Shown one piece after another: positions 1 through 64,000 of a stretch of 64,000 nt of DNA (positions are counted from its first letter, which is position 1; each line of letters begins with the position of its first letter). A program made the translations under genes and the position numbers. The stretch is from NCBI RefSeq assembly GCF_003627795.1, contig NZ_CP032684.1, positions 907,001-971,000 of the forward strand, in the 5' to 3' direction. This stretch comes from Rhizobium sp. CCGE531. GTDB taxonomy: Bacteria; Pseudomonadota; Alphaproteobacteria; Rhizobiales; Rhizobiaceae. Below the pieces are notes generated by a model, which saw only the letters and a list, made by a program, of their open reading frames with translations, searched no databases and was not told where the DNA came from.

Positions 1-165
1 TTCCGCATGGGCTGTGACGTCGTGGAGTTCACGGGTGCGGTTGCTGGCGGTGGCGATGACCTTGCTGTCGAGAACGATAACGGCGCCGATCGGTACTTCG
101 CCCCGCTCTCCGGCGCGGCGCGCTTCGGCCAAAGCAAGCTCCATGAATTGATTTGTAGCCGCCAT
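1..165 (-). CDS. tadA: tRNA-adenosine(34) deaminase, 5' part
   Basis: Only the first 55 codons lie in the window; the rest continues beyond position 1. The reverse complement from the ATG at 165 reads MAATNQFMELALAEARRAG, then GEVPIGAV and, at the window edge, the zinc-binding TAHAE motif that contains the catalytic glutamate of the cytidine/adenosine deaminase fold. TadA converts adenosine to inosine at the wobble position of tRNA-Arg(ACG). The gene diverges from rluB across about 70 bp. Identification rests on the N-terminal third, which is very characteristic of the family. Confidence 0.88.
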   Translation of the reverse strand, partial: MAATNQFMELALAEARRAGERGEVPIGAVIVLDSKVIATASNRTRELHDVTAHAE

Positions 166-237
166 TCAAGATTTTCCACTTAACCGCAAGGGCGTGACCT
201 GATAGGAACACGCGTTAAAAATTCAGGCAAACAACAA

Positions 238-2265
238 ATGACGATGAATGACAAGCCCAAGCGGCCTGGGCCTAAACCCTTTGCTCGCGACAAGCAGATG
301 AAATCGGATGGCGCGAAGCCGGCAAAAGCCGCAACCGTCAAGGCCGCGGATGAAACCGTGGCAGGAGATGGGAAGGCCGAGCGCATTTCCAAGGTGATGG
401 CGCGCGCCGGCGTGGCGTCGCGCCGCGATATCGAGCGCATGATCATGGACGGCCGCGTCAGGCTGAACGGCGTGCCGCTGGATACGCCTGTTGTCAACGT
501 GACGCTGGCCGATAAGATCGAGGTCGACGGCGTGCCGATCCGCGGCATCGAGCGCACGCGCCTGTGGCTCTATCACAAGCCGGCCGGCCTGGTGACCACC
601 AATGCCGATCCGGAAGGACGCCCGACTGTTTTCGACAATCTGCCGGAAGAGCTGCCACGGGTCATGTCGATCGGCCGCCTCGACATCAATACCGAAGGTT
701 TGTTGCTGCTGACCAATGACGGCGGCCTGGCCCGCGTTCTGGAACTGCCGACGACCGGCTGGCTGCGCCGCTATCGCGTCCGCGCCCATGGCGAGATCGA
801 TCAGGAAGCGCTGGACAAGCTGAAGGAAGGCATTGCAGTCGACGGTGTGCTCTACGGCTCGATCGAGGCGACGCTCGACCGCACGCAAGGCTCCAACGTC
901 TGGATCACCATGGGCCTGCGCGAAGGCAAGAACCGGGAGATCAAGAATGTCCTCGGCGCGCTCGGCCTCGAGGTCAACCGCCTGATCCGCATCTCCTACG
1001 GCCCGTTCCAGCTCGGCGAGCTGCCGGAAGGTCACGTCTTGGAAGTGCGCGGCCGCACGCTGCGCGATCAGCTTGGCCCACGTCTGGTCGAGGACGCCAA
1101 GGCGAATTTCGACGCGCCGCTCTACAATGCCCCGGCCGTTGCCGAAGCCGAAGAGGTGGATGCCAAGCCGGTTCGGACGGTCAAGGAAGAGCGTCCGAGG
1201 CGCGACCGCGAACGTCCCGAAGATAAGCGCGAACGCGCCTTGAGCCGTCTCGACACGAAGCGTGATGCCAAGCGCGACGATCGTCGCGAAGGCGGCCGCG
1301 ATGGTGGTCACAAGGACGATGACCGTCAGAAGCGCCAGCCGCTCGGCCCGCGCCGCAGCGCCAATGTCTGGATGGCGCCTGGTGCCAGGCCGCTCGGTGA
1401 AAAGGCCGCGGCCAAGGCTGCCAAGAATGTAAAGACCGCCTCCCGGCGCGGCGAACCTGAACGCCCGCAGCGCAGTGGCTTCGACCGCCCGGACGAAGGC
1501 CCGCGCGTTCGCGTCAACCGCGTGGCCGAGGCGGATGGCGAATGGATTCGTTCGAGCGAGGAAGCTCCGCGCACGGGGCGTGGCGATGACCAAGGTTCGG
1601 ACCGCAAGCGTTCCGATCGTCCCCGTGGCGACCGCCCGTTCGGCGATCGTCCTCCGCGGGGCGACCGGCCTTTTGGCGACAAGCCTCGCGGTGATCGTCC
1701 CTATGGTGACAAGCCACGTGGTTCGCGGCCGGAGGGCGGTGATCGTCCTCGCGCTAAGTCTTTCGATGGCGAAGGCCGTTCCGAGCGTCCTCGCGGTGAT
1801 CGCCCGTTTGGCGACCGTCCGCCTCGCGGCGACCGGCCTTTCGGTGACAAGCCTCGTGGTGATCGCCCCTATGGCGATAAACCCCGTGGCGATCGTCCCT
1901 ATGGCGAACGCCGGCCCCGCGCTGAGGGTGATGAGCGTCCTCGCGCCAGAGCTTTCGATGGTGAGCAGCGTTCGGAGCGCCCCCGTGGTGACCGTCCATT
2001 TGGCGATCGTCCGCCGCGTGGTGACCGGCCCTTCGGTGATCGCCCTCAAGGCGAGCGCTCTTTTGGCGACCGGCCGGCCGGCAAGCCCTTCGGCAAGAAG
2101 CCGGGCGGCGGTAAATCCTTTGGTGGCAAGCCGGGCGGGAAGCCCGGTGGCTCGCGTGGCTTTGGCGGCAAGCCGGGTGGCGCAGGTCGCCCATCCGGTG
2201 GTCCGCGCGGCGGCTCCGGTCGCGGTGGCCCCGGCAGGGGCGGCCCCAAGGGCGGCAGGGGCTGA
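238..2265 (+). CDS. rluB: 23S rRNA pseudouridine synthase (RluB/RsuA family) with long repetitive tail
   Basis: 675 residues. Residues 49-100 form an S4 RNA-binding domain (RISKVMARAGVASRRDIE). The catalytic domain follows, with the GRLDINTEG motif; Asp149 is the expected nucleophile. The enzyme family isomerises a uridine in large-subunit rRNA (position 2605 in E. coli). The catalytic part ends near residue 285. The remaining ~390 residues are a charged, low-complexity tail of RGDRPFGD-type repeats ending in a Gly/Arg/Lys stretch, likely disordered and RNA-binding (inference). An ATG six bases further on is an equally possible start. The stop is followed after 6 bases by rsmD, so both rRNA-modification genes are probably co-transcribed. 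Confidence 0.9.
   Translation: MTMNDKPKRPGPKPFARDKQMKSDGAKPAKAATVKAADETVAGDGKAERISKVMARAGVASRRDIERMIMDGRVRLNGVPLDTPVVNVTLADKIEVDGVPIRGIERTRLWLYHKPAGLVTTNADPEGRPTVFDNLPEELPRVMSIGRLDINTEGLLLLTNDGGLARVLELPTTGWLRRYRVRAHGEIDQEALDKLKEGIAVDGVLYGSIEATLDRTQGSNVWITMGLREGKNREIKNVLGALGLEVNRLIRISYGPFQLGELPEGHVLEVRGRTLRDQLGPRLVEDAKANFDAPLYNAPAVAEAEEVDAKPVRTVKEERPRRDRERPEDKRERALSRLDTKRDAKRDDRREGGRDGGHKDDDRQKRQPLGPRRSANVWMAPGARPLGEKAAAKAAKNVKTASRRGEPERPQRSGFDRPDEGPRVRVNRVAEADGEWIRSSEEAPRTGRGDDQGSDRKRSDRPRGDRPFGDRPPRGDRPFGDKPRGDRPYGDKPRGSRPEGGDRPRAKSFDGEGRSERPRGDRPFGDRPPRGDRPFGDKPRGDRPYGDKPRGDRPYGERRPRAEGDERPRARAFDGEQRSERPRGDRPFGDRPPRGDRPFGDRPQGERSFGDRPAGKPFGKKPGGGKSFGGKPGGKPGGSRGFGGKPGGAGRPSGGPRGGSGRGGPGRGGPKGGRG
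1618..2040 (+). repeat. Intragenic tandem repeats encoding RGDRPFGD units
   Basis: Within the rluB tail, a 63-base block coding for RPRGDRPFGDRPPRGDRPFGD occurs three times, near 1618-1680, 1786-1848 and 1978-2040. Shorter RGDRPYGDKP units lie between. The blocks differ mainly at third codon positions, so the amino-acid pattern is kept under selection while the DNA has diverged. These arrays are prone to length change between strains (inference). Confidence 0.85.
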
Positions 2266-2271
2266 CGCGCG

Positions 2272-2838
2272 GTGAGGATCGTCGGCGGTGAATTTCGCGG
2301 TCGCTCTCTTGCAACGCCGAAATCGAACGATATTCGTCCGACGGCGGATCGCACGCGCGAAAGCCTGTTCAACATCCTGAGCCACGCCTATCCTGAAGCC
2401 ATAGACGGCACCCGGATGATGGACGTGTTTGCCGGCACCGGCGCCGTCGGGCTGGAGGCGGCCTCGCGCGGCTGCCGTCATGTGCTCTTCGTCGAAAGCA
2501 GCGTCGAGGGCAGGGGCCTTCTCTGGGAAAACATCGATGCGCTCGGCCTGCACGGCCGCACGCGCATGCTGCGCCGTGACGCGACGGATCTCGGCAGCGT
2601 CGGCAATCTCGAACCTTTCGATTTTGTTTTCGCCGATCCGCCTTATGGCAAGGGATTGGGCGAGAAAGCCTTTGCCGCGGCGGCGGCGGGCGGCTGGCTG
2701 GTGCCCGGCGCGCTTGCGATCATCGAGGAGCGTGCCGACGTCACCGTTGCCGCGCCGTCGGATTTCCTGTTTCTGGAGGAACGGACCTTCGGCGACAGCA
2801 AGATGCATTTCTTCCGTTATCAGCCGCGGACGGCCTGA
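2272..2838 (+). CDS. rsmD: 16S rRNA (guanine(966)-N2)-methyltransferase
   Basis: 188 residues from a GTG start 6 bases after the rluB stop. The N-terminus MRIVGGEFRGR and the following RPTADRTRESLFNIL are typical of RsmD. The AdoMet-binding loop reads DVFAGTGAVGLEA and the N-methyltransferase motif IV reads DPPYG. The enzyme methylates guanine 966 of 16S rRNA in the assembled 30S subunit. The length matches the family. The tight spacing to rluB points to one transcript. Confidence 0.92.
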   Translation: MRIVGGEFRGRSLATPKSNDIRPTADRTRESLFNILSHAYPEAIDGTRMMDVFAGTGAVGLEAASRGCRHVLFVESSVEGRGLLWENIDALGLHGRTRMLRRDATDLGSVGNLEPFDFVFADPPYGKGLGEKAFAAAAAGGWLVPGALAIIEERADVTVAAPSDFLFLEERTFGDSKMHFFRYQPRTA

Positions 2839-2856
2839 CGGAGGAAGGAGAAAGAT

Positions 2857-3723
2857 ATGGGCGATTATGCTGATTTTGTCGGCAGCGATTACCCGGTTGC
2901 CGCCTCCGGCATCCCGAGCGTCGCGGTCGCCTTCGGCTGCGGCGGCGCGCGCGGGCTCGCCCATATCCACATCATCGAGGCGCTGGACGAACTCGGCATC
3001 CGCCCGGTCGCGATAGCCGGCTCTTCCATCGGCTCGATCATGGGCGCGGCCATGGCGGTCGGCATGAGCGGCGCGGAAATCCGCGACCATACGCTCGCAA
3101 CGGTCGGCAATCGTCCCGCCGTGCTCAACAAGATCTGGAGCTTGCGGCCGGTCAACATGCGCAGCATCCGGTTCGGCCAGTTCAATCTCGAACGCATCCT
3201 GCGCACGTTCCTGCCGACCACATTCCCGGAGAATTTTTCGGAACTGCACATACCGCTGAAGGTGGTGACAACGGATTACTACGATCAGGCCGAAGTCGTG
3301 ATCGAGAAGGGCGAGCTCTTTCCGGTGCTTGCCGCTTCCGCGGCCATTCCCGCCGTTTTCATGCCGGTCAAGCTCGGAGACCGCGTGATGATCGACGGCG
3401 GCATCATGAATCCGGTTCCCTATGAGCATCTGGCAGGCCTTGCCGATATCATCATCGGCATCGACGTCGTCGGCGGCCCGGAAGGCGCCGGCCGGCATAT
3501 TCCGAACCGGATCGAAAGCCTGTTCGGCGCCGGCCAGCTCACCATGCAGTCCAACATCGCGCTGAAGCTGCGGCTGCAAGCGCCGCAGATCTTCCTCCGC
3601 CCGGCCATCGGCCGCACGGGCGTCCTCGATTTCCTGAAGGCGCGCGATATCCTCGCCATGTCGGCCGGCATCAAGGACGAGCTGAAATTCGCCCTCGATC
3701 GTGTGATGACGGCGAAGAATTAG
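2857..3723 (+). CDS. Patatin-like phospholipase (RssA-type)
   Basis: 288 residues with the patatin fold signatures in order: the oxyanion-hole segment GCGGARGLAH near residue 28, the nucleophile elbow GSSIG near residue 54, and the Asp of the dyad in IDGGIMNP near residue 180. This indicates a Ser-Asp acyl hydrolase acting on lipids; the substrate is unknown. There is no signal peptide, so it should be cytoplasmic or membrane-peripheral. A strong Shine-Dalgarno sequence (GGAGGAAGGAGA) precedes the ATG, 18 bases after rsmD, and it may belong to the same operon. E. coli RssA is the closest named relative by motif. Confidence 0.85.
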   Translation: MGDYADFVGSDYPVAASGIPSVAVAFGCGGARGLAHIHIIEALDELGIRPVAIAGSSIGSIMGAAMAVGMSGAEIRDHTLATVGNRPAVLNKIWSLRPVNMRSIRFGQFNLERILRTFLPTTFPENFSELHIPLKVVTTDYYDQAEVVIEKGELFPVLAASAAIPAVFMPVKLGDRVMIDGGIMNPVPYEHLAGLADIIIGIDVVGGPEGAGRHIPNRIESLFGAGQLTMQSNIALKLRLQAPQIFLRPAIGRTGVLDFLKARDILAMSAGIKDELKFALDRVMTAKN

Positions 3724-3778
3724 GGCATTCCACCGGAATCGAGCAGCGCTACTTTCCCCGGCTATACAAACGACAGCG

Positions 3779-3887
3779 CCTGGAGCATTTCCGCTTTTCT
3801 TCGAATCGCGAAAACGCCCTATCTTCTTGTTTTGCTACGCATTCCGGACGGAAAACCGCTGCGCACTTTTCCTGGAATTGCTCTAAA
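3779..3887 (-). repeat. Dispersed rhizobial palindromic repeat, type A copy 1
   Basis: Read on the minus strand, the element starts TAGAGCAATTCCAGGAAAAG, continues through GCAGCGGTTTTCCGTCCGGAAT and ends in a GCG-TTTTCGCG type hairpin. Two related copies lie at 17590-17713 and 35203-35305. The first three bases serve as the stop codon of the adjacent antiporter gene. It resembles the RIME-like intergenic elements seen throughout Rhizobium genomes. Confidence 0.75.
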
Positions 3888-5703
3888 CCCGCTCCGGCTC
3901 CTCCTGGGGCAAAACGACGAGATCGTCGGCGTCGCTGTAGGTATCGGCGGCGCGTTTCGGCTTGACCAGCGGTTCGGGCTTGACCGGGCGGGAATAGAGC
4001 ATGTCGGTGCCTGCCTGTAGTCCTTCGCTGACCTGCAGCACCAGCCTTTGCTCATCGCGCTTGCGGATGTCTTCGCCGATCTCATAGGCTTCGGCCTCGC
4101 TGACCCCGAGTGCTTCCAGGGTGCGGCGGCCGAAGAGCAGGCCGGATTCCACCGTCTCGCGCAACTCGTAGTCGACGCCCTTGCGACGCAGGTCGATCGA
4201 ATGAACGCGGTCATAGGAGCGGACGAAGATGCGTGCGTGCGGATAATCCGTTTGCACGAGCTCGACGATCTTGTCTGTCAGCTCGCGCTGATGCGTGCTG
4301 ACGATGACGATCTTGGCGCGGTCGATGCCCGCCGATCGCAGCACTTCCTTGCGGGTGCCATCGCCGAAATAGATGCGGAAGCCGAAGCTCGATGCCTGGC
4401 GGATGCGATCGGCGGAGAAATCGATGACGGTAACATCCCGGCCGCTGGCAAGCAGGATCTGCGCGGCGATCTGGCCGAAGCGCGAAAAGCCGATCATCAG
4501 CACTTCGGAACCGGCGCCTTCGAAATCCTCGTCCAGCTCCTCCTGCGTGTCGCCCTTCATCAGCCGCTTCGCAAGCGCGGAACTTAGCGGTGTCAGTGCC
4601 ATCGACAGCGTGACGATGGCGATTAGCATCGAGGCGGTGTTGGCCGAGAAGAGGCCGCCGCTGGCACTGGCGGCGCTGAAGAGCACGAAGCCGAATTCGC
4701 CGCCTTGCGGCAGGAGGCCTGCGATGCGGACGGCATCATTGTGCGGCGAGCCCGTCACGCGGCAAAGGGCATAGATCACGATCGCCTTGATGATCATCAT
4801 GACCGGTACGGCAAGCAGGATCAGCACCCAATTGTCGAGGATCACCTCGAGTTTCAGCGACAGGCCGACGGCAATGAAGAAAATGGCGAGCAGCACGCCG
4901 CGGAAAGGCTCGATATCCGCTTCCAGCTCGTGACGATAGGAGGATTCGGCAAGCATCACGCCGGAGAGAAAGGCGCCCATTGCCATGGAGAGGCCGGCAA
5001 GCTGCATCAGCGTTGCCGATCCCATGACGACGAGGAGGGCGGCGGCAATCATCGCTTCGCGCGCGCCGGTGCGCGCAATCACCTGAAACAGTGGCGTCAG
5101 CAGATAACGGCCGGCGATGACCATTGCCGCCACCGCCCCGATGGCGATCGCAAGATCGGGGAGCGGATTGGTGGTTTCCTTCGGCCCGTCGAGAACGGTG
5201 ATGAGCGCCAGCAGCGGCACGATGGCAAGGTCCTGCAGCAGCAGCATCGAGAAGGAACGCTGCCCGTATTTCGTATTGACGTCGCCCTGCTGTTCCAGGA
5301 TCTGCATCGCAAACGCGGTCGAGGAGAGCGCCAGGCCGAAGCCGATGATGATGCTGCCCTTCCATCCGGCAATCCCGCCGAAATAGGCGGCAAGCATCAG
5401 GGCAAGACCACTTAAGATCACCTGCGCCGAGCCTAGGCCGAAAATATCCCGCCGCATCTGCCAGAGGCGCGAAGGCTTCAATTCGAGGCCGATGATGAAC
5501 AACAGGAAGACGACGCCCAGCTCCGCCACGGCAAGCACGGCTTCGCTGTCGCCGATGCCGTGCAGGACAGGGCCGATCACGACACCGGCCGCCAGATAGC
5601 CAAGCACTGTCCCCAGTCCGAGTTTTTTGAAGATCGGCGCCGTAACGACGGCACCTCCGAGCAGCATCAGGGTTTCGGTGAAGAGACTATTGGTGGCGGA
5701 CAT
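3883..5703 (-). CDS. CPA2-family monovalent cation:proton antiporter with RCK domain (Kef-like)
   Basis: 606 residues. About 12 hydrophobic segments fill residues 5-385, with the family motif FLLFIIGLELKPSRLW near residue 75. A cytoplasmic TrkA-N/RCK nucleotide-binding domain follows, with the Rossmann signature IGFSRFGQIA and FGDGTR. This architecture is that of KefB/KefC potassium efflux systems, which exchange K+ for protons and protect against electrophiles; whether this one is glutathione-gated cannot be told. The ATG at 5703 (MSATNSLF) is chosen because the open frame upstream has no membrane-protein character. The stop codon lies in a palindromic repeat. Confidence 0.87.
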   Translation of the reverse strand: MSATNSLFTETLMLLGGAVVTAPIFKKLGLGTVLGYLAAGVVIGPVLHGIGDSEAVLAVAELGVVFLLFIIGLELKPSRLWQMRRDIFGLGSAQVILSGLALMLAAYFGGIAGWKGSIIIGFGLALSSTAFAMQILEQQGDVNTKYGQRSFSMLLLQDLAIVPLLALITVLDGPKETTNPLPDLAIAIGAVAAMVIAGRYLLTPLFQVIARTGAREAMIAAALLVVMGSATLMQLAGLSMAMGAFLSGVMLAESSYRHELEADIEPFRGVLLAIFFIAVGLSLKLEVILDNWVLILLAVPVMMIIKAIVIYALCRVTGSPHNDAVRIAGLLPQGGEFGFVLFSAASASGGLFSANTASMLIAIVTLSMALTPLSSALAKRLMKGDTQEELDEDFEGAGSEVLMIGFSRFGQIAAQILLASGRDVTVIDFSADRIRQASSFGFRIYFGDGTRKEVLRSAGIDRAKIVIVSTHQRELTDKIVELVQTDYPHARIFVRSYDRVHSIDLRRKGVDYELRETVESGLLFGRRTLEALGVSEAEAYEIGEDIRKRDEQRLVLQVSEGLQAGTDMLYSRPVKPEPLVKPKRAADTYSDADDLVVLPQEEPERV

Positions 5704-5853
5704 CGTCTGTTTCTTTCCATGGGGCAGGCGGTATTGCGGCGCATGATTATGATAAACAACCATGCGTGAAGGGATTAGAACAAGAATCGGCTTTGCCGCC
5801 CTTGATGCTTCATGTAGTGCACAATAAATGGAACGCGAAGGAAAGGCCAAGTC

Positions 5854-7206
5854 ATGACCTCTGAAATCGATTCCGCCACTCTGCTTTCCCGCGCCAGCCA
5901 GTTGATCGATCTCGCCCGGAAGGCCGGCGCGGATGCGGCCGATGCCGTCGTGGTCCGATCGCGAGCCCATTCCGTCAGCGTGCGCCTCGGCAAGGTCGAG
6001 GGCACGGAGTCCTCCGAAAGCGACGATTTTTCGCTGAGGGTCTTCGTCGGCAACCGGGTGGCCAGCGTTTCGGCCAACCCCGGCTTCGATCTGACCGCTC
6101 TTGCCGAGCGCGCGGTCGCCATGGCGAAAGTGTCGCCGGAAGATCCCTTTGCCTGCTTGGCCGATGAGGCGGATCTCGCCAGGAACTATCCCGATCTCGA
6201 ATTGTTCGACCCGACCGAGGTTTCCTCGGAGCAGCTGCGTGAAGCAGCCCTTGCGACCGAAGCGGCGGCACTCGCCGTTTCCGGCGTCACCAATTCTTCC
6301 GGGGGCGGCGCCTCGGCCGGCATGGGCGGTCTCGTGCTCGTCACGTCGCATGGTTTTGCCGGTCACTATATGGGCTCGCGCTTCGGACGGTCCGTCAGCG
6401 TCATTGCCGGCGAAGGCACCGGCATGGAGCGCGACTATGATTTCGACAGCCGCCTCTATTTCGCGGAGCTGGATGCAGCTGAGGAGATCGGCCGCCGCGC
6501 CGGCGAACGCGTGGTCAAGCGCCTCAATCCGCGCCAGGTGCCGACGGACAAGAACGTCACTGTCGTCTTCGATCCGCGCGTGGCGCGCGGCTTCGTCGGC
6601 CACATTGCCGGCGCGATCAACGGCGCTTCCGTCGCCCGCAAGACCAGCTTCCTGCGCGACAAGATGGGCCAGCAGGTGCTGAAATCAGGCCTCTCGATCA
6701 CGGACGATCCGCTGATCGTGCGCGGCCCGTCCTCGCGCCCCTTCGACGGCGAGGGCGTATCCGGCAAGCGGCTCGTGATGATCGAGGATGGCGTCCTGAA
6801 ATCCTGGTTCCTCTCCACGGCGACGGCGCGGGAGATTGGCGGCGGCCTGAAGACCAACGGCCGTGGCGTGCGCGGCGGCACGGCGGTATCGCCCGCATCC
6901 ACCAACCTGGCGCTGGAGCCGGGCGATATTTCGCCGGAGGAATTGATCCGCAGCGTCGGAACGGGCTTCTACGTCACCGAGTTGATTGGTCAGGGCGTCA
7001 ACATGATCACCGGCGAATACAGCAGGGGCGCGACCGGCTTCTGGATCGAGAACGGTGAATTGACCTTCGCGGTTTCGGAGGTGACCATCGCCTCCAACCT
7101 GAAGGACATGTTCATGCGCGTGACGCCGGCAAGCGATATCGATCGCGATTTCGGCGTCGCCGCTCCGACGCTTGCGATCGAAGGCATGACGCTGGCTGGC
7201 CGCTGA
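5854..7206 (+). CDS. pmbA: TldD/PmbA family metalloprotease-like protein
   Basis: 450 residues, the usual length of PmbA (TldE). Characteristic segments include ADAADAVVVRSRAHSVSVR near residue 25 and the C-terminal GVNMITGEYSRGATGFWIENG. TldD and PmbA form a heterodimeric protease in E. coli that matures peptides such as microcins and degrades the CcdA antitoxin. PmbA itself lacks the HExxxH zinc motif that is found in TldD, and none is seen here. tldD is not in the window. A GGAAAGG ribosome site precedes the ATG. A possible operon with the phosphatase gene follows after 27 bases. Confidence 0.88.
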   Translation: MTSEIDSATLLSRASQLIDLARKAGADAADAVVVRSRAHSVSVRLGKVEGTESSESDDFSLRVFVGNRVASVSANPGFDLTALAERAVAMAKVSPEDPFACLADEADLARNYPDLELFDPTEVSSEQLREAALATEAAALAVSGVTNSSGGGASAGMGGLVLVTSHGFAGHYMGSRFGRSVSVIAGEGTGMERDYDFDSRLYFAELDAAEEIGRRAGERVVKRLNPRQVPTDKNVTVVFDPRVARGFVGHIAGAINGASVARKTSFLRDKMGQQVLKSGLSITDDPLIVRGPSSRPFDGEGVSGKRLVMIEDGVLKSWFLSTATAREIGGGLKTNGRGVRGGTAVSPASTNLALEPGDISPEELIRSVGTGFYVTELIGQGVNMITGEYSRGATGFWIENGELTFAVSEVTIASNLKDMFMRVTPASDIDRDFGVAAPTLAIEGMTLAGR

Positions 7207-7233
7207 GAAACGAGCGGAGATTGGAATTCGTGA

Positions 7234-8043
7234 ATGATCGATAGCCAGAAGGCCGGCCGATTGAGCGATGTGGACCTGATCGTGGGTGCTGCGCTCGAGG
7301 CGGGCAAGATCGCTCTCGGTTTCTTCCGGCAATCGCCGGAGGTCTGGTGGAAGAACAATGGCCAGTCCCCGGTCAGCGCCGCCGACTTTGCCGCCAATGA
7401 AAGCCTTGCCGCCACCCTGCGCTCGGCGCGGCCGGGTTATGGCTGGCTTTCCGAGGAAACCGATGACGATGCCGCACGGCCGAAGCACGCGACCGTTTTC
7501 GTCGTCGACCCAATCGACGGCACCCGGGGCTTTCTCTCGGGGTCGGATCTCTGGTGCGTCAGCGTCGCCGTCGTTACAGACGGGCGGCCCGTGGCGGGCG
7601 TTCTCTACGCGCCGGCGCTTGACGAACTGTTCGTGGCGACGGCCGATGGGCAGGCTTTGAAGAATGGCGAGCCGATCAGCGTTTCCCGCAGGGTCGGCGA
7701 TGGCATCCATCGTCTTGCGACCGGCGAGGATATGCTGATGGGCTTCGATCCGGATTTCCGCAAGACGGTCGAGCGGGTAAAGCATGTTCCCTCGCTTGCC
7801 TATCGTCTCGCCATGGTGGCGGACGGGCGGCTGGAAGGGACCATCGTCAAGCGCAACTCGCATGACTGGGATCTGGCGGCTGCCGATCTCATTCTGGAGC
7901 GGGCCGGCGGCGCTCTCGTGGATCTCGCGGGCAATGCCCTGCGCTACAATCGCGCCGAGGTATCGCATGACGAACTTTGCGGAGCATCGGCATCGCAATT
8001 ACCGGAGTTTCTCCGTCAGCTTTCCCACCGACGAGACGGTTGA
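7234..8043 (+). CDS. Inositol monophosphatase family phosphatase (CysQ/SuhB-like)
   Basis: 269 residues carrying all metal-binding motifs of the Li+-sensitive phosphatases: WLSEE near residue 73, DPIDGTRGFL near residue 91 and SHDWDLAAADLILERAGG near residue 209. Members hydrolyse inositol monophosphates, fructose-1,6-bisphosphate or 3'-phosphoadenosine 5'-phosphate using two or three Mg2+. The sequence alone does not settle the substrate; a CysQ-like or histidinol-phosphatase-like role is possible. It follows pmbA closely and precedes the DUF4170 gene. Confidence 0.82.
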   Translation: MIDSQKAGRLSDVDLIVGAALEAGKIALGFFRQSPEVWWKNNGQSPVSAADFAANESLAATLRSARPGYGWLSEETDDDAARPKHATVFVVDPIDGTRGFLSGSDLWCVSVAVVTDGRPVAGVLYAPALDELFVATADGQALKNGEPISVSRRVGDGIHRLATGEDMLMGFDPDFRKTVERVKHVPSLAYRLAMVADGRLEGTIVKRNSHDWDLAAADLILERAGGALVDLAGNALRYNRAEVSHDELCGASASQLPEFLRQLSHRRDG

Positions 8044-8104
8044 CCTTTTGGTCAAAATCCCTCAGATGAAGAGCGGAGGGGGACGACAGTAGAAAGAGAC
8101 GAAA

Positions 8105-8347
8105 ATGACTGATACCGGCAAAAAACAGCTCCTGCACCTAGTCTTCGGCGGTGAACTGGAAAACCTCGAAGAAGTTCAATTCCGTAATCTCAACGAGCTC
8201 GATATCGTCGGCATGTATCCCGACTATGCGAGCGCGCTGACGGCATGGAAATCCAAGGCGCAGCAGACTGTCGACAACGCCCATATGCGTTATTTCATCG
8301 TCCATCTGCATCGTTTGCTCGATCCGCAGGAAAAAGCGGCATCTTGA
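8105..8347 (+). CDS. DUF4170 family protein
   Basis: 80 residues, no signal peptide or membrane segment. The sequence LHLVFGGELENLEEVQFRNL with DIVGMYPDYASALTAWKSKA matches the small alphaproteobacterial DUF4170 family, which has no assigned function. In many rhizobia this gene sits directly between the inositol-phosphatase-like gene and waaA, as it does here. Downstream, an inverted repeat CGCCTCA...TGAGGCG (8351-8357 / 8389-8395) may be a weak terminator, but no T-run follows. Confidence 0.8.
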   Translation: MTDTGKKQLLHLVFGGELENLEEVQFRNLNELDIVGMYPDYASALTAWKSKAQQTVDNAHMRYFIVHLHRLLDPQEKAAS

Positions 8348-8526
8348 GGTCGCCTCATACCGAATTAGCATTTGATATCTCCATCCGGTGAGGCGTTCTC
8401 GCTTTAAATCCGGCCATGAAGCAGTATCCTTGACACAATAAGAACGAAAATCCGGCTGCTTATTCGGCCGTCTGACAATCGGGATTTGGCATAGATGATG
8501 ATCAGCTGGGATCGGAGGCGATCGAA

Positions 8527-9846
8527 ATGAGTAGCCTCAGGGCGCGTCTTGCCTTGAGCGCCTATCGTTTTGGCGGGATCGCCGTCTATCCGTTCATCGG
8601 GCCTTATCTTGCCGTTCGCGCGGCGAAGGGCAAGGAAGAGAGTTCCCGCAAACTGGAGCGTTCCGGCTATGCGAGCGCCAATCGTCCGCAAGGGCCGCTG
8701 ATCTGGTTCCATGCGGCAAGCGTCGGCGAGACGTCTGCCGTCATCCCGCTGATCCGTGAAATCCGCCGCCGCGACATTCACGTCATGCTGACGACGGGCA
8801 CGATCACCTCGGCCAAGGTCGCGCATCAGCGCCTCGGCGAGGAGGTCATCCATCAATATGTTCCTCTCGATCTCAAGCCGGCCATAAAGCGCTTCATCGA
8901 CTACTGGCAGCCCGATTGCGCCATTTTCGCCGAATCCGAGATCTGGCCGACGACCATCACGGAGCTCGGCCGCCGGCGCATTCCGCAGATCCTCGTCAAT
9001 GCCCGCATGTCGGATCGCTCCTTTGCCCGCTGGAGCCGCCATCCCACCCTTGCTGAGGCGCTGTTTGAAAACTTGGCTTTGGTCGTGGCCCAGTCGGACC
9101 TCGACGCCGAACGTTTCCGTGATCTCGGTGCCGTGCAGGTGATCAGGTCGGGCAATCTCAAGGTGGATACGGACGCGCCGTCCCACGATGCATCGACGCT
9201 TGCCGGCTACATGAAGCAGGTCGGCGACCGCAAGACCTGGGCCGCGGTCTCCACTTTCGATGGTGAGGAAAATGCCGCGGCATCCGTCCATAAGATGCTG
9301 AAGGAGCACAACGGCCAGCTCACCATCATCGTGCCGCGTCATCCCGAGCGCTGCGACGCGATCGAGGCGATGCTCGTGGAACAGGGCCTGAAGGTAGCGC
9401 GCCGCACCCGCAGCGATATTCTCTCGCCTGAAGTCGACGTCTTCCTCGGCGACACGATCGGCGAGATGGGGCTTTACCTGCGGATGACCGAAGTCGCCTT
9501 CATGGGCAAATCGCTGTTCAACGAAGGCGGCCAGAATCCGCTCGAGCCGGCCATGCTCGGCTGCGCGATCCTGACTGGCGGTCATGTCCAGAACTTCCGC
9601 GACTCCTATCAGTTGCTCGCCCGCCGCGGCAGCGCCCGAATGGTGCGTGATACCGAGATGCTGGCGCGCGGCGTGCATTATTTGCTGGCCAACGACACGG
9701 CGCGACGCAGCATGATCGACGCCGGCTTCGCAGCCGTGCATGAGATGCGTGGTGCACTGGCGGCAACGGTGAAAGGGCTGGAGCCCTATATCAATCCGCT
9801 TTCGGTGAAGGCGCGGCTGATGCCGAAGACGATGGCGAACGGTTAA
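8527..9846 (+). CDS. waaA: 3-deoxy-D-manno-octulosonic acid transferase
   Basis: 439 residues. WaaA (KdtA) transfers Kdo from CMP-Kdo to lipid IVA at the inner membrane, the first step of LPS inner-core assembly. The N-terminal hydrophobic anchor near residues 8-30 is followed by the glycosyltransferase motif WFHAASVGE near residue 60, a catalytic-glutamate region in GT30 enzymes, and by FAESEIWPT and IIVPRHPERC further on. The start is fixed by GGAGG eight bases before the ATG. It heads a run waaA-HAD-lpxK, so Kdo transfer and lipid A 4'-phosphorylation are encoded together. Confidence 0.95.
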   Translation: MSSLRARLALSAYRFGGIAVYPFIGPYLAVRAAKGKEESSRKLERSGYASANRPQGPLIWFHAASVGETSAVIPLIREIRRRDIHVMLTTGTITSAKVAHQRLGEEVIHQYVPLDLKPAIKRFIDYWQPDCAIFAESEIWPTTITELGRRRIPQILVNARMSDRSFARWSRHPTLAEALFENLALVVAQSDLDAERFRDLGAVQVIRSGNLKVDTDAPSHDASTLAGYMKQVGDRKTWAAVSTFDGEENAAASVHKMLKEHNGQLTIIVPRHPERCDAIEAMLVEQGLKVARRTRSDILSPEVDVFLGDTIGEMGLYLRMTEVAFMGKSLFNEGGQNPLEPAMLGCAILTGGHVQNFRDSYQLLARRGSARMVRDTEMLARGVHYLLANDTARRSMIDAGFAAVHEMRGALAATVKGLEPYINPLSVKARLMPKTMANG

Positions 9847-9858
9847 GAAGGCAGGGGC

Positions 9859-10590
9859 ATGGCGGCGGTCAAGCTGGGAGCGATTGCGGGCATTCTTTTC
9901 GACAAGGACGGCACGCTGCTCGACTATGACCAGAGCTGGCTGCCGGTCAATCGCGAGCTTGCCAGGATCGCCGCTCACGACGATCCGCTTCTCGCCGACC
10001 ATCTTCTCTCCGCATGCGGCATGGACCCGATCTCCGGCCATATCGTGCCCGACAGCCTGCTGGCAGCCGGCAACACCAGGCAGATTTCCGAGGGGTTGGT
10101 GGCCGCCGGCTCGAAAATGGATGTCGCCGAGCTGGTGGAGAAGCTCGATGTGCTCTTTGCGCACGCGGCCGACTTCTCGTCGCCGGTCACTGATCTCGCC
10201 GGTTTCTTCCGCCGACTGCATGAACGGGGCTACAAGCTCGGCGTTGCCTCCAGCGACAACGAGCGCTCCATCCGCCAGACCGCCCGCCGCTTCGGCTTCA
10301 TCGATTATCTCGATTACATCGCCGGCTATGACAGCGGTTTCGGCACCAAGCCGGAGCCGGGCATGGTGCTCGGCTTCTATGCGGCGACTGGTCTTTCGCC
10401 GGCGCAGGTCGCCGTCGTCGGCGACAACAATCACGACCTCCATATGGGGCGCAATGCCGGCGTCGGTCTGACCGTCGGCGTGCTGACGGGCACCGGCTCG
10501 CGCGAAACACTGACGGCCGCATCGGACTATTGCCTCAACGACATTACCGAGCTGGAAAACCTGCTCATGCCGGTCGCCCAATCGGCCTGA
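9859..10590 (+). CDS. HAD-family hydrolase (phosphoglycolate phosphatase-like)
   Basis: 243 residues, 12 bases after waaA. Motif I reads FDKDGTLLDYD near residue 14 with the nucleophile Asp, motif II Ser lies in GVASSDNE, and motif III/IV in GTKPEPGM and VVGDNNHDLHMG. A helical cap domain lies between motifs I and II, as in class C1 HADs such as Gph. The physiological substrate is unknown. Its place between waaA and lpxK suggests co-transcription with the LPS genes but does not prove a role in LPS synthesis. Confidence 0.85.
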   Translation: MAAVKLGAIAGILFDKDGTLLDYDQSWLPVNRELARIAAHDDPLLADHLLSACGMDPISGHIVPDSLLAAGNTRQISEGLVAAGSKMDVAELVEKLDVLFAHAADFSSPVTDLAGFFRRLHERGYKLGVASSDNERSIRQTARRFGFIDYLDYIAGYDSGFGTKPEPGMVLGFYAATGLSPAQVAVVGDNNHDLHMGRNAGVGLTVGVLTGTGSRETLTAASDYCLNDITELENLLMPVAQSA

Positions 10591-10674
10591 TCCTGGCAAT
10601 GGCTTGCTTTTTCACGCAATCTGGCTTTTCTTGCCGGTTTATCGCAGGCACAAGAATAGGGCTGGATTAGAGGT

Positions 10675-11724
10675 ATGGTATCGGAAGCCCCACCTTTCTG
10701 GTGGCGAAAACCGGATTGGCGCGCCTGGGGGCTCTCACCCTTTTCTTTCCTGTATGGCCGCATCGCCGGGCACCGGATGGTGCATGGCAAACGTGCTTCC
10801 GTGCCGGTGCCGGTCATCTGCGTCGGCAATTTCACGGTCGGCGGCGCCGGCAAGACGCCGACGGCGCTTGCGCTCGCCCAGGCGGCAAAGGCAAAGGGGC
10901 TGACGCCGGGCTTCCTGAGCCGAGGCTACGGCGGCTCGCTCGATATCACGACGGTCGTCGATCCCTCGCATCACCACGCCACGGCCGTCGGCGACGAACC
11001 GCTGCTGCTTGCCCGCGAGGCGCTGACGGTGATCGCCCGTCGGCGGGCCGATGGCGCGGAAAGGCTCGTGCGCGAAGGCGCCGACATCATCATCATGGAT
11101 GACGGTTTCCAGAGCGCGCAGCTCGCCATCGACTACGCTCTTGTGGTGATCGATGCCGGCAGAGGCATCGGCAACGGCCATCTCGTTCCTGGCGGTCCGG
11201 TGCGCGCGCCGCTGCGCACCCAGCTTCTCTATGCGTCCGCTCTCTTGAAGGTTGGTGATGGCAACGCCGCCGATCGCGTCGTTCGGCTTGCGGCAAGGGC
11301 CGGAAAGCCCTTCTTTGCCGCGAGCGTCAGAGTGCGCGGGCAGGAAGATTTGTGCGGCCGAAAGGTGCTTGCCTTTGCGGGCATTGCCGATCCGGCCAAG
11401 TTTTTCCGCACGGTCGAGACGCTGGGCGCCGATATCGCCGTTAGGCGCAGCTTCGGGGATCATGAACATCCCGGCGAAGACGACGTTTCCGATATGCTCG
11501 ATATAGCCGCGCGCGAAGGGCTGGAGATCGTCACTACGTCGAAGGACTATGTACGCCTGATCGGGCATCATGGCCGCGCCGACGAATTGCTGCAGCGCTG
11601 CAGGGTAATCGAGATCGACATGGTCTTTGCCGATCCGCAGGCGCCGGCACTGATCATCAACAGGGCCATTGCAGCCGCGCGCGAGCGCCGCTTGCGGGAA
11701 AAACGCAGCAGCAAAACGGCTTAA
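10675..11724 (+). CDS. lpxK: Tetraacyldisaccharide 4'-kinase
   Basis: 349 residues. LpxK phosphorylates the 4' position of the disaccharide-1-phosphate precursor to give lipid IVA, the substrate of WaaA. The P-loop reads [14 protein letters not shown] near residue 45, followed by LSRGYGGS and the DDGFQSAQL motif near residue 142. The N-terminal [13 protein letters not shown] segment with a short hydrophobic helix is the membrane-associating part. The ATG at 10675 fits the family length. Rhizobia usually remove the 4'-phosphate again later with LpxF. Confidence 0.95.
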
Positions 11725-11752
11725 AGCCAAGGCCGCTATCTGGCGAGAGAAA

Positions 11753-11983
11753 TCAGCGCTTCTGGTTGGGCAGCGCGCCGGCGCGCTTTTCGGCCTCGAG
11801 CGAGATGATGACGTCGGCATAGGGCTCCTGTCGGGCAACGCTCCAGTAGCGCAGCTCGTCGAGCGCGATGTGCTTTCCGGTCATGGCGCAGACGACATAG
11901 GAGCCCGGCATCAGGATCTGGAAATCGCCGTCGAGATAGCGAATCTTCGCCTCGCGGTTTCCATGTCCTTCGAAAAGATTCAT
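11753..11983 (-). CDS. DUF2093 family protein
   Basis: 76 residues on the strand opposite to lpxK. MNLFEGHGNREAKIRYLDG, followed by FQILMPGSYVVCAMTGKHI and LDELRYWSVARQEPY, matches DUF2093, a small rhizobial family without known function. The longer open frame upstream is rejected because it enters a palindromic repeat. Conserved neighbours in rhizobia are lpxK and mutL, as found here. A single cysteine in VCAMTG is visible; no zinc-binding pair is complete. Confidence 0.8.
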   Translation of the reverse strand: MNLFEGHGNREAKIRYLDGDFQILMPGSYVVCAMTGKHIALDELRYWSVARQEPYADVIISLEAEKRAGALPNQKR

Positions 11984-12027
11984 CTGATGCCGTCCTTGAT
12001 CTCTGTCATCTGTTTGCCATACCGCAC

Positions 12028-12135
12028 TACAGCGCCGCGCGTCAAATACGACGCGCAAAGGTCGCTGTAGCACTTCAAAGCTGCTGCATAATTTTGTCTT
12101 TAAATCGATTTCGGCTTAAGGACAAAATTATGCAG
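12028..12135. repeat. Dispersed rhizobial palindromic repeat, type B copy 1
   Basis: The left part TACAGCGCCGCGCGTC...GACGCGCAAAGG forms one hairpin. The right part is a perfect 15-bp inverted repeat (CTGCATAATTTTGTC / GACAAAATTATGCAG) that can fold in either strand. A second copy lies at 38511-38612. It separates the convergent ends of lpxK/DUF2093 and mutL and may also stop transcription, though no T-run follows the stem directly. Confidence 0.8.
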
Positions 12136-12192
12136 CGGGCGCGACTTTTCCAGACTATTTCCCGGAAAAGTTCCTTTCGAAAATGGCCTGCG

Positions 12193-14025
12193 TCAGCTGC
12201 GCCCGAAGAGCCGCTCGATGTCCGAAAGCTTCAGCTCTATATAGGTCGGCCGGCCGTGATTGCACTGTCCGGAGCCGGGCGTGGCCTCCATTTGCCGCAA
12301 AAGCGCATTCATTTCTTCCGGACGCAGGCGCCGGCCAGAGCGCACCGAACCATGGCAAGCCATAGTCGCGGCGACATATTCCAGCTTGGCGGCCAGCCCG
12401 GAGGCCGTATCCCATTCGGCGATCTCGTCGGCCAATTGCCGGACCAGGCCTTGCGCATCGACCTCGCCGAGCATCGCCGGCGTCTCCCGCACGGCGATGG
12501 CACCGGGACCGAAGCGTTCGATAGCGAGCCCAAGCTCACCAAGTTCCTCGGAAAATCCCATCAGCCGGTCGCAATCCTCTTCGGGCAGGTCGACGATTTC
12601 GGGAATGAGCAAGACTTGCGAGGACAGGCGTTTCGAATGCAACGCCTTGCGCATGGCCTCGAAAACCAGCCGCTCATGCGCGGCGTGCTGATCGACGATG
12701 ACAAGCCCGTTCTCCGTCTGGGCGACGATATAGTTCTCGTGCAGCTGCGCGCGGGCAGCGCCCAGCGGAAAGCGCGCCGGTTCCTCGGCACGCACCGGTC
12801 CCACCGGGGACACCACGTCGGCGCGCGCGGTGGGCATGGCAAGGCCCTCGAAGGCGGCCTGTGGCTTCTCGGCAAATCCGTAGCCGGCCGTAGCCGCGGC
12901 TCCTTCATAGGGGCGAGAGGGTGACGTTTCGGCCGTCCATGGGGTCGGCGCCGGCGAGGACCGCCAACCCGGCTGGAAGCCGGACCGGCCGGCGGTAAAC
13001 GCGCGCAGCATGCCATCCGCGCCGGTCGTGGCGGCACGGTCGCCTTCGCGCGCCAGCGCTTCGCGCACCGCGCCGACGATCAGGCCGCGCACCAGCCCGG
13101 GATCGCGGAAGCGCACATCGGATTTCGCCGGATGGACGTTGACGTCGACCAGCGCGGGATCGAGCGTCAGCGAAAGCACGGCGACGGGATAGCGTCCGGC
13201 GGGGATGGTTTCGGCATAGGCGCCGCGGATCGCTGACAGGATCAGCTTGTCCTGTACCGGCCGGCCGTTGACGAAGGCATATTGATGGGCGGAGTTGCCG
13301 CGATTGAAGGTCGGCACGCCGGCAAAGCCGGTGAGGCTCACATCCTCGCGCACCGCATCGAGCGCGATGGCATTGTCCTTGAATTCGGCTCCGAGCACCT
13401 GCGCCATGCGGGCGAGATGATCGTCGCCGGTCGCCGGAAATTCCAGCGTCGAGCGGTCGCTGCCCGACAGCACGAAACGCACGCGCGGAAAGGCGATTGC
13501 CATGCGTTTGACGATTTCGGTAATCGCCGCCGCCTCCGCCCTCTCGGTTTTCAGGAATTTCAGGCGCGCCGGCGTCGCGAAGAACAGGTCGCGCACTTCG
13601 ACGATCGTGCCGGGATTGGCAGCCGCCGGGCGTAAGTGCAGAACCTTGCCGCCGGCAACGGCGATCTCGGCGCCGCCGGTTGCACCCGCCCTGCGGCTCG
13701 CGATCGAGAGCTTCGCCACCGAGCCGATGGAAGGCAGGGCCTCGCCGCGGAAGCCGAGGGTGCGGACGTCGTCCAGCGTCTCGGAGATCTTCGAGGTGCA
13801 GTGGCGCCGGACCGCGAGTTCAAGGTCCGCCTCCTCCATGCCGGAGCCGTTGTCGGTCACCCGCAGCAGCGCCTTGCCGCCGCCCGCGGTGGCGATTTCG
13901 ACGCGGGTCGCACCGGCATCCAGCGCGTTTTCGATCAGCTCCTTTGCGGCGCTTGCCGGGCGTTCGATCACTTCGCCGGCAGCGATCTGGTTGATCAGTG
14001 TTTCGGAGAGTTGCTTGATGGCCAT
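12193..14025 (-). CDS. mutL: DNA mismatch repair protein MutL (endonuclease type)
   Basis: 610 residues from the ATG at 14025 ([10 protein letters not shown]). The GHKL ATPase motifs are [16 protein letters not shown] and [11 protein letters not shown]. The C-terminal domain keeps the metal-dependent nicking motif [12 protein letters not shown], which fits DQHA(x)2E(x)4E, as well as ACHGSVR and CNHGRP. MutL couples MutS mismatch recognition to strand removal. Organisms without MutH, which includes rhizobia, use MutL itself as the nickase, and the residues here agree with that. The middle linker (about residues 330-420) is poorly conserved and Ala/Pro-rich. Confidence 0.95.
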
Positions 14026-14368
14026 GCTCTCATTGTCGTGGATTCGCGGCAGCGTGGAAAGAGGAAAGGCAATTGGCCCATCTTCTTTCACCGTTTCCGT
14101 CTATGGGCTTTGTTCAGAAATTTAATCAATGCTTAAGGGAATGATGACAGGTTGTGGGAAAGAAGCTTGAAATGACTACAGGTGGCGCGCTTCGTGCATG
14201 CCGACGGCTCTTGATGGCAGGTTGGTGGCCGTCAACTTTCATGAGCCAGGTGCCATCTGCTTCAAGTGCACAGGCCAGCATGCAACTTTTCAAACATCCC
14301 TTTGTAGAGCGAACGCCGCCCTGTCGGTGGTCTTGCCGTGAAACTGGTTGAGTGTAGGAATCGGACGA
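14026..14368. other. Intergenic region between divergent mutL and PAS/receiver gene
   Basis: About 340 bases without a convincing gene. A short open frame at 14154-14351 has no ribosome site and no protein-like composition. The region should hold the promoters of both divergent genes, but no clear -35/-10 pair was recognised. Confidence 0.5.
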
Positions 14369-16102
14369 ATGACTGCCGAGATTGACAAGGCAGCCCTGGC
14401 AATGATGACTGCGGATGCGCCCTTCGGCGGCAATCTGCAGGCGATGTTCTTCGACGCTTTCTGTGACGGTCTTTCCAGCGCCTTCTTCGCCTATGACAAG
14501 AACGATCTGTTGCTGTTCGCCAGCCGTCAGGTTCTGAATTTCTTCCCGATCCAACCCGAATACCTGCAGCCATCGACCCGATTGCGCGACTTCCTCGGCG
14601 CCGTCTTCGACACGGGCGTGCGGCCTCAGGCAAATCAGGCCAAGACGGCCGCCAACCGCGATAGCTGGATATCGCAGCGCATTGCCTCGCACTGGCGCGA
14701 GCGCTTGGAGACGACGGAGCATTTCATCGACGACCGCTGGGTGCGCATCAGCAAGCGGCGACTGTCCTCCGGCATCGGCTTCTGCATCATCTCCGATGTC
14801 TCCGAAATGAAGAAGCGCGAGGAACAGTGGCGCGTCGACATGGAGCGCGCGCAGCTCACCGAGGATATTCTCGACAACCTGCCGTTTCCGGTTTTCGTGA
14901 AGGACCAGAATCTCATCTATGTCGCGGTCAACAGGGCGTTCTGCGACAAGTACCAGACCGCGGCCGATGAGGTGCGGGGCCGCAAGAGCATCGATCTCTT
15001 TTCCACGGATATTGCCAATCGCTTCCATGAGAGCGACCTGCATGTGATCGAAACCGGCGAGATGTCGATCTCGCGGCAGCGCCAGATTGCCCGCGACGGC
15101 ATCGAGCGCGATATCGTGACGCGCAAGCAGCGCATCGGCAAATCCGGCCGCTATTTCCTGGTCTGCACCATGCAGGACCTGCCCAAGGACGGTGGCGATT
15201 TCGATGAATTCGCCCTTGCCTCGCATATCCGGGAAAACAGCGACCGCTCCTATCGGCGTGCCTATGTTCCCATGGCCGCCTTGCAGACCATTTCACGCCG
15301 TCCGGCCGCCATGGAGACCTTCGTCCCGGAAAATTTCAGCGGCCGCAAGGTTCTCGTCGTCACGCCCGATTTTGCCGCGGAAACGGCCGCGTTGAAAACG
15401 CTCGAGAAATACGGTTTCGAAGCCTGCGTTGTTCACAATGAGAACGAAGAGGCGGCGTTTCTGGATGTGGCGAGCGCGCACGGCGTCAAGATCGATCTTG
15501 TCATCGTCGACAACCAGTTGGGCAAGCGCGGCATCGACTTGGCCGAACGGCAGAACCTTGCCGCCCTGTCGCTGGATGGCTCGCAGCTTGCCACGGAACT
15601 TGCCTTCCTGATCGCCCGTCATTTCAACCGCAATATCCGCGGCGAGCCCGGGAATGTTGCGGAAGCGGGGCTCCTGCCGGAATGGCGGCGCACGGCCGGC
15701 GACGATCGCCGCGCGCAGATCCTCGTCGCCGAAGATAATGACATCAACCAGATCGTCTTCTCGCAGATCCTGGAGGGACTGGGATACAGCTACGTGATCG
15801 CCGCAAGCGGCGATGAGGCGGTGCGGTTGTGGCAGGAGCATCGCCCGGAGTTGATCCTGATGGACATTTCGCTGCCGGGCTTGAACGGCTTCGAATCCGC
15901 CAGGCTGATCCGCGGCACTGAAAAGGACACTGGCTCCCATACGCCGATCATCGGTGTGCTGACGCAGGCCTTCGAGTGTGATCGCAAGGAGTGTGCGGAT
16001 GCCGGCATGGACGATTTCATCCTGAAACCGGTTAGCCCCGATATCATCGAGACGGTGTTCCAGAAGTACATGCGCAGCCCTCACAAAGCGCAAAATAGAT
16101 AG
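14369..16102 (+). CDS. PAS-PAS-receiver-receiver signalling protein without kinase domain
   Basis: 577 residues from the ATG at 14369, preceded by AGGAA; a TTG 21 bases upstream is less likely. Two PAS-like sensor domains occupy about residues 15-130 and 161-280 (ILDNLPFPVFVKDQN). A divergent receiver follows at 324-430 (KVLVVTPDF; possible acceptor Asp381 in LVIVDNQL) and a canonical receiver at 450-570 (ILVAEDNDIN; acceptor Asp499 in LILMDISLPG; Lys in LKPVSP). No HisKA H-box or HATPase N/G boxes are seen between PAS and receivers, where hybrid kinases carry them. It may relay phosphate from another kinase. The GGDEF-EAL gene follows 101 bases downstream. Confidence 0.8.
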   Translation: MTAEIDKAALAMMTADAPFGGNLQAMFFDAFCDGLSSAFFAYDKNDLLLFASRQVLNFFPIQPEYLQPSTRLRDFLGAVFDTGVRPQANQAKTAANRDSWISQRIASHWRERLETTEHFIDDRWVRISKRRLSSGIGFCIISDVSEMKKREEQWRVDMERAQLTEDILDNLPFPVFVKDQNLIYVAVNRAFCDKYQTAADEVRGRKSIDLFSTDIANRFHESDLHVIETGEMSISRQRQIARDGIERDIVTRKQRIGKSGRYFLVCTMQDLPKDGGDFDEFALASHIRENSDRSYRRAYVPMAALQTISRRPAAMETFVPENFSGRKVLVVTPDFAAETAALKTLEKYGFEACVVHNENEEAAFLDVASAHGVKIDLVIVDNQLGKRGIDLAERQNLAALSLDGSQLATELAFLIARHFNRNIRGEPGNVAEAGLLPEWRRTAGDDRRAQILVAEDNDINQIVFSQILEGLGYSYVIAASGDEAVRLWQEHRPELILMDISLPGLNGFESARLIRGTEKDTGSHTPIIGVLTQAFECDRKECADAGMDDFILKPVSPDIIETVFQKYMRSPHKAQNR

Positions 16103-16203
16103 ATGTTACAATGAGATCATCCGTGACGGCAACTTATCGCCGGCATTGATTCACCGTTCTCACGCTATCCTTTGTTAAGACTTCGCCGTCATGCTTTTGC
16201 AGG

Positions 16204-17583
16204 GTGGAGAAAACGTCGGGACCGAATATGAAATCGGCTGAAATGCTGCCAGGGCCAGTCATTCAGGAGCCACAGGCAATCGCTTATACCGATCCGCTCA
16301 CCGGCTTGGGCAATCGACATCGCATGCGCGAACGCACGCGCTCGATTTCGCTCGAGCGGGCCAGCGATCCGGCACCCTTCACCATCGGCATCGTCAATCT
16401 GGATGCCTTCAAGCCGATCAACGACCTGTTCGGCGTCGAAGCCGGTGACGAGATTCTCTGCCAGGTCGCACATCGCCTCAAGGCTTGCATCCCCGACGGA
16501 GCGATGGTGACGCGCCATGACGGGGACGAATTCGCCTTTGTTCTTCCCTTGGTCTTCGAGCGCGTCGGCGCCGAGAAGTTCGGGCAGATGATCCGCGAGG
16601 TGCTTTCGGCACCCTATGATCTCGGTGATCGCAACGTCAGGCTTTCCGCCTCTTTCGGCTTCGCCATCCATCCTTTCGCCGGTGAGGAATTCGACGATCT
16701 CCTGAAGAATGCGGAAACCGCGCTCTACCGTTCGAAGCGTCGCGGCCGCGGGCAGATCACCGTCTATTCCAAGGAAATCGCTCAGGAAATGAAGCGCGCG
16801 ACGCAGCTGGAGCAGGCGCTGCGCAATGCCATCATTTCGGATGCCATCGATGTGCATTTCCAGCCAATCGTTTCGCTCGCCAACAACATGGTAGTCGGCT
16901 TCGAGGCGCTTGCCCGCTGGAACGATCGGGATCTCGGCTTCGTTTCGCCCGCTGTCTTCGTGCCGCTCGCCGAAGAGCGCGGCTTCATCGATGCCCTGTC
17001 CGAAACGCTTCTGCGAAAGGCGGCGGAGGCAGCACTTTCCTGGCCGCGCGAGCTTTTCCTGTCCTTCAATTTGTCTTCGGCGCAATTGATGGATCCCGGC
17101 ACCAGCAGCAGCATCCTTGCCATCCTTGCGCGTGTCGGCCTCGATCCGCATCGCCTCGAACTCGAAATCACCGAAACCGCGGTCGTGAGTTCGGCCGATA
17201 CGGCGCATCGCATCATCGCCGATCTCCGCGCAGCGGGTGCGCGCATCTCCCTTGATGACTTCGGCACCGGTCAATCCAGCCTTGGGCGCTTGCGCGAATT
17301 CATCTTCGACAAGGTAAAGATCGATAGGGCCTTCGTCTCTCGCATGAATTCGGATCGGGTATCCGAACATATCATCAAGGCGGTGCTCGCCATGTGCGAG
17401 GGGCTCGAACTGCGCGTGGTCGCGGAAGGCATCGAGGAACATGCCGAAGCGGCGAAACTGAAGGCGCTGGGCTGCGCCATGGGGCAGGGCTATTATTTCG
17501 GGAAGCCGGCAGATAGCGCCGCGACGCTTCGTTATCTGCAAAGCCATTATTTCGACGTCAGCACCGAACGCGAGATCGCCTAA
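16204..17583 (+). CDS. GGDEF-EAL protein, probable c-di-GMP phosphodiesterase
   Basis: 459 residues from a GTG; an ATG at 16228 is an alternative start. There are no membrane segments or sensor domain. The GGDEF half keeps TDPLTGLGNR and NLDAFKPIND but its active loop reads HDGDEF (Asp106 in place of the first Gly), so cyclase activity is doubtful. The EAL half looks complete: FEALARW (233-239), LEITET, DDFGTGQSSL, KIDRAFV and VAEGIEE. The likely net activity is c-di-GMP hydrolysis, perhaps gated by GTP binding to the GGDEF domain (inference). Its position just after the PAS/receiver gene suggests a signalling pair. Confidence 0.88.
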   Translation: MEKTSGPNMKSAEMLPGPVIQEPQAIAYTDPLTGLGNRHRMRERTRSISLERASDPAPFTIGIVNLDAFKPINDLFGVEAGDEILCQVAHRLKACIPDGAMVTRHDGDEFAFVLPLVFERVGAEKFGQMIREVLSAPYDLGDRNVRLSASFGFAIHPFAGEEFDDLLKNAETALYRSKRRGRGQITVYSKEIAQEMKRATQLEQALRNAIISDAIDVHFQPIVSLANNMVVGFEALARWNDRDLGFVSPAVFVPLAEERGFIDALSETLLRKAAEAALSWPRELFLSFNLSSAQLMDPGTSSSILAILARVGLDPHRLELEITETAVVSSADTAHRIIADLRAAGARISLDDFGTGQSSLGRLREFIFDKVKIDRAFVSRMNSDRVSEHIIKAVLAMCEGLELRVVAEGIEEHAEAAKLKALGCAMGQGYYFGKPADSAATLRYLQSHYFDVSTEREIA

Positions 17584-17589
17584 AGGGCA

Positions 17590-17713
17590 TCGTCATCGCA
17601 AAAACGCTGCACACTTTTGCGACATGCCTTGGGCAAGTCCGGCAAAAGTGCATAGCGCTTTCCATCCGGAATTGCCTAAAAAAGATGGAGCGTTTTCGCT
17701 TTTCTAAAGAAGG
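17590..17713. repeat. Dispersed rhizobial palindromic repeat, type A copy 2
   Basis: A diverged copy of the element at 3779-3887. It includes GCACACTTTTGCGACATGCC, GCAAAAGTGCATAGCGCTTTCC, the ATCCGGAATTGC core and the GGAGCGTTTTCGC end. It lies between the GGDEF-EAL gene and the terminator of the PRC-barrel gene. Confidence 0.7.
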
Positions 17714-17734
17714 GCATAAAGGCTCTGTGCCAGC

Positions 17735-17770
17735 AAAGAAAGCGGCGGCCGGTGAGGGCCGCCGCTTCTG
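17735..17770 (-). terminator. Rho-independent terminator of the PRC-barrel gene
   Basis: On the minus strand, a perfect 10-bp GC-rich stem (AGCGGCGGCC / GGCCGCCGCT, 17741-17750 and 17757-17766) with a 6-base loop is followed by TTTCTTTG. It sits about 20 bases after the stop of the minus-strand PRC gene and could also serve the plus strand. Confidence 0.8.
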
Positions 17771-17790
17771 TATTTCGCCTGACCATCATA

Positions 17791-18423
17791 TTACTTGTTG
17801 GTCGACGAAGTCGTGGTGTTGTCCGTCGCCGGCATTGTCGGCGTACCCGCCGAGCTTGCCGCCTTGTCGGAAGCCTGCATTGCCAGCGTCTTGAATTCCG
17901 GCGCGGCCTTCAATGAGCCGGCCGTTTCGGTCGTCGTGAGCTTGATGGTGCCGTCCTGCGGGTTCTGCGCGGCATTGATCTTGCCGAACGGTACGGCGAC
18001 GCTTTTCTGGCCTATGCCAAGGAAGCCGCCGACGCCGACGACAGCGGCGACAACACCGCCCTGCTTCTGCAGGATCAGGTCGTTGATGCTGCCGATGCTT
18101 TCATTCTGACCATTATAGACAGACTGGCCCATATAGGTCTTGGCGCTGATCTGGTCAGCCGACTGCGTAGTCATGTAGCCGCCAGCCTGTTCAGTGCCTG
18201 TCGTCGAGGCAGGCGCCTGGGCCTTGGTTTGCGGCATCGCGTTATCCGGCTTAGTGGCATCCGGCGTCGCCGGTGCGGATTGCGTCAGCGGCGCTTTGTT
18301 GCCGGTATTGCCAGCGCCCCCATTCGACGGTTGCTGCGCCTGAGCGAACGCCATCGGCGAAAGCACCGAGGCCGTGGCGAAGATTGCGCCTGCAGCGACA
18401 GAAGTGAAGAGTTTCCCGGTCAT
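17791..18423 (-). CDS. Exported PRC-barrel domain protein
   Basis: 210 residues. The ATG at 18423 has AGGTAGG just upstream. Residues 1-28 form a signal peptide ending near AFAQAQQ. A Pro/Gln/Thr-rich linker follows, then a PRC-barrel near residues 95-170 (SADQISAKTYMGQSVYN, then SIGSINDLIL and VGVGGFLGIGQKSVAVPF). The Ser/Thr-rich tail ends SSTNK. PRC-barrel proteins of this size are common in the rhizobial periplasm; their function is not known. It is monocistronic, with its own terminator. Confidence 0.82.
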   Translation of the reverse strand: MTGKLFTSVAAGAIFATASVLSPMAFAQAQQPSNGGAGNTGNKAPLTQSAPATPDATKPDNAMPQTKAQAPASTTGTEQAGGYMTTQSADQISAKTYMGQSVYNGQNESIGSINDLILQKQGGVVAAVVGVGGFLGIGQKSVAVPFGKINAAQNPQDGTIKLTTTETAGSLKAAPEFKTLAMQASDKAASSAGTPTMPATDNTTTSSTNK

Positions 18424-18776
18424 CGTGAACCTACCTTTCATTCTGATGGGCATGCTTAAACGAGCGCGCATGCTTACCAGCGCGAGTGGAACCTCTATTT
18501 GCCGGCCTCTATCGTGCCGGTCATAAGAACAAATGGTTCACTGAGGTTTTGGTTCCGTCAAAAGTTGCAGGAGCCAATGGATATAAATTGAAAATTGGAA
18601 TAATATAACATTAAAACAATAGGTTGTTGTTTTGAAAAACAACCTGGGGGACTGTCTGGATCAGAGAATGATCAATGCGGATTTCAGTTTTTTCCGCAAG
18701 CTGGCGGAGCCTGATACCGCATTGATCACCGAAGCAATGCCATCTTCAGCGCCGAATGGCTGAAAACGGATTTCTA
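18424..18776. other. AT-rich intergenic region with inverted repeats
   Basis: About 350 bases between the divergent PRC gene and the end of the lactonase gene. The segment 18570-18650 is clearly AT-rich for this genome and contains AGGTTGTT...AACAACCT. A 12-bp perfect inverted repeat follows at 18669-18728. No coding frame was found. It probably contains the PRC gene promoter and the 3' end of the dgo operon transcript. Confidence 0.55.
18669..18728. repeat. 12-bp perfect inverted repeat with 36-base spacer
   Basis: TGATCAATGCGG (18669-18680) and CCGCATTGATCA (18717-18728) are exact reverse complements. Between them a smaller TCCGC...GCGGA stem can form next to a T6 run. The structure lies about 50 bases past the lactonase stop on the minus strand. 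It could be a terminator or mRNA-end stabiliser, an element remnant, or part of a small RNA. Confidence 0.7.
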
Positions 18777-19664
18777 TCAGAGCTTGTATTGGGGGTCAAA
18801 GACGCCCTTCACGGTCAGGCCGAGTTCCAGGAGCGCGCCGGCCTGGGGCTGCATGGAACGGGCTTCGTCGTCCAATCCTTCCCAGGCGGTTGTCACCGCC
18901 AGCCGGTCCGCATTCTTGCCGATGAAGGCCGGGCAGGAGGGCTGCATAGCGGGCACGCGATGGCGCTCGATGCGCAGGCCATCCGGGCTGTAGCGGTCGA
19001 CGAAGCCGGAGCCCCAACGCGCATTCCAGATATAGCCGTCGGCATCGCAGACCGAGCCGTCGAGCCCGCCCGGATCCTCCATGCTGTCGACCATGACGAT
19101 CGGCTCGCCCGCCGGAAGCCCCGTTTCGGGGTCGACGAGCACGCGCATGAGCTGGCTGACGCGCGTATCGGTGAAATAGCCGATCGTGCCGTCGGGCGAA
19201 AAGCAGATGGAGTTCGGAATGCTGATCTGATCGAAGATCTTGGTGACCTTGCCGCCGGCAACATGATAGATGGCGCCCGCCTGCATCTCGGCGCGCTTGC
19301 CCATGGTGCCGATCCAGAGTGATCCGGAAATATGCGTGCGCCCATCATTGGAGCGGTTCTCCGGCTTGTCCGCCTCGATCGCCGCATAAAAACTCAGCTC
19401 GCCGGTTGCGATGTCGCGGAGGAAGAGACCCTGCTCCGTGGCGATCATCTGCCGTTCCGCATCGACGCGGGCGAGCACGCTTGCCATCATCGGCAGCTCG
19501 TGAACCTGCTTCTTGCCGGTCGGCAGGTGCAACTCGTGCAGTTCCTTGCCGAGAATATTGAACCACCAGACGGTGTCCGTGTCGGGGTCGTAGGTCGGGC
19601 CTTCACCCAGGACGGATGAGGTATTGCAGAGAATATTGCCCTGAAAATCATGAATATCGGTCAT
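18777..19664 (-). CDS. SMP-30/gluconolactonase family sugar lactonase
   Basis: 295 residues of the six-bladed beta-propeller lactonases. Metal-binding landmarks are visible: the Glu in VLGEGPTYD near residue 20, the Asn in IPNSICFSPDG near residue 150, and the Asp in GGLDGSVCDADGY near residue 200. The enzyme would open a sugar lactone, here most likely the galactonolactone made by the neighbouring dehydrogenase. It is the last gene of the operon, 3 bases after dgoA. Regucalcin-like lactonases act on several aldonolactones, so the sugar is inferred from context only. Confidence 0.85.
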   Translation of the reverse strand: MTDIHDFQGNILCNTSSVLGEGPTYDPDTDTVWWFNILGKELHELHLPTGKKQVHELPMMASVLARVDAERQMIATEQGLFLRDIATGELSFYAAIEADKPENRSNDGRTHISGSLWIGTMGKRAEMQAGAIYHVAGGKVTKIFDQISIPNSICFSPDGTIGYFTDTRVSQLMRVLVDPETGLPAGEPIVMVDSMEDPGGLDGSVCDADGYIWNARWGSGFVDRYSPDGLRIERHRVPAMQPSCPAFIGKNADRLAVTTAWEGLDDEARSMQPQAGALLELGLTVKGVFDPQYKL

Positions 19665-19667
19665 AGA

Positions 19668-20303
19668 TCAGGCTCCTAGGGCTGCATCATAGGCGTAAAT
19701 GGTGGCCTTGCCGCGTTCGGCAACCTCCGCTGCGGTCATCCCCGGCTTGTAAAGGCTGGTGCCGAGGCCGAAAGCCAGAATGCCGGCCTTGGTGTAATCG
19801 GCGAAATTCTTGTCCGAAACGCCACCGACCGCGGCGATGACAAGCTCCGGCGGCAGGACTGCGCGGATGGCGGTAATGCCGGAGGCGCCCAGCACGCCGG
19901 CGGGGAAGAATTTAAGGCCGGTGGCGCCGGCGCGGGCGGCGGAAAGCGCTTCCGTTGCGGTGAATACGCCCGGCATCGTCACCATGCCCTTGTCGCGGGC
20001 GCGGCTGATGACCGCGGGCTCGACATTCGGTGTGACGAGCAGCTTGCCGCCGGCGCCGTCCAATCGGTCGACATCCTCGACCGTCAGCACGGTGCCTGCG
20101 CCGATCAGGCAATCGGCGGGCGCCATCTTGGCGGCGATTTCGATGGAGCGGAAAGGTTCTGGCGAATTCAAGGGAATTTCGATCGCGCTAAAGCCGGTCT
20201 CGATCAGCGCGCCGACGATATCGGCCGTTTCCTCCGGCTTGATGCCGCGAAGAATGGCAATGAGCGGGCGCTTCATGGGCGGGAAGGGGATGCGGGTCGT
20301 CAT
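19668..20303 (-). CDS. dgoA: 2-dehydro-3-deoxy-6-phosphogalactonate aldolase
   Basis: 211 residues, a class I (Schiff-base) KDPG/KDPGal aldolase. The motifs are ILRGIKPEE, EIPLNSPEP, GAGTVL and TGLKFFPA, where Lys131 is the expected Schiff-base lysine. It cleaves KDPGal to pyruvate and glyceraldehyde-3-phosphate. The start ATG shares a base with the dgoK stop (TGATG), so translation is probably coupled. The kinase next door argues for the galactose rather than the glucose (Eda) version. Confidence 0.9.
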   Translation of the reverse strand: MTTRIPFPPMKRPLIAILRGIKPEETADIVGALIETGFSAIEIPLNSPEPFRSIEIAAKMAPADCLIGAGTVLTVEDVDRLDGAGGKLLVTPNVEPAVISRARDKGMVTMPGVFTATEALSAARAGATGLKFFPAGVLGASGITAIRAVLPPELVIAAVGGVSDKNFADYTKAGILAFGLGTSLYKPGMTAAEVAERGKATIYAYDAALGA

Positions 20304-21235
20304 CAGCTTTTGCTTTCTTTTTTGAACCAGATCGCTTCGGCCGCGGCGGAAAGCCCGCGACGGACGGCGGCGTCGGCGTCGATGGTTTTGTAGGTAAGAG
20401 ATAGGGCGCGGAACGCATCCTCATAGAGAGCCTGCAGGCGGCCGGAAGCGACAAGTGTAATGGTCGCGTTCTGCCCGGCGGAGGCCAGCGCGCCGGCAAT
20501 CTCCGTCCCGATCAGGGTTCCTGATATCAGCGCCTGCGCACCGGCAGCCGTCAGTCCGTGCAAAAGTTGGCCGGAGCGCGCGGTGAACAACAGGTTGGTC
20601 GACAGGGCGGGTTTGTCGAACGCTGCCCTGAGGGCCATCTCGAATGCCTTCGCATCGGCAGGCATGTCTGCCGCGCCGGCAACGGCATGCGACAGGATGC
20701 TGTGCTTGGTGATGATGTCGAAGAGCTCGCCGGTCATGAAGGTGGAGAAGCCGGTTACGTAGCCGTCAAGCACGCGCACCCATTTCGAATGCGTTCCCGG
20801 CATGCAGACGAGCTGTTCGCCCTTGGCATCGGCGGCGATCGTGCCGAGCAGCTGCGTTTCCTCGCCGCGCATGACATCCGGCATCTCCTTGCTGCGTTGC
20901 GCAAGGCCGGGCAGGATGCGGATGTCGCGGGATTGTCCGGGCACGGAGACGGCGCCGGTGAGGATCGCTGCAAGCGATGCCGGCGTGCCGATATATCCGG
21001 CCTCCACCCAGCCCTGCCGCGCTCCGGCCATGCCACAGACGATGACGGGGATATCGCCGGGCGCCGAGACGGCTTCTAGATGGGCCTGCAGGACCTTGGC
21101 AAAGCCGGTCTGGGCCGCCGCCGTCATGCCTTCGCCGCTCCGGCGCTCCGCCAGAATGCTGGCGTCCTCGCCGATCAGCCACAGACGGAAACTGCTGGTG
21201 CCCCAGTCCACCGCGACATATGCGGGCTTAGTCAT
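20303..21235 (-). CDS. dgoK: 2-dehydro-3-deoxygalactonokinase
   Basis: 310 residues from the ATG at 21235 (MTKPAYVAVDWGTSSFRLWL). The DWGTSSFR phosphate-binding motif and ALISGTLIGTEIAGA identify the DgoK family. It phosphorylates 2-keto-3-deoxygalactonate with ATP. The sequence upstream of the chosen ATG is non-conserved, so the longer open frame is rejected. It lies between the dehydrogenase (23-base gap) and dgoA (overlap). Confidence 0.92.
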   Translation of the reverse strand: MTKPAYVAVDWGTSSFRLWLIGEDASILAERRSGEGMTAAAQTGFAKVLQAHLEAVSAPGDIPVIVCGMAGARQGWVEAGYIGTPASLAAILTGAVSVPGQSRDIRILPGLAQRSKEMPDVMRGEETQLLGTIAADAKGEQLVCMPGTHSKWVRVLDGYVTGFSTFMTGELFDIITKHSILSHAVAGAADMPADAKAFEMALRAAFDKPALSTNLLFTARSGQLLHGLTAAGAQALISGTLIGTEIAGALASAGQNATITLVASGRLQALYEDAFRALSLTYKTIDADAAVRRGLSAAAEAIWFKKESKS

Positions 21236-21258
21236 GAGAAATGCTCCAAAGTCTTTCG

Positions 21259-22029
21259 TTAGAAGATGCCGCCATCGACGGTGATGGCTTGTCCGGTCAT
21301 GGCGCCCGAGCAGTCCGACGCCAGGAAAAGCACCGGTCCGACCATATCGTCGGCGCTCAGCACGCGCTTGAGACACTGCCGATCCATTGTCTTGGCCATG
21401 CCGTCTTCGGTCAGCCAGAGGTCGAGCTGCCGCTTGGTCACGATCATGCCAGGCAGAACGGTGTTGACGCGAATATTTTCAGGGCCGAGACGCCCGGCAA
21501 AGCTCTTGGTCAGGCCGATGATACCGGATTTCGCCGCCGCATAGGAGGACAGCAGCGGCGGGTTGGTCTTGAAGACGATCGAGGAAAAATTGATGATTGC
21601 GCCTCCGCCGGCGGCCCGCATGCCGGGGACCGCCGCCTGTGAGACGAAGAAGACCTGTTTGAGGTTGATCGCCTGGTTGTTGTCCCAATATTCCTCGGTC
21701 GTTGTGTCGATGTCGTGCCGGTCGTCCCAGGCTGCGTTGTTGACGAGCACCCGGATCGCGCCGAGATCGGATTCGACTGCCGCGACCGTGCTCTTGATAG
21801 CGCCGACGTCGCGCAGGTCGGCGTGATAGAAGGTGACGGGATGGGCGGATCCTGCCGAAATCCTGGCGGCCAGCGCCTTGCTCGGCTCCTCGGCAACGTC
21901 GATGAAGGCAACCTTCGCACCTTGCCTGGCGAAACCTTCCACAAGTGCTGCGCCGATGCCGGAGCCGCCGCCGGTGACGAGCACGGTTCGATCTTTCAGG
22001 TCGGGAAATTGCGCTTGCGTCTCAGTCAA
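21259..22029 (-). CDS. SDR-family sugar 1-dehydrogenase (probable galactose dehydrogenase)
   Basis: 256 residues of a classical short-chain dehydrogenase: cofactor loop TGGGSGIG near residue 20, NNAAW, the catalytic Ser in INFSS and YAAAK (Tyr-Lys). The start is TTG at 22029, backed by an excellent GGAGGAGA seven bases upstream; there is no suitable ATG. As the first gene of an operon with dgoK, dgoA and a lactonase, it most likely oxidises D-galactose to galactonolactone (De Ley-Doudoroff route). Related sugars such as L-arabinose or D-fucose cannot be excluded. Confidence 0.85.
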   Translation of the reverse strand: MTETQAQFPDLKDRTVLVTGGGSGIGAALVEGFARQGAKVAFIDVAEEPSKALAARISAGSAHPVTFYHADLRDVGAIKSTVAAVESDLGAIRVLVNNAAWDDRHDIDTTTEEYWDNNQAINLKQVFFVSQAAVPGMRAAGGGAIINFSSIVFKTNPPLLSSYAAAKSGIIGLTKSFAGRLGPENIRVNTVLPGMIVTKRQLDLWLTEDGMAKTMDRQCLKRVLSADDMVGPVLFLASDCSGAMTGQAITVDGGIF

Positions 22030-22056
22030 GATCTCTCCTCCGGGATAGGTAGCGAA

Positions 22057-22073
22057 GTTCCATTATTCGGAAC
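22057..22073. promoter_or_regulatory. Candidate operator of the dgo operon (IclR-type)
   Basis: GTTCC-N7-GGAAC is a perfect interrupted palindrome. It lies between the promoter at 22092-22120 and the TTG start of the dehydrogenase, roughly 12-28 bases after the expected transcription start. A related half-site TGGAAT follows at 22088-22093. The position suits a repressor blocking the polymerase; the divergent IclR gene is the obvious candidate regulator (inference). Confidence 0.5.
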
Positions 22074-22091
22074 ATTATTTGACTATATGGA

Positions 22092-22120
22092 ATTATCGGA
22101 TTACCCTTCCATCGTGTCAA
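22092..22120 (-). promoter_or_regulatory. Sigma-70 promoter of the galactose-type operon
   Basis: On the minus strand TTGACA (22120-22115) and GATAAT (22097-22092) are separated by exactly 17 bases, close to the housekeeping consensus. It would start transcription near 22085, giving a leader of about 55 bases before the TTG start codon. Confidence 0.7.
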
Positions 22121-22156
22121 GGATAACGCTGCGGTGCCAGCGATAAATGAAAGGGC

Positions 22157-22966
22157 ATGGATCTGAATTCGCAAGACGTGAAGGCGAATGGCCGCCGCGA
22201 CCGGGAGACCGGAACGCTTGGCAAGCTCGTCGCGCTGCTCGATCTCGTGGCACTTGCCGATGGCCCCATGCGCTTTACGGATATTCTTTCGCTGTCCGAT
22301 CAGCCGCGCGGCACGCTGCATCGCCAATTGTCGCATCTCGTCGAGGAAGGCCTTCTGGAGGTCGATCGCGACGGTCGCTATCTTATTGGTCTTAGGCTTT
22401 TGACGCTCGCCTCGCGCAGCTGGGCGCGCAATGAATTCCGCGCCGTGGCCGAGCCGCATTTGCAACGCCTGCAGGACGTGACCCGCGAAACCGTGCATCT
22501 CGGCGTTCTGCATGACGCGGAGGTCATCTATCTCGACAAGGTTGAAGGACGACAGTCCGTGCGCATGTATTCGCAGATCGGCAATGCCTCGCCGGCCTAT
22601 TGCACCGGCGTCGGCAAGGCGGCACTATCCGCACTCGACGATGCCGAGCTTGCGATCCGCATCGCCGATCTCGAATTCCGCCCCTATACAGAGCAGACGC
22701 TTCGCAACGCCGCGGAGCTGCTCTCGGATATTTCGGAGATCAGGCGGCGCGGCTATGCGTTCGATCTCGAGGAACACGAGAACGGCATATGCTGTGTTGC
22801 GGCCCCGATCCGTTCGGATGACGGTCATATGCTGGCCGGCATCTCGGTCACCGGGCCGGCCTATCGTGTCACGTCGCAGAGCTTGCAGGCATGGGCGCCG
22901 CTGGTGGTGGCTACGGCTGATTCGATCATGATGGATATGCGCAATCGCATGGGGCCGAAACGCTAG
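22157..22966 (+). CDS. IclR-family transcriptional regulator
   Basis: 269 residues. An N-terminal winged helix-turn-helix (residues 20-85; LSDQPRGTLHRQLSHLVEEG is the recognition region) is followed by the IclR effector domain (residues 95-265; NASPAYCTGVGKAALSA and GICCVAAPIRSDDG). It diverges from the sugar operon and probably controls it, with a sugar acid or KDGal as ligand (inference). A possible promoter for it is TTGACT-N17-TACCCT at 22079-22107, overlapping the dgo control region. Confidence 0.88.
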   Translation: MDLNSQDVKANGRRDRETGTLGKLVALLDLVALADGPMRFTDILSLSDQPRGTLHRQLSHLVEEGLLEVDRDGRYLIGLRLLTLASRSWARNEFRAVAEPHLQRLQDVTRETVHLGVLHDAEVIYLDKVEGRQSVRMYSQIGNASPAYCTGVGKAALSALDDAELAIRIADLEFRPYTEQTLRNAAELLSDISEIRRRGYAFDLEEHENGICCVAAPIRSDDGHMLAGISVTGPAYRVTSQSLQAWAPLVVATADSIMMDMRNRMGPKR

Positions 22967-23286
22967 TTCCGCAAATTCTCGTCGCGGCCGCCCAGGCCTT
23001 GTCAATTTTAATGCTGCCAATGCCGGACCTTAGCCAAATTGCCCGTTTAACTTGAATTTTATTGTTGAGATATGCGTAAGAGCTGCCATTATCCGCAAAT
23101 GATTGCTGGAATCATCGAGGATTTGGCGAGGTTATGACCGGACGACGTAGTAACGATCGTTGAAGCTGCCATGAATTTCGAAAACTTATATTTCGGCAGG
23201 TGCCTGATATCGGCGCTGGTACGTTAATCGCGTGGGACAAGATACGGAAATTTCGTATTTTTTTCCTCTTTTACTAAAGAAGACTG
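22967..23286. other. Intergenic region upstream of the luxR-type gene
   Basis: 320 bases with no coding frame recognised. The 60 bases before the LuxR gene are AT-rich (stretch around 23250-23275) and should contain its promoter. No inverted repeat resembling a lux box was seen. Confidence 0.5.
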
Positions 23287-24027
23287 ATGATGGCGGCACT
23301 GGTACAGGCGGGAACGCCCCCTCGCGGCGAGGACTATATCGAGGAAATCGGCAGGCTGAAGACTCAGTTTGATGTGTTCCGTTTCATGAAGGGGCTGACC
23401 GAGGCCTATCGTTGCCGCGCTTTCATGGTGCTCAATCTGCCGCCGATTACCTCTTTCGAACTGCAGAGCAATTCGGTGATCAACAACTGGCCGGCCGAGC
23501 TGCTGTCGATTTATGATCAGGAGGGCCTGCTGCCGACCAGCCCCCCATTGCTGCGCTTGCGCAGTTCCACGCTTCCCTTCATCTATGAGGTGGTGGCGAG
23601 CCCCAATCGCGAGGCAGGCAAATCGCATCTTGTCGTCGCCCTGTTCGAACGCTTTCGCATGATGCGATTCCTCTATCTGCCGACCCATGATGCCTCCGGC
23701 CTCCGCGGTGCGGTCTCTCTGGCCGGGGATCGCGATCTCTTTTCGTCCGATGAGATCAAGGATCTCTCCTACATCGCAATTCACGTCTTCGATCGGCTCG
23801 CCGAAATCCGCAATCTCGACGTTCGCGTCGTCGATGCCCTTACCGATCGCGAGATCGATTGCCTGAATTGGACTGCGGCGGGAAAGACCAGCGCGGAAAT
23901 AGCCGAAATCCTTACGCTGTCGGAGCATACGGTCAACCATTACCTCAACCGCGCTACCAAGAAGCTCGACACCGTCAACCGCACGCAGGCTGTTGCCAAG
24001 GCGCTGCGCGTTGGGTTGATCAAGTGA
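23287..24027 (+). CDS. LuxR-family solo transcriptional regulator
   Basis: 246 residues. The N-terminal ~165 residues fit an autoinducer-binding domain by position and overall pattern (IGRLKTQFDVFRFMKGLTEA). The C-terminal GerE helix-turn-helix is clear: LTDREIDCLNWTAAGKTSAE, then TVNHYLNRATKKL and RTQAVAKAL. The ligand pocket is unusual: the Asp-Pro pair that contacts acyl-homoserine lactones appears as PTSPP, and WPAELLSIY is only a partial WxxxY. No luxI is nearby. It may bind another ligand or none. Confidence 0.82.
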   Translation: MMAALVQAGTPPRGEDYIEEIGRLKTQFDVFRFMKGLTEAYRCRAFMVLNLPPITSFELQSNSVINNWPAELLSIYDQEGLLPTSPPLLRLRSSTLPFIYEVVASPNREAGKSHLVVALFERFRMMRFLYLPTHDASGLRGAVSLAGDRDLFSSDEIKDLSYIAIHVFDRLAEIRNLDVRVVDALTDREIDCLNWTAAGKTSAEIAEILTLSEHTVNHYLNRATKKLDTVNRTQAVAKALRVGLIK

Positions 24028-24610
24028 TCCTTGCGGGGCTCGCTGATGTGCCGCCGTCAGTTTTAATTGCCGGCGGGACGCGGCGTATTGACCGCAATTC
24101 GGGCAGCTCCTGAATGAATTTTGTGCGCTGCGAATAAAATATGATGAAGAGCATCGGCGACGCCCGTCGCATCATGCCGGGAATTCCTCATCAAGTATTT
24201 GAAATGCGGTGATTTCTTCAATTTTGTGAAAACTGGCATGCTTCCTGCTTGGTATATGGCAGAGGTCCAGAGGGGACTTTGATAACAGCGCCGATGAAAC
24301 GAGCGCGGATCAAACGACCGTCGCCGATGCCGTCGCCATAGCTTCTCCAGGCGAAGGGTGTTGGCGGCGGTTGTTGCCTATTTGGCACGTTCACACTGAT
24401 CGAAGCGGCCGATGAGGCGATTTTCCCAACCTTGCCCTATTCCTTCCGAGCGGTTGCCTATGTCGGCCGGCCGCAACGAAGGCGCTTTTTATCGACAGCG
24501 CCTTGGATTTCGTTTGGCGAAGTCCCGCCGCTCCACTATCTAAGCCGGAAAGCGTGCGGCCCGTGTGGCCGATCCTGCGCTCTGGATGAAGATCGTGCAG
24601 TGAGGGTGGA
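24028..24610. other. Long intergenic region before mrp
   Basis: 583 bases without a convincing gene; a small open frame at 24432-24650 overlaps the mrp start and lacks a ribosome site. The region holds a sigma-54-like promoter sequence at 24234-24250. The length is unusual for this gene-dense window and leaves room for a small RNA. Confidence 0.5.
24234..24250 (+). promoter_or_regulatory. Sigma-54-like -24/-12 promoter
   Basis: TGGCATGCTTCCTGCTT has the invariant GG and GC separated by exactly 10 bases and matches most of the RpoN consensus (TGGCAC-N5-TTGCA). The mrp start codon is 360 bases downstream. No enhancer-binding site was identified, so this is a pattern match only. Confidence 0.4.
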
Positions 24611-25759
24611 ATGGCAGACATCACCAAGGAACAGGTGCTGGAAACGTTGAAGACGGTTCGCGGCCCGGACCTGGAGCACAATATCGTCGAACTCGGTATG
24701 GTGTCGGATGTCTTCATTTCCGACGGCAAGGTCTATTTTTCCATTACCGTTCCCGCCGAGCGCGCCAAGGATCTCGAGCCGATGCGCCTTGCCGCCGAGC
24801 GCGTCATCAAGGAGATGCCCGGCGTCAAGGGCGCCATGGTCGCTCTGACGGCCGACAAGAAGGCGGGCGCGCCCGCCGCCCGGCCGGCGCCCGCGCAAGC
24901 TGCCCCCCACGGCCATTCCCATCCGCATGGTCAGCAACAACAGCCCCGCGCCGCCAAGATCGGCGTGCCGGGGGTGAAGGCCATCATCGCGGTTGCCTCG
25001 GGCAAGGGCGGCGTCGGCAAATCGACGACGGCGGTCAATCTTGCCCTGGGCCTGCTTGCCAACGGTCTGCGCGTCGGCATTCTGGATGCCGATATCTATG
25101 GCCCTTCGATGCCGCGCCTCTTGAAGATTTCCGGACGTCCCACCCAGATCGACGGCCGCATCATCAATCCCATGGAGAATTACGGCCTCAAGGTCATGTC
25201 GATGGGGTTCCTCGTGGAGGAAGAAACCGCAATGATCTGGCGCGGGCCGATGGTGCAATCCGCGCTCCTGCAGATGCTGCGCGAAGTCGCCTGGGGCGAG
25301 CTCGACGTCCTGGTGGTGGACATGCCGCCCGGCACGGGCGACGTGCAGTTGACCATGGCGCAGCAGGTGCCGCTTGCCGGCGCCGTCATCGTTTCGACGC
25401 CACAGGACCTCGCCCTGATCGATGCGCGCAAGGGCCTGAACATGTTCCGCAAGGTCGAGGTTCCCGTCCTCGGCATCGTCGAGAACATGAGCTACTTCAT
25501 CGCGCCGGATACCGGCGCCCGCTACGATATTTTCGGCCATGGCGGCGCGCGCAGGGAAGCCGAGCGCATCGGCGTGCCTTTCCTCGGCGAAGTGCCGCTG
25601 ACCATGGGCATTCGGGAAACCTCGGATGCCGGCACGCCGCTCGTCGCTGCCGAGCCGAACGGGGTCATTGCGAACATTTATCGCGAGATCGCCGCCAAGG
25701 TCTGGAAACAAGTGGCGAGCACACCGCAGCGCGCTGCCCCGTCGATCGTATTCGAATGA
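24611..25759 (+). CDS. mrp: Mrp/NBP35-family P-loop ATPase (Fe-S carrier-like)
   Basis: 382 residues. Residues 5-80 form a MIP18/DUF59 domain (VLETLKTVRGPDLEHNIVEL), then comes a His/Pro-rich linker (HGHSHPHG) and the ATPase domain with deviant Walker A GKGGVGKST near residue 131 and DMPPGTGD. Mrp/ApbC proteins deliver [4Fe-4S] clusters to apo-enzymes. The two cysteines that bridge the cluster in ApbC (CxxC after ENMSYF) are replaced here by APDT near residue 297. Either cluster binding differs or the role is changed. The gene is also called apbC. Confidence 0.88.
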   Translation: MADITKEQVLETLKTVRGPDLEHNIVELGMVSDVFISDGKVYFSITVPAERAKDLEPMRLAAERVIKEMPGVKGAMVALTADKKAGAPAARPAPAQAAPHGHSHPHGQQQQPRAAKIGVPGVKAIIAVASGKGGVGKSTTAVNLALGLLANGLRVGILDADIYGPSMPRLLKISGRPTQIDGRIINPMENYGLKVMSMGFLVEEETAMIWRGPMVQSALLQMLREVAWGELDVLVVDMPPGTGDVQLTMAQQVPLAGAVIVSTPQDLALIDARKGLNMFRKVEVPVLGIVENMSYFIAPDTGARYDIFGHGGARREAERIGVPFLGEVPLTMGIRETSDAGTPLVAAEPNGVIANIYREIAAKVWKQVASTPQRAAPSIVFE

Positions 25760-26173
25760 TTCACAGAGACATATCTGCTTTCTGTATAGCGACGGATTGT
25801 CTTGTCGGCATCCTGTGCTATGACTTCGCAGGATCATCGAAACTGCGGTGAAATCGCGCAATGAAGAGGTTGTGACTTGATTCTTTGCGAGCTTTGCTGC
25901 ATATGCGCCGCCGGCGTGGAACTGGTCGAGCATTTCCGATGACCGCCCTCCGCCGCATGGTGGTTTTATTTCGTCCGAGCAGGCGGCTTCGCCAGGACGG
26001 ACGAAGGATTGGTACAGCAGCGCAATGGAACATGGACACGGATTCCCGGCCGGACCGGCGGGATACGACCGGGGTTTTATGAGCTTTTTTCATTGGCCAT
26101 TGGTGGGATCGCAGCGAGTGCGCGCAAAGTGCCTCGGCCGTAGTGCCGTCTCCGCTGTCGTGGGAGCAAGCAG
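25760..26173. other. Leader region of corA
   Basis: About 410 bases with no coding frame supported. It contains the strong nested hairpin at 25970-26005, 168 bases before the corA start. The length and the hairpin fit a long structured 5' leader, but no known riboswitch class was recognised. Confidence 0.5.
25970..26005 (+). promoter_or_regulatory. Nested symmetric hairpin in the corA leader
   Basis: The outer stem TTCGTCCG / CGGACGAA is a perfect 8 bp. A 4x4 internal loop (AGCA / AGGA) follows, then an inner stem GGCG / CGCC closed by GCTT. The regular stem-loop-stem layout in 36 bases resembles a regulatory RNA more than a terminator, since no T-run follows. Its function is unknown. Confidence 0.5.
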
Positions 26174-27151
26174 TTGATAACTGCCTATTGCTCAGATTCC
26201 AAACCGCTTCAACTCCCCGATCTCTCGGCCGCCGACCGCTTGCCTGACAATGCCACTTGGATCGACATGGTCGATCCCACGCGTGAGGAAGAGGCCGATA
26301 TCGAGCGCCTGCTTGGGCTCGAGGTCCCGACGCGCGAGGACATGAAGGACATAGAGCCCTCCAGCCGGCTCTATGTCGAGAACGGTTCGGTCTTTCTGAC
26401 CGCCTCGCTGCTGTGGAAGGCCGATACCAATCTGCCGATGCTCACCGATGTCGCCTTCATTCTGACGGAACATCGGCTGGTCACCATCCGCTACGCACAG
26501 CCGAAATCCTTCGCATTGTTCATAGCTGCTCTGCAGCGCATTCCGCAGGAGCGGCGCACGGGTGTCGCGCTCCTTGCCAAACTTCTCGAAACCATCGTCG
26601 ACCGTACCGCCGAGGTGCTTGAACAGACCGTCGCCGGTGTCGATATATTGTCGGTGCACGTATTCGGCGATCGCGTGAAGAAGGTCCGCCGCCCGGCAAA
26701 CTACCTGGAAGAAAAGCTCAAGGACATCGCAGGCTATCACCGCACGCTCAGCAAGGTGCGTGACAGCTTGAGTTCGCTATCCCGGCTGCTGACCTTCCTT
26801 CATACCATCACCGCCATGCAGCAGGACCGTGAGGCCAAGGACCTGTGCCGCAATGTTGCGCGGGATGTGCAATCCCTGTCCGAACATGCATCCTTCGTCG
26901 CGGGAAACATCACCTTCCTGCTGGATGCATCGCTCGGGCTGATCAATATCGAGCAGAATGCCATCATCAAGATCTTTTCGATCGCTTCCGTGGTGTTCCT
27001 GCCGCCGACGCTTGTCGCGTCCGTCTATGGCATGAATTTCGAGCATATGCCCGAGCTGCATTTCGCCTACGGCTACCCGGCATCGTTGTTGTTGATGGTG
27101 GTTTCCGCCATCGTTCCGTTTTTCTTTTTTCGCTGGAAAGGCTGGCTCTGA
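26174..27151 (+). CDS. corA: CorA-family magnesium/divalent cation transporter
   Basis: 325 residues from a TTG start with GGGAG ten bases upstream. A large cytoplasmic N-terminal alpha/beta domain and long coiled helices precede two C-terminal transmembrane helices. The pore signature YGMNF lies near residue 284, at the end of the first helix, and the periplasmic loop reads EHMPELHFAYGYP. CorA pentamers take up Mg2+ along the membrane potential. The positively charged end FRWKGWL is typical. kup follows after 17 bases, so Mg2+ and K+ uptake may be co-transcribed. Confidence 0.92.
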   Translation: MITAYCSDSKPLQLPDLSAADRLPDNATWIDMVDPTREEEADIERLLGLEVPTREDMKDIEPSSRLYVENGSVFLTASLLWKADTNLPMLTDVAFILTEHRLVTIRYAQPKSFALFIAALQRIPQERRTGVALLAKLLETIVDRTAEVLEQTVAGVDILSVHVFGDRVKKVRRPANYLEEKLKDIAGYHRTLSKVRDSLSSLSRLLTFLHTITAMQQDREAKDLCRNVARDVQSLSEHASFVAGNITFLLDASLGLINIEQNAIIKIFSIASVVFLPPTLVASVYGMNFEHMPELHFAYGYPASLLLMVVSAIVPFFFFRWKGWL

Positions 27152-27168
27152 GAGTCTAGTGATCCTGA

Positions 27169-29070
27169 ATGTCTAACGAAACCAATCATTCTCCCGACGG
27201 GAAAATGAACGCTCGTAAGCTCGCATACCTCGCCCTCGGTTCGGTCGGCGTGGTCTATGGCGATATCGGTACGAGCCCGCTCTATGCCTTTCGCGAAGCA
27301 CTGAAGCCGGTAGCCGCTGACGGTTTGACGCGCGGCGAAGTCATCAGCGTCGTCTCGCTGATGTTCTGGACGCTGACGATCATCGTCACGATCAAATATG
27401 TCCTTTTTCTGCTCCGCGCGGACAATGACGGCGAAGGCGGCACGCTGTCGCTGCTGGCGCTGCTGATGAAGACGGCAAACGGCCATACCGCCATCCTGAT
27501 GCTGCTGGGCCTGCTGGGCGCAGCACTCTTCCTCGGCGATGCGATGATCACCCCGGCGCTTTCGGTTCTGTCGGCTGTCGAAGGCCTGAAGCTGGTCACG
27601 CCGACGCTGTCAGACTATATCGTCCCCATATCGGTTGCGATCCTGGCGCTGCTTTTTGTGATCCAGTCGCATGGCACCGGTGCGGTCGCCCGCTTCTTCG
27701 GTCCGATCACCGCCCTCTGGTTCATCGTCATGGCCCTTGCCGGCATCATGCACATTTCCGATGATTACAGCATCCTGGCGGCGTTCAATCCCTGGTATGC
27801 GGTGAGCTTCCTCATGCGGGAAGGCTTTCTCGGCGTCGTGGTGCTCGGCGCGGTGTTCCTCACGGTCACCGGTGCCGAGGCACTCTACGCCGACCTTGGC
27901 CATTTCGGCCGCCGTCCGATCCAGTGGGCTTGGTTCGTGCTGGTGTTTCCGTCACTGACGCTGAACTACTTCGGCCAGGGTGCCCTCGTGCTGCGCGAGC
28001 CCATGGCCATGTCCGATCCGTTCTTCCTGATGTTTCCGCATTGGGCGATCCTGCCGGTGGTCATCCTCGCCGCCATGGCGACGATCATTGCCAGCCAGGC
28101 TGTCATCACCGGCGCGTTCTCGCTCACACGCCAGGCCATCCATCTCGGCTTCCTGCCGCGCATGGAAATCCTGTTCACCTCTGAGACCAATACCGGCCAG
28201 ATCTTCCTGCCGTCGGTCAACACCGTGCTGTTCTTCGGCGTCATCTTTCTGGTCCTGGCCTTCAAGACCTCGGATGCCCTGGCGACGGCCTATGGTATCT
28301 CGGTCACCGGCGCGATGGTCGTCACATCGATCATGGCCTTCGAATTCGTCCGCGTTCGCTGGAACTGGACGCTGCCGATGGCTGTTGCCGTGCTGACGCC
28401 GTTGCTGCTGCTGGAATTCGTCTTCCTCGGCGCCAATCTGATCAAGATTCATGATGGCGGCTACGTTCCGGTGCTGATCGCAACCGCTTTCACCGTCATC
28501 ATGTGGACCTGGCGCCGTGGCACCGCGATCCTGATGGAAAAGACGCGGCATACGGATATCCCGCTGTCGTCCTTCGTCAGCTCGATCGAGCGCAAGAGCG
28601 ACCACTCGCCCGCCCATGTGCCGGGCACGGCGATCTTCCTGACGAGCGATCCGGAATCCGCGCCGGCCGCGCTGCTGCATAATCTCAAGCACAATCATGT
28701 CCTGCACGACAAGAATGTGATCCTGACGATCCGCACCACCAACAAGCCGCGTGTCCTCCAGGAGGACCGCTATTCGGTCGAAAAGGTTTCCGACCGCTTT
28801 TCGCGCGTCGAGCTGCGCTTCGGCTTCATGGAATCGCAGAACGTCTCCCAGGCACTCGCAACCCTGCGCAAGACCGGCCTGAAGTTCGACATCATGTCGA
28901 CCTCCTTCTATCTCGGTCGCCGCAAGCTCGTGCCGGACGCCAAGTCGGGCATGCCGCACTGGCAGGACCGGCTCTACATCGCGCTCGCCAATGCCGCGAC
29001 CGACCCTTCAGACTACTTCCGCCTGCCGGCCAACCGCGTGGTGGAACTGGGCTCGCACGTCATCATCTAA
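27169..29070 (+). CDS. kup: Low-affinity potassium uptake protein Kup
   Basis: 633 residues with about 12 membrane helices in residues 20-440 and a soluble C-terminal domain of ~180 residues. The N-terminal signature [19 protein letters not shown] near residue 25 is the hallmark of KUP/HAK/KT transporters and holds the Asp needed for proton-coupled K+ import. [17 protein letters not shown] and [18 protein letters not shown] also fit. The gene ends in a strong rho-independent terminator. Rhizobia often have two kup copies; only one is seen here. Confidence 0.96.
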
Positions 29071-29095
29071 GGCTGATTTTATCGCCATTCGTTCG

Positions 29096-29125
29096 AAGGC
29101 CCGGTGGACATTCACCGGGCCTTTT
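29096..29125 (+). terminator. Rho-independent terminator after kup
   Basis: A perfect 9-bp stem GGCCCGGTG / CACCGGGCC (29098-29106, 29113-29121) with a 6-base loop is followed by TTTT. It lies 28 bases after the kup stop codon. Confidence 0.9.
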
Positions 29126-29210
29126 GACTTTTCTGTTGCGTAAGTGGGATGCGATGAAGTTCAATTTTAAGGAGAATCGCCACGGTACATTTTCGGGAGG
29201 ATGCTTGCTG

Positions 29211-29984
29211 ATGCTCAAAGAAGCCTTTTCGATCGCACGCCGCAATGTGGTTATCTACATAACCTATGTGTTGCTGCTGTTCGCTGCTCAAATTGCCGAC
29301 GAATATCTTAAGGGATCCAGCTCAACCGTAGTCAGTACGTTTTTATTGTGTACGCTCTCAATGAATGTACAAGAATCTATTTTGTGGAATCTTGATTTCA
29401 AGGCAACAGTCAAACATGGTGATTTCAAGCTCCTGAGGTTCTTTTTCAAACCTGGTGGTTTCTCGCTCCTGAGCTTCTTTTTTAAGAGCGCGGCTCTTTT
29501 CCTGATTGCGCTTCTCATCATGCTGCCTTTTCTTTATTTCCTATTGAAAGGCCGCGACCTCTTTTCCTTTGCTCTCTGGTCCATATTTGCGGGCATGTTG
29601 ATATTTTCCGCGATCTTCAGCATCGTCATGGCATTCTTCGGCACCTGGCTTCCCGCGGGACTGCACGGCGTTAACTCAAGTTTTGGCGATGCGTTCCAAA
29701 GAGGAAAAGTGCGATTCTTGGCGACGTATGGGCGCGTTCTGGCCGGAGTGACTATGCCTGTGCTCGCCGCGATGGCGGCCGTCATCGTGTCGGCTATTTT
29801 CACCGGTCCCGATTTGTTGATGGATGGTCGACCGAATATCCCGTTGGCCGTCGTAATGATCATTTCCCTGAGCTTTCAGGTGATGGGCTGGACTTATATC
29901 TCCGTCGTCCTGACGAGACGCTATATGGAAGCGGAGCACATCGATGCGCCGCCAGCCGTTAAAGAGCTCCTTGCCGTTGTCTGA
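29211..29984 (+). CDS. Polytopic membrane protein of unknown function
   Basis: 257 residues from the ATG at 29211, which has GGGAGG ten bases upstream; ATG at 29154 is an alternative start. Five or six hydrophobic segments are seen (for example NVVIYITYVLLLFAA, LFLIALLIMLPFLYFLL, MLIFSAIFSIVMAFFG, VLAAMAAVIVSAIF). No family was recognised. Residues near 70-92 contain an 11-residue duplication (GDFKLLRFFFK / GGFSLLSFFFK). GC content and codon choice are lower than in the neighbours, which suggests recent acquisition (inference). It stands alone between two terminator-like structures. Confidence 0.7.
   Translation: MLKEAFSIARRNVVIYITYVLLLFAAQIADEYLKGSSSTVVSTFLLCTLSMNVQESILWNLDFKATVKHGDFKLLRFFFKPGGFSLLSFFFKSAALFLIALLIMLPFLYFLLKGRDLFSFALWSIFAGMLIFSAIFSIVMAFFGTWLPAGLHGVNSSFGDAFQRGKVRFLATYGRVLAGVTMPVLAAMAAVIVSAIFTGPDLLMDGRPNIPLAVVMIISLSFQVMGWTYISVVLTRRYMEAEHIDAPPAVKELLAVV
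29418..29486 (+). repeat. Short intragenic tandem duplication
   Basis: Two 33-base units (29418-29450 and 29454-29486), separated by one codon, match at 27 of 33 positions. They encode GDFKLLRFFFK and GGFSLLSFFFK in the unknown membrane protein. Confidence 0.8.
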
Positions 29985-30097
29985 GACGGCGTGCTCGCAC
30001 ATTTCATTCCTGCACGTGGCCTTGTCCGAATTAACCATCCATCAAGGTTAATGGGAGATTATTCCGGCTCCTGGTTTCGAGTGCCGTTTGGAGTCCG

Positions 30098-31279
30098 GTG
30101 TTGTCCCGCTCGCGTTATGTCAGCCGAAAATTGAGTTTCTTGCCGAAAAACTGGACTTCGCCGGCCGTCTTCGGGCTCTGTGCCTGGCTGATCTTCCCGT
30201 CTCCGGCCGCCTACGGCGATCTCGCGGGCCTGCTTGCGGGCATCGACAGGGAAGGGGCGAATTGGCGCATGGTGATGACAAGTTCGCCGGCCGGCTCCAC
30301 CCATCAGGCGGAATTGGCCTTCGGCGATGCCAGGGCAGCCGCTGCAGTGGGCGACGGCGGCCTGGTGCTGCCGGATGGACGCCGGGTTGCTTTCCAGTCG
30401 GAGCAAAAAGGCAGCGATCCCCGACCGGATGAAGATCGGATCAACCGCCAGGACAAGAAAGGCCGCGTCGTTGCCGTTGCGCCGATGCAGCCGCCGAAGG
30501 ATTTCTCCGCGGGCTCCGTATTGGAGCGGCAAAGCATGCTGTTTCGGCCGGAATCCGATACCGGTGAGCGCACCGCCTTCCTGAGGCCGAAGCTCGACGG
30601 CAAGGAAATCCAGATTGCCACCGCCTTCTACAAGAAGCAGCCGCCGAAGCCGGACGATAGCGTGCCGGCCTATCTGGCAAACCTCATCACCAATCGGAAT
30701 GCCGATGTTCTGGCTGCAGCCTATGCATCGCCGGCGCCGGACTATGCCCGGGTCTCGCCTTTCGATTCCATCCTCGCCAAGGATCAGGACGGCGAGGGCC
30801 GTTTCGTGCCGCAGATCGGACCGAAGGATCATCTATGGGCAGCCAATGTCCTGCCGCCATCTGTATTTTCGTCCGATGAGCAGCAATGCCTTGCGACCGG
30901 CATCTATTTCGAGGCGCGCGGCGAGTCTGTAAAAGGGCAGGCGGCCGTTGCCCAGGTCATCCTCAACCGTGTCCGTAATCCCGCCTATCCCAAGACCATC
31001 TGCGGCGTCGTCTATCAGAACGAGGATTGGCGCAATGCCTGCCAGTTCTCCTTTGCCTGCGATAACGTCAAGGATCGGGTCAATTCGCCGGAACACTGGC
31101 GCATCGCCCGCCAGGTCGCGATGGCGGTGACGGCCGGCAAGATCTGGTTGCCGGAAGTCGGCTCCGCCACCCACTACCATGCCGTCTACGTCCGGCCGAA
31201 ATGGGCGGCCGAGATGGTGAAGGTCGGCCGCATCGGCATGCATATCTTCTACCGCACCTATGGCGGCGGCTGGAGCTGA
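30098..31279 (+). CDS. Cell wall hydrolase, SleB-like (Hydrolase_2)
   Basis: 393 residues from a GTG. An N-terminal hydrophobic segment (VFGLCAWLIFPSPAAYG) looks like a signal peptide or anchor. The middle ~220 residues are variable. The C-terminal ~130 residues are a SleB/Hydrolase_2 domain with ATGIYFEARGES holding the probable catalytic Glu, plus AQVILNRVRNPAYP and CQFSFACD. Such enzymes cut peptidoglycan glycan strands; in non-sporulating rhizobia they probably serve wall remodelling. The start is uncertain because no clear ribosome site is visible. Confidence 0.82.
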   Translation: MLSRSRYVSRKLSFLPKNWTSPAVFGLCAWLIFPSPAAYGDLAGLLAGIDREGANWRMVMTSSPAGSTHQAELAFGDARAAAAVGDGGLVLPDGRRVAFQSEQKGSDPRPDEDRINRQDKKGRVVAVAPMQPPKDFSAGSVLERQSMLFRPESDTGERTAFLRPKLDGKEIQIATAFYKKQPPKPDDSVPAYLANLITNRNADVLAAAYASPAPDYARVSPFDSILAKDQDGEGRFVPQIGPKDHLWAANVLPPSVFSSDEQQCLATGIYFEARGESVKGQAAVAQVILNRVRNPAYPKTICGVVYQNEDWRNACQFSFACDNVKDRVNSPEHWRIARQVAMAVTAGKIWLPEVGSATHYHAVYVRPKWAAEMVKVGRIGMHIFYRTYGGGWS

Positions 31280-31590
31280 AGCGTTCGAAGTTTGTGGATT
31301 GGCGCCCGGGAGTGCCGTGGCGGCTGGCAAAAAAGCCACAGAAAAGCATGGGCTGAAGAGGATTCTTCGGCTCAGTTTTCGTCCGGTACGGCTCTTTCAC
31401 TCTAAACTCATGATTTAATTGGGCTAATTTATGGCTGGACAGATGTCGTCTACGCCTTGACTATGCTTTTTCCTAAAACTATGTTGCGCGCGACTTCAAA
31501 ACGGGCCGAAAGGTGGCGAAACCTGCTGTTCGTTTACGCGTTGACCGGGGTATAGGGATAACGCGCGACGAAAAGGAGGAGGATGTCACC
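31280..31590. other. Intergenic region upstream of the ATP synthase Fo operon
   Basis: About 310 bases without a gene. The first part holds stem-loops, including GCTGAAGA-GGAT-TCTTCGGC near 31352-31371 followed by TCAGTTTT, a possible terminator for the hydrolase gene. The second part contains the promoter at 31457-31485. Confidence 0.5.
31457..31485 (+). promoter_or_regulatory. Sigma-70 promoter of the atpIBEFF' operon
   Basis: TTGACT (31457-31462) and TATGTT (31480-31485) are separated by 17 bases. Transcription would begin near 31492, about 100 bases before the atpI start. No competing promoter was seen closer to the gene. Confidence 0.65.
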
Positions 31591-31935
31591 ATGACGGACG
31601 ACCGCGACGAAAGTCTGGAACAGCGGCGGGCGCAGTTGGGAGCCGAATTGGCGAGCAAGCGCGCTGCCGCGAAAGAGGATGAATACGGGGAGGTTCGCGC
31701 CGAGGAAGGCCGTAAAGGCTATGCTCAGGCGATGAAGCTTTCCAGCGAATTCATTGCCGCCATCATCGTTGGCGCTGTTCTGGGCTATGTCTTCGACCGT
31801 TTTGTCGGTACGGCGCCGTGGGGCATGATTATCTTGCTGCTTCTCGGATTCTGTGCCGGCGTGCTGAATGTGCTGCGCTCCGCGGGCAAGGTGGCGACAC
31901 CGGCGCTGGATGAGCAAGGCCGAGACAAGAAATGA
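31591..31935 (+). CDS. atpI: ATP synthase accessory protein AtpI
   Basis: 114 residues. The ATG at 31591 is set by a strong AAGGAGGAGG. A charged N-terminal half is followed by two transmembrane helices (EFIAAIIVGAVLGYVFDRF and GMIILLLLGFCAGVLNVL), the AtpI layout in alphaproteobacteria. AtpI assists assembly of the c-ring and possibly Mg2+ entry. It opens the Fo gene cluster; the F1 genes are elsewhere, as is usual in this group. Confidence 0.9.
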   Translation: MTDDRDESLEQRRAQLGAELASKRAAAKEDEYGEVRAEEGRKGYAQAMKLSSEFIAAIIVGAVLGYVFDRFVGTAPWGMIILLLLGFCAGVLNVLRSAGKVATPALDEQGRDKK

Positions 31936-32013
31936 GCGGAAGCGACGCTGCGGCGCCGTTTCCAGGTGAGAGGCATCCGCTCGCTCGAGCGGGAAAATGA
32001 AAGAGAACAAGCG

Positions 32014-32766
32014 GTGGCAAACGGACCTACCCATCAGTTCCTGATCTTCAAGATTATTCCGATCGATATCGGTGGAATTGATTTTTCGTTCACCAACGCT
32101 TCCTTGTTCATGGTCGCCTCCGCGGTGATCTCTGCCGGCTTCCTGTATTTTGCCAGCGCGCAGCGTAGCGTTATTCCGGGCCGCTCTCAGTCGGTTGCGG
32201 AAATGGCCTACGAGTTCATCGCCTCGATGCTGAAGGAAGGGGCGGGAACGAAGGGAATGAAGTTCTTCCCGCTGGTCTTCTCGCTCTTCATGTTCGTGCT
32301 GACGGCAAACCTGCTCGGCATGGTCCCTTATTTCTATACCGTCACCAGCCAGATCATCGTCACCTTCGCCTTAGCGTTGCTGGTCATCCTGACGGTCATT
32401 CTTTATGGCTTGATCAAGCACGGCTTCGGCTTCTTCAAGCTCTTCGTGCCGCAGGGTGTTCCGGGCATCCTTCTGCCGCTGGTGGTGGTGATCGAAATCA
32501 TCTCCTTCCTGTCTCGGCCGATTTCGCTCTCCGTTCGTCTTTTCGCCAACATGCTGGCCGGTCATATCACGCTCAAGGTGTTCGCAGGCTTCGTCGCCTC
32601 GCTCGGAACCCTTGGCGCGCTCGGCATCGGTGGCGCAATTCTTCCCCTCATCATGACCGTCGCCCTCACCGGTCTCGAGTTCCTTGTCGCCTTCCTCCAG
32701 GCTTACGTCTTCGCGGTGCTGACTTGCATGTACCTCAACGACGCGATCCATCCGGGTGGCCACTAA
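32014..32766 (+). CDS. atpB: F1Fo ATP synthase subunit a
   Basis: 250 residues from a GTG at 32014 ([16 protein letters not shown]); an earlier in-frame start would add residues absent from the family. Five to six membrane helices are present. The helix [14 protein letters not shown] carries the essential Arg that faces the c-ring and drives proton translocation, and the partner helix reads [17 protein letters not shown]. Second gene of the Fo operon. Confidence 0.95.
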
Positions 32767-32832
32767 GGATAAAGACATTGGCGTCTAAGGGCGTCAGTCA
32801 TTCACCGCACAACCATTTCAAAGGAGTTCAAC

Positions 32833-33060
32833 ATGGACGCGGAAGCAGCAAAGTTCATCGGCGCAGGTTTGGCTTGCTTTGGTATGGCCGGCACGGCTCT
32901 CGGCCTCGGCAATATCTTCGGCAGCTACCTGTCCGGCGCACTACGCAATCCGTCTGCTGCTGACAGCCAGTTCGGCCGTCTGGTATTCGGCTTCGCCGTT
33001 ACGGAAGCTCTGGGCATCTTCTCGCTGCTCATCGCTCTCCTCCTGCTCTTCGCCGTCTGA
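32833..33060 (+). CDS. atpE: F1Fo ATP synthase subunit c
   Basis: 75 residues, a two-helix hairpin. The Gly-rich first helix ([11 protein letters not shown]), the polar loop RNP at residues 39-41 and the proton-carrying carboxylate Glu58 in VTEALGIF are all present. A glutamate and no extra sodium-site residues indicate a proton-type ring. A good AAGGAG site precedes the ATG. The protein is small, with an additional Cys near residue 15. Confidence 0.96.
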
Positions 33061-33138
33061 TATCAGCGGCGTCATAGATCACGGTTCGCGGGCAGCGAGC
33101 CGTGATTCTTTGCATTTGCAGACCACCTGGAGGTGAGC

Positions 33139-33732
33139 ATGTTTGTGACCCCGGCATATGCTGAAGAAGCACCGCCGGCCGCCGGCGAGGTGCATACGGA
33201 AACGGGTGCGCCGAATGAAGGCCACCACACCGGCGTTTTTCCGCCGTTTGACCATACGACGTATCCGTCACAGCTGCTTTGGCTGGTGATCACCTTCGTC
33301 ATCTTCTACGTGGCCATGCAGAAGATTGTCATTCCGCGCGTTGGCAGAATCCTGGAAAGCCGGCACGACCGGATCGCTCAGGATATCGAGGAAGCTTCTC
33401 GCCTGAAGGCCGAAGCCGACGCCGCCGTCGCGACCTATGAAAGCGAATTGGCTGCCGCGCGCGCCAAGGCGAATTCGATCGGCGCCGGTGCCCGCGATGC
33501 TGCCAAGGCCAAGGCCGAGGAAGATCGCAAGACGATCGAGGCAAGCCTTTCCGAAAAGCTCAAGGCTGCGGAAGCCCGCATCGCCGAGATCAAGACGAAG
33601 GCTTTTGGTGATGTCGGTGCGATTGCGGAAGAAACTGCTTCTGCTGTCGTTGAACAGCTGGTCGGCAATGTCGCCGGCAAGGCTGATGTCGCTTCGGCTG
33701 TCGCCGCAGCGTCTGCGAAGCGGGAGGGCTAA
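33139..33732 (+). CDS. atpF2: F1Fo ATP synthase subunit b'
   Basis: 197 residues from the ATG at 33139, placed five bases after GGAGG; the GTG six bases upstream overlaps that site. A Pro/Ala-rich N-terminus ([14 protein letters not shown]) precedes one transmembrane helix ([15 protein letters not shown]) and a long Ala/Glu/Lys-rich helix that forms half of the peripheral stalk. Photosynthetic and alphaproteobacterial ATP synthases use a b/b' heterodimer rather than b2; the second copy follows directly. Confidence 0.9.
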
Positions 33733-33735
33733 GTT

Positions 33736-34227
33736 ATGACTTTTGGTCTTGACGAAACTTTCTTTGCATTTGTTGCGCTCATCATCTTCATCGGTCTCGT
33801 CGTCTACCTGAAAGTTCCGGGTATGATGGCGAAGTCGCTGGACGACCGCGCCGATCAGATCCGCAACGAACTGGCGGAAGCCAAGCGTCTGCGCGAAGAG
33901 GCTCAGCACCTGCTGGCCGAATATCAGCGCAAGCGTAAGGAAGCCGAGGCTGATGCAGCGAATATCGTCGCCGCAGCCGAGCGCGAAGCCGAAATGCTGA
34001 CGACTGAAGCCCGGAAGAAGACGGAGGAATTCGTCGCCAACCGCACGGCTCTCTCCGAGCAGAAGATCAAGCAGGCCGAAGCCGACGCGATGAAGGCGGT
34101 TCGTTCCGCCGCCGTCGATTTGGCGATTGCCGCTGCTGAATCGGTGCTTGCGAAAAAGGCCGATGGCAGCATCCAGTCCGGCCTCTTCAACGATGCCGTC
34201 AAGGAAGTGAAGACGCGGCTGAACTGA
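33736..34227 (+). CDS. atpF: F1Fo ATP synthase subunit b
   Basis: 163 residues, three bases after the b' gene. One N-terminal membrane helix (TFFAFVALIIFIGLVVYL) is followed by a continuous charged helix (AKRLREEAQHLLAEYQRKRK) reaching the F1 head. With b' it makes the stator stalk. It is the last gene of the cluster; a clear terminator follows. Confidence 0.93.
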   Translation: MTFGLDETFFAFVALIIFIGLVVYLKVPGMMAKSLDDRADQIRNELAEAKRLREEAQHLLAEYQRKRKEAEADAANIVAAAEREAEMLTTEARKKTEEFVANRTALSEQKIKQAEADAMKAVRSAAVDLAIAAAESVLAKKADGSIQSGLFNDAVKEVKTRLN

Positions 34228-34250
34228 GCGCGCGGAACATCGAGATTTGA

Positions 34251-34278
34251 AAAAGCCCTGCTTAGGCAGGGTTTTTTT
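34251..34278 (+). terminator. Rho-independent terminator of the atp Fo operon
   Basis: Stem CCCTGC / GCAGGG (34256-34261, 34266-34271) with loop TTAG, flanked by A4 before and T7 after, 24 bases past the atpF stop. A textbook intrinsic terminator. Confidence 0.92.
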
Positions 34279-34427
34279 GTTGGTGGGAGGGGCTGGGGCC
34301 ATCCTCGAACCAAGAGAGCGGGTGGTGAGGCACCTCATTCAAATCTCCGATTTGATAGCGCATCCTGCCTTCGCAGGTTGATCATCGCCGCAACGAACGG
34401 CTAGATCAGGAGACTGGGGGAGGACAG

Positions 34428-35195
34428 ATGCAGCCAGCGACAGACGACGGGCCATTTCGCCAAGGCGATATTATCGTGAGGCCGGTCCGCCCTTGGACAC
34501 CGGGCGTGCACGCTCTGCTGGCTGCCTTGCCGCTGCATGGCTTTGATGCCGCCCCGAAGCCGGGCGGATTTGATGACGTCTGGGAAAGAGTGAGCTATCT
34601 GCCTGGTGTCACGGGCGATCTTGATAGCAATATCGAGATGCGCTCGGAGAAGGCCGTGCAATCGGCCGCCCGATTGCTGGGCCGGTATCATCATAGTTCC
34701 GCGCTGGTCTTGCACGATCTTGCCGCAACGTGCTCCTGGCAGCTACCACCCCGGCTGCCGGCCGAGGTCATCTGTCACGGCGATTTCGCACCCTACAATG
34801 TCGTCATGAACGACGGCGAGGTGACCGGGATCATCGATTTCGAGGCAGCCCATCCCGGTCCACGGCTTTGGGACCTAGCCTATGCGGTCTATCGCTGGGC
34901 GCCATTGTCCTCGAGTATGGCGATGGAAGAAGGGTTGGATCGTCTTGCGAGCCAGATCCAGCGTGCGCGAATCTTCGTCGATGCCTACGGATTGCCGGTT
35001 GAGGAGCGCAGTTCACTTCCGGCCGCCATCGTCGAGCGGCTCGAAGCGCTATTGGCCTTCATGGAACGGGAAGCTGCGCGCGGCATCGCGCGTTACCGCC
35101 GGAATCTGCAGGATGGGCATGACCGGATCTACAGGGAAGATATTGCCTATATTGCGAAATGGTCGCCGGAGATCGTCGCGGGGCTGACGAATTGA
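34428..35195 (+). CDS. Aminoglycoside phosphotransferase-family kinase
   Basis: 255 residues of the APH/choline-kinase fold. The catalytic loop is CHGDFAPYNVV near residue 116 and the metal-binding Asp is in IIDFEAAHPGPRLWDLAYA near residue 135. The start ATG is preceded by GGGGGAGG. The small N-lobe (IIVRPVRPWTPGVHALL) is typical of short environmental APH-like kinases; a resistance role should not be assumed. The substrate could be a sugar, amine or macrolide-like compound. It stands alone between the atp operon terminator and a repeat. Confidence 0.8.
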   Translation: MQPATDDGPFRQGDIIVRPVRPWTPGVHALLAALPLHGFDAAPKPGGFDDVWERVSYLPGVTGDLDSNIEMRSEKAVQSAARLLGRYHHSSALVLHDLAATCSWQLPPRLPAEVICHGDFAPYNVVMNDGEVTGIIDFEAAHPGPRLWDLAYAVYRWAPLSSSMAMEEGLDRLASQIQRARIFVDAYGLPVEERSSLPAAIVERLEALLAFMEREAARGIARYRRNLQDGHDRIYREDIAYIAKWSPEIVAGLTN

Positions 35196-35202
35196 GACCT
35201 TG

Positions 35203-35305
35203 AGCAATTCCAGGAAAAGTGCACAGCGGTTTTCCATCAGGAATTGTGCGAAAACAAAGTGATAGAGCGGTTCAGAGATTCCGTGAAAAACTGAACCGCT
35301 TTAGA
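35203..35305. repeat. Dispersed rhizobial palindromic repeat, type A copy 3
   Basis: It begins GAGCAATTCCAGGAAAAGTG and continues with CAGCGGTTTTCCATCAGGAATT. It ends in a GCGGTTCAG...CTGAACCGC hairpin followed by TTTAGA, whose TTA is the reverse complement of the rnhB stop. The first half is nearly identical to the copy at 3779-3887. Confidence 0.8.
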
Positions 35306-35960
35306 CGGCTTCCCTCTTGAGCGGGCGGAAGCTCATGCGATGCAGCGAGCAGGGACCATGTTGCTCGATGCCGGCGCGATGCTGCGGAGTGCCGTAGCCG
35401 GCATGGGCTGCAAAACCATAGGCGGGGAAAACGACGCCTGCGCGTGTCATCATCCGGTCGCGCGTCACCTTGGCGACGATCGAGGCGGCTGCGATCGAGA
35501 AGGAGCGTGCATCGCCCTTGATCACTGCTTTTCCGGGGCAGGCGAGCCCTGCTGGCACATCGAGCCCGTCGGTCAGCACATAGCTTGCCGGAACCGCCAG
35601 CCCGCAAATGGCGCGGCGCATCGCATCCAGGCTTGCCTTGCGGATATCGGTCGTATCGATACGGGTTGCGCTCGATGAGGCGATGGAGATCGTCGCCGTC
35701 GCCAGGATTTCGACGAACAGTTCCTCGCGTCTGGCGGCTGTCAACTGTTTGGAATCGTTCAGCCCATTCGGAATGCGCTCGGGATCGAGAATGACGGCAG
35801 CCGCCACGACCGGTCCTGCGAGCGGGCCTCTGCCAGCCTCGTCCGCCCCCGCGACCGGCCAATGTCCGGCGCGTCGCGCGATCAGTTCCAGCTCGAAGGT
35901 CGGGACGAGCGGGATGTCCTCGAATAGCATTGGAGAATCGGGTGGTGTGCTGCGTGGCAT
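35301..35960 (-). CDS. rnhB: Ribonuclease HII
   Basis: 219 residues from the ATG at 35960 ([15 protein letters not shown]); an ATG at 35930 is also possible. RNase HII removes ribonucleotides embedded in DNA and RNA primers. The metal-binding signature [14 protein letters not shown] carries the Asp-Glu pair. [27 protein letters not shown] and the following Asp complete the DEDD set. The stop codon coincides with the end of a palindromic repeat. The gene converges on the APH-like gene. Confidence 0.93.
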
Positions 35961-36065
35961 GCGGCGAAGCTCGCACACCACCCGATCTCCTGCAAGCCCC
36001 CGGTGGATCAGGGCGGCGAACCGGAGGGCTTTTCCAGCGGGTACAGGGAAAACCCGCAAGGAATG

Positions 36066-37223
36066 TCAGAGCAACGACAGCTGGACGCCGCTGCCGTCAG
36101 GCGGCACGAACAGGTCATCGCGCAATGCGATATTGCGACGTGTGAGTTCGAGCCGACGCGTCGCCATTTCGAAGCGGCGGCTGATCTGCCAGGCATAGGG
36201 GCCGGCGCCCTTCATGCGCTTGCCGAATTCGGCATCGTAATCCTTGCCGCCGCGCATCGAGCGGATCAGCGACATCACATGGCGATAGCGGTCCGGGTAG
36301 TGCTGCAGCAGCCAGTCGCGAAACAGAGGGCTCACCTCCAGCGGCAGCCGCAGGATGACATAGCTTGCCTCCAGCGCGCCGGCGGCCTTGCCGGCATCGA
36401 GAATACGTTCGATCTCGTGGTCGTTGAGCGCCGGGATGATCGGCGCCACCATGACAGAGGTGCGAATACCGGCCTCGCTGAGCGCCTGGATCGCCTCCAG
36501 CCGTCGTGGCGGGGTTGCTGCCCGTGGTTCCATGGTGCGGGCCAGCTTCCGGTCGAGCGTCGTCACCGATAATCCCACCCGCACCAGGTTCTTGGCGGCC
36601 ATTTCCTGGAGAATGTCGATATCGCGCATGATCAGCGCCGATTTGGTGACGATGGCAACCGGGTGGTTGGCCCGGTTCAGCACCTCGAGGATCTGGCGCA
36701 TGATCCGCCATTCCTTCTCGATCGGCTGATAAGGGTCCGTATTGGTGCCGATAGCGATGACGCGCGGCTTGTAACCGGGCTTCGCCAGCTCGCGCTCCAG
36801 CAGCTTGGCCGCATCCGGCTTGGCAAACAGCTTCGATTCGAAATCCAGCCCCGCGGACAGGCCCATATAGGCATGCGTCGGCCGCGCGAAGCAATAGATG
36901 CAGCCGTGCTCGCAGCCGCGATAAGGATTGATCGAACGATCGAAGGGAATATCGGGCGATTCGTTGCGCGTGATCGCGGTGCGCGGCTTTTCCACCTGCA
37001 CCTCGGTTTTGAAGGGCGGGAGCTCTTCCCATGTATGCCAGCCGTCGTCGACAGTCTCACGTTGCTGCGGCTCGAACCGGCCGCTCGGATTCAATCCGGC
37101 GCCGCGTCCGCGTCGGCGCTCCGCGTCGACCCTGAGACCTGCGTCGGTGATCAAAGCATTGGCAACATCTGCCGTATTGGCTGGCGCGAATGCGGCCTGC
37201 CCTGCAAGGGATTGCTCGTTCAT
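36066..37223 (-). CDS. PA0069-family radical SAM protein (SplB-like)
   Basis: 385 residues. The radical SAM cluster motif is CEHGCIYCFARP (CxxxCxxC) near residue 104. The preceding NPYRG and the later VIAIGTNTDPYQPIEKEW are hallmarks of the group related to spore photoproduct lyase. The substrate is unknown; a DNA-repair or nucleic-acid modification role has been suggested from similarity only. The N-terminal RRRGRGAGLNPSGRFEP segment is conserved in this subfamily. It is upstream of rnhB on the same strand, 105 bases away. Confidence 0.87.
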   Translation of the reverse strand: MNEQSLAGQAAFAPANTADVANALITDAGLRVDAERRRGRGAGLNPSGRFEPQQRETVDDGWHTWEELPPFKTEVQVEKPRTAITRNESPDIPFDRSINPYRGCEHGCIYCFARPTHAYMGLSAGLDFESKLFAKPDAAKLLERELAKPGYKPRVIAIGTNTDPYQPIEKEWRIMRQILEVLNRANHPVAIVTKSALIMRDIDILQEMAAKNLVRVGLSVTTLDRKLARTMEPRAATPPRRLEAIQALSEAGIRTSVMVAPIIPALNDHEIERILDAGKAAGALEASYVILRLPLEVSPLFRDWLLQHYPDRYRHVMSLIRSMRGGKDYDAEFGKRMKGAGPYAWQISRRFEMATRRLELTRRNIALRDDLFVPPDGSGVQLSLL

Positions 37224-37463
37224 CGGTAGCTCCAGGGCGGTTCATGCCATCGCATGCCGCGTCTAAGATGATTAAATTCCTATCCGACAAATGAGAACAT
37301 TGCAAGAACAAAAAATCAAGATCGCCGTCTTCCGTCTCCCGCATTCGAGGCGTTTGGTGACGGCGCGGCGCGGTTTCGGGGTGGTGCATCAGGCTTTTCT
37401 TAAACGTTCCGGCCCAAGGGTTAGACGCTGGCAAAAAAATATGCGCCGCTCTATAAATGGGCA

Positions 37464-37982
37464 ATGTTGACGGTCATCATCGAATGCCAGGATCACGAAC
37501 CCGAGCTGGCGCAGACATTGGCGGCATTGGTGGCAGGCGCGATCGAGGGGCTGGTCTGCGATGTCGTCGTGCTCGACCACGGCTCCAGCGACGGAACATC
37601 CCGGGTGGCGGATGCCGCTGGATGCCGCTACTATTCGCAATGGGATATCAAGGACATATTGCGCTCGGCGCGCGGCGACTGGCTGCTATTGGTCGAGCCG
37701 GGTGCGCGGCCGCAGGCGGGCTGGATCGATGAGATCGCGGAATATGTCTCCCTGAATAAGGCACCGGCCCGCTTCACCGCATCGCGCGGTTATCGCCGGC
37801 CTTTCCTGCAGCGCATTCGCAAGGCCAAGCCGCCTTTGGAGCTGGGATTGCTGCTATCAAAGGCTCAGGCCATCGCCGTCGCCAGAACCGGTATGCGGCT
37901 GGCCGAATTTGCCAAGGGCCGGAAGGGCCGGAACCTTTCAAGCGAGCTCATCCCCTCGTGGGTGGCGCGGGCGGCTCGATAG
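37464..37982 (+). CDS. Small glycosyltransferase family 2-like protein
   Basis: 172 residues, about half the usual GT2 length. It begins directly with the nucleotide-sugar binding strand (MLTVIIECQDHEPELAQTL). LDHGSSDGTSRVADAAG matches the GT2 DxSxDGT pattern, and LVEPGARPQAGWIDEI stands where the DxD metal motif is expected; no true DxD is visible. It is possibly a reduced or regulatory GT2 without catalysis. No membrane segment is seen. It stands alone between the radical SAM gene and a small exported protein gene. Confidence 0.7.
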   Translation: MLTVIIECQDHEPELAQTLAALVAGAIEGLVCDVVVLDHGSSDGTSRVADAAGCRYYSQWDIKDILRSARGDWLLLVEPGARPQAGWIDEIAEYVSLNKAPARFTASRGYRRPFLQRIRKAKPPLELGLLLSKAQAIAVARTGMRLAEFAKGRKGRNLSSELIPSWVARAAR

Positions 37983-38160
37983 CGCTGGGTGCTCCATTCC
38001 AGATTTCATTTGAAAAGTTGCAAATACCTGCGATAATTTTCCCGTGGCGGCACCTTACGCGTGTCGCGTCGGGCGGTCGACCATAAGATGCCGATATGCG
38101 GCGGAACAGGTCAGCGGCACACTCCTTGTCCGCCGGGATACCGGCGAAAGGAGGTGCGTC

Positions 38161-38475
38161 ATGAAACGCACGATGCTTTACCGCCTCATGGCAATGGCTC
38201 TCATGCCAATTGCAATTCTTTATCCCGGCGTTGCAGATTCCCAGGCGAAGCTGGTTTGCGCCCAGCGCGTCGATATCGTCGCCTTTCTTGGCGATCATCT
38301 TTCCGAAAAGCTTTCGGCGGTCGGCAAGCTCGATCCCAATACGATCGTGGAAATCTATGCCGCCGAGAGCGGTAGCTGGACGCTATTGATCAGCGACGCC
38401 TCGGGCCGTAGCTGCATCATCCTCAGTGGCGATAATTGGGAATCAATTCCTGCCTTGCCGGAGCCGAAGGCATAG
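38161..38475 (+). CDS. Small exported protein of unknown function
   Basis: 104 residues. The start at 38161 is fixed by AAGGAGGTG eight bases before the ATG. Residues 1-29 form a signal peptide (MKRTMLYRLMAMALMPIA...) with cleavage likely after VADSQA. The mature part of ~75 residues has two cysteines (LVCAQRVD and RSCIILSG) that could form a disulfide. No named domain was recognised. A hairpin CCGGGATACCGG lies just before the ribosome site. It is probably periplasmic. Confidence 0.7.
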   Translation: MKRTMLYRLMAMALMPIAILYPGVADSQAKLVCAQRVDIVAFLGDHLSEKLSAVGKLDPNTIVEIYAAESGSWTLLISDASGRSCIILSGDNWESIPALPEPKA

Positions 38476-38510
38476 CAGGCTGATAATGTCCTGCCATGCG
38501 CAGGATCTAC

Positions 38511-38612
38511 TGACAGCGCCGCGCGTCTTTCAAGACGCGCCAAGGACGCTGCAACATTTGAAATGCTGCATAATTTTTCCCTTAAAGCGATTCCGATTCA
38601 AGGAATTATGCG
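38511..38612. repeat. Dispersed rhizobial palindromic repeat, type B copy 2
   Basis: TGACAGCGCCGCGCGTCTTT with its complement GACGCGCCAAGGACGCTG, then ATGCTGCATAATTTTTCCCT and TCAAGGAATTATGCG. It matches the copy at 12028-12135 with a shortened right arm. Its edge supplies the TAA stop of moaB. Confidence 0.8.
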
Positions 38613-39163
38613 ATGGAGCCGGCGCCGCGCCTCAGATGCTCGTCGAGGCGTGGCATGATTTCCACGAAATTGCAGGGCATATGGCGGTAATCGAGCTGCG
38701 CCTTGAGGATACCGTCCCAGGCATCCTTGCAGGCGCCCGGCGATCCCGGCAGTACGAAGATGAAGGTGGCGTTGGCGACGCCGCCGGTTGCTCGCGACTG
38801 GATCGTCGCCGTGCCGATCTTGTCATAGGAGATGCGATGGAAGACCTCGGAGAAGCCGTCCATACGCTTCTCGAACAACGGCTCCAGCGCTTCGGGCGTG
38901 ACATCGCGGCCGGTAAAGCCTGTGCCGCCGGTGGTAATCACCACGTCGACCGCATCGTCCTTCGTCCAGGCTTCCACTTGCGCGCGGATGCGCTCCTTGT
39001 CGTCGGGAACGATGGCGCGGGCCGCCAGCCTGTGGCCGGCTTCGGCAATACGCGCGACCAGCGTATCGCCGGACTTGTCGTCGGCGAGCGTGCGCGTATC
39101 GGAAACGGTCAGCACGGCGATGCCGACGGGAATGAAGGATCTTTTGTCGATTGAGCCCGCCAT
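38606..39163 (-). CDS. moaB: Molybdenum cofactor biosynthesis protein MoaB
   Basis: 185 residues. Motifs of the MogA/MoaB fold are VLTVSDTRTLADDKSGD, TTGGTGFTGRDVTPEAL and FVLPGSPGACKDAW. The protein adenylylates or handles molybdopterin before Mo insertion. Its ATG at 39163 shares a base with the ispE stop (TGATG), which decides it over the ATG three bases upstream. The stop TAA is contributed by the neighbouring repeat. It is the last gene of the TPR-ispE-moaB operon. Confidence 0.92.
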   Translation of the reverse strand: MAGSIDKRSFIPVGIAVLTVSDTRTLADDKSGDTLVARIAEAGHRLAARAIVPDDKERIRAQVEAWTKDDAVDVVITTGGTGFTGRDVTPEALEPLFEKRMDGFSEVFHRISYDKIGTATIQSRATGGVANATFIFVLPGSPGACKDAWDGILKAQLDYRHMPCNFVEIMPRLDEHLRRGAGSIA

Positions 39164-40077
39164 CATGCCTCTCCCGCGATTGTTTCCGTTACCTGGAAAT
39201 ACCAGTCCGGCCTCTGCCTGTGAAGGGAAACGGCAGCAGCCTCCGCTTGTTCGATGCTTTCGAAAATCCCGAAGCAAGTAGCTCCGGAGCCGGACATGCG
39301 AGTCACGATCGGATTTTGGCTTTCGATCAGACCGGAAAGCACCGAAATCTCACTGCAGATCGAGCGTGCCGGCGGTTCGAGATCGTTGCGCAGGTTCCGG
39401 ATCATCTCGATCCACTCGCTGGAGCCGCGCGGCATCTGCGTTGGAAACAGCAGCGGCGGATTGTCCTTGCGGGAGAGATGGCGAAACACGTCCGGCGTCG
39501 AGACGCCGACGAGCGGATTGCCGAGAACCATGGGAAAGGTGGGAAACGCCGGCAGCAAGTCCATCGCCTCGCCGATCCCGCGCGCCACCAGCGGCTCGCT
39601 GGCAAGGCACATCGGCACATCGGCGCCAAGCTTCAAGGCGATTGCCTTGACCTTCTCGTCAGGCAACGTGAGCTGCCACAGCCGCATCAGCCCGCGCAAT
39701 GTCGCGGCCGCATCCGCCGAGCCCCCGCCGATACCCGATGCGATCGGCAGGTTCTTTTCGAGATGGATATGAACGGCGGGTGCATCGAAGCCAGCCGCAC
39801 GGGCAGCCTGCCGCAACAGATCCCGCGCCTTGAGCACGAGATTGTCGCCGGCCTCGGCGTCGGCGGAAAGAAGCGGGCCAAAGCGCCCGGAGAGGCTGAA
39901 TTCATCTTGCTCGCTGGCACGAAAGCCGAGACGGTCTCCATGGCCGGCAAAACTGACAAGCATGTCGAGCAGATGATAGCCGTCGGCGCGGCGGCCAGTG
40001 ACATGCAGCGCAAGATTGATCTTTGCGGGCGCTTCCTCTGTGAGGTCGAAATCGCCCGCTGCCAAGATCGTGTTCAT
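39163..40077 (-). CDS. ispE: 4-diphosphocytidyl-2-C-methyl-D-erythritol kinase
   Basis: 304 residues from the ATG at 40077. A GHMP kinase: N-terminal APAKINLALHV, ATP loop PIASGIGGGSADAAAT near residue 107 and C-terminal MSGSGATCFGIF. IspE phosphorylates CDP-methylerythritol in the MEP isoprenoid pathway; the polyprenyl synthase gene nearby uses the products. It follows the TPR gene after 7 bases and overlaps moaB, so all three are likely on one message. Confidence 0.95.
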   Translation of the reverse strand: MNTILAAGDFDLTEEAPAKINLALHVTGRRADGYHLLDMLVSFAGHGDRLGFRASEQDEFSLSGRFGPLLSADAEAGDNLVLKARDLLRQAARAAGFDAPAVHIHLEKNLPIASGIGGGSADAAATLRGLMRLWQLTLPDEKVKAIALKLGADVPMCLASEPLVARGIGEAMDLLPAFPTFPMVLGNPLVGVSTPDVFRHLSRKDNPPLLFPTQMPRGSSEWIEMIRNLRNDLEPPARSICSEISVLSGLIESQNPIVTRMSGSGATCFGIFESIEQAEAAAVSLHRQRPDWYFQVTETIAGEA

Positions 40078-40084
40078 GGAAGTC

Positions 40085-41938
40085 TTAGGACTTCTTGTCG
40101 ATCGGCGCCGGAGCGTTCGTGTCGGGCGAGGGTGCTGGCGCGGGATCGGGTTGCTTGCTCTTGTCGACGGTCCTCGGATCATTGTCGAGCGTGGGCAAGC
40201 CCTTCTCGACCTTTTCCTTGATCCTCGGAATATCTGCTTCTTCCGGCTTCGAGGCCAGCGCACGATTCCACTGGTAGACGGCTTCGAGCTTGCGATTGAC
40301 ACGCCAATAAGCGTCGCCCAGGTGGTCGTTGATCGTCGGATCGCCGGCCTTGAGCTGTGCTGCCCGTTCCAGCTCGTTCACCGCGTCGTCGAAGCGATTG
40401 AGACGGAAATAGGCCCAGCCGAGCGAATCGACGATGTAGCCGTCATCCGGCTTCAGGTCGACGGCCTTCTTGATCATGTTCAGGCCCTGGTCGAGGTTCG
40501 TGTTCATGTCGACCCAGGAATAGCCGAGATAGTTCAGCACCTGCGGCTGATCCGGATTGAGCTCCAGGGCCTTCTTGAAGTTCGGCTCGGCATCCGGCCA
40601 TTTCTTCAGCCGCTCATAGGCAATGCCGCGCTGGAAGAACACGGCCCAATCGCTGCGCTTCGGCGCCGGGCCGATGATCTGCACGGCCTTGTCGTAATTC
40701 TCGGCCATGGCCTGGAAGTCCTTGGCGTCGGAAAGAACGCTGCCATAGGCGAGATAGCTGCGGACATCGTTTGGATCGGAATCGATCAATGCTTTCAGAT
40801 GTTTACGAGCATCGTCGACCTTGCCGGATTGGGCAAGCGCAAGGCCGAGCTGCAGCTCGGAAATGCGGGCCATCGGCGAATCGTCCGGCACCTTCTTGTA
40901 GAAGGCGATGGCGCGATCGGTCTGCTCCTGCTTTTCAGCCAGTCCGCCAAGCAGAACCAGCGTATCGGCGGCCTTCGGATCGAGCGAATTGGCAATCTGC
41001 AGGTAGAGCGAGACGACATCCTCGGCGCCGTCGCGGTTCAGCGCGGCACCGATGGTGAAGAGCACGGCGGCCGCGCCCTGGCTGGCATTGGTGACCTGCT
41101 GGTCCGGCGTATCGCCCTTGGTGATGCTGTCGCGCAGCGCATTCAGCGGTGCGTAGTTGCTGACGAGATTGTCGCCGACCGAGATCGTATCCAGCGCCTT
41201 CTGCTTGTCGCCGGCCTTGGCTTCCAGGCGGGCGAGCGCCATGACGGCGCGCATGAAGGTATCGGGAGCCGTCGCACCCCCCGTCTTGTCGAGGATTGCG
41301 TCGTTAAGGTGCGAACGGGCCGATTTCAGATCGCCCATCGTCAGGGCTATGGCGCCGGCATGATAGTTCTTGAAGATGTTGAACCAGTCCGGGCCCTTCA
41401 TCTTGTCGATCATCGAGATCGCTTCCTTGCCGCGGCCGGATCCGGCGCGGGCCCAGGCGGAGACCAGGTTCGTCATCATCCGGTCGAGATCGTTCGGACC
41501 GTTATATTTGAGGATTTCCTGTGCCGTCCGGTATTCATGACGGCGGATGGCATCCATGCCGCGCACGATCGTGGTGACCCGCTCGACGGAAGGATCGCTC
41601 TTCAGCTCGTTGGCGTATTTGACGCCCTCTTCGAGATTGCCGTTGAGCAGCAGCGAAATCATCAGCCGCTGGCGGATTTCCGGATTGCTGGGGTCGATCA
41701 TCAGCGCCTTTTTATAAAGCGCGATGGCGGTATCGTAGTCGTGGTCGACATCGGCCGTACGGGCAGCCAAGAAGGCGCCGGCGAACGTATCGACGCTATC
41801 CGGATCGAAAGCGACCGGGGTGCTGACCTCCGGCGCTACCGGCTTATCCTCTGCGCGCGCGCCAGTCAGGGCCGACACCGAAAGGATCGCCGCCAAGGCT
41901 ACGCCCGAAAGGAAACGGATGGCAAGTCTCTGCCGCAT
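40085..41938 (-). CDS. Exported tetratricopeptide repeat protein
   Basis: 617 residues from the ATG at 41938, which has AAAGG eight bases upstream; the ATG at 41953 is an alternative. An N-terminal signal sequence (IRFLSGVALAAILSVSALTGARA) precedes about ten TPR-like helical repeats spread over residues 50-560. Clear units include AIALYKKALMIDPSNPEIR, AEPNFKKALELNPDQPQVL and AVNELERAAQLKAGDP. The end is Pro/Asp-rich. It is probably a periplasmic or membrane-attached scaffold; the partner is unknown. It is translated just ahead of ispE, an arrangement common in rhizobia. Confidence 0.88.
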   Translation of the reverse strand: MRQRLAIRFLSGVALAAILSVSALTGARAEDKPVAPEVSTPVAFDPDSVDTFAGAFLAARTADVDHDYDTAIALYKKALMIDPSNPEIRQRLMISLLLNGNLEEGVKYANELKSDPSVERVTTIVRGMDAIRRHEYRTAQEILKYNGPNDLDRMMTNLVSAWARAGSGRGKEAISMIDKMKGPDWFNIFKNYHAGAIALTMGDLKSARSHLNDAILDKTGGATAPDTFMRAVMALARLEAKAGDKQKALDTISVGDNLVSNYAPLNALRDSITKGDTPDQQVTNASQGAAAVLFTIGAALNRDGAEDVVSLYLQIANSLDPKAADTLVLLGGLAEKQEQTDRAIAFYKKVPDDSPMARISELQLGLALAQSGKVDDARKHLKALIDSDPNDVRSYLAYGSVLSDAKDFQAMAENYDKAVQIIGPAPKRSDWAVFFQRGIAYERLKKWPDAEPNFKKALELNPDQPQVLNYLGYSWVDMNTNLDQGLNMIKKAVDLKPDDGYIVDSLGWAYFRLNRFDDAVNELERAAQLKAGDPTINDHLGDAYWRVNRKLEAVYQWNRALASKPEEADIPRIKEKVEKGLPTLDNDPRTVDKSKQPDPAPAPSPDTNAPAPIDKKS

Positions 41939-42062
41939 TAGAAAGCCTTTCATCAAGGGAATGGCCGGCGAAATCGCCGGCGGCACAACGCATTCGTGTC
42001 AACTGATTCACAACAGGATGGCTTTTTTGAAGCGGCCCCGCAACAAATTCGGGTCGCCGCTA

Positions 42063-43079
42063 TCAATTAACGCGTTCGATGCAGAAATCGATCACTTCGA
42101 GAAGTGCTGATTTCCATGGCGTTTCCGGCAATGGCGCCAGAGCGTCGCGGGCGATGGTGCCGTAGTGCACGGCGCGTGCGATTGTGTCGGCCAGCGCGCC
42201 GTATTTCGTGATCAGGCCGAGGGCCTTCTCAAGATTTTCGTCGCTGTTGTTGCCGGTTTCGATAGCGTCACGCCAGAAGGCGCGTTCCTTCTCGGTGCCA
42301 CGGCGATAGGCGAGAATCACCGGCAGCGTGATCTTGCCCTCGCGGAAATCGTCGCCGACATTCTTGCCGAGATCGGCAGCCTTGCCGCCGTAGTCCAGCG
42401 CATCGTCGACGAGCTGGAAGGCAAGACCGAGATTGGTGCCGTAGGACTTCAGCGCATTACGCTCCGCCTTGCCGGCATTGGCGACGATCGGGCCGACTTC
42501 GGCCGCAGCGGCGAAAAGCGCTGCGGTCTTGGCGCGGATGACCGAGAGATAATCATCTTCCGTCGTTTCCATGTTCTTGGAGACGGAGAGCTGCAGGACT
42601 TCGCCTTCGGCGATCACGCAGGCAGCCGAGGACAGGACGTCGAGAGCATCGAGCGAGCCGACTTCCACCATCATGCGGAAGGCCTGGCCGAGCAGGAAGT
42701 CGCCGACCAGAACGCTTGCCTGATTACCCCAGATCATGCGGGCAGTCGACCTGCCGCGGCGCAGATCGCTTTCATCGACCACGTCGTCATGCAGCAGCGT
42801 GGCGGTGTGCAGAAATTCGACCGACGTCGCGAGCTTGATGTGATTGTCGCCCTGATAGCCGTAAAGTGCGGCGGAGGCGATCGTCAGCATCGGCCGCAGG
42901 CGCTTGCCGCCGGAGGAGATGAGATGCTCTGCAACCTCGGGGATCATCTGCACATCGGAGCCGGCCTTGGACAGGATGAGCTGATTGACGCGTTCCATGT
43001 CCGCCTTGGTCAGATCCACCAATGGTTTGATGGATGCCAGTTTATTCTTGCTTTCTTCCAGCGGTATCACGACGCCCAA
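42063..43079 (-). CDS. ispB: Polyprenyl diphosphate synthase (quinone side chain)
   Basis: 338 residues from a TTG at 43079 (MGVVIPLEESKNKLASI) with CAGGAG nine bases upstream; a TTG 36 bases earlier has no support. The first Asp-rich motif is LLHDDVVDESDLRRG and the second is LVDDALDY. GGKRLRPML near residue 60 binds the diphosphate. The enzyme elongates IPP units into the octa- or decaprenyl tail of ubiquinone; chain length cannot be read reliably (rhizobia make Q-10). It diverges from the DUF2007 gene. Confidence 0.93.
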   Translation of the reverse strand: MGVVIPLEESKNKLASIKPLVDLTKADMERVNQLILSKAGSDVQMIPEVAEHLISSGGKRLRPMLTIASAALYGYQGDNHIKLATSVEFLHTATLLHDDVVDESDLRRGRSTARMIWGNQASVLVGDFLLGQAFRMMVEVGSLDALDVLSSAACVIAEGEVLQLSVSKNMETTEDDYLSVIRAKTAALFAAAAEVGPIVANAGKAERNALKSYGTNLGLAFQLVDDALDYGGKAADLGKNVGDDFREGKITLPVILAYRRGTEKERAFWRDAIETGNNSDENLEKALGLITKYGALADTIARAVHYGTIARDALAPLPETPWKSALLEVIDFCIERVN

Positions 43080-43187
43080 CGATCCGGACTCCTGTTCATT
43101 TTCTGCAAAGCACAATAAGAAGGGGCGAAAGAGGCGGCAAGAGGCGAATTGTCTCGTCGCGTAAATTTGACAGGAATTCTAGGGCTT

Positions 43188-43418
43188 ATGCACGAGCTGA
43201 TCCGCACCAACGACCCGGTCCTTCTCTCCTTCGCGGAGAGCCTGATGAAGGATGCCGGAATTCATTGCCTGGTGGCGGATCAGGCGATGAGCATCCTGGA
43301 GGGATCTCTCGGCATGCTGCCGCGCCGTTTTCTGGTAGAGGAACAGCGTGCCGATCAGGCGCGGCGCATCCTGATCGATGCGGGCCTCGGCGACGAGCTG
43401 CGCCCGGCGCGGACCTGA
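43188..43418 (+). CDS. DUF2007 family protein
   Basis: 76 residues. MHELIRTNDPVLLSFAESLM with LVADQAMSILEG and RRFLVEEQRADQARRIL is the DUF2007 (putative prokaryotic signal-transducing) fold, a short ferredoxin-like domain. Function unknown. The methyltransferase gene begins 8 bases after its stop, and the pair is conserved next to ispB and sppA in rhizobia (recalled synteny). Confidence 0.82.
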   Translation: MHELIRTNDPVLLSFAESLMKDAGIHCLVADQAMSILEGSLGMLPRRFLVEEQRADQARRILIDAGLGDELRPART

Positions 43419-43426
43419 GGTCCGCC

Positions 43427-44203
43427 ATGACCGGCAACCCCTCGGAAACCATTGATGCCTTTCATCGCGGCGCTTTCCATATCGTCCAGCCGAAGGGCAG
43501 GGGGCACCGCTCCGGCATGGATGCCATGCTGCTGGCGGCACTCGTCGCCGACGACCGCACGATCAGGGTGGCCGATCTCGGCGCGGGGGCGGGGGCGGCC
43601 GGAATGGCCGTCGCGTCTCGCCTCGACCAGGCGAAGGTCGTGCTGTTCGAGCGCTCGTCCGACATGGCCGAGTACGCCCGCAAAAGCCTGCTTCTGCCGG
43701 AAAATGCCCGCTTTGCCGATCGTATCTCGGTCATCGAAGCCGACGTTACGCTGACCGGCAAGGATCGTAACGAGGCGGGCCTGGTCGACGACAGCTTCCA
43801 TCATGTCATCATGAACCCGCCCTTCAACGATGCCAGCGACAGGCTGACGCCCGATGCGCTGAAGGCCGAAGCGCATGCCATGACGGATGGGCTGTTCGAA
43901 AAATGGATACGCACGGCGGGCGCGATCATGATCCCCGGCGGCCAGCTCTCACTGATTGCCCGGCCGGAATCCATCGGCGAGATCATCGCCGCCTGCGGCC
44001 GCCGCTTCGGTGGCATCGAGATCACGCCGATCCATCCGCGCGAAGGCGAGAATGCGGTGCGCATCCTGGTGACGGGAATAAAGGGTTCGAGAGCGAGGCT
44101 GGCGCTGCGTGCGCCCCTGATCATGCACGGCGAGGGAACGCATAAATTCTCCGATTTCGTCGACGATCTGAACAATGGCCGCGCCGCCTATCGGCGCCGA
44201 TAG
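43427..44203 (+). CDS. TrmN6-like adenine N6-methyltransferase
   Basis: 258 residues. The AdoMet site reads VADLGAGAGAAGMAVASRL near residue 45 and the N6-adenine catalytic motif is IMNPPFND near residue 126. An N-terminal AFHIVQPKGRGHRSGMDAML segment is shared with YfiC/TrmN6, which methylates A37 of tRNA1(Val). The C-terminal IHPREGENAVRILVTGIKGS also fits. RNA is the likely substrate; the exact tRNA is an inference. It is probably co-transcribed with the DUF2007 gene. Confidence 0.86.
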   Translation: MTGNPSETIDAFHRGAFHIVQPKGRGHRSGMDAMLLAALVADDRTIRVADLGAGAGAAGMAVASRLDQAKVVLFERSSDMAEYARKSLLLPENARFADRISVIEADVTLTGKDRNEAGLVDDSFHHVIMNPPFNDASDRLTPDALKAEAHAMTDGLFEKWIRTAGAIMIPGGQLSLIARPESIGEIIAACGRRFGGIEITPIHPREGENAVRILVTGIKGSRARLALRAPLIMHGEGTHKFSDFVDDLNNGRAAYRRR

Positions 44204-44310
44204 CGCGCAGCTTCGGTGAATCTGTTCACGAAATGCGATCCGCAATGTTGCGTTTGCCGTTTCCATGCATACATCACGGGGCAGCAAACATCATGATTCA
44301 GGGATGACGA

Positions 44311-45171
44311 ATGGTTGGGTTCTTGAGACGCATGCTTCCGAAGCGCTTCCGCAAGGAACGGGTGATCGTCCCCGTTGTCCGCCTGAGCGGCGTCATCTCC
44401 TCCGGCGGCGGGCCGCTGCGGCAATCGCTGAACCTGGCGGGCGTGTCGCAGGCGCTTGAAAAGGCTTTCGACGTGAAGGCAGCGCCTGCCGTTGCCATCG
44501 TCGTCAATTCGCCGGGCGGCTCTCCGGTGCAATCGCGGATGATCTACAATCGCATTCGCGATCTTGCCGCCGAGAAAAACAAGAGGGTCTTGGTTTTCGT
44601 CGAGGATGTCGCCGCGTCCGGCGGCTATATGATCGCGCTCGCGGGCGATGAGATCATTGCCGACGCCACGTCCATCGTCGGTTCCATCGGCGTCGTTTCC
44701 GGCGGCTTCGGTTTTCCGGATCTGTTGAAGAAGATCGGCATCGAGCGGCGCGTCTATACCGCCGGCGAGAACAAGATGATCCTCGATCCGTTCCAGCCGG
44801 AGAAGGAAAAGGACATTGAATATCTGAAGAGCCTGCAGCTCGAGATCCACAAGGTCTTCATCGATATGGTGCTTGAACGGCGGACTGGAAAACTCTCGGC
44901 GGACGAAACGGTGTTCTCCGGCCTCTTCTGGACCGGCGGTCGTGGGTTGGAGCTTGGCTTGATCGACGGCCTCGGCGACATGCGTCAGGAATTGAGGAAG
45001 CGCTTCGGCGACAAGGTCAAGCCTACATTGATTACCACGCCGCGCAGCCTTTTCGGTCGCAAGGCTCCGGGCATTTCGCTTGGCGGTATGGACGGCCTCG
45101 GCGCCGGGCTAGCATCCGGGCTTGCCGAAGCGGCAGAGGAAAAGGCATTGTGGAGCCGGTACGGATTGTAA
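44311..45171 (+). CDS. sppA: Signal peptide peptidase SppA-like S49 serine protease
   Basis: 286 residues, the short single-domain form. The nucleophile Ser is in VAASGGYMIA near residue 109 and the general-base Lys region in GERRVYTAG-type sequence (IERRVYTAGENKM) near residue 155. INSPGG appears as VVNSPGGSPVQS. Unlike E. coli SppA, no strong N-terminal membrane helix is visible (MVGFLRRMLPKRFRKER is amphipathic), so it may be cytoplasmic or peripheral. A 63-residue membrane-protein gene follows after 16 bases. Confidence 0.88.
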   Translation: MVGFLRRMLPKRFRKERVIVPVVRLSGVISSGGGPLRQSLNLAGVSQALEKAFDVKAAPAVAIVVNSPGGSPVQSRMIYNRIRDLAAEKNKRVLVFVEDVAASGGYMIALAGDEIIADATSIVGSIGVVSGGFGFPDLLKKIGIERRVYTAGENKMILDPFQPEKEKDIEYLKSLQLEIHKVFIDMVLERRTGKLSADETVFSGLFWTGGRGLELGLIDGLGDMRQELRKRFGDKVKPTLITTPRSLFGRKAPGISLGGMDGLGAGLASGLAEAAEEKALWSRYGL

Positions 45172-45187
45172 TCGGGAGCGCTGCCTG

Positions 45188-45379
45188 ATGCCCCAAATCA
45201 TCTTCTTCATCATCGCCGTCGGCGGCATCTGGTTCCTCTATCGCCGCTTCGTGCGCGATGCCCGGAGGCTTGCCGAGAAATCCCGCCGCGCCGAAACGGA
45301 ACGCCGCACCGGCGCCATGGGAACCTTGGTCAAAGATCCGAAGACGGGAGAATATCGTGTGAAGCGCGAGGATGAATGA
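45188..45379 (+). CDS. Small single-span membrane protein
   Basis: 63 residues. One hydrophobic helix at the N-terminus (MPQIIFFIIAVGGIWFLYRR) is followed by a basic and charged tail with GTLVKDPKTGEYRVKRED. Similar small proteins follow sppA in other rhizobia; no function is known. The stop TGA overlaps the ATG of the next small frame (ATGA), which suggests coupled translation. Confidence 0.72.
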   Translation: MPQIIFFIIAVGGIWFLYRRFVRDARRLAEKSRRAETERRTGAMGTLVKDPKTGEYRVKREDE

Positions 45380-45552
45380 CAGTGGCGATCAACGGCGAGG
45401 AACGGCTGAAGATACTGCATAAGCTCAGGACTTTTAAGCTGAAACTGCCGGATAATTGGACGTTCAATCGTGAAGAGGCTAACGCACGGTTTGATGAAAA
45501 CGCTAGCGTCGCTCCTTTATCCGATCCCCCCAGTCCGCGCCTGCGTAGCTGA
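45376..45552 (+). CDS. Hypothetical 58-residue protein overlapping the toxin pseudogene
   Basis: ATG overlaps the preceding TGA (ATGA). The frame encodes MTVAINGEERLKILHKLRTF, KLKLPDNWTFNREEANARFD and a short Ser/Pro-rich end. The REEANARFDE segment looks like the tail of a larger helical protein, so it may be a truncated remnant. The last 50 bases run antisense to the 3' end of the parE pseudogene. I do not recognise the family; translation is plausible but unproven. Confidence 0.45.
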   Translation: MTVAINGEERLKILHKLRTFKLKLPDNWTFNREEANARFDENASVAPLSDPPSPRLRS

Positions 45553-45813
45553 TGCAGATGACGTTAACGGGCGCAGTCTGTTCGTTGACCGTGAAGCAGA
45601 CGACTGCTTTTTCCGCCGCAGGAATGGCGCGTAAACCGGGATGTCGTCGCGTATCGTTCCGATATGGGGAAAATCGGTCAGCGAGTTCAATTTCTTCTCG
45701 ATTTGCTCGATTTTGCTTTCGGCTATGGCATAGCCTGCATATTCGCCAATCAGTATCGTGATATTAAAAAGGTCGTCTCGAACGAGGGGATGGCGATGAA
45801 CCTCATACGCCAT
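45503..45813 (-). pseudogene. ParE/RelE-type toxin gene with a frameshift
   Basis: From the ATG at 45813 the frame reads MAYEVHRHPLVRDDLFNI and continues to TIRDDIP, then leaves the family pattern. One base shifted, the sequence continues as GLRAIPAAEKAVVCFTVNEQ, then NVICISYAGADWGDRIKERR and a TAG at 45503. This is the expected C-terminus of ParE toxins. A single base is missing in a CCGGG run near 45634-45640, probably CCCGGG originally. The start lies inside the 3' end of the antitoxin gene (11-base overlap), normal for parDE. The toxin is likely inactive, unless the base is a sequencing error. Confidence 0.82.
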
Positions 45814-46102
45814 TCTGCTTCTCATCCATTTTCTTGCGGATGAGAGCTCGGACGTCGTCAAATAAAGTGTCGCCCTTTAGTGGTATCCATTGATCCTGAG
45901 GCAGCTCCATCCGGCGGCGAATTTCGTCCGCCATGCCGGAAACCGCATCGGCCGGCGCATCATCATGGTGCCTTATCTGCTCGATCTGCTCGATCGCAGC
46001 TTCGACAAGGCTGGAAATCGATGAAAAGGCACCTTCTTCGACCATCTTTTCCGCAAGGCGGAGATGGTGCTCGGACAATGTGATTTCGGTTTTTACGTTC
46101 AT
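45803..46102 (-). CDS. ParD-like antitoxin
   Basis: 99 residues from the ATG at 46102 with GGAAAAG just upstream. The N-terminal half is a ribbon-helix-helix DNA-binding domain (MNVKTEITLSEHHLRLAEKM, then GAFSSISSLVEAAIEQ). The acidic C-terminal half would wrap the toxin. ParD-type antitoxins neutralise ParE and repress their own promoter. The gene is intact while its toxin partner is frameshifted, a state often seen when an antitoxin outlives its toxin. It diverges from glyQ. Confidence 0.8.
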   Translation of the reverse strand: MNVKTEITLSEHHLRLAEKMVEEGAFSSISSLVEAAIEQIEQIRHHDDAPADAVSGMADEIRRRMELPQDQWIPLKGDTLFDDVRALIRKKMDEKQNGV

Positions 46103-46221
46103 TGTCTTTTCCAAGGCAGCGCAAAGACGCATAGCGCTATCTATACGTCATCTCTTGACCCTTGTCTCCTATCGTGGCACCTGTCGCGCCACCCTACACC
46201 AAGCAGATAGTAGCTGATCCC

Positions 46222-47181
46222 ATGACTGCCAACGTGCCCGACCACATGAACCCGAAGCGCTCGTTTCAGGCGTTGATCCTGACGCTGCACAATTATTGGG
46301 CCGACAAGGGTTGTGCGGTTCTGCAGCCCTACGACATGGAAGTCGGCGCCGGCACGTTCCATCCGGCGACCACGCTGCGTTCGCTGGGTCCGAAGCCTTG
46401 GCGGGCCGCCTATGTCCAGCCGTCGCGCCGTCCGTCCGACGGCCGCTACGGCGAGAACCCGAACCGCATGCAGCACTATTACCAGTATCAGGTCATCTTG
46501 AAGCCCAATCCGCCTAATCTGCAGGAGCTTTATCTCGGCTCCTTGAAGGCGATCGGCCTCGATCCGCTTCTGCATGACATCCGCTTCGTCGAGGACGACT
46601 GGGAAAGCCCGACGCTCGGCGCATGGGGCCTCGGTTGGGAATGCTGGTGCGACGGCATGGAGGTCTCGCAGTTCACCTATTTCCAGCAGGTCTGCGGCAT
46701 CGAATGCGCGCCGGTCGCCGGCGAGTTGACCTACGGTCTGGAGCGTCTTGCGACCTATGTCCAGGGCGTCGACAGCGTCTATGACCTGAACTTCAACGGC
46801 CTCGAGGGCGAAGAGAAGATCACCTATGGCGATGTCTTCCTGCAGGCCGAGCAGGAATATTCCCGGCATAATTTCGAATATGCCAATACCGAGATGCTGC
46901 ACCGCCATTTCATAGATGCCGAGAAGGAATGCCAGGCATTGCTGGCCGCCGGCGCGCCCGGCGACAGCGAGAACCATCGCCTGCACAAATGCGTCTTTCC
47001 GGCCTACGACCAATGCATCAAGGCGAGCCACGTCTTCAACCTGCTCGATGCCCGCGGCGTCATCTCGGTGACGGAACGCCAGAGCTACATCCTGCGCGTG
47101 CGCACGCTGGCCAAGGCTTGCGGCGAAGCTTTCCTGCTGACAGATGCCGGCGGCATCAACTGGAACCAGCAGGCCGCGTAA
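46222..47181 (+). CDS. glyQ: Glycyl-tRNA synthetase alpha subunit
   Basis: 319 residues from the ATG at 46222 ([20 protein letters not shown]); an ATG at MNPKRSF would also fit. Class II synthetase motifs are intact: [36 protein letters not shown] and [19 protein letters not shown]. The alpha subunit forms the aminoacyl-adenylate site of the tetrameric (alpha2beta2) enzyme. The beta subunit gene glyS is unusually far away, at 51859, with four other genes between. No insertions are seen in glyQ. Confidence 0.96.
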
Positions 47182-47387
47182 GCCTGAAATGCGACCGGAG
47201 CGTTTGGGCAGGCGCTCCTCAAAGCCGTCGTTCGTGGCGTATGCTTTCTTCAGAATTCCGAGGCAAGTTTCCCCAGGATTGGACGCCGCTAGCCCAATCT
47301 TGGCCTTCCACCGCCGTTAAAGCCGGGTGACATTGGCGTGAAATCTGCCTAGTGTCCCTGTGGTTGCAGTCGCCACGGGGATTTCAG

Positions 47388-47939
47388 ATGCTTATTCTTC
47401 TCGCGATCATAGTGCTGGCCGCGCTCTATGCCGTCTTCGCCTATAATGGGCTCGTCCGCGCACGCCAGGTGGCGGAAGAGGCCTGGTCCGGCATCGACGT
47501 GCAATTGAAGCGCCGCGCTGATCTCATCCCCAACCTGATCGAGACGGTCAAAGGCTATGCCGGCCATGAACGCCAGACCTTGGAAGAGGTTGTTGAACTG
47601 CGCAACAAGGCGCAGGCCGTGCCGGCGGGGGATGTCGCCGCCCGAGGTCAGGTGGAGGGCCTGTTGTCGCAGGCACTCGGCCGCGTGATCGCGCTCGCCG
47701 AAGCCTATCCCGACCTCAAGGCCAATACGAACTTCCTCGAATTGCAGCGCTCGCTGGAGGGCGTGGAAGGCGAAATCCAGATGTCGCGCCGCTATTACAA
47801 CGGTGCTGCGCGCGATCTGAACGTCAAGGTCGAGACCTTCCCGAACAATCTCATTGCCGGTCCCTTCGGCTTCGTCAAGAAGGCCTATTTCGAGATCACC
47901 AACGAAGCGGATCGCGCCGTTCCCACGGTCAAGTTCTGA
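47388..47939 (+). CDS. lemA: LemA family protein
   Basis: 183 residues. An N-terminal membrane helix (MLILLAIIVLAALYAVFAYN) is followed by the LemA helical domain: EEAWSGIDVQLKRRADLIPN near residue 30, SLEGVEGEIQMSRRYYNGAA and FPNNLIAGPFGF near residue 150. Function is unknown. LemA genes usually pair with DUF2207 or TPM-domain membrane proteins; the DUF2207 gene here is at 49378, separated by the aroA-type gene. The sequence before the ATG contains an AGGGG-like site only loosely. Confidence 0.9.
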   Translation: MLILLAIIVLAALYAVFAYNGLVRARQVAEEAWSGIDVQLKRRADLIPNLIETVKGYAGHERQTLEEVVELRNKAQAVPAGDVAARGQVEGLLSQALGRVIALAEAYPDLKANTNFLELQRSLEGVEGEIQMSRRYYNGAARDLNVKVETFPNNLIAGPFGFVKKAYFEITNEADRAVPTVKF

Positions 47940-48023
47940 GATTTCCGCTATCGGTTTTTCATATCAGGCGGTAAAGGATGCCGACCGCCGGCCATCGGCC
48001 GTTTTCCTGACTGACCAAAGAGA

Positions 48024-49283
48024 ATGATGATGGGCAGAGCCAAACTCACGATTATCCCGCCGAGCAAGCCTTTGACCGGACGCGCCATGCCGCCGGGATC
48101 GAAGTCGATCACCAACCGCGCGCTGCTGCTGGCAGGTCTCGCCAAGGGCACGAGCCGGTTGACCGGCGCGTTGAAGAGCGACGATACCCGCTATATGGCC
48201 GAAGCGCTGCGCGCCATGGGCGTCGTCATCGACGAGCCCGACGATACGAGCTTCATCGTGACCGGCAGCGGCAAGCTGAGGGCGCCGGCGGCCCCGCTTT
48301 TCCTCGGCAATGCCGGCACGGCAACACGCTTTTTGACCGCTGCCGCCGCTCTGGTGGACGGCAAGGTCGTCGTCGATGGCGATGCCCATATGCGCAAGCG
48401 GCCGATCGGTCCGCTCGTCGACGCGCTACGCTCGCTCGGCATCGATGCTTCGGCCGAAACAGGCTGCCCGCCCGTGACCGTCAACGGCACAGGTCGTTTC
48501 GAAGCAAGCCGCGTTGAGATCGATGGCGGCCTTTCCAGCCAGTATGTTTCGGCGCTCTTGATGATGGCCGCCGGCGGCGATCGCCCGGTCGATGTCGAAT
48601 TGCTTGGCGAACATATCGGCGCTGTCGGCTACATCGATCTCACGGTTGCTGCCATGCGCGCTTTCGGCGCCAAGGTCGAGCGTGTGAGCCCGGTCGCCTG
48701 GCGCGTCGAGCCCACCGGCTATCATGCGGCCGACTTCGTGATCGAGCCGGATGCCTCCGCCGCGACCTATCTCTGGGCGGCCGAAGTGCTGAGCGGCGGC
48801 AAGATCGATCTCGGCACGCCGGCGGAGCAGTTCTCGCAACCGGATGCGAAGGCCTATGATCTGATCTCGAAGTTCCCGCATCTGCCTGCCGTCATCGACG
48901 GTTCGCAGATGCAGGACGCCATTCCGACGCTCGCCGTCCTGGCGGCCTTCAATGAAACGCCGGTGCGCTTCGTCGGCATCGAAAACCTGCGCGTCAAGGA
49001 ATGCGATCGCATCCGGGCGCTGTCGAGCGGCCTGTCGCGCATCGTTCCGAACCTCGGCACCGAAGAGGGTGACGATCTGATCGTCGCTTCCGACCCAAGC
49101 CTCGCGGGCAAGGTTCTGCCGGCCGAGATCGACAGCTTTGCCGATCATCGCATCGCCATGAGCTTTGCGCTCGCCGGCCTGAAGATCGGTGGCATCACCA
49201 TTCTCGACCCCGACTGCGTCGCCAAGACCTTCCCGTCCTATTGGAACGTGCTGGCGTCGCTGGGTGTCACCTACGAAGACTGA
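48024..49283 (+). CDS. aroA: 3-phosphoshikimate 1-carboxyvinyltransferase (EPSP synthase)
   Basis: 419 residues with motifs of the enolpyruvyl transferase fold: [18 protein letters not shown] (shikimate-phosphate binding), [13 protein letters not shown] (PEP/glyphosate loop), [15 protein letters not shown] and [11 protein letters not shown]. It catalyses the sixth step of the shikimate pathway. The loop is of the class I type, not the NAATGCR loop of the Agrobacterium CP4 enzyme, and the residue matching E. coli Pro101 is Phe. Its place between lemA and DUF2207 is unexpected; rhizobia normally carry an aroA elsewhere, so it may be a second copy. Three ATGs in a row obscure the exact start. 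Confidence 0.9.
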
Positions 49284-49377
49284 CGCTCCGCCATCTCAAG
49301 GGAAGGCTGAGCGCGGACATATTCCTGACGTGAAGCGGCGCCGGCAACGGCGTCGCAGCCATCCTTTTGGGGGAGTG

Positions 49378-51324
49378 ATGACACGGCTTTGCGGGTTCTT
49401 CCTGGCTCTGTGCCTGCTGCTATGCGCAACGGCGGTAACGGCCGCCGAACTCATCACCAACTTCGATCAGGCGTTTGACCTGCATCGTGACGGCTCCATG
49501 CGGGTCGTCGAGACGATCTCCGTGAATGCGGAAGGGCGTGATATCCGCCGCGGTATCTTCCGGGATTTTCCGCTGACAACGACCGATGCCAACGGCCGCG
49601 AGATCGAGGTGGATTTCAAGGTCGTGTCCGTCGAGCGCGACGGGCAGCCGGAGGATTGGCATAGCGAGCGCATCAAGGGCGGCGAGCGCATCTATATCGG
49701 CAAGGCCGATCGAAGCCTCAACTCAGGACCCCATACATTCCGCCTCACCTACGACACCAATCGTCAGATGCGCTATTTCGACGATCATGACGAGCTTTAT
49801 TGGAACGTGACAGGCAATGGCTGGCTGTTCCCGATCGTCAATGCCAAGGCGACCGTTACATTGCCCGATGGCGTCGGGCCTCAGCAGCTTGCTTTCTTCA
49901 CCGGGCCGCTCGGTGCTAATGGCAAGAACGCCAGCGCTAGCGCGCAGGGCAGCATCGTCACTTTTGTCACGACCAGGCCGCTCGCCATGGCCGAAGGCCT
50001 GACGATCGCCGTCAAGCTGGCGAAAGGGACGATCGCGCCGCCGAGCGCAAGCCAGCAATGGGGCTGGTTCCTGCGGGATCATCTCGACACGACTATTGCC
50101 ATCGGTGGGCTGATCCTGCTGTTTGCCTATTATATGCGCAGTTGGATTGCCGTCGGCCGCGATCCTGCGCCCGGTGTCATGGTTCCGCGCTGGGATCCGC
50201 CTGAAGGCATCTCGCCGGCGCTGGTCAATTATATCGACAATAAGGGTTTCGCCAGCTCCAGCTGGACGGCATTCTCGGCGACGGCGATCGATCTCGCCGT
50301 GCGCGGCTATGTCATCCTCGACGATCTCAAGGGAAAAGTGGTTGTCCGCCCCACAGGCAAGGCCGGCAGCGATCTGGGTGGCGGCGACAAGGTGCTGATG
50401 CAGGCTGTCGGACCATTCTCACCGCTTGTCATCGACAAGGAAAATGGCGAGGCGGTGCAGCGGCTCGGCTTGAAGTTCCGAAGCGCGATCGAGCACGACC
50501 ATCGCAATGAGTATTACAAGGCCAATGCGCTCTACGTCATTGCCGGCATAGCGCTCTCGATCCTCATCCTGGCGTCCATCGTCATCTTCGGTCGCCTGCA
50601 CGAGAATGCCCTGCCGCTCATCATCGTACCCGGCTTCCTGTCGATTTTCGTGACGCTCTTCGCCAGTTCTATCGGCCGCAGGTTTCGCAGTCGAAATGCC
50701 AGCCTCGCCCGGCGCGTCATTTCCGTCCTGGTCTTTGCCTTCTTCGGCTTCGTCTTCGTATCGACTGCTGTCAGCGGCCTTGCCGCCGCGGTCGTGCCGC
50801 TATGGGAGGCGGGCTTGCTGCCGCTGGTGGCCGGCATTGTCGGCATCTTCGCGCTGAACGTCGTCTTCTATTTCCTGATGGGCGCGCCGACGCCGCTCGG
50901 GCGAACGTTGATGGATGGCATCGCCGGGCTCCGGCAATATCTGACCTTGGCCGAACGCGACCGGATGAACATGCAGGGCGCGCCGCAGATGTCGCCGCAG
51001 CATTTCGAAAAGCTGCTGCCCTACGCGGTCGCGCTCGGCGTCGAAAAGCCCTGGTCCAGCGCTTTCGAAACCTGGCTCGCCACAGCAGCGGGAGCGACCG
51101 CGGCGGCCGCCTATGCGCCGGTCTGGTATTCCGGCAACTTCAACCCCGGCAATATCGGCGGAACCATCGGCGACTTTTCCTCCTCGATGGCCTCCACCAT
51201 CGCCTCGACCATTCCCGCACCCGTATCCAGCTCCTCCTCGGCCTTCGGCGATGGGGGAGGCGGTGGTGGTGGCGGCGGGTCCTCCGGCGGCGGCGGAGGC
51301 GGTGGAGGTGGTGGCGGATGGTGA
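49378..51324 (+). CDS. DUF2207 family membrane protein with Gly-rich end
   Basis: 648 residues. The ATG at 49378 follows GGGGGAG. A signal peptide ([20 protein letters not shown]) precedes a ~190-residue extracytoplasmic DUF2207 domain ([20 protein letters not shown]). One membrane helix lies near residue 240, a cytoplasmic winged-helix-like stretch follows, and several helices lie between 385 and 520. The last ~40 residues are Ser- then Gly-rich with uninterrupted Gly runs ending GGW. It is typically linked to LemA; the function is unknown. The last codons run straight into the left end of the DUF559 element. Confidence 0.85.
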
Positions 51325-51330
51325 ACAGAC

Positions 51331-51848
51331 ACCCTCCCCCTCAAGGGGGAGGTGTTGGTCTCGATGCATCAATTTCGCTGTCTCAACAACACGGAGATTC
51401 TGTGCCCAAAAACCCTTCCAAGCTCGACCGTTTCAAAATCGCCAACAGCCGGCGTCTGCGCGCTGGTTCGACCGATGCGGAAGCGAAGCTTTGGAAGCAC
51501 TTGTGGCGCATCCCGATCGAAGGGACGCATTTTCGCCGACAGGTTCCGATCGGGCGTTATTTCGCTGATTTCGCTTGTCATCAGATAGGTCTGATTATCG
51601 AGCTTGATGGCGGCCAGCACGCGGAAGAGACGGCGAGGCGTTACGATGCCGAGCGCACGGCCTTTCTTGAAAGCCAGGGTTACCATGTCGTCCGATTCTG
51701 GAATGCCGAGGTCATGGATGAGATCGAGGCTGTCCTGGATACGATATTTGCCATTGTGCAGCAGCGACAAATTTTGCTAGCAGAGGCCGACTGTTTTCAC
51801 CCCACTCCGGCACGCCGTGCCGACCCTCTCTCTCAAAGGGAGGGTGAG
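51331..51848 (+). mobile_element. DUF559 gene bracketed by palindromic ends (candidate mobile unit)
   Basis: The left end (51331-51353) is the palindrome ACCCTCCCCCTCAAGGGGGAGG. The right end (51796-51848) has TCACCCCACTCCGGCACGCC, then GTGCCGACCCTC and a CTCAAAGGGAGGGTG arm. Both ends recur around the 120-bp insertion in glyS at 52747-52866, which also shares GTCTCAACAA with this unit (51380-51389 and 52806-52815). The unit starts 6 bases after the DUF2207 stop and ends 10 bases before glyS. No transposase is present; the enclosed DUF559 nuclease is the only candidate mobility protein (inference). Confidence 0.6.
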
Positions 51849-51857
51849 GAACCTTGA
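51402..51857 (+). CDS. DUF559 endonuclease-like protein (Vsr-type fold)
   Basis: 151 residues from a GTG at 51402 ([20 protein letters not shown]); an in-frame ATG at 51318 would add residues encoded by the palindromic left end. The DUF559 core reads [36 protein letters not shown] and [10 protein letters not shown], with the Asp and the Glu-x-Asp of a PD-(D/E)xK nuclease, then [18 protein letters not shown]. The C-terminal [18 protein letters not shown] is encoded by the right end of the element. It lies one base before glyS. A nicking or homing role in spreading the element is plausible but unproven. Confidence 0.8.
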
Positions 51858-51858
51858 C

Positions 51859-54351
51859 ATGCCCGATCTCCTGCTCGAACTCCGCTCCGAGGAAATTCCC
51901 GCCCGTATGCAGCGCAAGGCTGCCGGTGATCTGAAGAAGCTGGTGACCGATGCGCTCATCGAAGCAGGCCTTTCCTATGAAGGTGCCAGGGAATATTGGA
52001 CGCCGCGGAGGCTGACGCTGGATATTCGCGGCCTGACGGCGCGCTCGGCCGATGTGCGCGAGGAGCGCAAGGGACCGCGCACCGACGCCAATGAGAAGGC
52101 GATCGAAGGCTTCCTGCGTGGCGCCGGCCTCTCCTCCATTTCCGAAGCACAGGTGAGTAGCGACCCGAAGAAGGGCGATTTCTACGTTGCGGTCATTTCC
52201 AAGCCCGGCCGTGCCGCCGAGGAAATCGTCGCCGCCGTGATGCCCGATATCGTCAGAAATTTCCCCTGGCCGAAATCCATGCGCTGGGGCAAGGCATCGG
52301 CCAAGCCCGGCTCGCTGCGTTGGGTGCGCCCGCTGCAGTCGATCGTCTGCGTCTATGGCACCGAGCATGAAGAAACCACGGTCATCCCCTTCGAGATCGA
52401 CGGCATCGTCGCCTCGAATGTCACCTACGGCCATCGCTTCCATGCGCCTGACGCGATCACGGTTAAGCGTTTCGAGGACTATGTCGCGAGCCTGGAAAAG
52501 GCCTATGTCGTCCTGGATGCCGAGCGCCGTAAGGACATCATCCTACACGACGCCCGTGATGTCGCCTTTGCCAACGGCCTGGAACTGGTCGAGGACGAAG
52601 GCCTGCTGGAAGAAGTATCCGGCCTCGTCGAGTGGCCGCAGGTGCTGATGGGCTCCTTCGAGGAAGACTATCTGTCGATCCCGTCTGAGATCATCCGTCT
52701 GACCATCAAGACCAATCAGAAGTGTTTCGTCACCCGCCCGCAAGGTTCCCACCTCCCCCTTGAGGGGGGAGGTCGCAGCGAAGCTGCGGGTGGGGGTGAT
52801 CTCTCGTCTCAACAAAATCACCCCACCCCGGCACTGCGTGCCGACCCTCCCCCTCAAGGGGAGGGTGCTTTGTCCAACCGCTTCATTCTCATCGCCAATA
52901 TCCAGGCGACAGATGGCGGCAAGGAAATCATCCACGGCAACGGCAAGGTCGTGCGTGCCCGCCTGTCCGACGCGCTGCACTTCTGGAAGCGTGACCAGGG
53001 CGATCTGCCCGATCTTGAAACGCTGGAAGCCGCCGCCGCCAAGTTCGGTCTCGACCTGAAGAAGCCGCTCGATCAGCGCATGGCCAAACTCGATGCGCTT
53101 GGTGTTACTTTCCATGCCAAGCTCGGCAGCCAGGGCGAGCGTGTCGCCCGCATCCGGGCGCTGGCCGCCGACCTCGCCAAGATCACCGGCGCCGATGCCG
53201 CCCTGGTCAACCGCGCCGTCGTGCTCGCCAAGGCTGACCTGCGCACCGAAGCCGTTGGTGAATTCCCCGAGCTGCAGGGCCTCATGGGCCGGAAATATGC
53301 CTCGCTGCAGGGTGAGAATGCCTCAGTGGCAACCGCGATCGAAGATCACTACAAGCCGCAGGGTCCCTCCGACCGCGTTCCCGAGGACAAGGTGGCGATA
53401 ACAGTAGCACTCGCCGACAAGCTGGATACGCTCGTCGGCTTCTGGGCGATCGACGAAAAGCCGACTGGCTCTAAGGACCCTTATGCGCTGCGCCGTGCGG
53501 CTTTAGGCGTTGTTAGGATTCTGCTCGAACGAGGCGTGCGGGCAGATCTTCTCAAAGTCATGAATTGCGCTGTCAGAATTTATGCGATGGCACAGATGGA
53601 GAAAATAAGACAAATTCATCAGTTCCAAGGAAACCCCTCCGAACAGCGCGAGTTTCTGGACCATCATCGAATTCCGTATATGCGTGCCTTTAACGCCTCG
53701 ACTGGCATCACCTCAGGCGTTACGGGACACCCCTCGTATTTCAATTTCGTTTGGTTTAGCGCAGACTTATTTAGGGAGATGGCTGATCTTTTTCCGATTT
53801 GGCAGCACGAGTATTCACCGTTAAGCGGGGAGAGCGACCTCCTTGCCTTCTTCCACGATCGTCTCAAGGTCTACCTGCGCGATCTCGGCGCTCGCCATGA
53901 TCTCATCGACGCCGTGCTGACGCCGGAGACGGACGATCTGCTGATGATCGCCCGCCGCGTCGAGGCGCTGACCGCCTTCATCACGTCGGAGGACGGCAAG
54001 AACCTGCTCGCTGGCACCAAGCGCGCCACGCAGCTTCTGGCCGCCGAAGAGAAGAAGGGCACCGTCGTTGCCGATAGCGTTTCGGAAGCCTTGCTGAAGC
54101 TCGATGCGGAAAAGGATCTCTTTGCCGCCGTCAAGGCAGCCTCCGCCGAGGCCTCCGATGCGATCGCCAAGGAAGACTTCCGTTCGGCCATGTCAGCCCT
54201 TTCCAAGCTGCGTGCGCCCGTCGACCGTTTCTTTGAAGACGTACTCGTCAATGACGAGGATGCCGCCATCCGCGCCAATCGCCTGGCACTGCTGCACCTG
54301 ATCCGCGAAGCGACCGGCACGGTCGCCGACTTCTCGAAGATCGCGGGCTGA
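51859..54351 (+). CDS. glyS: Glycyl-tRNA synthetase beta subunit with two in-frame insertions
   Basis: 830 residues, over 100 longer than the usual ~690-710. The N-terminal [28 protein letters not shown] and HRFHAPDAI, and the C-terminal [20 protein letters not shown] identify the beta subunit, which binds tRNA-Gly and carries an HD-like domain. Residues 297-336 are an inserted palindromic element after PQG; the normal sequence resumes with [12 protein letters not shown]. Residues ~566-659 contain ~70 extra residues of unusual composition before [14 protein letters not shown]. Both keep the frame, so a full-length product is expected. The insertions may be surface loops (inference). Confidence 0.93.
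52747..52866 (+). mobile_element. 120-bp palindromic element inserted in frame in glyS
   Basis: Exactly 40 codons (residues 297-336). The left arm CACCTCCCCCTTGAGGGGGG is followed by a GCAGCGAAGCTGC hairpin. The middle holds GTCTCAACAA. The right arm TCACCCCACCCCGGCACTGC...GACCCTCCCCCTCAAGGGGA closes it. The right ~50 bases match the right end of the DUF559 unit (51799-51848) at about 44 positions. The peptide [16 protein letters not shown] mirrors the DUF559 C-terminus. It looks like an internally deleted, non-autonomous derivative. GGT occurs on both borders and may be a short target duplication. Confidence 0.8.
53554..53835 (+). other. Compositionally foreign in-frame segment within glyS
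   Basis: This stretch uses codons rare in the window (ATA, AGA, TTA, CAA, ATT) and has visibly lower GC than the flanks; the change begins near 53500. It encodes about 70 residues ([44 protein letters not shown]) with no counterpart in standard GlyS between the [11 protein letters not shown] and [10 protein letters not shown] segments. No domain was recognised. A divergent allele acquired by recombination or a degenerate inserted element are both possible. Confidence 0.65.
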
Positions 54352-54372
54352 GCTGGTACTTGAAGTCTTTTG

Positions 54373-54412
54373 TGCTTGTTAATGGTAGCGTATATGTTAC
54401 CATTAACAAGCA
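54373..54412. promoter_or_regulatory. Palindromic operator/promoter of the HigBA-type module
   Basis: A perfect 15-bp inverted repeat TGCTTGTTAATGGTA / TACCATTAACAAGCA (54373-54387, 54398-54412) has a 10-base spacer. Its last base is the A of the toxin ATG. A weak promoter TTGTGC-N17-TATGTT (54370-54375, 54393-54398) lies inside it and would start transcription only ~6 bases before the ATG. The toxin-antitoxin complex most likely binds here. Confidence 0.75.
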
Positions 54413-54732
54413 TGGAACTTATCGAGTATACCGATCGGCAGGGGAAAAGCCCCTTTGCGCCGTGGTTCGCCACAATTGATACCAGAGCAGCTTTGAAGGT
54501 GCGCACCGCTGTCGGACGGATTGCGCACGGCCATACGTCGAACGTCAAAAGCGTTGGTGGCGGTGTGATGGAGTATCGCCTGGACTATGGACCGGGCTAT
54601 CGCATCTATTTCGCTCGTCGCGGCGATAAGCTCATAATCTTGTTAGCCGGCGGAACAAAAAAGCGGCAGCAAGCGGATATTGAGGCCGCACAAGAACGTT
54701 GGCTGGACTACAAACAAAGGAAGGGAGACTGA
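54412..54732 (+). CDS. RelE/HigB-superfamily toxin (addiction module killer protein type)
   Basis: 106 residues from the ATG at 54412 at the edge of the operator; upstream in-frame starts lie inside the palindrome. FAPWFATIDTRAALKVRTAV and HTSNVKSVGGGVMEYRLDYG with GPGYRIYFARRGDKLIILL match the phage-derived Gp49-like/HigB toxin group, which cleaves ribosome-bound mRNA. The toxin gene precedes the antitoxin, the reverse of the parDE order and typical of higBA. It appears intact. Confidence 0.85.
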   Translation: MELIEYTDRQGKSPFAPWFATIDTRAALKVRTAVGRIAHGHTSNVKSVGGGVMEYRLDYGPGYRIYFARRGDKLIILLAGGTKKRQQADIEAAQERWLDYKQRKGD

Positions 54733-54733
54733 C

Positions 54734-55051
54734 ATGGCATTGACGCGAGAATTTAAGGAAACGGTCATGGCCCGTGCTCAGGTCGATCCAGAGTTCCGGG
54801 CAGGGCTACTTTCGGAAGCCATCGAGTTACTGCTCGCCGGCGAGATAGATGTGGGCAAGGACGTATTGCGCGATTTCATCAATGCCACCATCGGCTTCGA
54901 ATCCCTCGCCGAAAAAGTCGGCATCCCGCCAAAGAGCCTGATGCGCATGTTCAGCGCCAAGGGTAATCCGCGTGCCGACAATCTTTTCAATATTATCAGC
55001 CAGTTACAGCAATCCACTGGGGTGCATCTCGCTGTCGCGGCGGCTGCATGA
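54734..55051 (+). CDS. HigA-like helix-turn-helix antitoxin
   Basis: 105 residues, 1 base after the toxin stop, with AAGGAAGGGAG as ribosome site. The N-terminal half is helical (FKETVMARAQVDPEFRAGLL). The C-terminal half contains a Xre-like HTH (SLAEKVGIPPKSLMRMFSAK, then NPRADNLFNIISQLQ). It is expected to neutralise the upstream toxin and repress the palindromic operator. The TGA overlaps the ATG of the DUF523 gene (ATGA), so the module is transcriptionally tied to a resident gene. Confidence 0.83.
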   Translation: MALTREFKETVMARAQVDPEFRAGLLSEAIELLLAGEIDVGKDVLRDFINATIGFESLAEKVGIPPKSLMRMFSAKGNPRADNLFNIISQLQQSTGVHLAVAAAA

Positions 55052-55539
55052 AGCCTAAAATCCTCGTCAGCGCCTGCCTCATGGGCCATGCCGTCCGTTA
55101 CGACGGCCGTTCCAAACCGCTCATCCATCCGGCGCTCGATCGCTGGCGCGAGGAGGGGCGGCTGGTGACGATCTGCCCGGAAATGTCCGCCGGCATGGCC
55201 GTACCGAGGCCGCCGGCCGAAATTGCAGGCGGCGCTACCGGCGAAGACGTGCTTGCCGGCACCGCGCGCGTCGCGGAGATCACCGGCGGCGATGTCACGG
55301 CGGAATTTCGTCGGGCGGCGGAAAATGCACTGGCGCTCGCGAAAGAAACCGGCTGTCGCTACGCTCTCCTGATCGACGGCAGTCCATCCTGCGGCTCGGG
55401 CTTCATCTACGACGGCACATTTTCCGGCGGCCGGCAGAGCGGACGGGGCGTCACGGCGGCGCTGCTGCAGCAAGCCGGTATCGAGGTTTATTCCGATCGA
55501 GAGATTGGTCGAGCGGCTGAAGACCTCAGACTGAATTAG
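55048..55539 (+). CDS. DUF523 family protein
   Basis: 163 residues. The conserved cysteine motifs of DUF523 are present: LVSACLMGHAVRYDG at the N-terminus, ICPEMSAGMAVPRPPAE near residue 45 and LIDGSPSCGSGFIYDGTF near residue 112. The spacing suggests metal or cluster binding. Function is unknown; some relatives are fused to DUF1722. The 4-base overlap with the antitoxin gene suggests the toxin module was inserted directly upstream. A terminator follows. Confidence 0.88.
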   Translation: MKPKILVSACLMGHAVRYDGRSKPLIHPALDRWREEGRLVTICPEMSAGMAVPRPPAEIAGGATGEDVLAGTARVAEITGGDVTAEFRRAAENALALAKETGCRYALLIDGSPSCGSGFIYDGTFSGGRQSGRGVTAALLQQAGIEVYSDREIGRAAEDLRLN

Positions 55540-55558
55540 CGACTCTCGGCTCAAAAGA

Positions 55559-55590
55559 AAACCGCCGGACGCAAGCCCGGCGGTTTCTTA
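55559..55590. terminator. Bidirectional terminator between DUF523 and mcp genes
   Basis: A perfect 10-bp stem AAACCGCCGG / CCGGCGGTTT (55559-55568, 55577-55586) with an 8-base loop. T-rich sequence follows on the plus strand (TTTCTTATTTT), and on the minus strand TTTTCTTTTGA follows. It serves the two converging genes. Confidence 0.88.
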
Positions 55591-55608
55591 TTTTCCGGCC
55601 TATGCTGC

Positions 55609-57423
55609 TCAGGCCGCGCGGCGGTGATCCGTTGCCGAGCGGCCTTCGTTGACGCGAAAGCCGCGGATGAGGGCGAGAAGGTCCTCCGTGTCGGCGGCGA
55701 GCGTCTCGGCCGATGCGGTGGTTTCCTCGGCCATGGCGGCGTTCTGCTGCGTGGCGGCGTCGAGCTGGTTCATCGAGGACGAGATCGAGCGCAGCGTCGT
55801 ATCCTGCTCGGAGGCGCTGTGCGCGATCTTCGAGACGATTTCGTTCGCAGCCTTGATCTGGTCAGAGATGCGCTTCAGTGCTTCGCCTGCCTCGCCGACA
55901 AGGCGGACGCCCTGGTCGACCTGGCCGGAGGAGCGGGCGATCTGGTCCTTGATCTCCTTGGCGGCGGCTGCCGAGCGCTGGGCGAGTTCACGCACTTCCT
56001 GGGCGACGACGGCAAAACCCTTGCCGGATTCGCCGGCACGGGCGGCCTCAACGCCGGCGTTGAGCGCCAAGAGGTTGGTCTGGAAGGCGATCTCGTCGAT
56101 GACGCCGATGATCTTGCCGATCTCGGCCGAGGATTTCTCGATGCCGCTCATCGCTTCGATTGCCTGGGCAACCACGGCATCGCTGCGCGATGCCTCGGCG
56201 CTGACGGCATGAACGCGCTTGCTGGCCTCATCGGCGCCTTCCGCAGTCTGGCGGACGGCGACGGTGAGCTCGTCCAGTGCTGCCGAAGTCTCTTCCAGGC
56301 TGGCGGCCTGGCGCTCGGTGCGCTGCGACAGTTCGTTGGAGGCGCGACGGATCTCTTCCTTGCTGAGGCCGATGTCGTTGCCCTTGGCATTGACGCGTCC
56401 CATCGCGGCTTCGAGATGCGACAGCGCCTCGTTGAAGTTGCTGCGAAGGCCGGCATAGCTGGCACCGAGGTCGCCGCAGCGTATCGTTAGGTTCCCCTGG
56501 GCGAGGTCCTCAAGCGCCCGGCCGATGATGGAGACGACGCGCGCCTGTTCGCGGGCCTCGTCCTGCTGCTGGCGCAGGTTCTGTTCACGCTCGTTGCTGA
56601 TTTCGAGTTCCTGTGCTGCCTGGCGGTCGGTCAGCATATGACGTTCACGAACCTTCTCCTGCAGCGCCTGCGTCGCCTTGGCCATCAGGCCGATTTCGTT
56701 GCGCATCTCGGCATGTGGGATGACCATCTTCACGTCTTCGTCGGCCACTGCCTTGAGGGCGGCATGAACTTCGGCGAGCGGCTTCGTGATGCCGCGGATA
56801 AAATAGAAGGCGGCGGCGATGCCGACCACGAAGACGAGGCCGCAGATGAGTAGGGCGCGCCACATCGTCGCGTTGATCTGCTCCTGCAGGTCATCCATGT
56901 AGACGCCGCAACCCAGCACGATCTGCCAGGGTTCGAAAGCGGCCGAGTAGCTGCCCTTCAGGAAGAAGTCGCTGTTAGGATGACCAGGCTTGTTCCAATA
57001 GTAGATCGTGCGGCCGCCACCCTTGATGGCCTTTTCCACCATTTCCTTGCTGAAATGGGTGCCGTTCTTGTCGACTTGGCCGGACATGTCCTTGCCGATG
57101 TTGACCGGGCTCGGGTGAATGCGCTGTACGACATTGTAGTCGAAGCCGAAGAAATAGCCTGATGGCGCGAAGCTGACATGCGACAATATCTTGAAGGCCT
57201 CGGCCTGGGCGGCCTCATGCGTCATCTCGCCGGATTTTTCGCGCTGATAATACTGGTTCAAAACCGAGATGCCGGATTCGACCTGCGTGCGCAGCATGTC
57301 GAAGCGGTCGTCATAGATGGAATCGGCCTGCGACCGGATCTGAAAATAGGTGGCCACGGCGAAGGCGGCCATCAGGACGCCGAGCAGGGCAAATAATTGA
57401 TGCGCAATCTTGAGATTCTTCAT
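55609..57423 (-). CDS. Methyl-accepting chemotaxis protein with Cache sensor
   Basis: 604 residues from the ATG at 57423, preceded by GAGAGG. Two membrane helices (HQLFALLGVLMAAFAVATYF and MWRALLICGLVFVVGIAAAF) flank a ~165-residue periplasmic sCache_2 domain (SPVNIGKDMSGQVDKNGTHF), which usually senses small organic acids. A HAMP domain follows, and the cytoplasmic signalling hairpin has its tip EIAFQTNLLALNAGVEAARA. Q/E pairs for methylation lie on both sides. The ligand cannot be read. It lies far from any che cluster in this window. Confidence 0.93.
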   Translation of the reverse strand: MKNLKIAHQLFALLGVLMAAFAVATYFQIRSQADSIYDDRFDMLRTQVESGISVLNQYYQREKSGEMTHEAAQAEAFKILSHVSFAPSGYFFGFDYNVVQRIHPSPVNIGKDMSGQVDKNGTHFSKEMVEKAIKGGGRTIYYWNKPGHPNSDFFLKGSYSAAFEPWQIVLGCGVYMDDLQEQINATMWRALLICGLVFVVGIAAAFYFIRGITKPLAEVHAALKAVADEDVKMVIPHAEMRNEIGLMAKATQALQEKVRERHMLTDRQAAQELEISNEREQNLRQQQDEAREQARVVSIIGRALEDLAQGNLTIRCGDLGASYAGLRSNFNEALSHLEAAMGRVNAKGNDIGLSKEEIRRASNELSQRTERQAASLEETSAALDELTVAVRQTAEGADEASKRVHAVSAEASRSDAVVAQAIEAMSGIEKSSAEIGKIIGVIDEIAFQTNLLALNAGVEAARAGESGKGFAVVAQEVRELAQRSAAAAKEIKDQIARSSGQVDQGVRLVGEAGEALKRISDQIKAANEIVSKIAHSASEQDTTLRSISSSMNQLDAATQQNAAMAEETTASAETLAADTEDLLALIRGFRVNEGRSATDHRRAA

Positions 57424-57797
57424 AGTGCCTCTCACAGGTAGGTGAATACCGGGGCGGTATCCTACCGCCTGTGCGATCGCCTGAGAGATTCTCAATACGT
57501 TTGCCGCCGCTCGAATGACATGCTGCTGTCCGGTGATGAGTAAAATCGCCGTTTATGTCTAAAAAATCTTTAATTTTAGGGGTTTGGTTGTATTTTTCGC
57601 GAGTTGTAACCGGCGATATGCTGCCTTGATATCGATAATACTTAGGCAGGCTTACAAATAACTTCAGCCGTTCCACTTCGTCTCCTTGTAGTTTAGGAAA
57701 GACGAATATTTATGTATATTGTACGTGCTTGGCGAACCGTTGCTCCCTTGGCTGAGCGACCGTCGGCGAATGCCTGGGAACGATCGGCTCTTGCGGG
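57424..57797. other. Intergenic region upstream of the chemotaxis receptor
   Basis: About 370 bases without a gene, AT-rich around 57540-57720. It contains a TTCGTCT...AGACGAA hairpin near 57677-57706 and should hold the promoter of the minus-strand receptor gene. No clear flagellar sigma-28 or sigma-70 match was found. Confidence 0.45.
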
Positions 57798-58220
57798 CTA
57801 TTGACGCAGCTGGAAGCCTGAGAGGTCGAGGGGTTTGGAAGCCGCCGCCACATCCGGCAGGGCTGCGGTTTTTACCGCCAGGTCGATGCCGTCGCCAGAC
57901 CCACCGGCGGCAGCCAGGGCTTCCGGTGTCGGCTTGCTGACGAACATGACGGGGGATCCGCCCATCCAGGCTTCGGTCCGTACGACCCTCTTTTCGCCGT
58001 CTACGCTGCGAACCACGACCGATTGCGTGCCTGGCGCCAATGTCGGCACGGTATACTCCTTTTCAGCCACTTTCGGCTTGAGGGGAGGGCAGTTGGCACA
58101 GTTCTTATCGATGATGCTGCTGTCGCCGCTCTGCATCGTGCCGTCGATAGACTGGATGGAGGAGGCCATGGCGGAGCCGCCGGCCAGAACGCATGCCAAG
58201 GTCAGAAAGAAGGAACGCAT
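57798..58220 (-). CDS. Small exported protein, HPE1-like effector-domain family (tentative)
   Basis: 140 residues with a signal peptide (MRSFFLTLACVLAGGSAMAS). The mature part contains SSIQSIDGTMQSGDSSIID, a CANCPP cysteine pair, YTVPTLAPGTQSVVVRS, RTEAWMGGSPVMFVSKPT and a variable Ala/Gly-rich end. The pattern recalls the family named after the Liberibacter HPE1 effector, which is widespread in Rhizobiaceae including non-pathogens; this assignment is from memory. The two Cys could form a redox or metal site. It is a separate transcription unit upstream of mcp and downstream of purD. Confidence 0.6.
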   Translation of the reverse strand: MRSFFLTLACVLAGGSAMASSIQSIDGTMQSGDSSIIDKNCANCPPLKPKVAEKEYTVPTLAPGTQSVVVRSVDGEKRVVRTEAWMGGSPVMFVSKPTPEALAAAGGSGDGIDLAVKTAALPDVAAASKPLDLSGFQLRQ

Positions 58221-58331
58221 AACAACAACTCCGTCTATGGTGACGAAGACTTTATCGGGCCTTTATTTCCATCCCGTCAGGAGATTAGGTAAAAATTGAA
58301 TGGACTTGCACTTACGGAAGCGCCGCGATGT

Positions 58332-59600
58332 TTACTTTTCGCGCTCGACGGCACGCCAGCCGATGTCGCTGCGATAGAAGCCATTGTCCCATTTCACCTC
58401 GCCGGCCAGGGCATAGGCGCGTTCTTTTGCTTCGCCCACTGTCTTGCCCGTCGCCGTGATGTTCAGGACGCGGCCACCGGTTGCGACCAGCGCGCCGTCC
58501 TTCAGGCCTGTGCCGGCATGAAACACCTTGGCGCCGTCGCCGTCGGCCGGCAGCGCCGCGATCGGCGTGTTCTTGGCATAGGAGCCGGGATAGCCTTTCG
58601 AGGCCATGACGACGGTCAGCGCCGGATCGTCGCTCCATTCGGCCGTCACCTGATCCAGCGTGCCGTTGGCGCAGGCAAAGAGCAGCGGCAGCAGATCGCT
58701 CTTCAGCCGCATCATCAGCACCTGGCATTCGGGATCGCCGAAACGGACATTGTATTCGATGAGCTCGGGGCCTTTGGCGGTAATCATCAGCCCGGCGAAG
58801 AAGACCCCGCTGAAGGGATGGCCGCTTTCCGCCATGCCGCGCATCGTCGGCTCGATGATCTCCTTCATGGTGCGCTCGACCATTTCGGATGTCATGATGG
58901 GGGCGGGGGAATAGGCGCCCATGCCGCCGGTATTCGGCCCGGTATCACCGTCGCCGACGCGTTTATGGTCCTGCGCGGTCGCGAGCGCCAGCACATGCTT
59001 GCCGTCGCAAAGGCAGAAGAAGCTCGCCTCTTCGCCGTCGAGATAGGCTTCGATCACTACTTCGGCGCCGGCCTCGCCGAAGGCACCCTCGAAACAATCG
59101 TCGATTGCCGCAAGCGCTTCGTCGACCGTCATCGCAACGGTGACGCCCTTGCCCGCGGCAAGGCCGTCCGCCTTCACGACGATCGGGGCGCCCTCAGCGC
59201 GAACATAGGCTTTCGCCTTGGGTGCATTGTTGAAGCGCTGGTAGGCCCCGGTCGGAATATTGTAGCGGGCACAGATATCCTTGGTGAAACCCTTGGACCC
59301 TTCCAACTGGGCGGCCGCTGCCGACGGGCCGAAGACGGCAATGCCGGCGGCGCGCAGTTTATCGGCAATGCCGGCAACCAGCGGCGCTTCCGGGCCGACC
59401 ACGACGAAGTCGATGGCCTTTTCCTTGCAGAAGGCGACGACGGCGTCATGATCGTCGATATCAAGTGCTACGAGCGTGGCGTGCTCTGCAACACCCGGAT
59501 TGCCAGGTGCGGCATAGAATTCCGTCATGAGAGGCGATTGCGCCAGTTTCCAGGCCAGCGCATGCTCGCGTCCGCCCGATCCGATCAACAGAACTCTCAT
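58332..59600 (-). CDS. purD: Phosphoribosylamine-glycine ligase
   Basis: 422 residues from the ATG at 59600, with GAGAGGG seven bases upstream. GAR synthetase joins glycine to phosphoribosylamine in purine synthesis. Motifs are [35 protein letters not shown] (ATP-grasp), [12 protein letters not shown] and [12 protein letters not shown]. The length is normal. It diverges from tex across 243 bases. Confidence 0.97.
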
Positions 59601-59843
59601 GGCTTGCCCTCTCGTTGCATCCATTTGCGCGGTTAAGCGGGGTTGGGCCAAAGGTCAAGCGGCAAATCCTGTGGAGGCGGGGCCTGCAACATTGCCTTGC
59701 CTTTTTATCCCGCTAAAGCGGAAGCGGCTTCTGCTTCGCGCCATCTCCTGCCCGGATTGGCGTGTTCGGTGGCGAAAACCGCTTCTTATGTCCGCGGGAT
59801 CATGCTTATGGTCCCTTCACGATCGTTCAGCTCAGAGAGACAC

Positions 59844-62153
59844 ATGGCCGCCGATATTCGTTCCCTTGCCGCAACCATCGCCGCCGAGATCAATTCCCGC
59901 CCGGATCAGGCCAAGGCCGCCATCGAGCTGCTGGATGAAGGCGCGACGGTGCCGTTCATTGCCCGCTATCGCAAGGAAGTGACCGGCGGCCTGGATGATA
60001 CGCAGCTTCGCAACCTCGCGGAACGGCTCGTCTACCTGCGCGAATTGGAAGGCCGTCGCGCCACCATCATCGAATCGATCAACGGTCAGGGCAAGATGAC
60101 CGACGAGCTGATGGGCAAGATCGCAACTGTGGCCACCAAGTCCGAGCTGGAAGATCTCTATCTGCCCTATAAGCCGAAGCGCCGTACCCGCGCCGAGATT
60201 GCGAGGGAGCGTGGCCTCGGTCCGCTTGCCGAAACCATCCTTGCCGATCGTTCGAAGGAGCCTTCCGCGCTTGCCGAAGGTTTCCTGACCGCCGATGTGG
60301 CCGACGTGAAGACGGCGCTCGAAGGCGCGCGCGACATTATCGCCGAAGGCATTGCCGAAAATGCCGCTCTGCTCGGCAAGCTGCGCAATTACATGAAGAC
60401 CAATGCCACGCTGAAAGCTGCCGTCGTCGACGGCAGGCAGGAGGCCGGCGCCAAATTCTCGGATTATTTTGCGCATCAGGAACGCTGGGCGACGGCTCCG
60501 GGCCACCGCGCGCTCGCCATGCTGCGCGGTTGGAATGAAGAGGTGCTGACGCTGAACATCGAAATCGATACCGATGCCGTCTCGCCCAACAAGCCGGTCG
60601 AGCGCATGGTCACCTCGGCCTATGATATCGGCGCAAGCCGGCCCGGCGACCGCTGGCTGACGGAAGTCGCGAGCTGGACGTGGCGCGTGAAGCTTTCGAT
60701 GTCGCTGTCGCTCGACCTGATGCGCGAATTGCGGGAGAGGGCGGAGGAGGAGGCGATCCATGTCTTCGCCCGCAATCTGAAGGATCTTTTGCTGGCTGCC
60801 CCCGCCGGTTCGCGCGCCACCATGGGTCTCGATCCCGGCATCCGCACCGGCGTCAAGGTTGCCGTGGTCGACGGCACGGGCAAGCTCCTGGAAACGACGA
60901 CAGTCTATCCCTTCCCGCCGAAGAACGACGTGCGCGGCACGCAGGCCGCACTTGCCTCGCTCATCCGCAAGCACAAGATCGAGCTGATCGCCATCGGCAA
61001 CGGCACCGGCAGCCGCGAAACCGAGAAGCTGGTGACCGACATGCTGGCCGAATTGCCGGCGCCGAAGCCGACCAAGGTCATCGTCTCCGAAGCCGGCGCG
61101 TCGGTCTATTCCGCCTCGGAAACGGCGGCGCTGGAGTTCCCCGGTCTCGATGTCTCGCTGCGCGGCGCCGTCTCCATCGCCCGCCGCCTGCAGGATCCGC
61201 TGGCGGAGCTGGTGAAGATCGAGCCGAAGTCGATCGGCGTCGGCCAGTATCAGCACGATGTCGACCAGCAGAAGCTGTCGCGTTCGCTGGATGCGGTGGT
61301 CGAGGATGCGGTGAATGCCGTCGGCGTCGATCTGAACACGGCCTCGGCGCCGCTGCTTGCCCGCGTCTCGGGCCTTGGCACGTCGATCGCCGATGCCATC
61401 GTCAGGCATCGTGACGGAGAGGGTCCGTTCGAGACGCGGCGCGATCTCTTGAAGGTCGCGCGCCTCGGCCAGCGCACCTTCGAGCAATGCGCCGGCTTCT
61501 TGCGTATTCCCAACGGCAAGGAGCCGCTCGACGCCTCTGCTGTGCATCCCGAAGCCTATGGCGTCGCCAAGAAGATCGTCGCCGCCTGCGGCCGTGACCT
61601 GCGCACGCTGATGGGCGATACGGCGGCGCTGAAGGCCGCCGACCCCAGGCAGTTCATCGACGATAAGTTCGGTCTGCCGACCGTGCGCGACATCATCTCC
61701 GAACTGGAAAAGCCGGGCCGGGATCCGCGCCCGAGCTTCAAGACGGCAACCTTTGCGGAAGGCGTCAACGAAATTGGCGACCTCAAGCCTGGAATGCTGC
61801 TGGAAGGCACCGTGACCAATGTCGCCGCCTTCGGCGCCTTCGTCGATATTGGCGTCCATCAGGACGGTTTGGTGCATGTCTCGCAGCTGGCGGACCGCTT
61901 CGTCAAGGATCCGCACGAGGTCGTGAAGGCCGGCGACGTCGTCAAGGTCAGGGTGGTGGAAATCGATGTGAAGCGCAAGCGAATCGGTCTCTCGATGCGC
62001 AAAGACGGCGACACCGTGGCGGCTCCGTCCGGGCGTGAGTCGCGCGAGCAGGGTGGCGCGCGCAACGCTGGCGTTAGGGGGAATACCCCTCCGAAGGCCG
62101 AGCAACAGGGCAGTTTCGGAGCCGCTTTGGCCGACGCACTTAAACGAAAATAA
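59844..62153 (+). CDS. tex: Tex-family RNA-binding transcription accessory protein
   Basis: 769 residues from the ATG at 59844 ([20 protein letters not shown]). Domains in order: N-terminal helical Tex-like region ([20 protein letters not shown]), a YqgF/RNase H-like domain ([17 protein letters not shown]), tandem helix-hairpin-helix motifs ([20 protein letters not shown]) and a C-terminal S1 domain ([20 protein letters not shown]). It resembles eukaryotic Spt6 and helps RNA polymerase-related processes, with phenotypes in toxin or virulence gene expression in other bacteria. The ~40-residue tail after S1 is low complexity. Confidence 0.95.
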
Positions 62154-62298
62154 GGACTTAGCGGAACTCCGTGCAAGAATGTCACACTCTGGCAGCGTTG
62201 TTGCCGGAGTGCGAATGACTGCGAAAAGGTAAGCTTGCCACAATGCTGTGAGGCGCTAAAGTCTGCCTTAATGTCATGTCATAACATTCGAGGCGTCC

Positions 62299-63558
62299 AT
62301 GGCGTCGGCACTCTTTTCTCTCGTCAAGAAACTCATCCGTAAAGGTTCACTTAGGCTTACGCTCGCATCCGGCGAGACCCATATGGTCGGCGACGGAACC
62401 GGCGAGACGGTGGCCGTTCGTTTTGCCGATCAGCAGGCGGAAGATGCAGTCGCTCGCGATCCGACGCTCAGGCTCGGCGAAATGTATATGGAGGGCCGCT
62501 TCATCCTCGAGCAGGGGGATATTTATGAATTCCTCTCGCTGGTGAAGCAGAATACCACCAACGAGATTTTCGATTTCCGCATGGCGGCGCTGCTGCTCGG
62601 CCGTATCGCCCTGCAGCAGATCAAGAGCCGCTCGCCGATCAACCGCAACAAGTACAATGTTGCGCATCACTATGATCTGTCGGCGAAGCTGTTCGATCTC
62701 TTCCTCGATGAGGATTGGCAATATTCCTGCGCCTATTTCAATCCGCCCGGCATCAGTCTGTACGAAGCGCAATTGGCCAAGAAGCGCCATATTGCCGCGA
62801 AGCTGCTGGTCGAGCCCGGTCAGAAGGTGCTGGAGATCGGCTCCGGCTGGGGCGGCATGGCCATGTATCTTGCCGAGGCCTATCCCGGCCTCGACGTGAC
62901 AGGCATTACGCTCAGCGAAGAGCAGCTGAAAGTATCGCGTGACCGCGCGGCCAAGCGCGGCCTCTCCGATCGCGTCCGCTTCGAGCTGCAGGATTATCGC
63001 TACATGACCGGCAGGAAGTTCGACCGCATCGTCTCCGTCGGCATGTTCGAGCATGTCGGCATCGGCGACTACGGCAAGTTCTTCCGCAAGGTTTCGGAGC
63101 TGCTCGACGACAACGGCGTCATGCTGCTGCATTCGATCGCGCGTCCGAAGCCAAGCTATGCTACCAACGCCTTCATCGAGAAATATATTTTCCCGGGCGG
63201 CTACATTCCGTCGATCGGCGAGACCACGCCGCCGCTGGAAAAGGCGGGCTTGCTGACGAGGGACGTCGAGACCCTGCCGATGCATTATGCCTATACGCTG
63301 CGGCACTGGCGCAATCGCTTGGTGGCACGCAAGGCCGATGCCGTCGCGCTCTACGACGAGAAGTTCTTCCGCATGTGGGAGTTCTATCTGGCCGGCTCCG
63401 AAATGGGCTTCCGTTGGGATGAATTGTTCATCATGCAGATCCAGATCGCCAAAAACCAGTTCGCCGTCCCGGACAATCGCAATTACATCTGGGAACGCGA
63501 GGCGAAGTTGAAGGAGTTCGAGGCAGGGCGCGCGCCTCTGGAGAAGGTGACGTTCTGA
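62299..63558 (+). CDS. cfa: Cyclopropane-fatty-acyl-phospholipid synthase
   Basis: 419 residues. An N-terminal lipid-associated domain is followed by the AdoMet methyltransferase domain: NVAHHYDLSAKLFDLFLDED and YSCAYF (substrate and bicarbonate region), VLEIGSGWGGMAMYLAE (AdoMet loop), GITLSEEQ and SVGMFEHVG. It adds a methylene bridge to cis double bonds of membrane lipids, usually in stationary phase or acid stress. Rhizobia commonly have two cfa paralogues; which one this is cannot be told. It is followed by a strong terminator. Confidence 0.94.
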   Translation: MASALFSLVKKLIRKGSLRLTLASGETHMVGDGTGETVAVRFADQQAEDAVARDPTLRLGEMYMEGRFILEQGDIYEFLSLVKQNTTNEIFDFRMAALLLGRIALQQIKSRSPINRNKYNVAHHYDLSAKLFDLFLDEDWQYSCAYFNPPGISLYEAQLAKKRHIAAKLLVEPGQKVLEIGSGWGGMAMYLAEAYPGLDVTGITLSEEQLKVSRDRAAKRGLSDRVRFELQDYRYMTGRKFDRIVSVGMFEHVGIGDYGKFFRKVSELLDDNGVMLLHSIARPKPSYATNAFIEKYIFPGGYIPSIGETTPPLEKAGLLTRDVETLPMHYAYTLRHWRNRLVARKADAVALYDEKFFRMWEFYLAGSEMGFRWDELFIMQIQIAKNQFAVPDNRNYIWEREAKLKEFEAGRAPLEKVTF

Positions 63559-63570
63559 CCGTCTATAGAA

Positions 63571-63610
63571 CGCCGGACCGTGGAAGCCCACGGTCCGGCG
63601 TTTCTGCTTT
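63571..63610 (+). terminator. Rho-independent terminator after cfa
   Basis: A perfect 13-bp stem CGCCGGACCGTGG / CCACGGTCCGGCG (63571-63583, 63588-63600) with loop AAGC is followed by TTTCTGCTTTT. On the opposite strand the convergent partial gene ends 30 bases away and may use it too. Confidence 0.9.
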
Positions 63611-63639
63611 TGCTCTGCCAGCCCGCGTCCGGAAGGTCG

Positions 63640-64000
63640 TTACCTGCCGACGTGGACGATAAATGTGCCGTCTTGCACAGTTCCGTCGGTATTCAATCCC
63701 GTCAGGCGCATGGTGAATTGATCCGTGCCCGAGAAACCAGGGTTCGGCGTGTAGTAGACGATGTTCCCCTGGACCGTCTTGCCCGAGCACAGATAGGCGT
63801 TGCTGTCCTTCGGAAACTTTGCTGCGACCGGGCCGTGCTCGACGTCAACCTTGCCATGGGCAGGCGCCTTGACGACGCCCGTATAGGGAAACCCTGCAAA
63901 AGTGCAGTCCTGTTTCACAAGAGAAGCGCTTGTGATCTTCGTCTTCTTGCCGGGTGCGATTTGGCGTGAAAACTGGCTTTGTTTTGCCCCGCCTATCGGG
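63640..64000 (-). CDS. Exported Ig-like/cadherin-like repeat protein, 3' part
   Basis: The frame stays open from 63640 to the window edge, so the 5' end lies outside. The visible ~119 residues run PIGGAKQSQFSRQIAPGKK, SLVKQDCTFAGFPYTG, HGKVDVEHGPVAAKFPKD and YTPNPGFSGTDQFTMRLTG, ending FIVHVGR. The YTPNPGFSGTDQF stretch resembles the strand pattern of bacterial Ig-like or cadherin-like domains found in exported proteins. Two cysteines (QDCTF and YLCSG) may pair. Export is inferred; the signal peptide would be beyond the window. Confidence 0.7.
   Translation of the reverse strand, partial: PIGGAKQSQFSRQIAPGKKTKITSASLVKQDCTFAGFPYTGVVKAPAHGKVDVEHGPVAAKFPKDSNAYLCSGKTVQGNIVYYTPNPGFSGTDQFTMRLTGLNTDGTVQDGTFIVHVGR

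Follow-up and report, generated by a model that had tools for sequence, protein, structure and literature searches.

DUF559 nuclease genes are associated with BoxC-like palindromic repeats and may drive their spread

Genes of the DUF559 family were found to be associated with C-rich palindromic repeats: the subtype of the repeat matches the nuclease, the copy number of the repeat goes with the presence of the gene, and individual copies are present or absent between relatives. The association, and the change of repeat version from one DUF559 clade to the next, suggest that the repeat owes its spread to the enzyme. With a probability of about two in three, we read DUF559 as the nuclease cognate to a family of palindromic elements like BoxC, which it would spread in a homing-like manner, the cutting and the movement being what we infer. 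No report of a link between DUF559 and palindromic repeats was found in the openly accessible literature.

The locus analyzed lies in a window of 64,000 nucleotides (the whole stretch of DNA studied) from Rhizobium sp. CCGE531, in which the following features were identified.

51331 to 51354, strand not given: C-rich palindrome ACCCTCCCCCTCAAGGGGGAGGTG, 5' of the DUF559 gene
51402 to 51857, plus strand: DUF559 (PF04480) gene for a Vsr/EDxHD-like PD-(D/E)XK nuclease, with a GTG start, a score of 129 bits and conserved active-site columns
51754 to 51792, plus strand: segment like the glyS leader of the genus, lying within the DUF559 ORF towards its 3' end and encoding some of the protein's C-terminus
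51797 to 51847, plus strand: solo repeat end composed of a pyrimidine head, an inner hairpin and a C-rich palindrome; it overlaps the 3' end of DUF559 and immediately precedes the glyS start codon
51859 to 54351, plus strand: glyS, glycyl-tRNA synthetase beta subunit, containing an in-frame insert
52750 to 52800, plus strand: glyS doublet, left end, comprising a hairpin, a variable inner hairpin and the purine-rich tract GGGTGGGGGTGA
52801 to 52816, plus strand: variable spacer of the glyS doublet, 16 nt
52817 to 52867, plus strand: glyS doublet, right end, comprising TCACCCCACCCC, a variable inner hairpin and the palindrome ACCCTCCCCCTCAAGGGGAGGGT

An earlier note on this DNA, whose observation was partly confirmed and whose interpretation was partly supported, had described a C-rich palindrome with a DUF559 gene beside it, and the search of the window confirmed both. 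Palindromic ends are, as it had proposed, common to this gene and the in-frame glyS insert; positions 51797-51846 and 52818-52867 agree at 44 of 50 positions (88%), and the repeat stretches in the DUF559 C-terminus and in the glyS insert (17 residues each) are translated in one common frame. The insert had been given as exactly 40 codons long; the net gain is 114 bp, or 38 codons, with 42 residues replacing four (AGET or similar) of the relatives. The glyS leader-like segment at 51754-51792 was found inside the ORF, which led us to reject 51331-51848 as a single intact autonomous element and contradicts the assignment of the 50-bp right end as the end of the DUF559 unit itself. This segment is like the glyS leader of 11 same-genus genomes lacking a blastn DUF559 match at that place (34-39 of 39 positions), and like the sequence of five genomes carrying DUF559 there at 29-30 of 39 positions. 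The internal word GTCTCAACAA, claimed as shared, was present only in L105, the locus spanning both places in the window, and was absent from the 40 other repeat-copy loci fetched, some of which overlap. Since the spacers of doublets are unrelated from copy to copy and this word is not shared, an origin of the glyS insert by deletion from the DUF559 unit of the window was rejected.

The glyS insert is an imperfect inverted pair of 51-nt arms (52750-52800 and 52817-52867) which are 75% complementary. As single-stranded DNA its folding far exceeds that of shuffled sequences (z -6.7; 0 of 200 shuffles), and 22, 8 and 16 matches to it were found in genomes G000, G102 and G110, respectively, where one copy may count on both strands; the insert is therefore not a product of chance. 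It is BoxC-like in the wide sense, its C-rich palindrome being bordered on one side by a purine tract. The site is empty in all 17 same-genus relatives in which it could be read, and further sites differ in presence and absence between relatives. Several other families of short polymorphic repeats are also present in G000 when it is compared with the same relatives. The upstream-palindrome side of the DUF559 gene is occupied by a full doublet, about 126-130 bp long, in G102, G110 and G113. Between positions 50000 and 54500 no Rfam family matched at gathering scores. PADLOC and PHROGs yielded four matches each, all weak and partial.

Based on profile and model searches, the solved structures closest to the DUF559 protein were the DUF559 protein 3hrl and then the homing endonuclease I-Bth0305I (3r3p), with Vsr among those ranked next. 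The active-site columns E18, D47, E58, D60 and H64 were conserved in 24 of 24 rows; in a 54-row alignment E27, E67 and H73 were invariant and D56 and D69 were conserved in at least 90%. The Pfam name of the family is still that of a domain of unknown function.

In other bacteria a C-rich hairpin was located within 300 bp of DUF559 at 68 of 80 genome_contigs loci (the best 80 of 574), the figure for control sites at a distance of 5 kb being 4 of 124. Among these best 80 of 574, hairpins lay on both sides of the gene at 46 loci and were missing at 12. Of the loci from the phylum search 29 of 29 had such a hairpin; of sites lying 600-1200 bp off, 4 of 57 did. The density of hairpins with stems of at least 9 was 3.63 per kb up to 250 bp from the DUF559 domain and 0.12-0.20 per kb at 0.5-10 kb, a tenfold drop past 250 bp and about twentyfold past 500 bp; some of the 68 loci in this count have non-C-rich hairpins or poly-G/poly-C runs, and a recount filtered for C-rich hairpins also gave 68. 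Controls for flank enrichment were other positions within the same loci. A purine tract was found on one side of the C-rich palindrome in 79 of 153 cases near DUF559 versus 6 of 275 control positions, and on both sides in 6. At several loci the 3' end of the DUF559 gene extends into the repeat. Many of the genes are flanked on one side by two palindromes and not enclosed by two ends. The association ranges from Alphaproteobacteria to metagenome-assembled records titled Chloroflexi and Candidatus Kuenenia.

For 398 genomes of the phylum, genome-wide palindrome number was set against the presence of DUF559. The median number of palindromes was 30.5 in genomes with a strong DUF559 match (best E below 1e-12; n=110) and 1 in those without (n=253; p 8e-38), while 35 genomes with weak matches, counted apart, had palindrome numbers like those with none. 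Within 16 families (f15 and f24 dropped out, having no negatives), 818.5 of 971 comparisons favored more palindromes in the presence of DUF559, a value as high being reached in 0 of 5000 permutations. In the family of the window at least 10 copies were present in 50 of 61 genomes with DUF559 versus 5 of 40 without, G042 (E 3.4e-4) being placed among the negatives. At least 20 palindromes without a strong match occurred in 11 of the 398 genomes, and a profile search of these and of the five from the family of the window, 15 distinct genomes together, gave a clear relic in G425 only. Eighteen of the 110 genomes with strong matches carried fewer than five copies of the pattern. The core idea of the earlier note, a DUF559 nuclease tied to MITE-like palindromes in a REP/RAYT-like layout, is thus upheld by the checks it had proposed, on flank enrichment, copy number and the occupied and empty sites; the palindromes are neither equally common without DUF559 nor usually missing from its flanks.

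The repeat subtype also follows the nuclease tree. The 91 loci from the family of the window, which are the better-scoring part of 145 DUF559 matches, were labelled with the nearest of four palindrome types, omitting the 12 without a typed palindrome. On the tree of the remaining 79 there were 13 changes of subtype against a shuffled mean of 39.8 (0 of 200 as low), and when subtypes were shuffled inside 21 single genomes the mean was 31.7 and the lowest value 19 (0 of 2000 as low). Copy numbers of subtypes ATCTCCC (p 0.0014) and TTCTCCC (p 0.0003 and 0.017) were associated with their own DUF559 clades. For CCTCCCC, the subtype of the window, genome-wide copy number did not follow its own DUF559 clade (p 0.65, n=5 genomes).

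For autonomous and non-autonomous forms, another genome, G495, provides a better pair than the window. Here one palindrome pair of 504 bp encloses DUF559 and 16 pairs measure 103-169 bp, some with identical ends, and across the genome 34 of 39 palindrome sites are paired as inverted doublets. In some genomes the repeats reach hundreds of copies. At five sites read the ends of the element were not sharp and, where the earlier note had looked to target duplications as in MITEs, none was clear, the four letters GATG standing on both sides at one site.

Knowledge of BoxC repeats in E. coli goes back to the 1990s. The E. coli DUF559 gene, ycjD, adjoins BoxC, both copies there lying 3' of the gene. 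BoxC-like places numbered a median of 21 per genome with ycjD and 12 without, in 59 phylogenetically non-independent rows (of 60, one plasmid row being dropped) and with the query locus included; 12 of the 22 ycjD-negative rows still hold 11-22 such places. The gene was found in strain 55989 and was not found between fabI and sapF in IHE3034, for which Holder's published numbers are 29 and 1, respectively (accessible part of PMC4666352). SMS-3-5, R8 and IHE3034, the three strains opened at this locus, carry an efflux operon between fabI and sapF or beside fabI, corresponding to the eef operon in the available text of PMC12817139. The locus is therefore an allele swap, and strains lacking ycjD were ruled out as clean empty sites. 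The TM_ECO stem was located within 300 bp at 26 of 80 DUF559 loci (best 80 of 574) versus 2 of 124 control sites, and the full pattern CCCTCNCCCN3-6GGGNGAGGGN3GGGNGAGGG within 300 bp at 12 of the same best 80.

According to the proposed mechanism, the end of the element would be the C-rich hairpin, followed on its inner side by another hairpin, variable in sequence, and by a purine/pyrimidine tract. Two inverted ends would make up either a short REPIN-like doublet or a unit enclosing the DUF559 gene. The nuclease is predicted to recognize the hairpin end of its own element, whether this is double-stranded, cruciform, triplex or single-stranded, and to cut there or at the target, after which break repair would copy the element into the cut. 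Such break and copy would account for insertions that lack a clear target duplication and show some filler or a slight loss of target sequence. A DUF559 gene would have landed in the window 5' of the glyS leader, and a doublet belonging to the same family in frame in glyS, where it is probably carried as a loop of 42 residues.

DUF559 might instead be a Vsr-like host nuclease for repair or surveillance, processing repeats which spread by other means and kept nearby to limit their damage. The fold relatives include Vsr, the Caulobacter DUF559 protein VsrA is required for the SOS response when the cytosine methyltransferase is missing (accessible part of PMC12907096), and triplex motifs are associated with local instability in E. 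coli (accessible part of PMC4666352). A housekeeping enzyme, however, has no need to sit in or beside a repeat, as it does where its 3' end extends into one, nor would the repeat subtype need to change with the DUF559 clade inside one genome; the gene is moreover missing from 39 of 101 related genomes, and we consider this explanation unlikely.

That only the nuclease gene is mobile, homing into palindromes which spread separately, for instance by recombination, or are retained as transcription terminators, and serve as landing sites, seems more doubtful still. A homing endonuclease as the second-best solved relative and the many genes beside two palindromes on the same side would fit, but landing sites should be equally common without DUF559, whereas copy number tracks the gene within families, and the doublets and the DUF559 unit of G495 have common ends. 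Small nuclease genes and C-rich repeats might also gather in the same intergenic regions with no functional link, to which the other polymorphic repeat families of G000 lend some weight. This is very improbable given the steep fall in hairpin density away from the gene, and hot spots do not predict subtype matching inside genomes.

Spread of the repeats by a cognate DUF559 nuclease would provide a testable engine for sequences that occur in up to hundreds of copies, are linked to instability (accessible part of PMC4666352) and are carried even in an essential gene such as glyS, and it would give DUF559 a biological role. A wider proposal, on which we are evenly divided, is that of an unrecognized class of mobile elements, from Alphaproteobacteria to the Chloroflexi and Candidatus Kuenenia records, in which a lone Vsr/EDxHD-like nuclease spreads its own structured repeat, a hairpin or triplex, by break and copy and free of any transposase; BoxC/PIT/TM of E. 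coli would be its non-autonomous copies and ycjD the matching nuclease.

Among known systems, the EDxHD homing endonucleases and Vsr resemble DUF559 in fold (3r3p and Vsr). I-Bth0305I is a long multidomain enzyme (available text of PMC3943268), whereas in the present loci DUF559 is a small single-domain protein encoded next to repeats. The BoxC/PIT/TM_ECO intrastrand-triplex repeats, found in other Proteobacteria as well as in E. coli, have a purine tract after the C-rich hairpin CCCTCNCCC..GGGNGAGGG and come in many copies, some of them as inverted pairs (accessible part of PMC4666352). The copies of the window differ in their CCTCCCC stems and in that a further hairpin separates the stem from the purine tract, and for this reason no match to the TM_ECO stem or to the full pattern was found anywhere in the window. 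That survey, in its accessible part, reported no mobility functions near the sites and mentions neither DUF559 nor a nuclease (0 occurrences of the latter word). CGTC-tagged REPs are likewise mostly alphaproteobacterial hairpins, mostly in inverted dimers and apparently with no dedicated transposase, but their stems nearly always start with AT and carry the CGTC tag (accessible part of PMC3733652). The window copies do not start with AT, and this family was rejected for them. We know of no DUF559 link for the Rickettsia palindromic elements. These, compared by description only, are similar in being palindromic repeats in frame inside protein genes (accessible part of PMC3733652).

A parallel in layout is that of the REP/REPIN-RAYT systems, or REPtrons, with short palindromes, inverted doublets spread over the genome, a single linked small gene and copies inside genes (accessible part of PMC3733652). 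The linked gene here has the PF04480 PD-(D/E)XK fold and is not a Y1 HUH tyrosine transposase, and no GTAG/CTAC was present in the three copies of the window, searched together with short flanks. In RAYT systems enzyme and repeat are paired as cognates. If our reading is true, DUF559 and its repeats would be the nuclease-driven counterpart of REP/RAYT, with ycjD and the BoxC copies of E. coli K-12 as an experimental model.

Within the 7.14-Mb genome of Rhizobium sp. CCGE531 (G000) the window occupies G000:C1:907001-971000, and four features of it were identified in and beside glyS:

51331-51354, C-rich palindrome, between the DUF2207 gene and glyS
51402-51857, DUF559 gene (PF04480, 129 bits), between the DUF2207 gene and glyS
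51797-51847, repeat end of 50 bp, between the DUF2207 gene and glyS
about 52748-52868, doublet of 120 bp (two inverted palindromic ends around a spacer), in frame within glyS, the same repeat as the end at 51797-51847

The nearest DUF559 protein in named genomes (best 80 of 574 relatives) was 73% identical and came from a Rhizobium record. The matching 50-bp ends proposed in the earlier note were recovered, with 44 of 50 positions in agreement, as was the peptide common to the DUF559 C-terminus and the glyS insert, which is shared because both ends are in one reading frame. The insert is in frame as claimed, but not of exactly 40 codons, the net gain being 114 bp: relatives typically read TRPQ-AGET-LSNRF and G000 reads TRPQ-(42 residues)-LSNRF. 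The site was empty in all 17 same-genus relatives readable there. A second length-variable stretch of glyS lies at about 53540-53827 (residues about 566-653), where the relatives' matches break and the length in G000 differs from that in the relative G102.

The right end had been taken for the DUF559 unit's own terminus. It is preceded by a segment of the DUF559 C-terminus (51754-51792) resembling the glyS leader of 11 genomes of the same genus without a blastn match to the DUF559 gene at that place (34-39 of 39 positions alike; 29-30 of 39 in five genomes carrying DUF559). The right end therefore looks like a separate repeat copy adjoining the start of glyS. The internal word GTCTCAACAA, supposedly common to both elements, was absent from the other 40 loci fetched around repeat copies. 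Between the DUF2207 gene and glyS, DUF559 was present in four relatives (G102, G106, G110 and G113), preceded by a complete doublet in G102, G110 and G113; none was seen there in G104 and G117.

The association of C-rich hairpins with DUF559 extended well beyond this locus. In the best 80 of 574 relatives from named genomes, there were 3.63 hairpins per kb within 250 bp of the domain; density dropped to 0.37 per kb at 250-500 bp and to 0.12-0.20 between 500 bp and 10 kb. The flank check suggested by the earlier note bore out the link: a C-rich hairpin lay within 300 bp in 68 of these 80 loci compared with 4 of 124 sites 5 kb away (on both sides in 46), and in 29 of 29 new loci from the phylum search compared with 4 of 57 control sites. 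Hairpin-bearing loci included metagenome-assembled records titled Chloroflexi, Nitrospirae and Candidatus Kuenenia. Forty-one plasmid records had a DUF559 match, and C-rich hairpins were found near the gene in all four opened, one of them from Neisseria gonorrhoeae. Viral contigs also carry DUF559 relatives (L215-L294, 80 of 89 retained).

Palindromes of the pattern TCTCCC..GGGAGA were counted in 398 genomes of the window's phylum. Copy number tracked DUF559, as anticipated: the median was 30.5 in 110 genomes with a strong match (best E below 1e-12) and 1 both in 253 genomes without a match and in 35 with a weak one. Counter-cases were 11 of the 398 genomes, holding 20 or more copies without a strong match, and 18 of the 110 strong genomes, holding fewer than 5; one of the latter, G140, has CCCCTCTTT stems, which are invisible to the pattern. 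Among the former, a clear DUF559 relic was found in G425 alone (176 palindromes, no intact gene), whose fragment (L459) has a 3' end running into sequence like BoxC of E. coli. The relation held within families: in 16 families having both DUF559-positive and -negative genomes, 818.5 of 971 comparisons favoured DUF559 genomes, a value reached by 0 of 5000 within-family permutations, and the median was higher with DUF559 in 13. In the window's family (101 genomes, three palindrome types pooled), 10 or more copies were held by 50 of 61 genomes with DUF559 versus 5 of 40 without.

Palindrome type also followed the nuclease. Of 145 DUF559 matches from the window's family, 91 had their flanks read, and in 79 of these a palindrome of one of four types lay within 300 bp. 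On a tree of these short proteins, with 44 of 88 inner branches unresolved, type changed 13 times versus 39.8 with shuffled labels; shuffling within genomes (21 genomes, 49 loci) gave a mean of 31.7 and a lowest value of 19, with 0 of 2000 reaching 13. Two DUF559 genes occur in G000, sharing 43% identity over the domain; one is beside CCTCCCC and the other beside ATCTCC palindromes. The second, L001 (G000:C1:1313445-1313762), has palindrome subtype ATCTCCCCC, different from the window's, and inner hairpins of type TGTCACTTTCGTGACA. Genome-wide copy number increased with the subtype's own clade for ATCTCCC (p 0.0014) and TTCTCCC (p 0.0003 and 0.017); no such excess was seen for CCTCCCC, the window's own subtype, in 5 genomes (p 0.65).

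In an alignment of 21 doublets from G000 and relatives, the two ends are each conserved and differ from one another, and the spacer is not conserved. Each end consists of a 9-bp C-rich hairpin, a second hairpin and a tract (GGGTGGGGGTGA left, TCACCCCACCCC right) that can pair with the opposite end's tract; the glyS doublet folded as single-stranded DNA gave z -6.7. The inner hairpins vary in sequence with pairing mostly kept (alignment A3, columns 27-41 and 112-126). Both-side changes over the whole structure numbered 27 cells versus 8.3 in shuffles, all in these two hairpins, and covariation was 0.085 versus 0.026 in shuffles and 0.008-0.025 in slid controls; two weaker measures were matched by 27 of 500 shuffles. 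Either selection or templated rewriting may maintain this pairing. The clearest autonomous/non-autonomous set among those found is that of genome G495, in which 34 of 39 palindromes form inverted pairs: 16 are short (103-169 bp), and the members of one further pair, 504 bp apart, enclose a DUF559 gene and have the same ends as some short pairs.

Besides glyS, palindromic inserts at three G000 sites within 400 kb were absent from G102 or G110, and at a fourth the relative retains one palindrome. Junctions compared between G000 and relatives had no clear target duplication and were unclean, with some filler or target loss, which would be more in keeping with break repair than with a classical transposase. 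Other short repeats were observed. Copies of ACAGCGCCGCGCGTC... at 12029-12122 and 38513-38604 are both G000 inserts absent from G110; G000 thus has a second family of mobile short repeats. An inverted pair with GAGCAATTCCAGGAAAAGTG lies at 3841-3883 and 35202-35244, the latter copy within an insert that G110 lacks, and other presence/absence sites have similar sequences. Inserts of ~860 bp with inverted ends CCTCGTGGTTCGAG / CTCGAACCACGAGG (G000:C1:992854-993710, G110:C1:89971-90835) are missing from the matching places of G102.

The T-x-x-E helix and D...E-x-D-G-x-(Q)-H motif were conserved in a 24-row DUF559 alignment; a 54-row alignment had eleven invariant columns, with the two aspartates kept in 90% or more. 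An AlphaFold2 model (mean pLDDT 83) matched 3hrl, I-Bth0305I (3r3p), PvuRts1I and, more weakly, Vsr. The putative endonuclease-like protein 3hrl is related in sequence to DUF559 (E 2e-37), and the profile also reaches the homing endonuclease I-Bth0305I (E 6.5e-4). E. coli YcjD was earlier assigned to the PD-(D/E)XK superfamily, with Vsr nearest (PMC1189080, in extract).

There is good support for the link of DUF559 with these palindromes, and the best explanation, as yet unproven, is that they are mobilised by DUF559. The accessible portions of the open literature (subscription journals mostly and preprints wholly outside its scope) contained no report linking DUF559 or ycjD to these repeats. 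Titles and abstract openings of DUF559 papers mentioned no interspersed palindromic repeats other than CRISPR. Nor was the link reported in the accessible, mostly title-level material on palindromes or REPs in connection with DUF559, Vsr or very short patch repair, or in that on RIME, REPIN/RAYT with endonuclease, the CCCTCTCCC motif, I-Bth0305I and ycjD or PIT/BoxC.

In E. coli K-12, Holder and colleagues listed 23 BoxC/PIT/TM_ECO copies and, in the part available, no mobility functions near them (PMC4666352). Their copy number 9 (1351204-1351239) sits between fabI and ycjD, the E. coli DUF559 gene (1351407-1351760). By our reading the ycjD stop codon falls inside a second BoxC, now decayed; in strain 2021CK-01784 the corresponding copy fits the full pattern. 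Copy number 9 and this one both lie 3' of ycjD. By eye, the K-12 locus L454 (2541-2920) contains, between BoxC and ycjD, sequence similar to the ycjD 3' end (GGTTCAGACCTTGCCGAATATTCTCCAGCACC...), as if it were a decayed older DUF559 unit. Holder gives copy numbers of 29 for strain 55989 and 1 for IHE3034 (PMC4666352, in extract); ycjD was found in 55989, and IHE3034 has an efflux operon in its place. Over 59 chromosome rows, BoxC-like places numbered 14-32 (median 21) in 37 rows with ycjD and 3-22 (median 12) in 22 without, which is support and not proof, since the strains are related to each other. In Enterobacter sp. 638, CCCTCTCCCXX(X)GGGAGAGGG occurs 100 times (PMC2869309, in extract). BoxC/PIT/TM_ECO (PMC4666352) is the same kind of repeat as the DUF559-linked palindromes.
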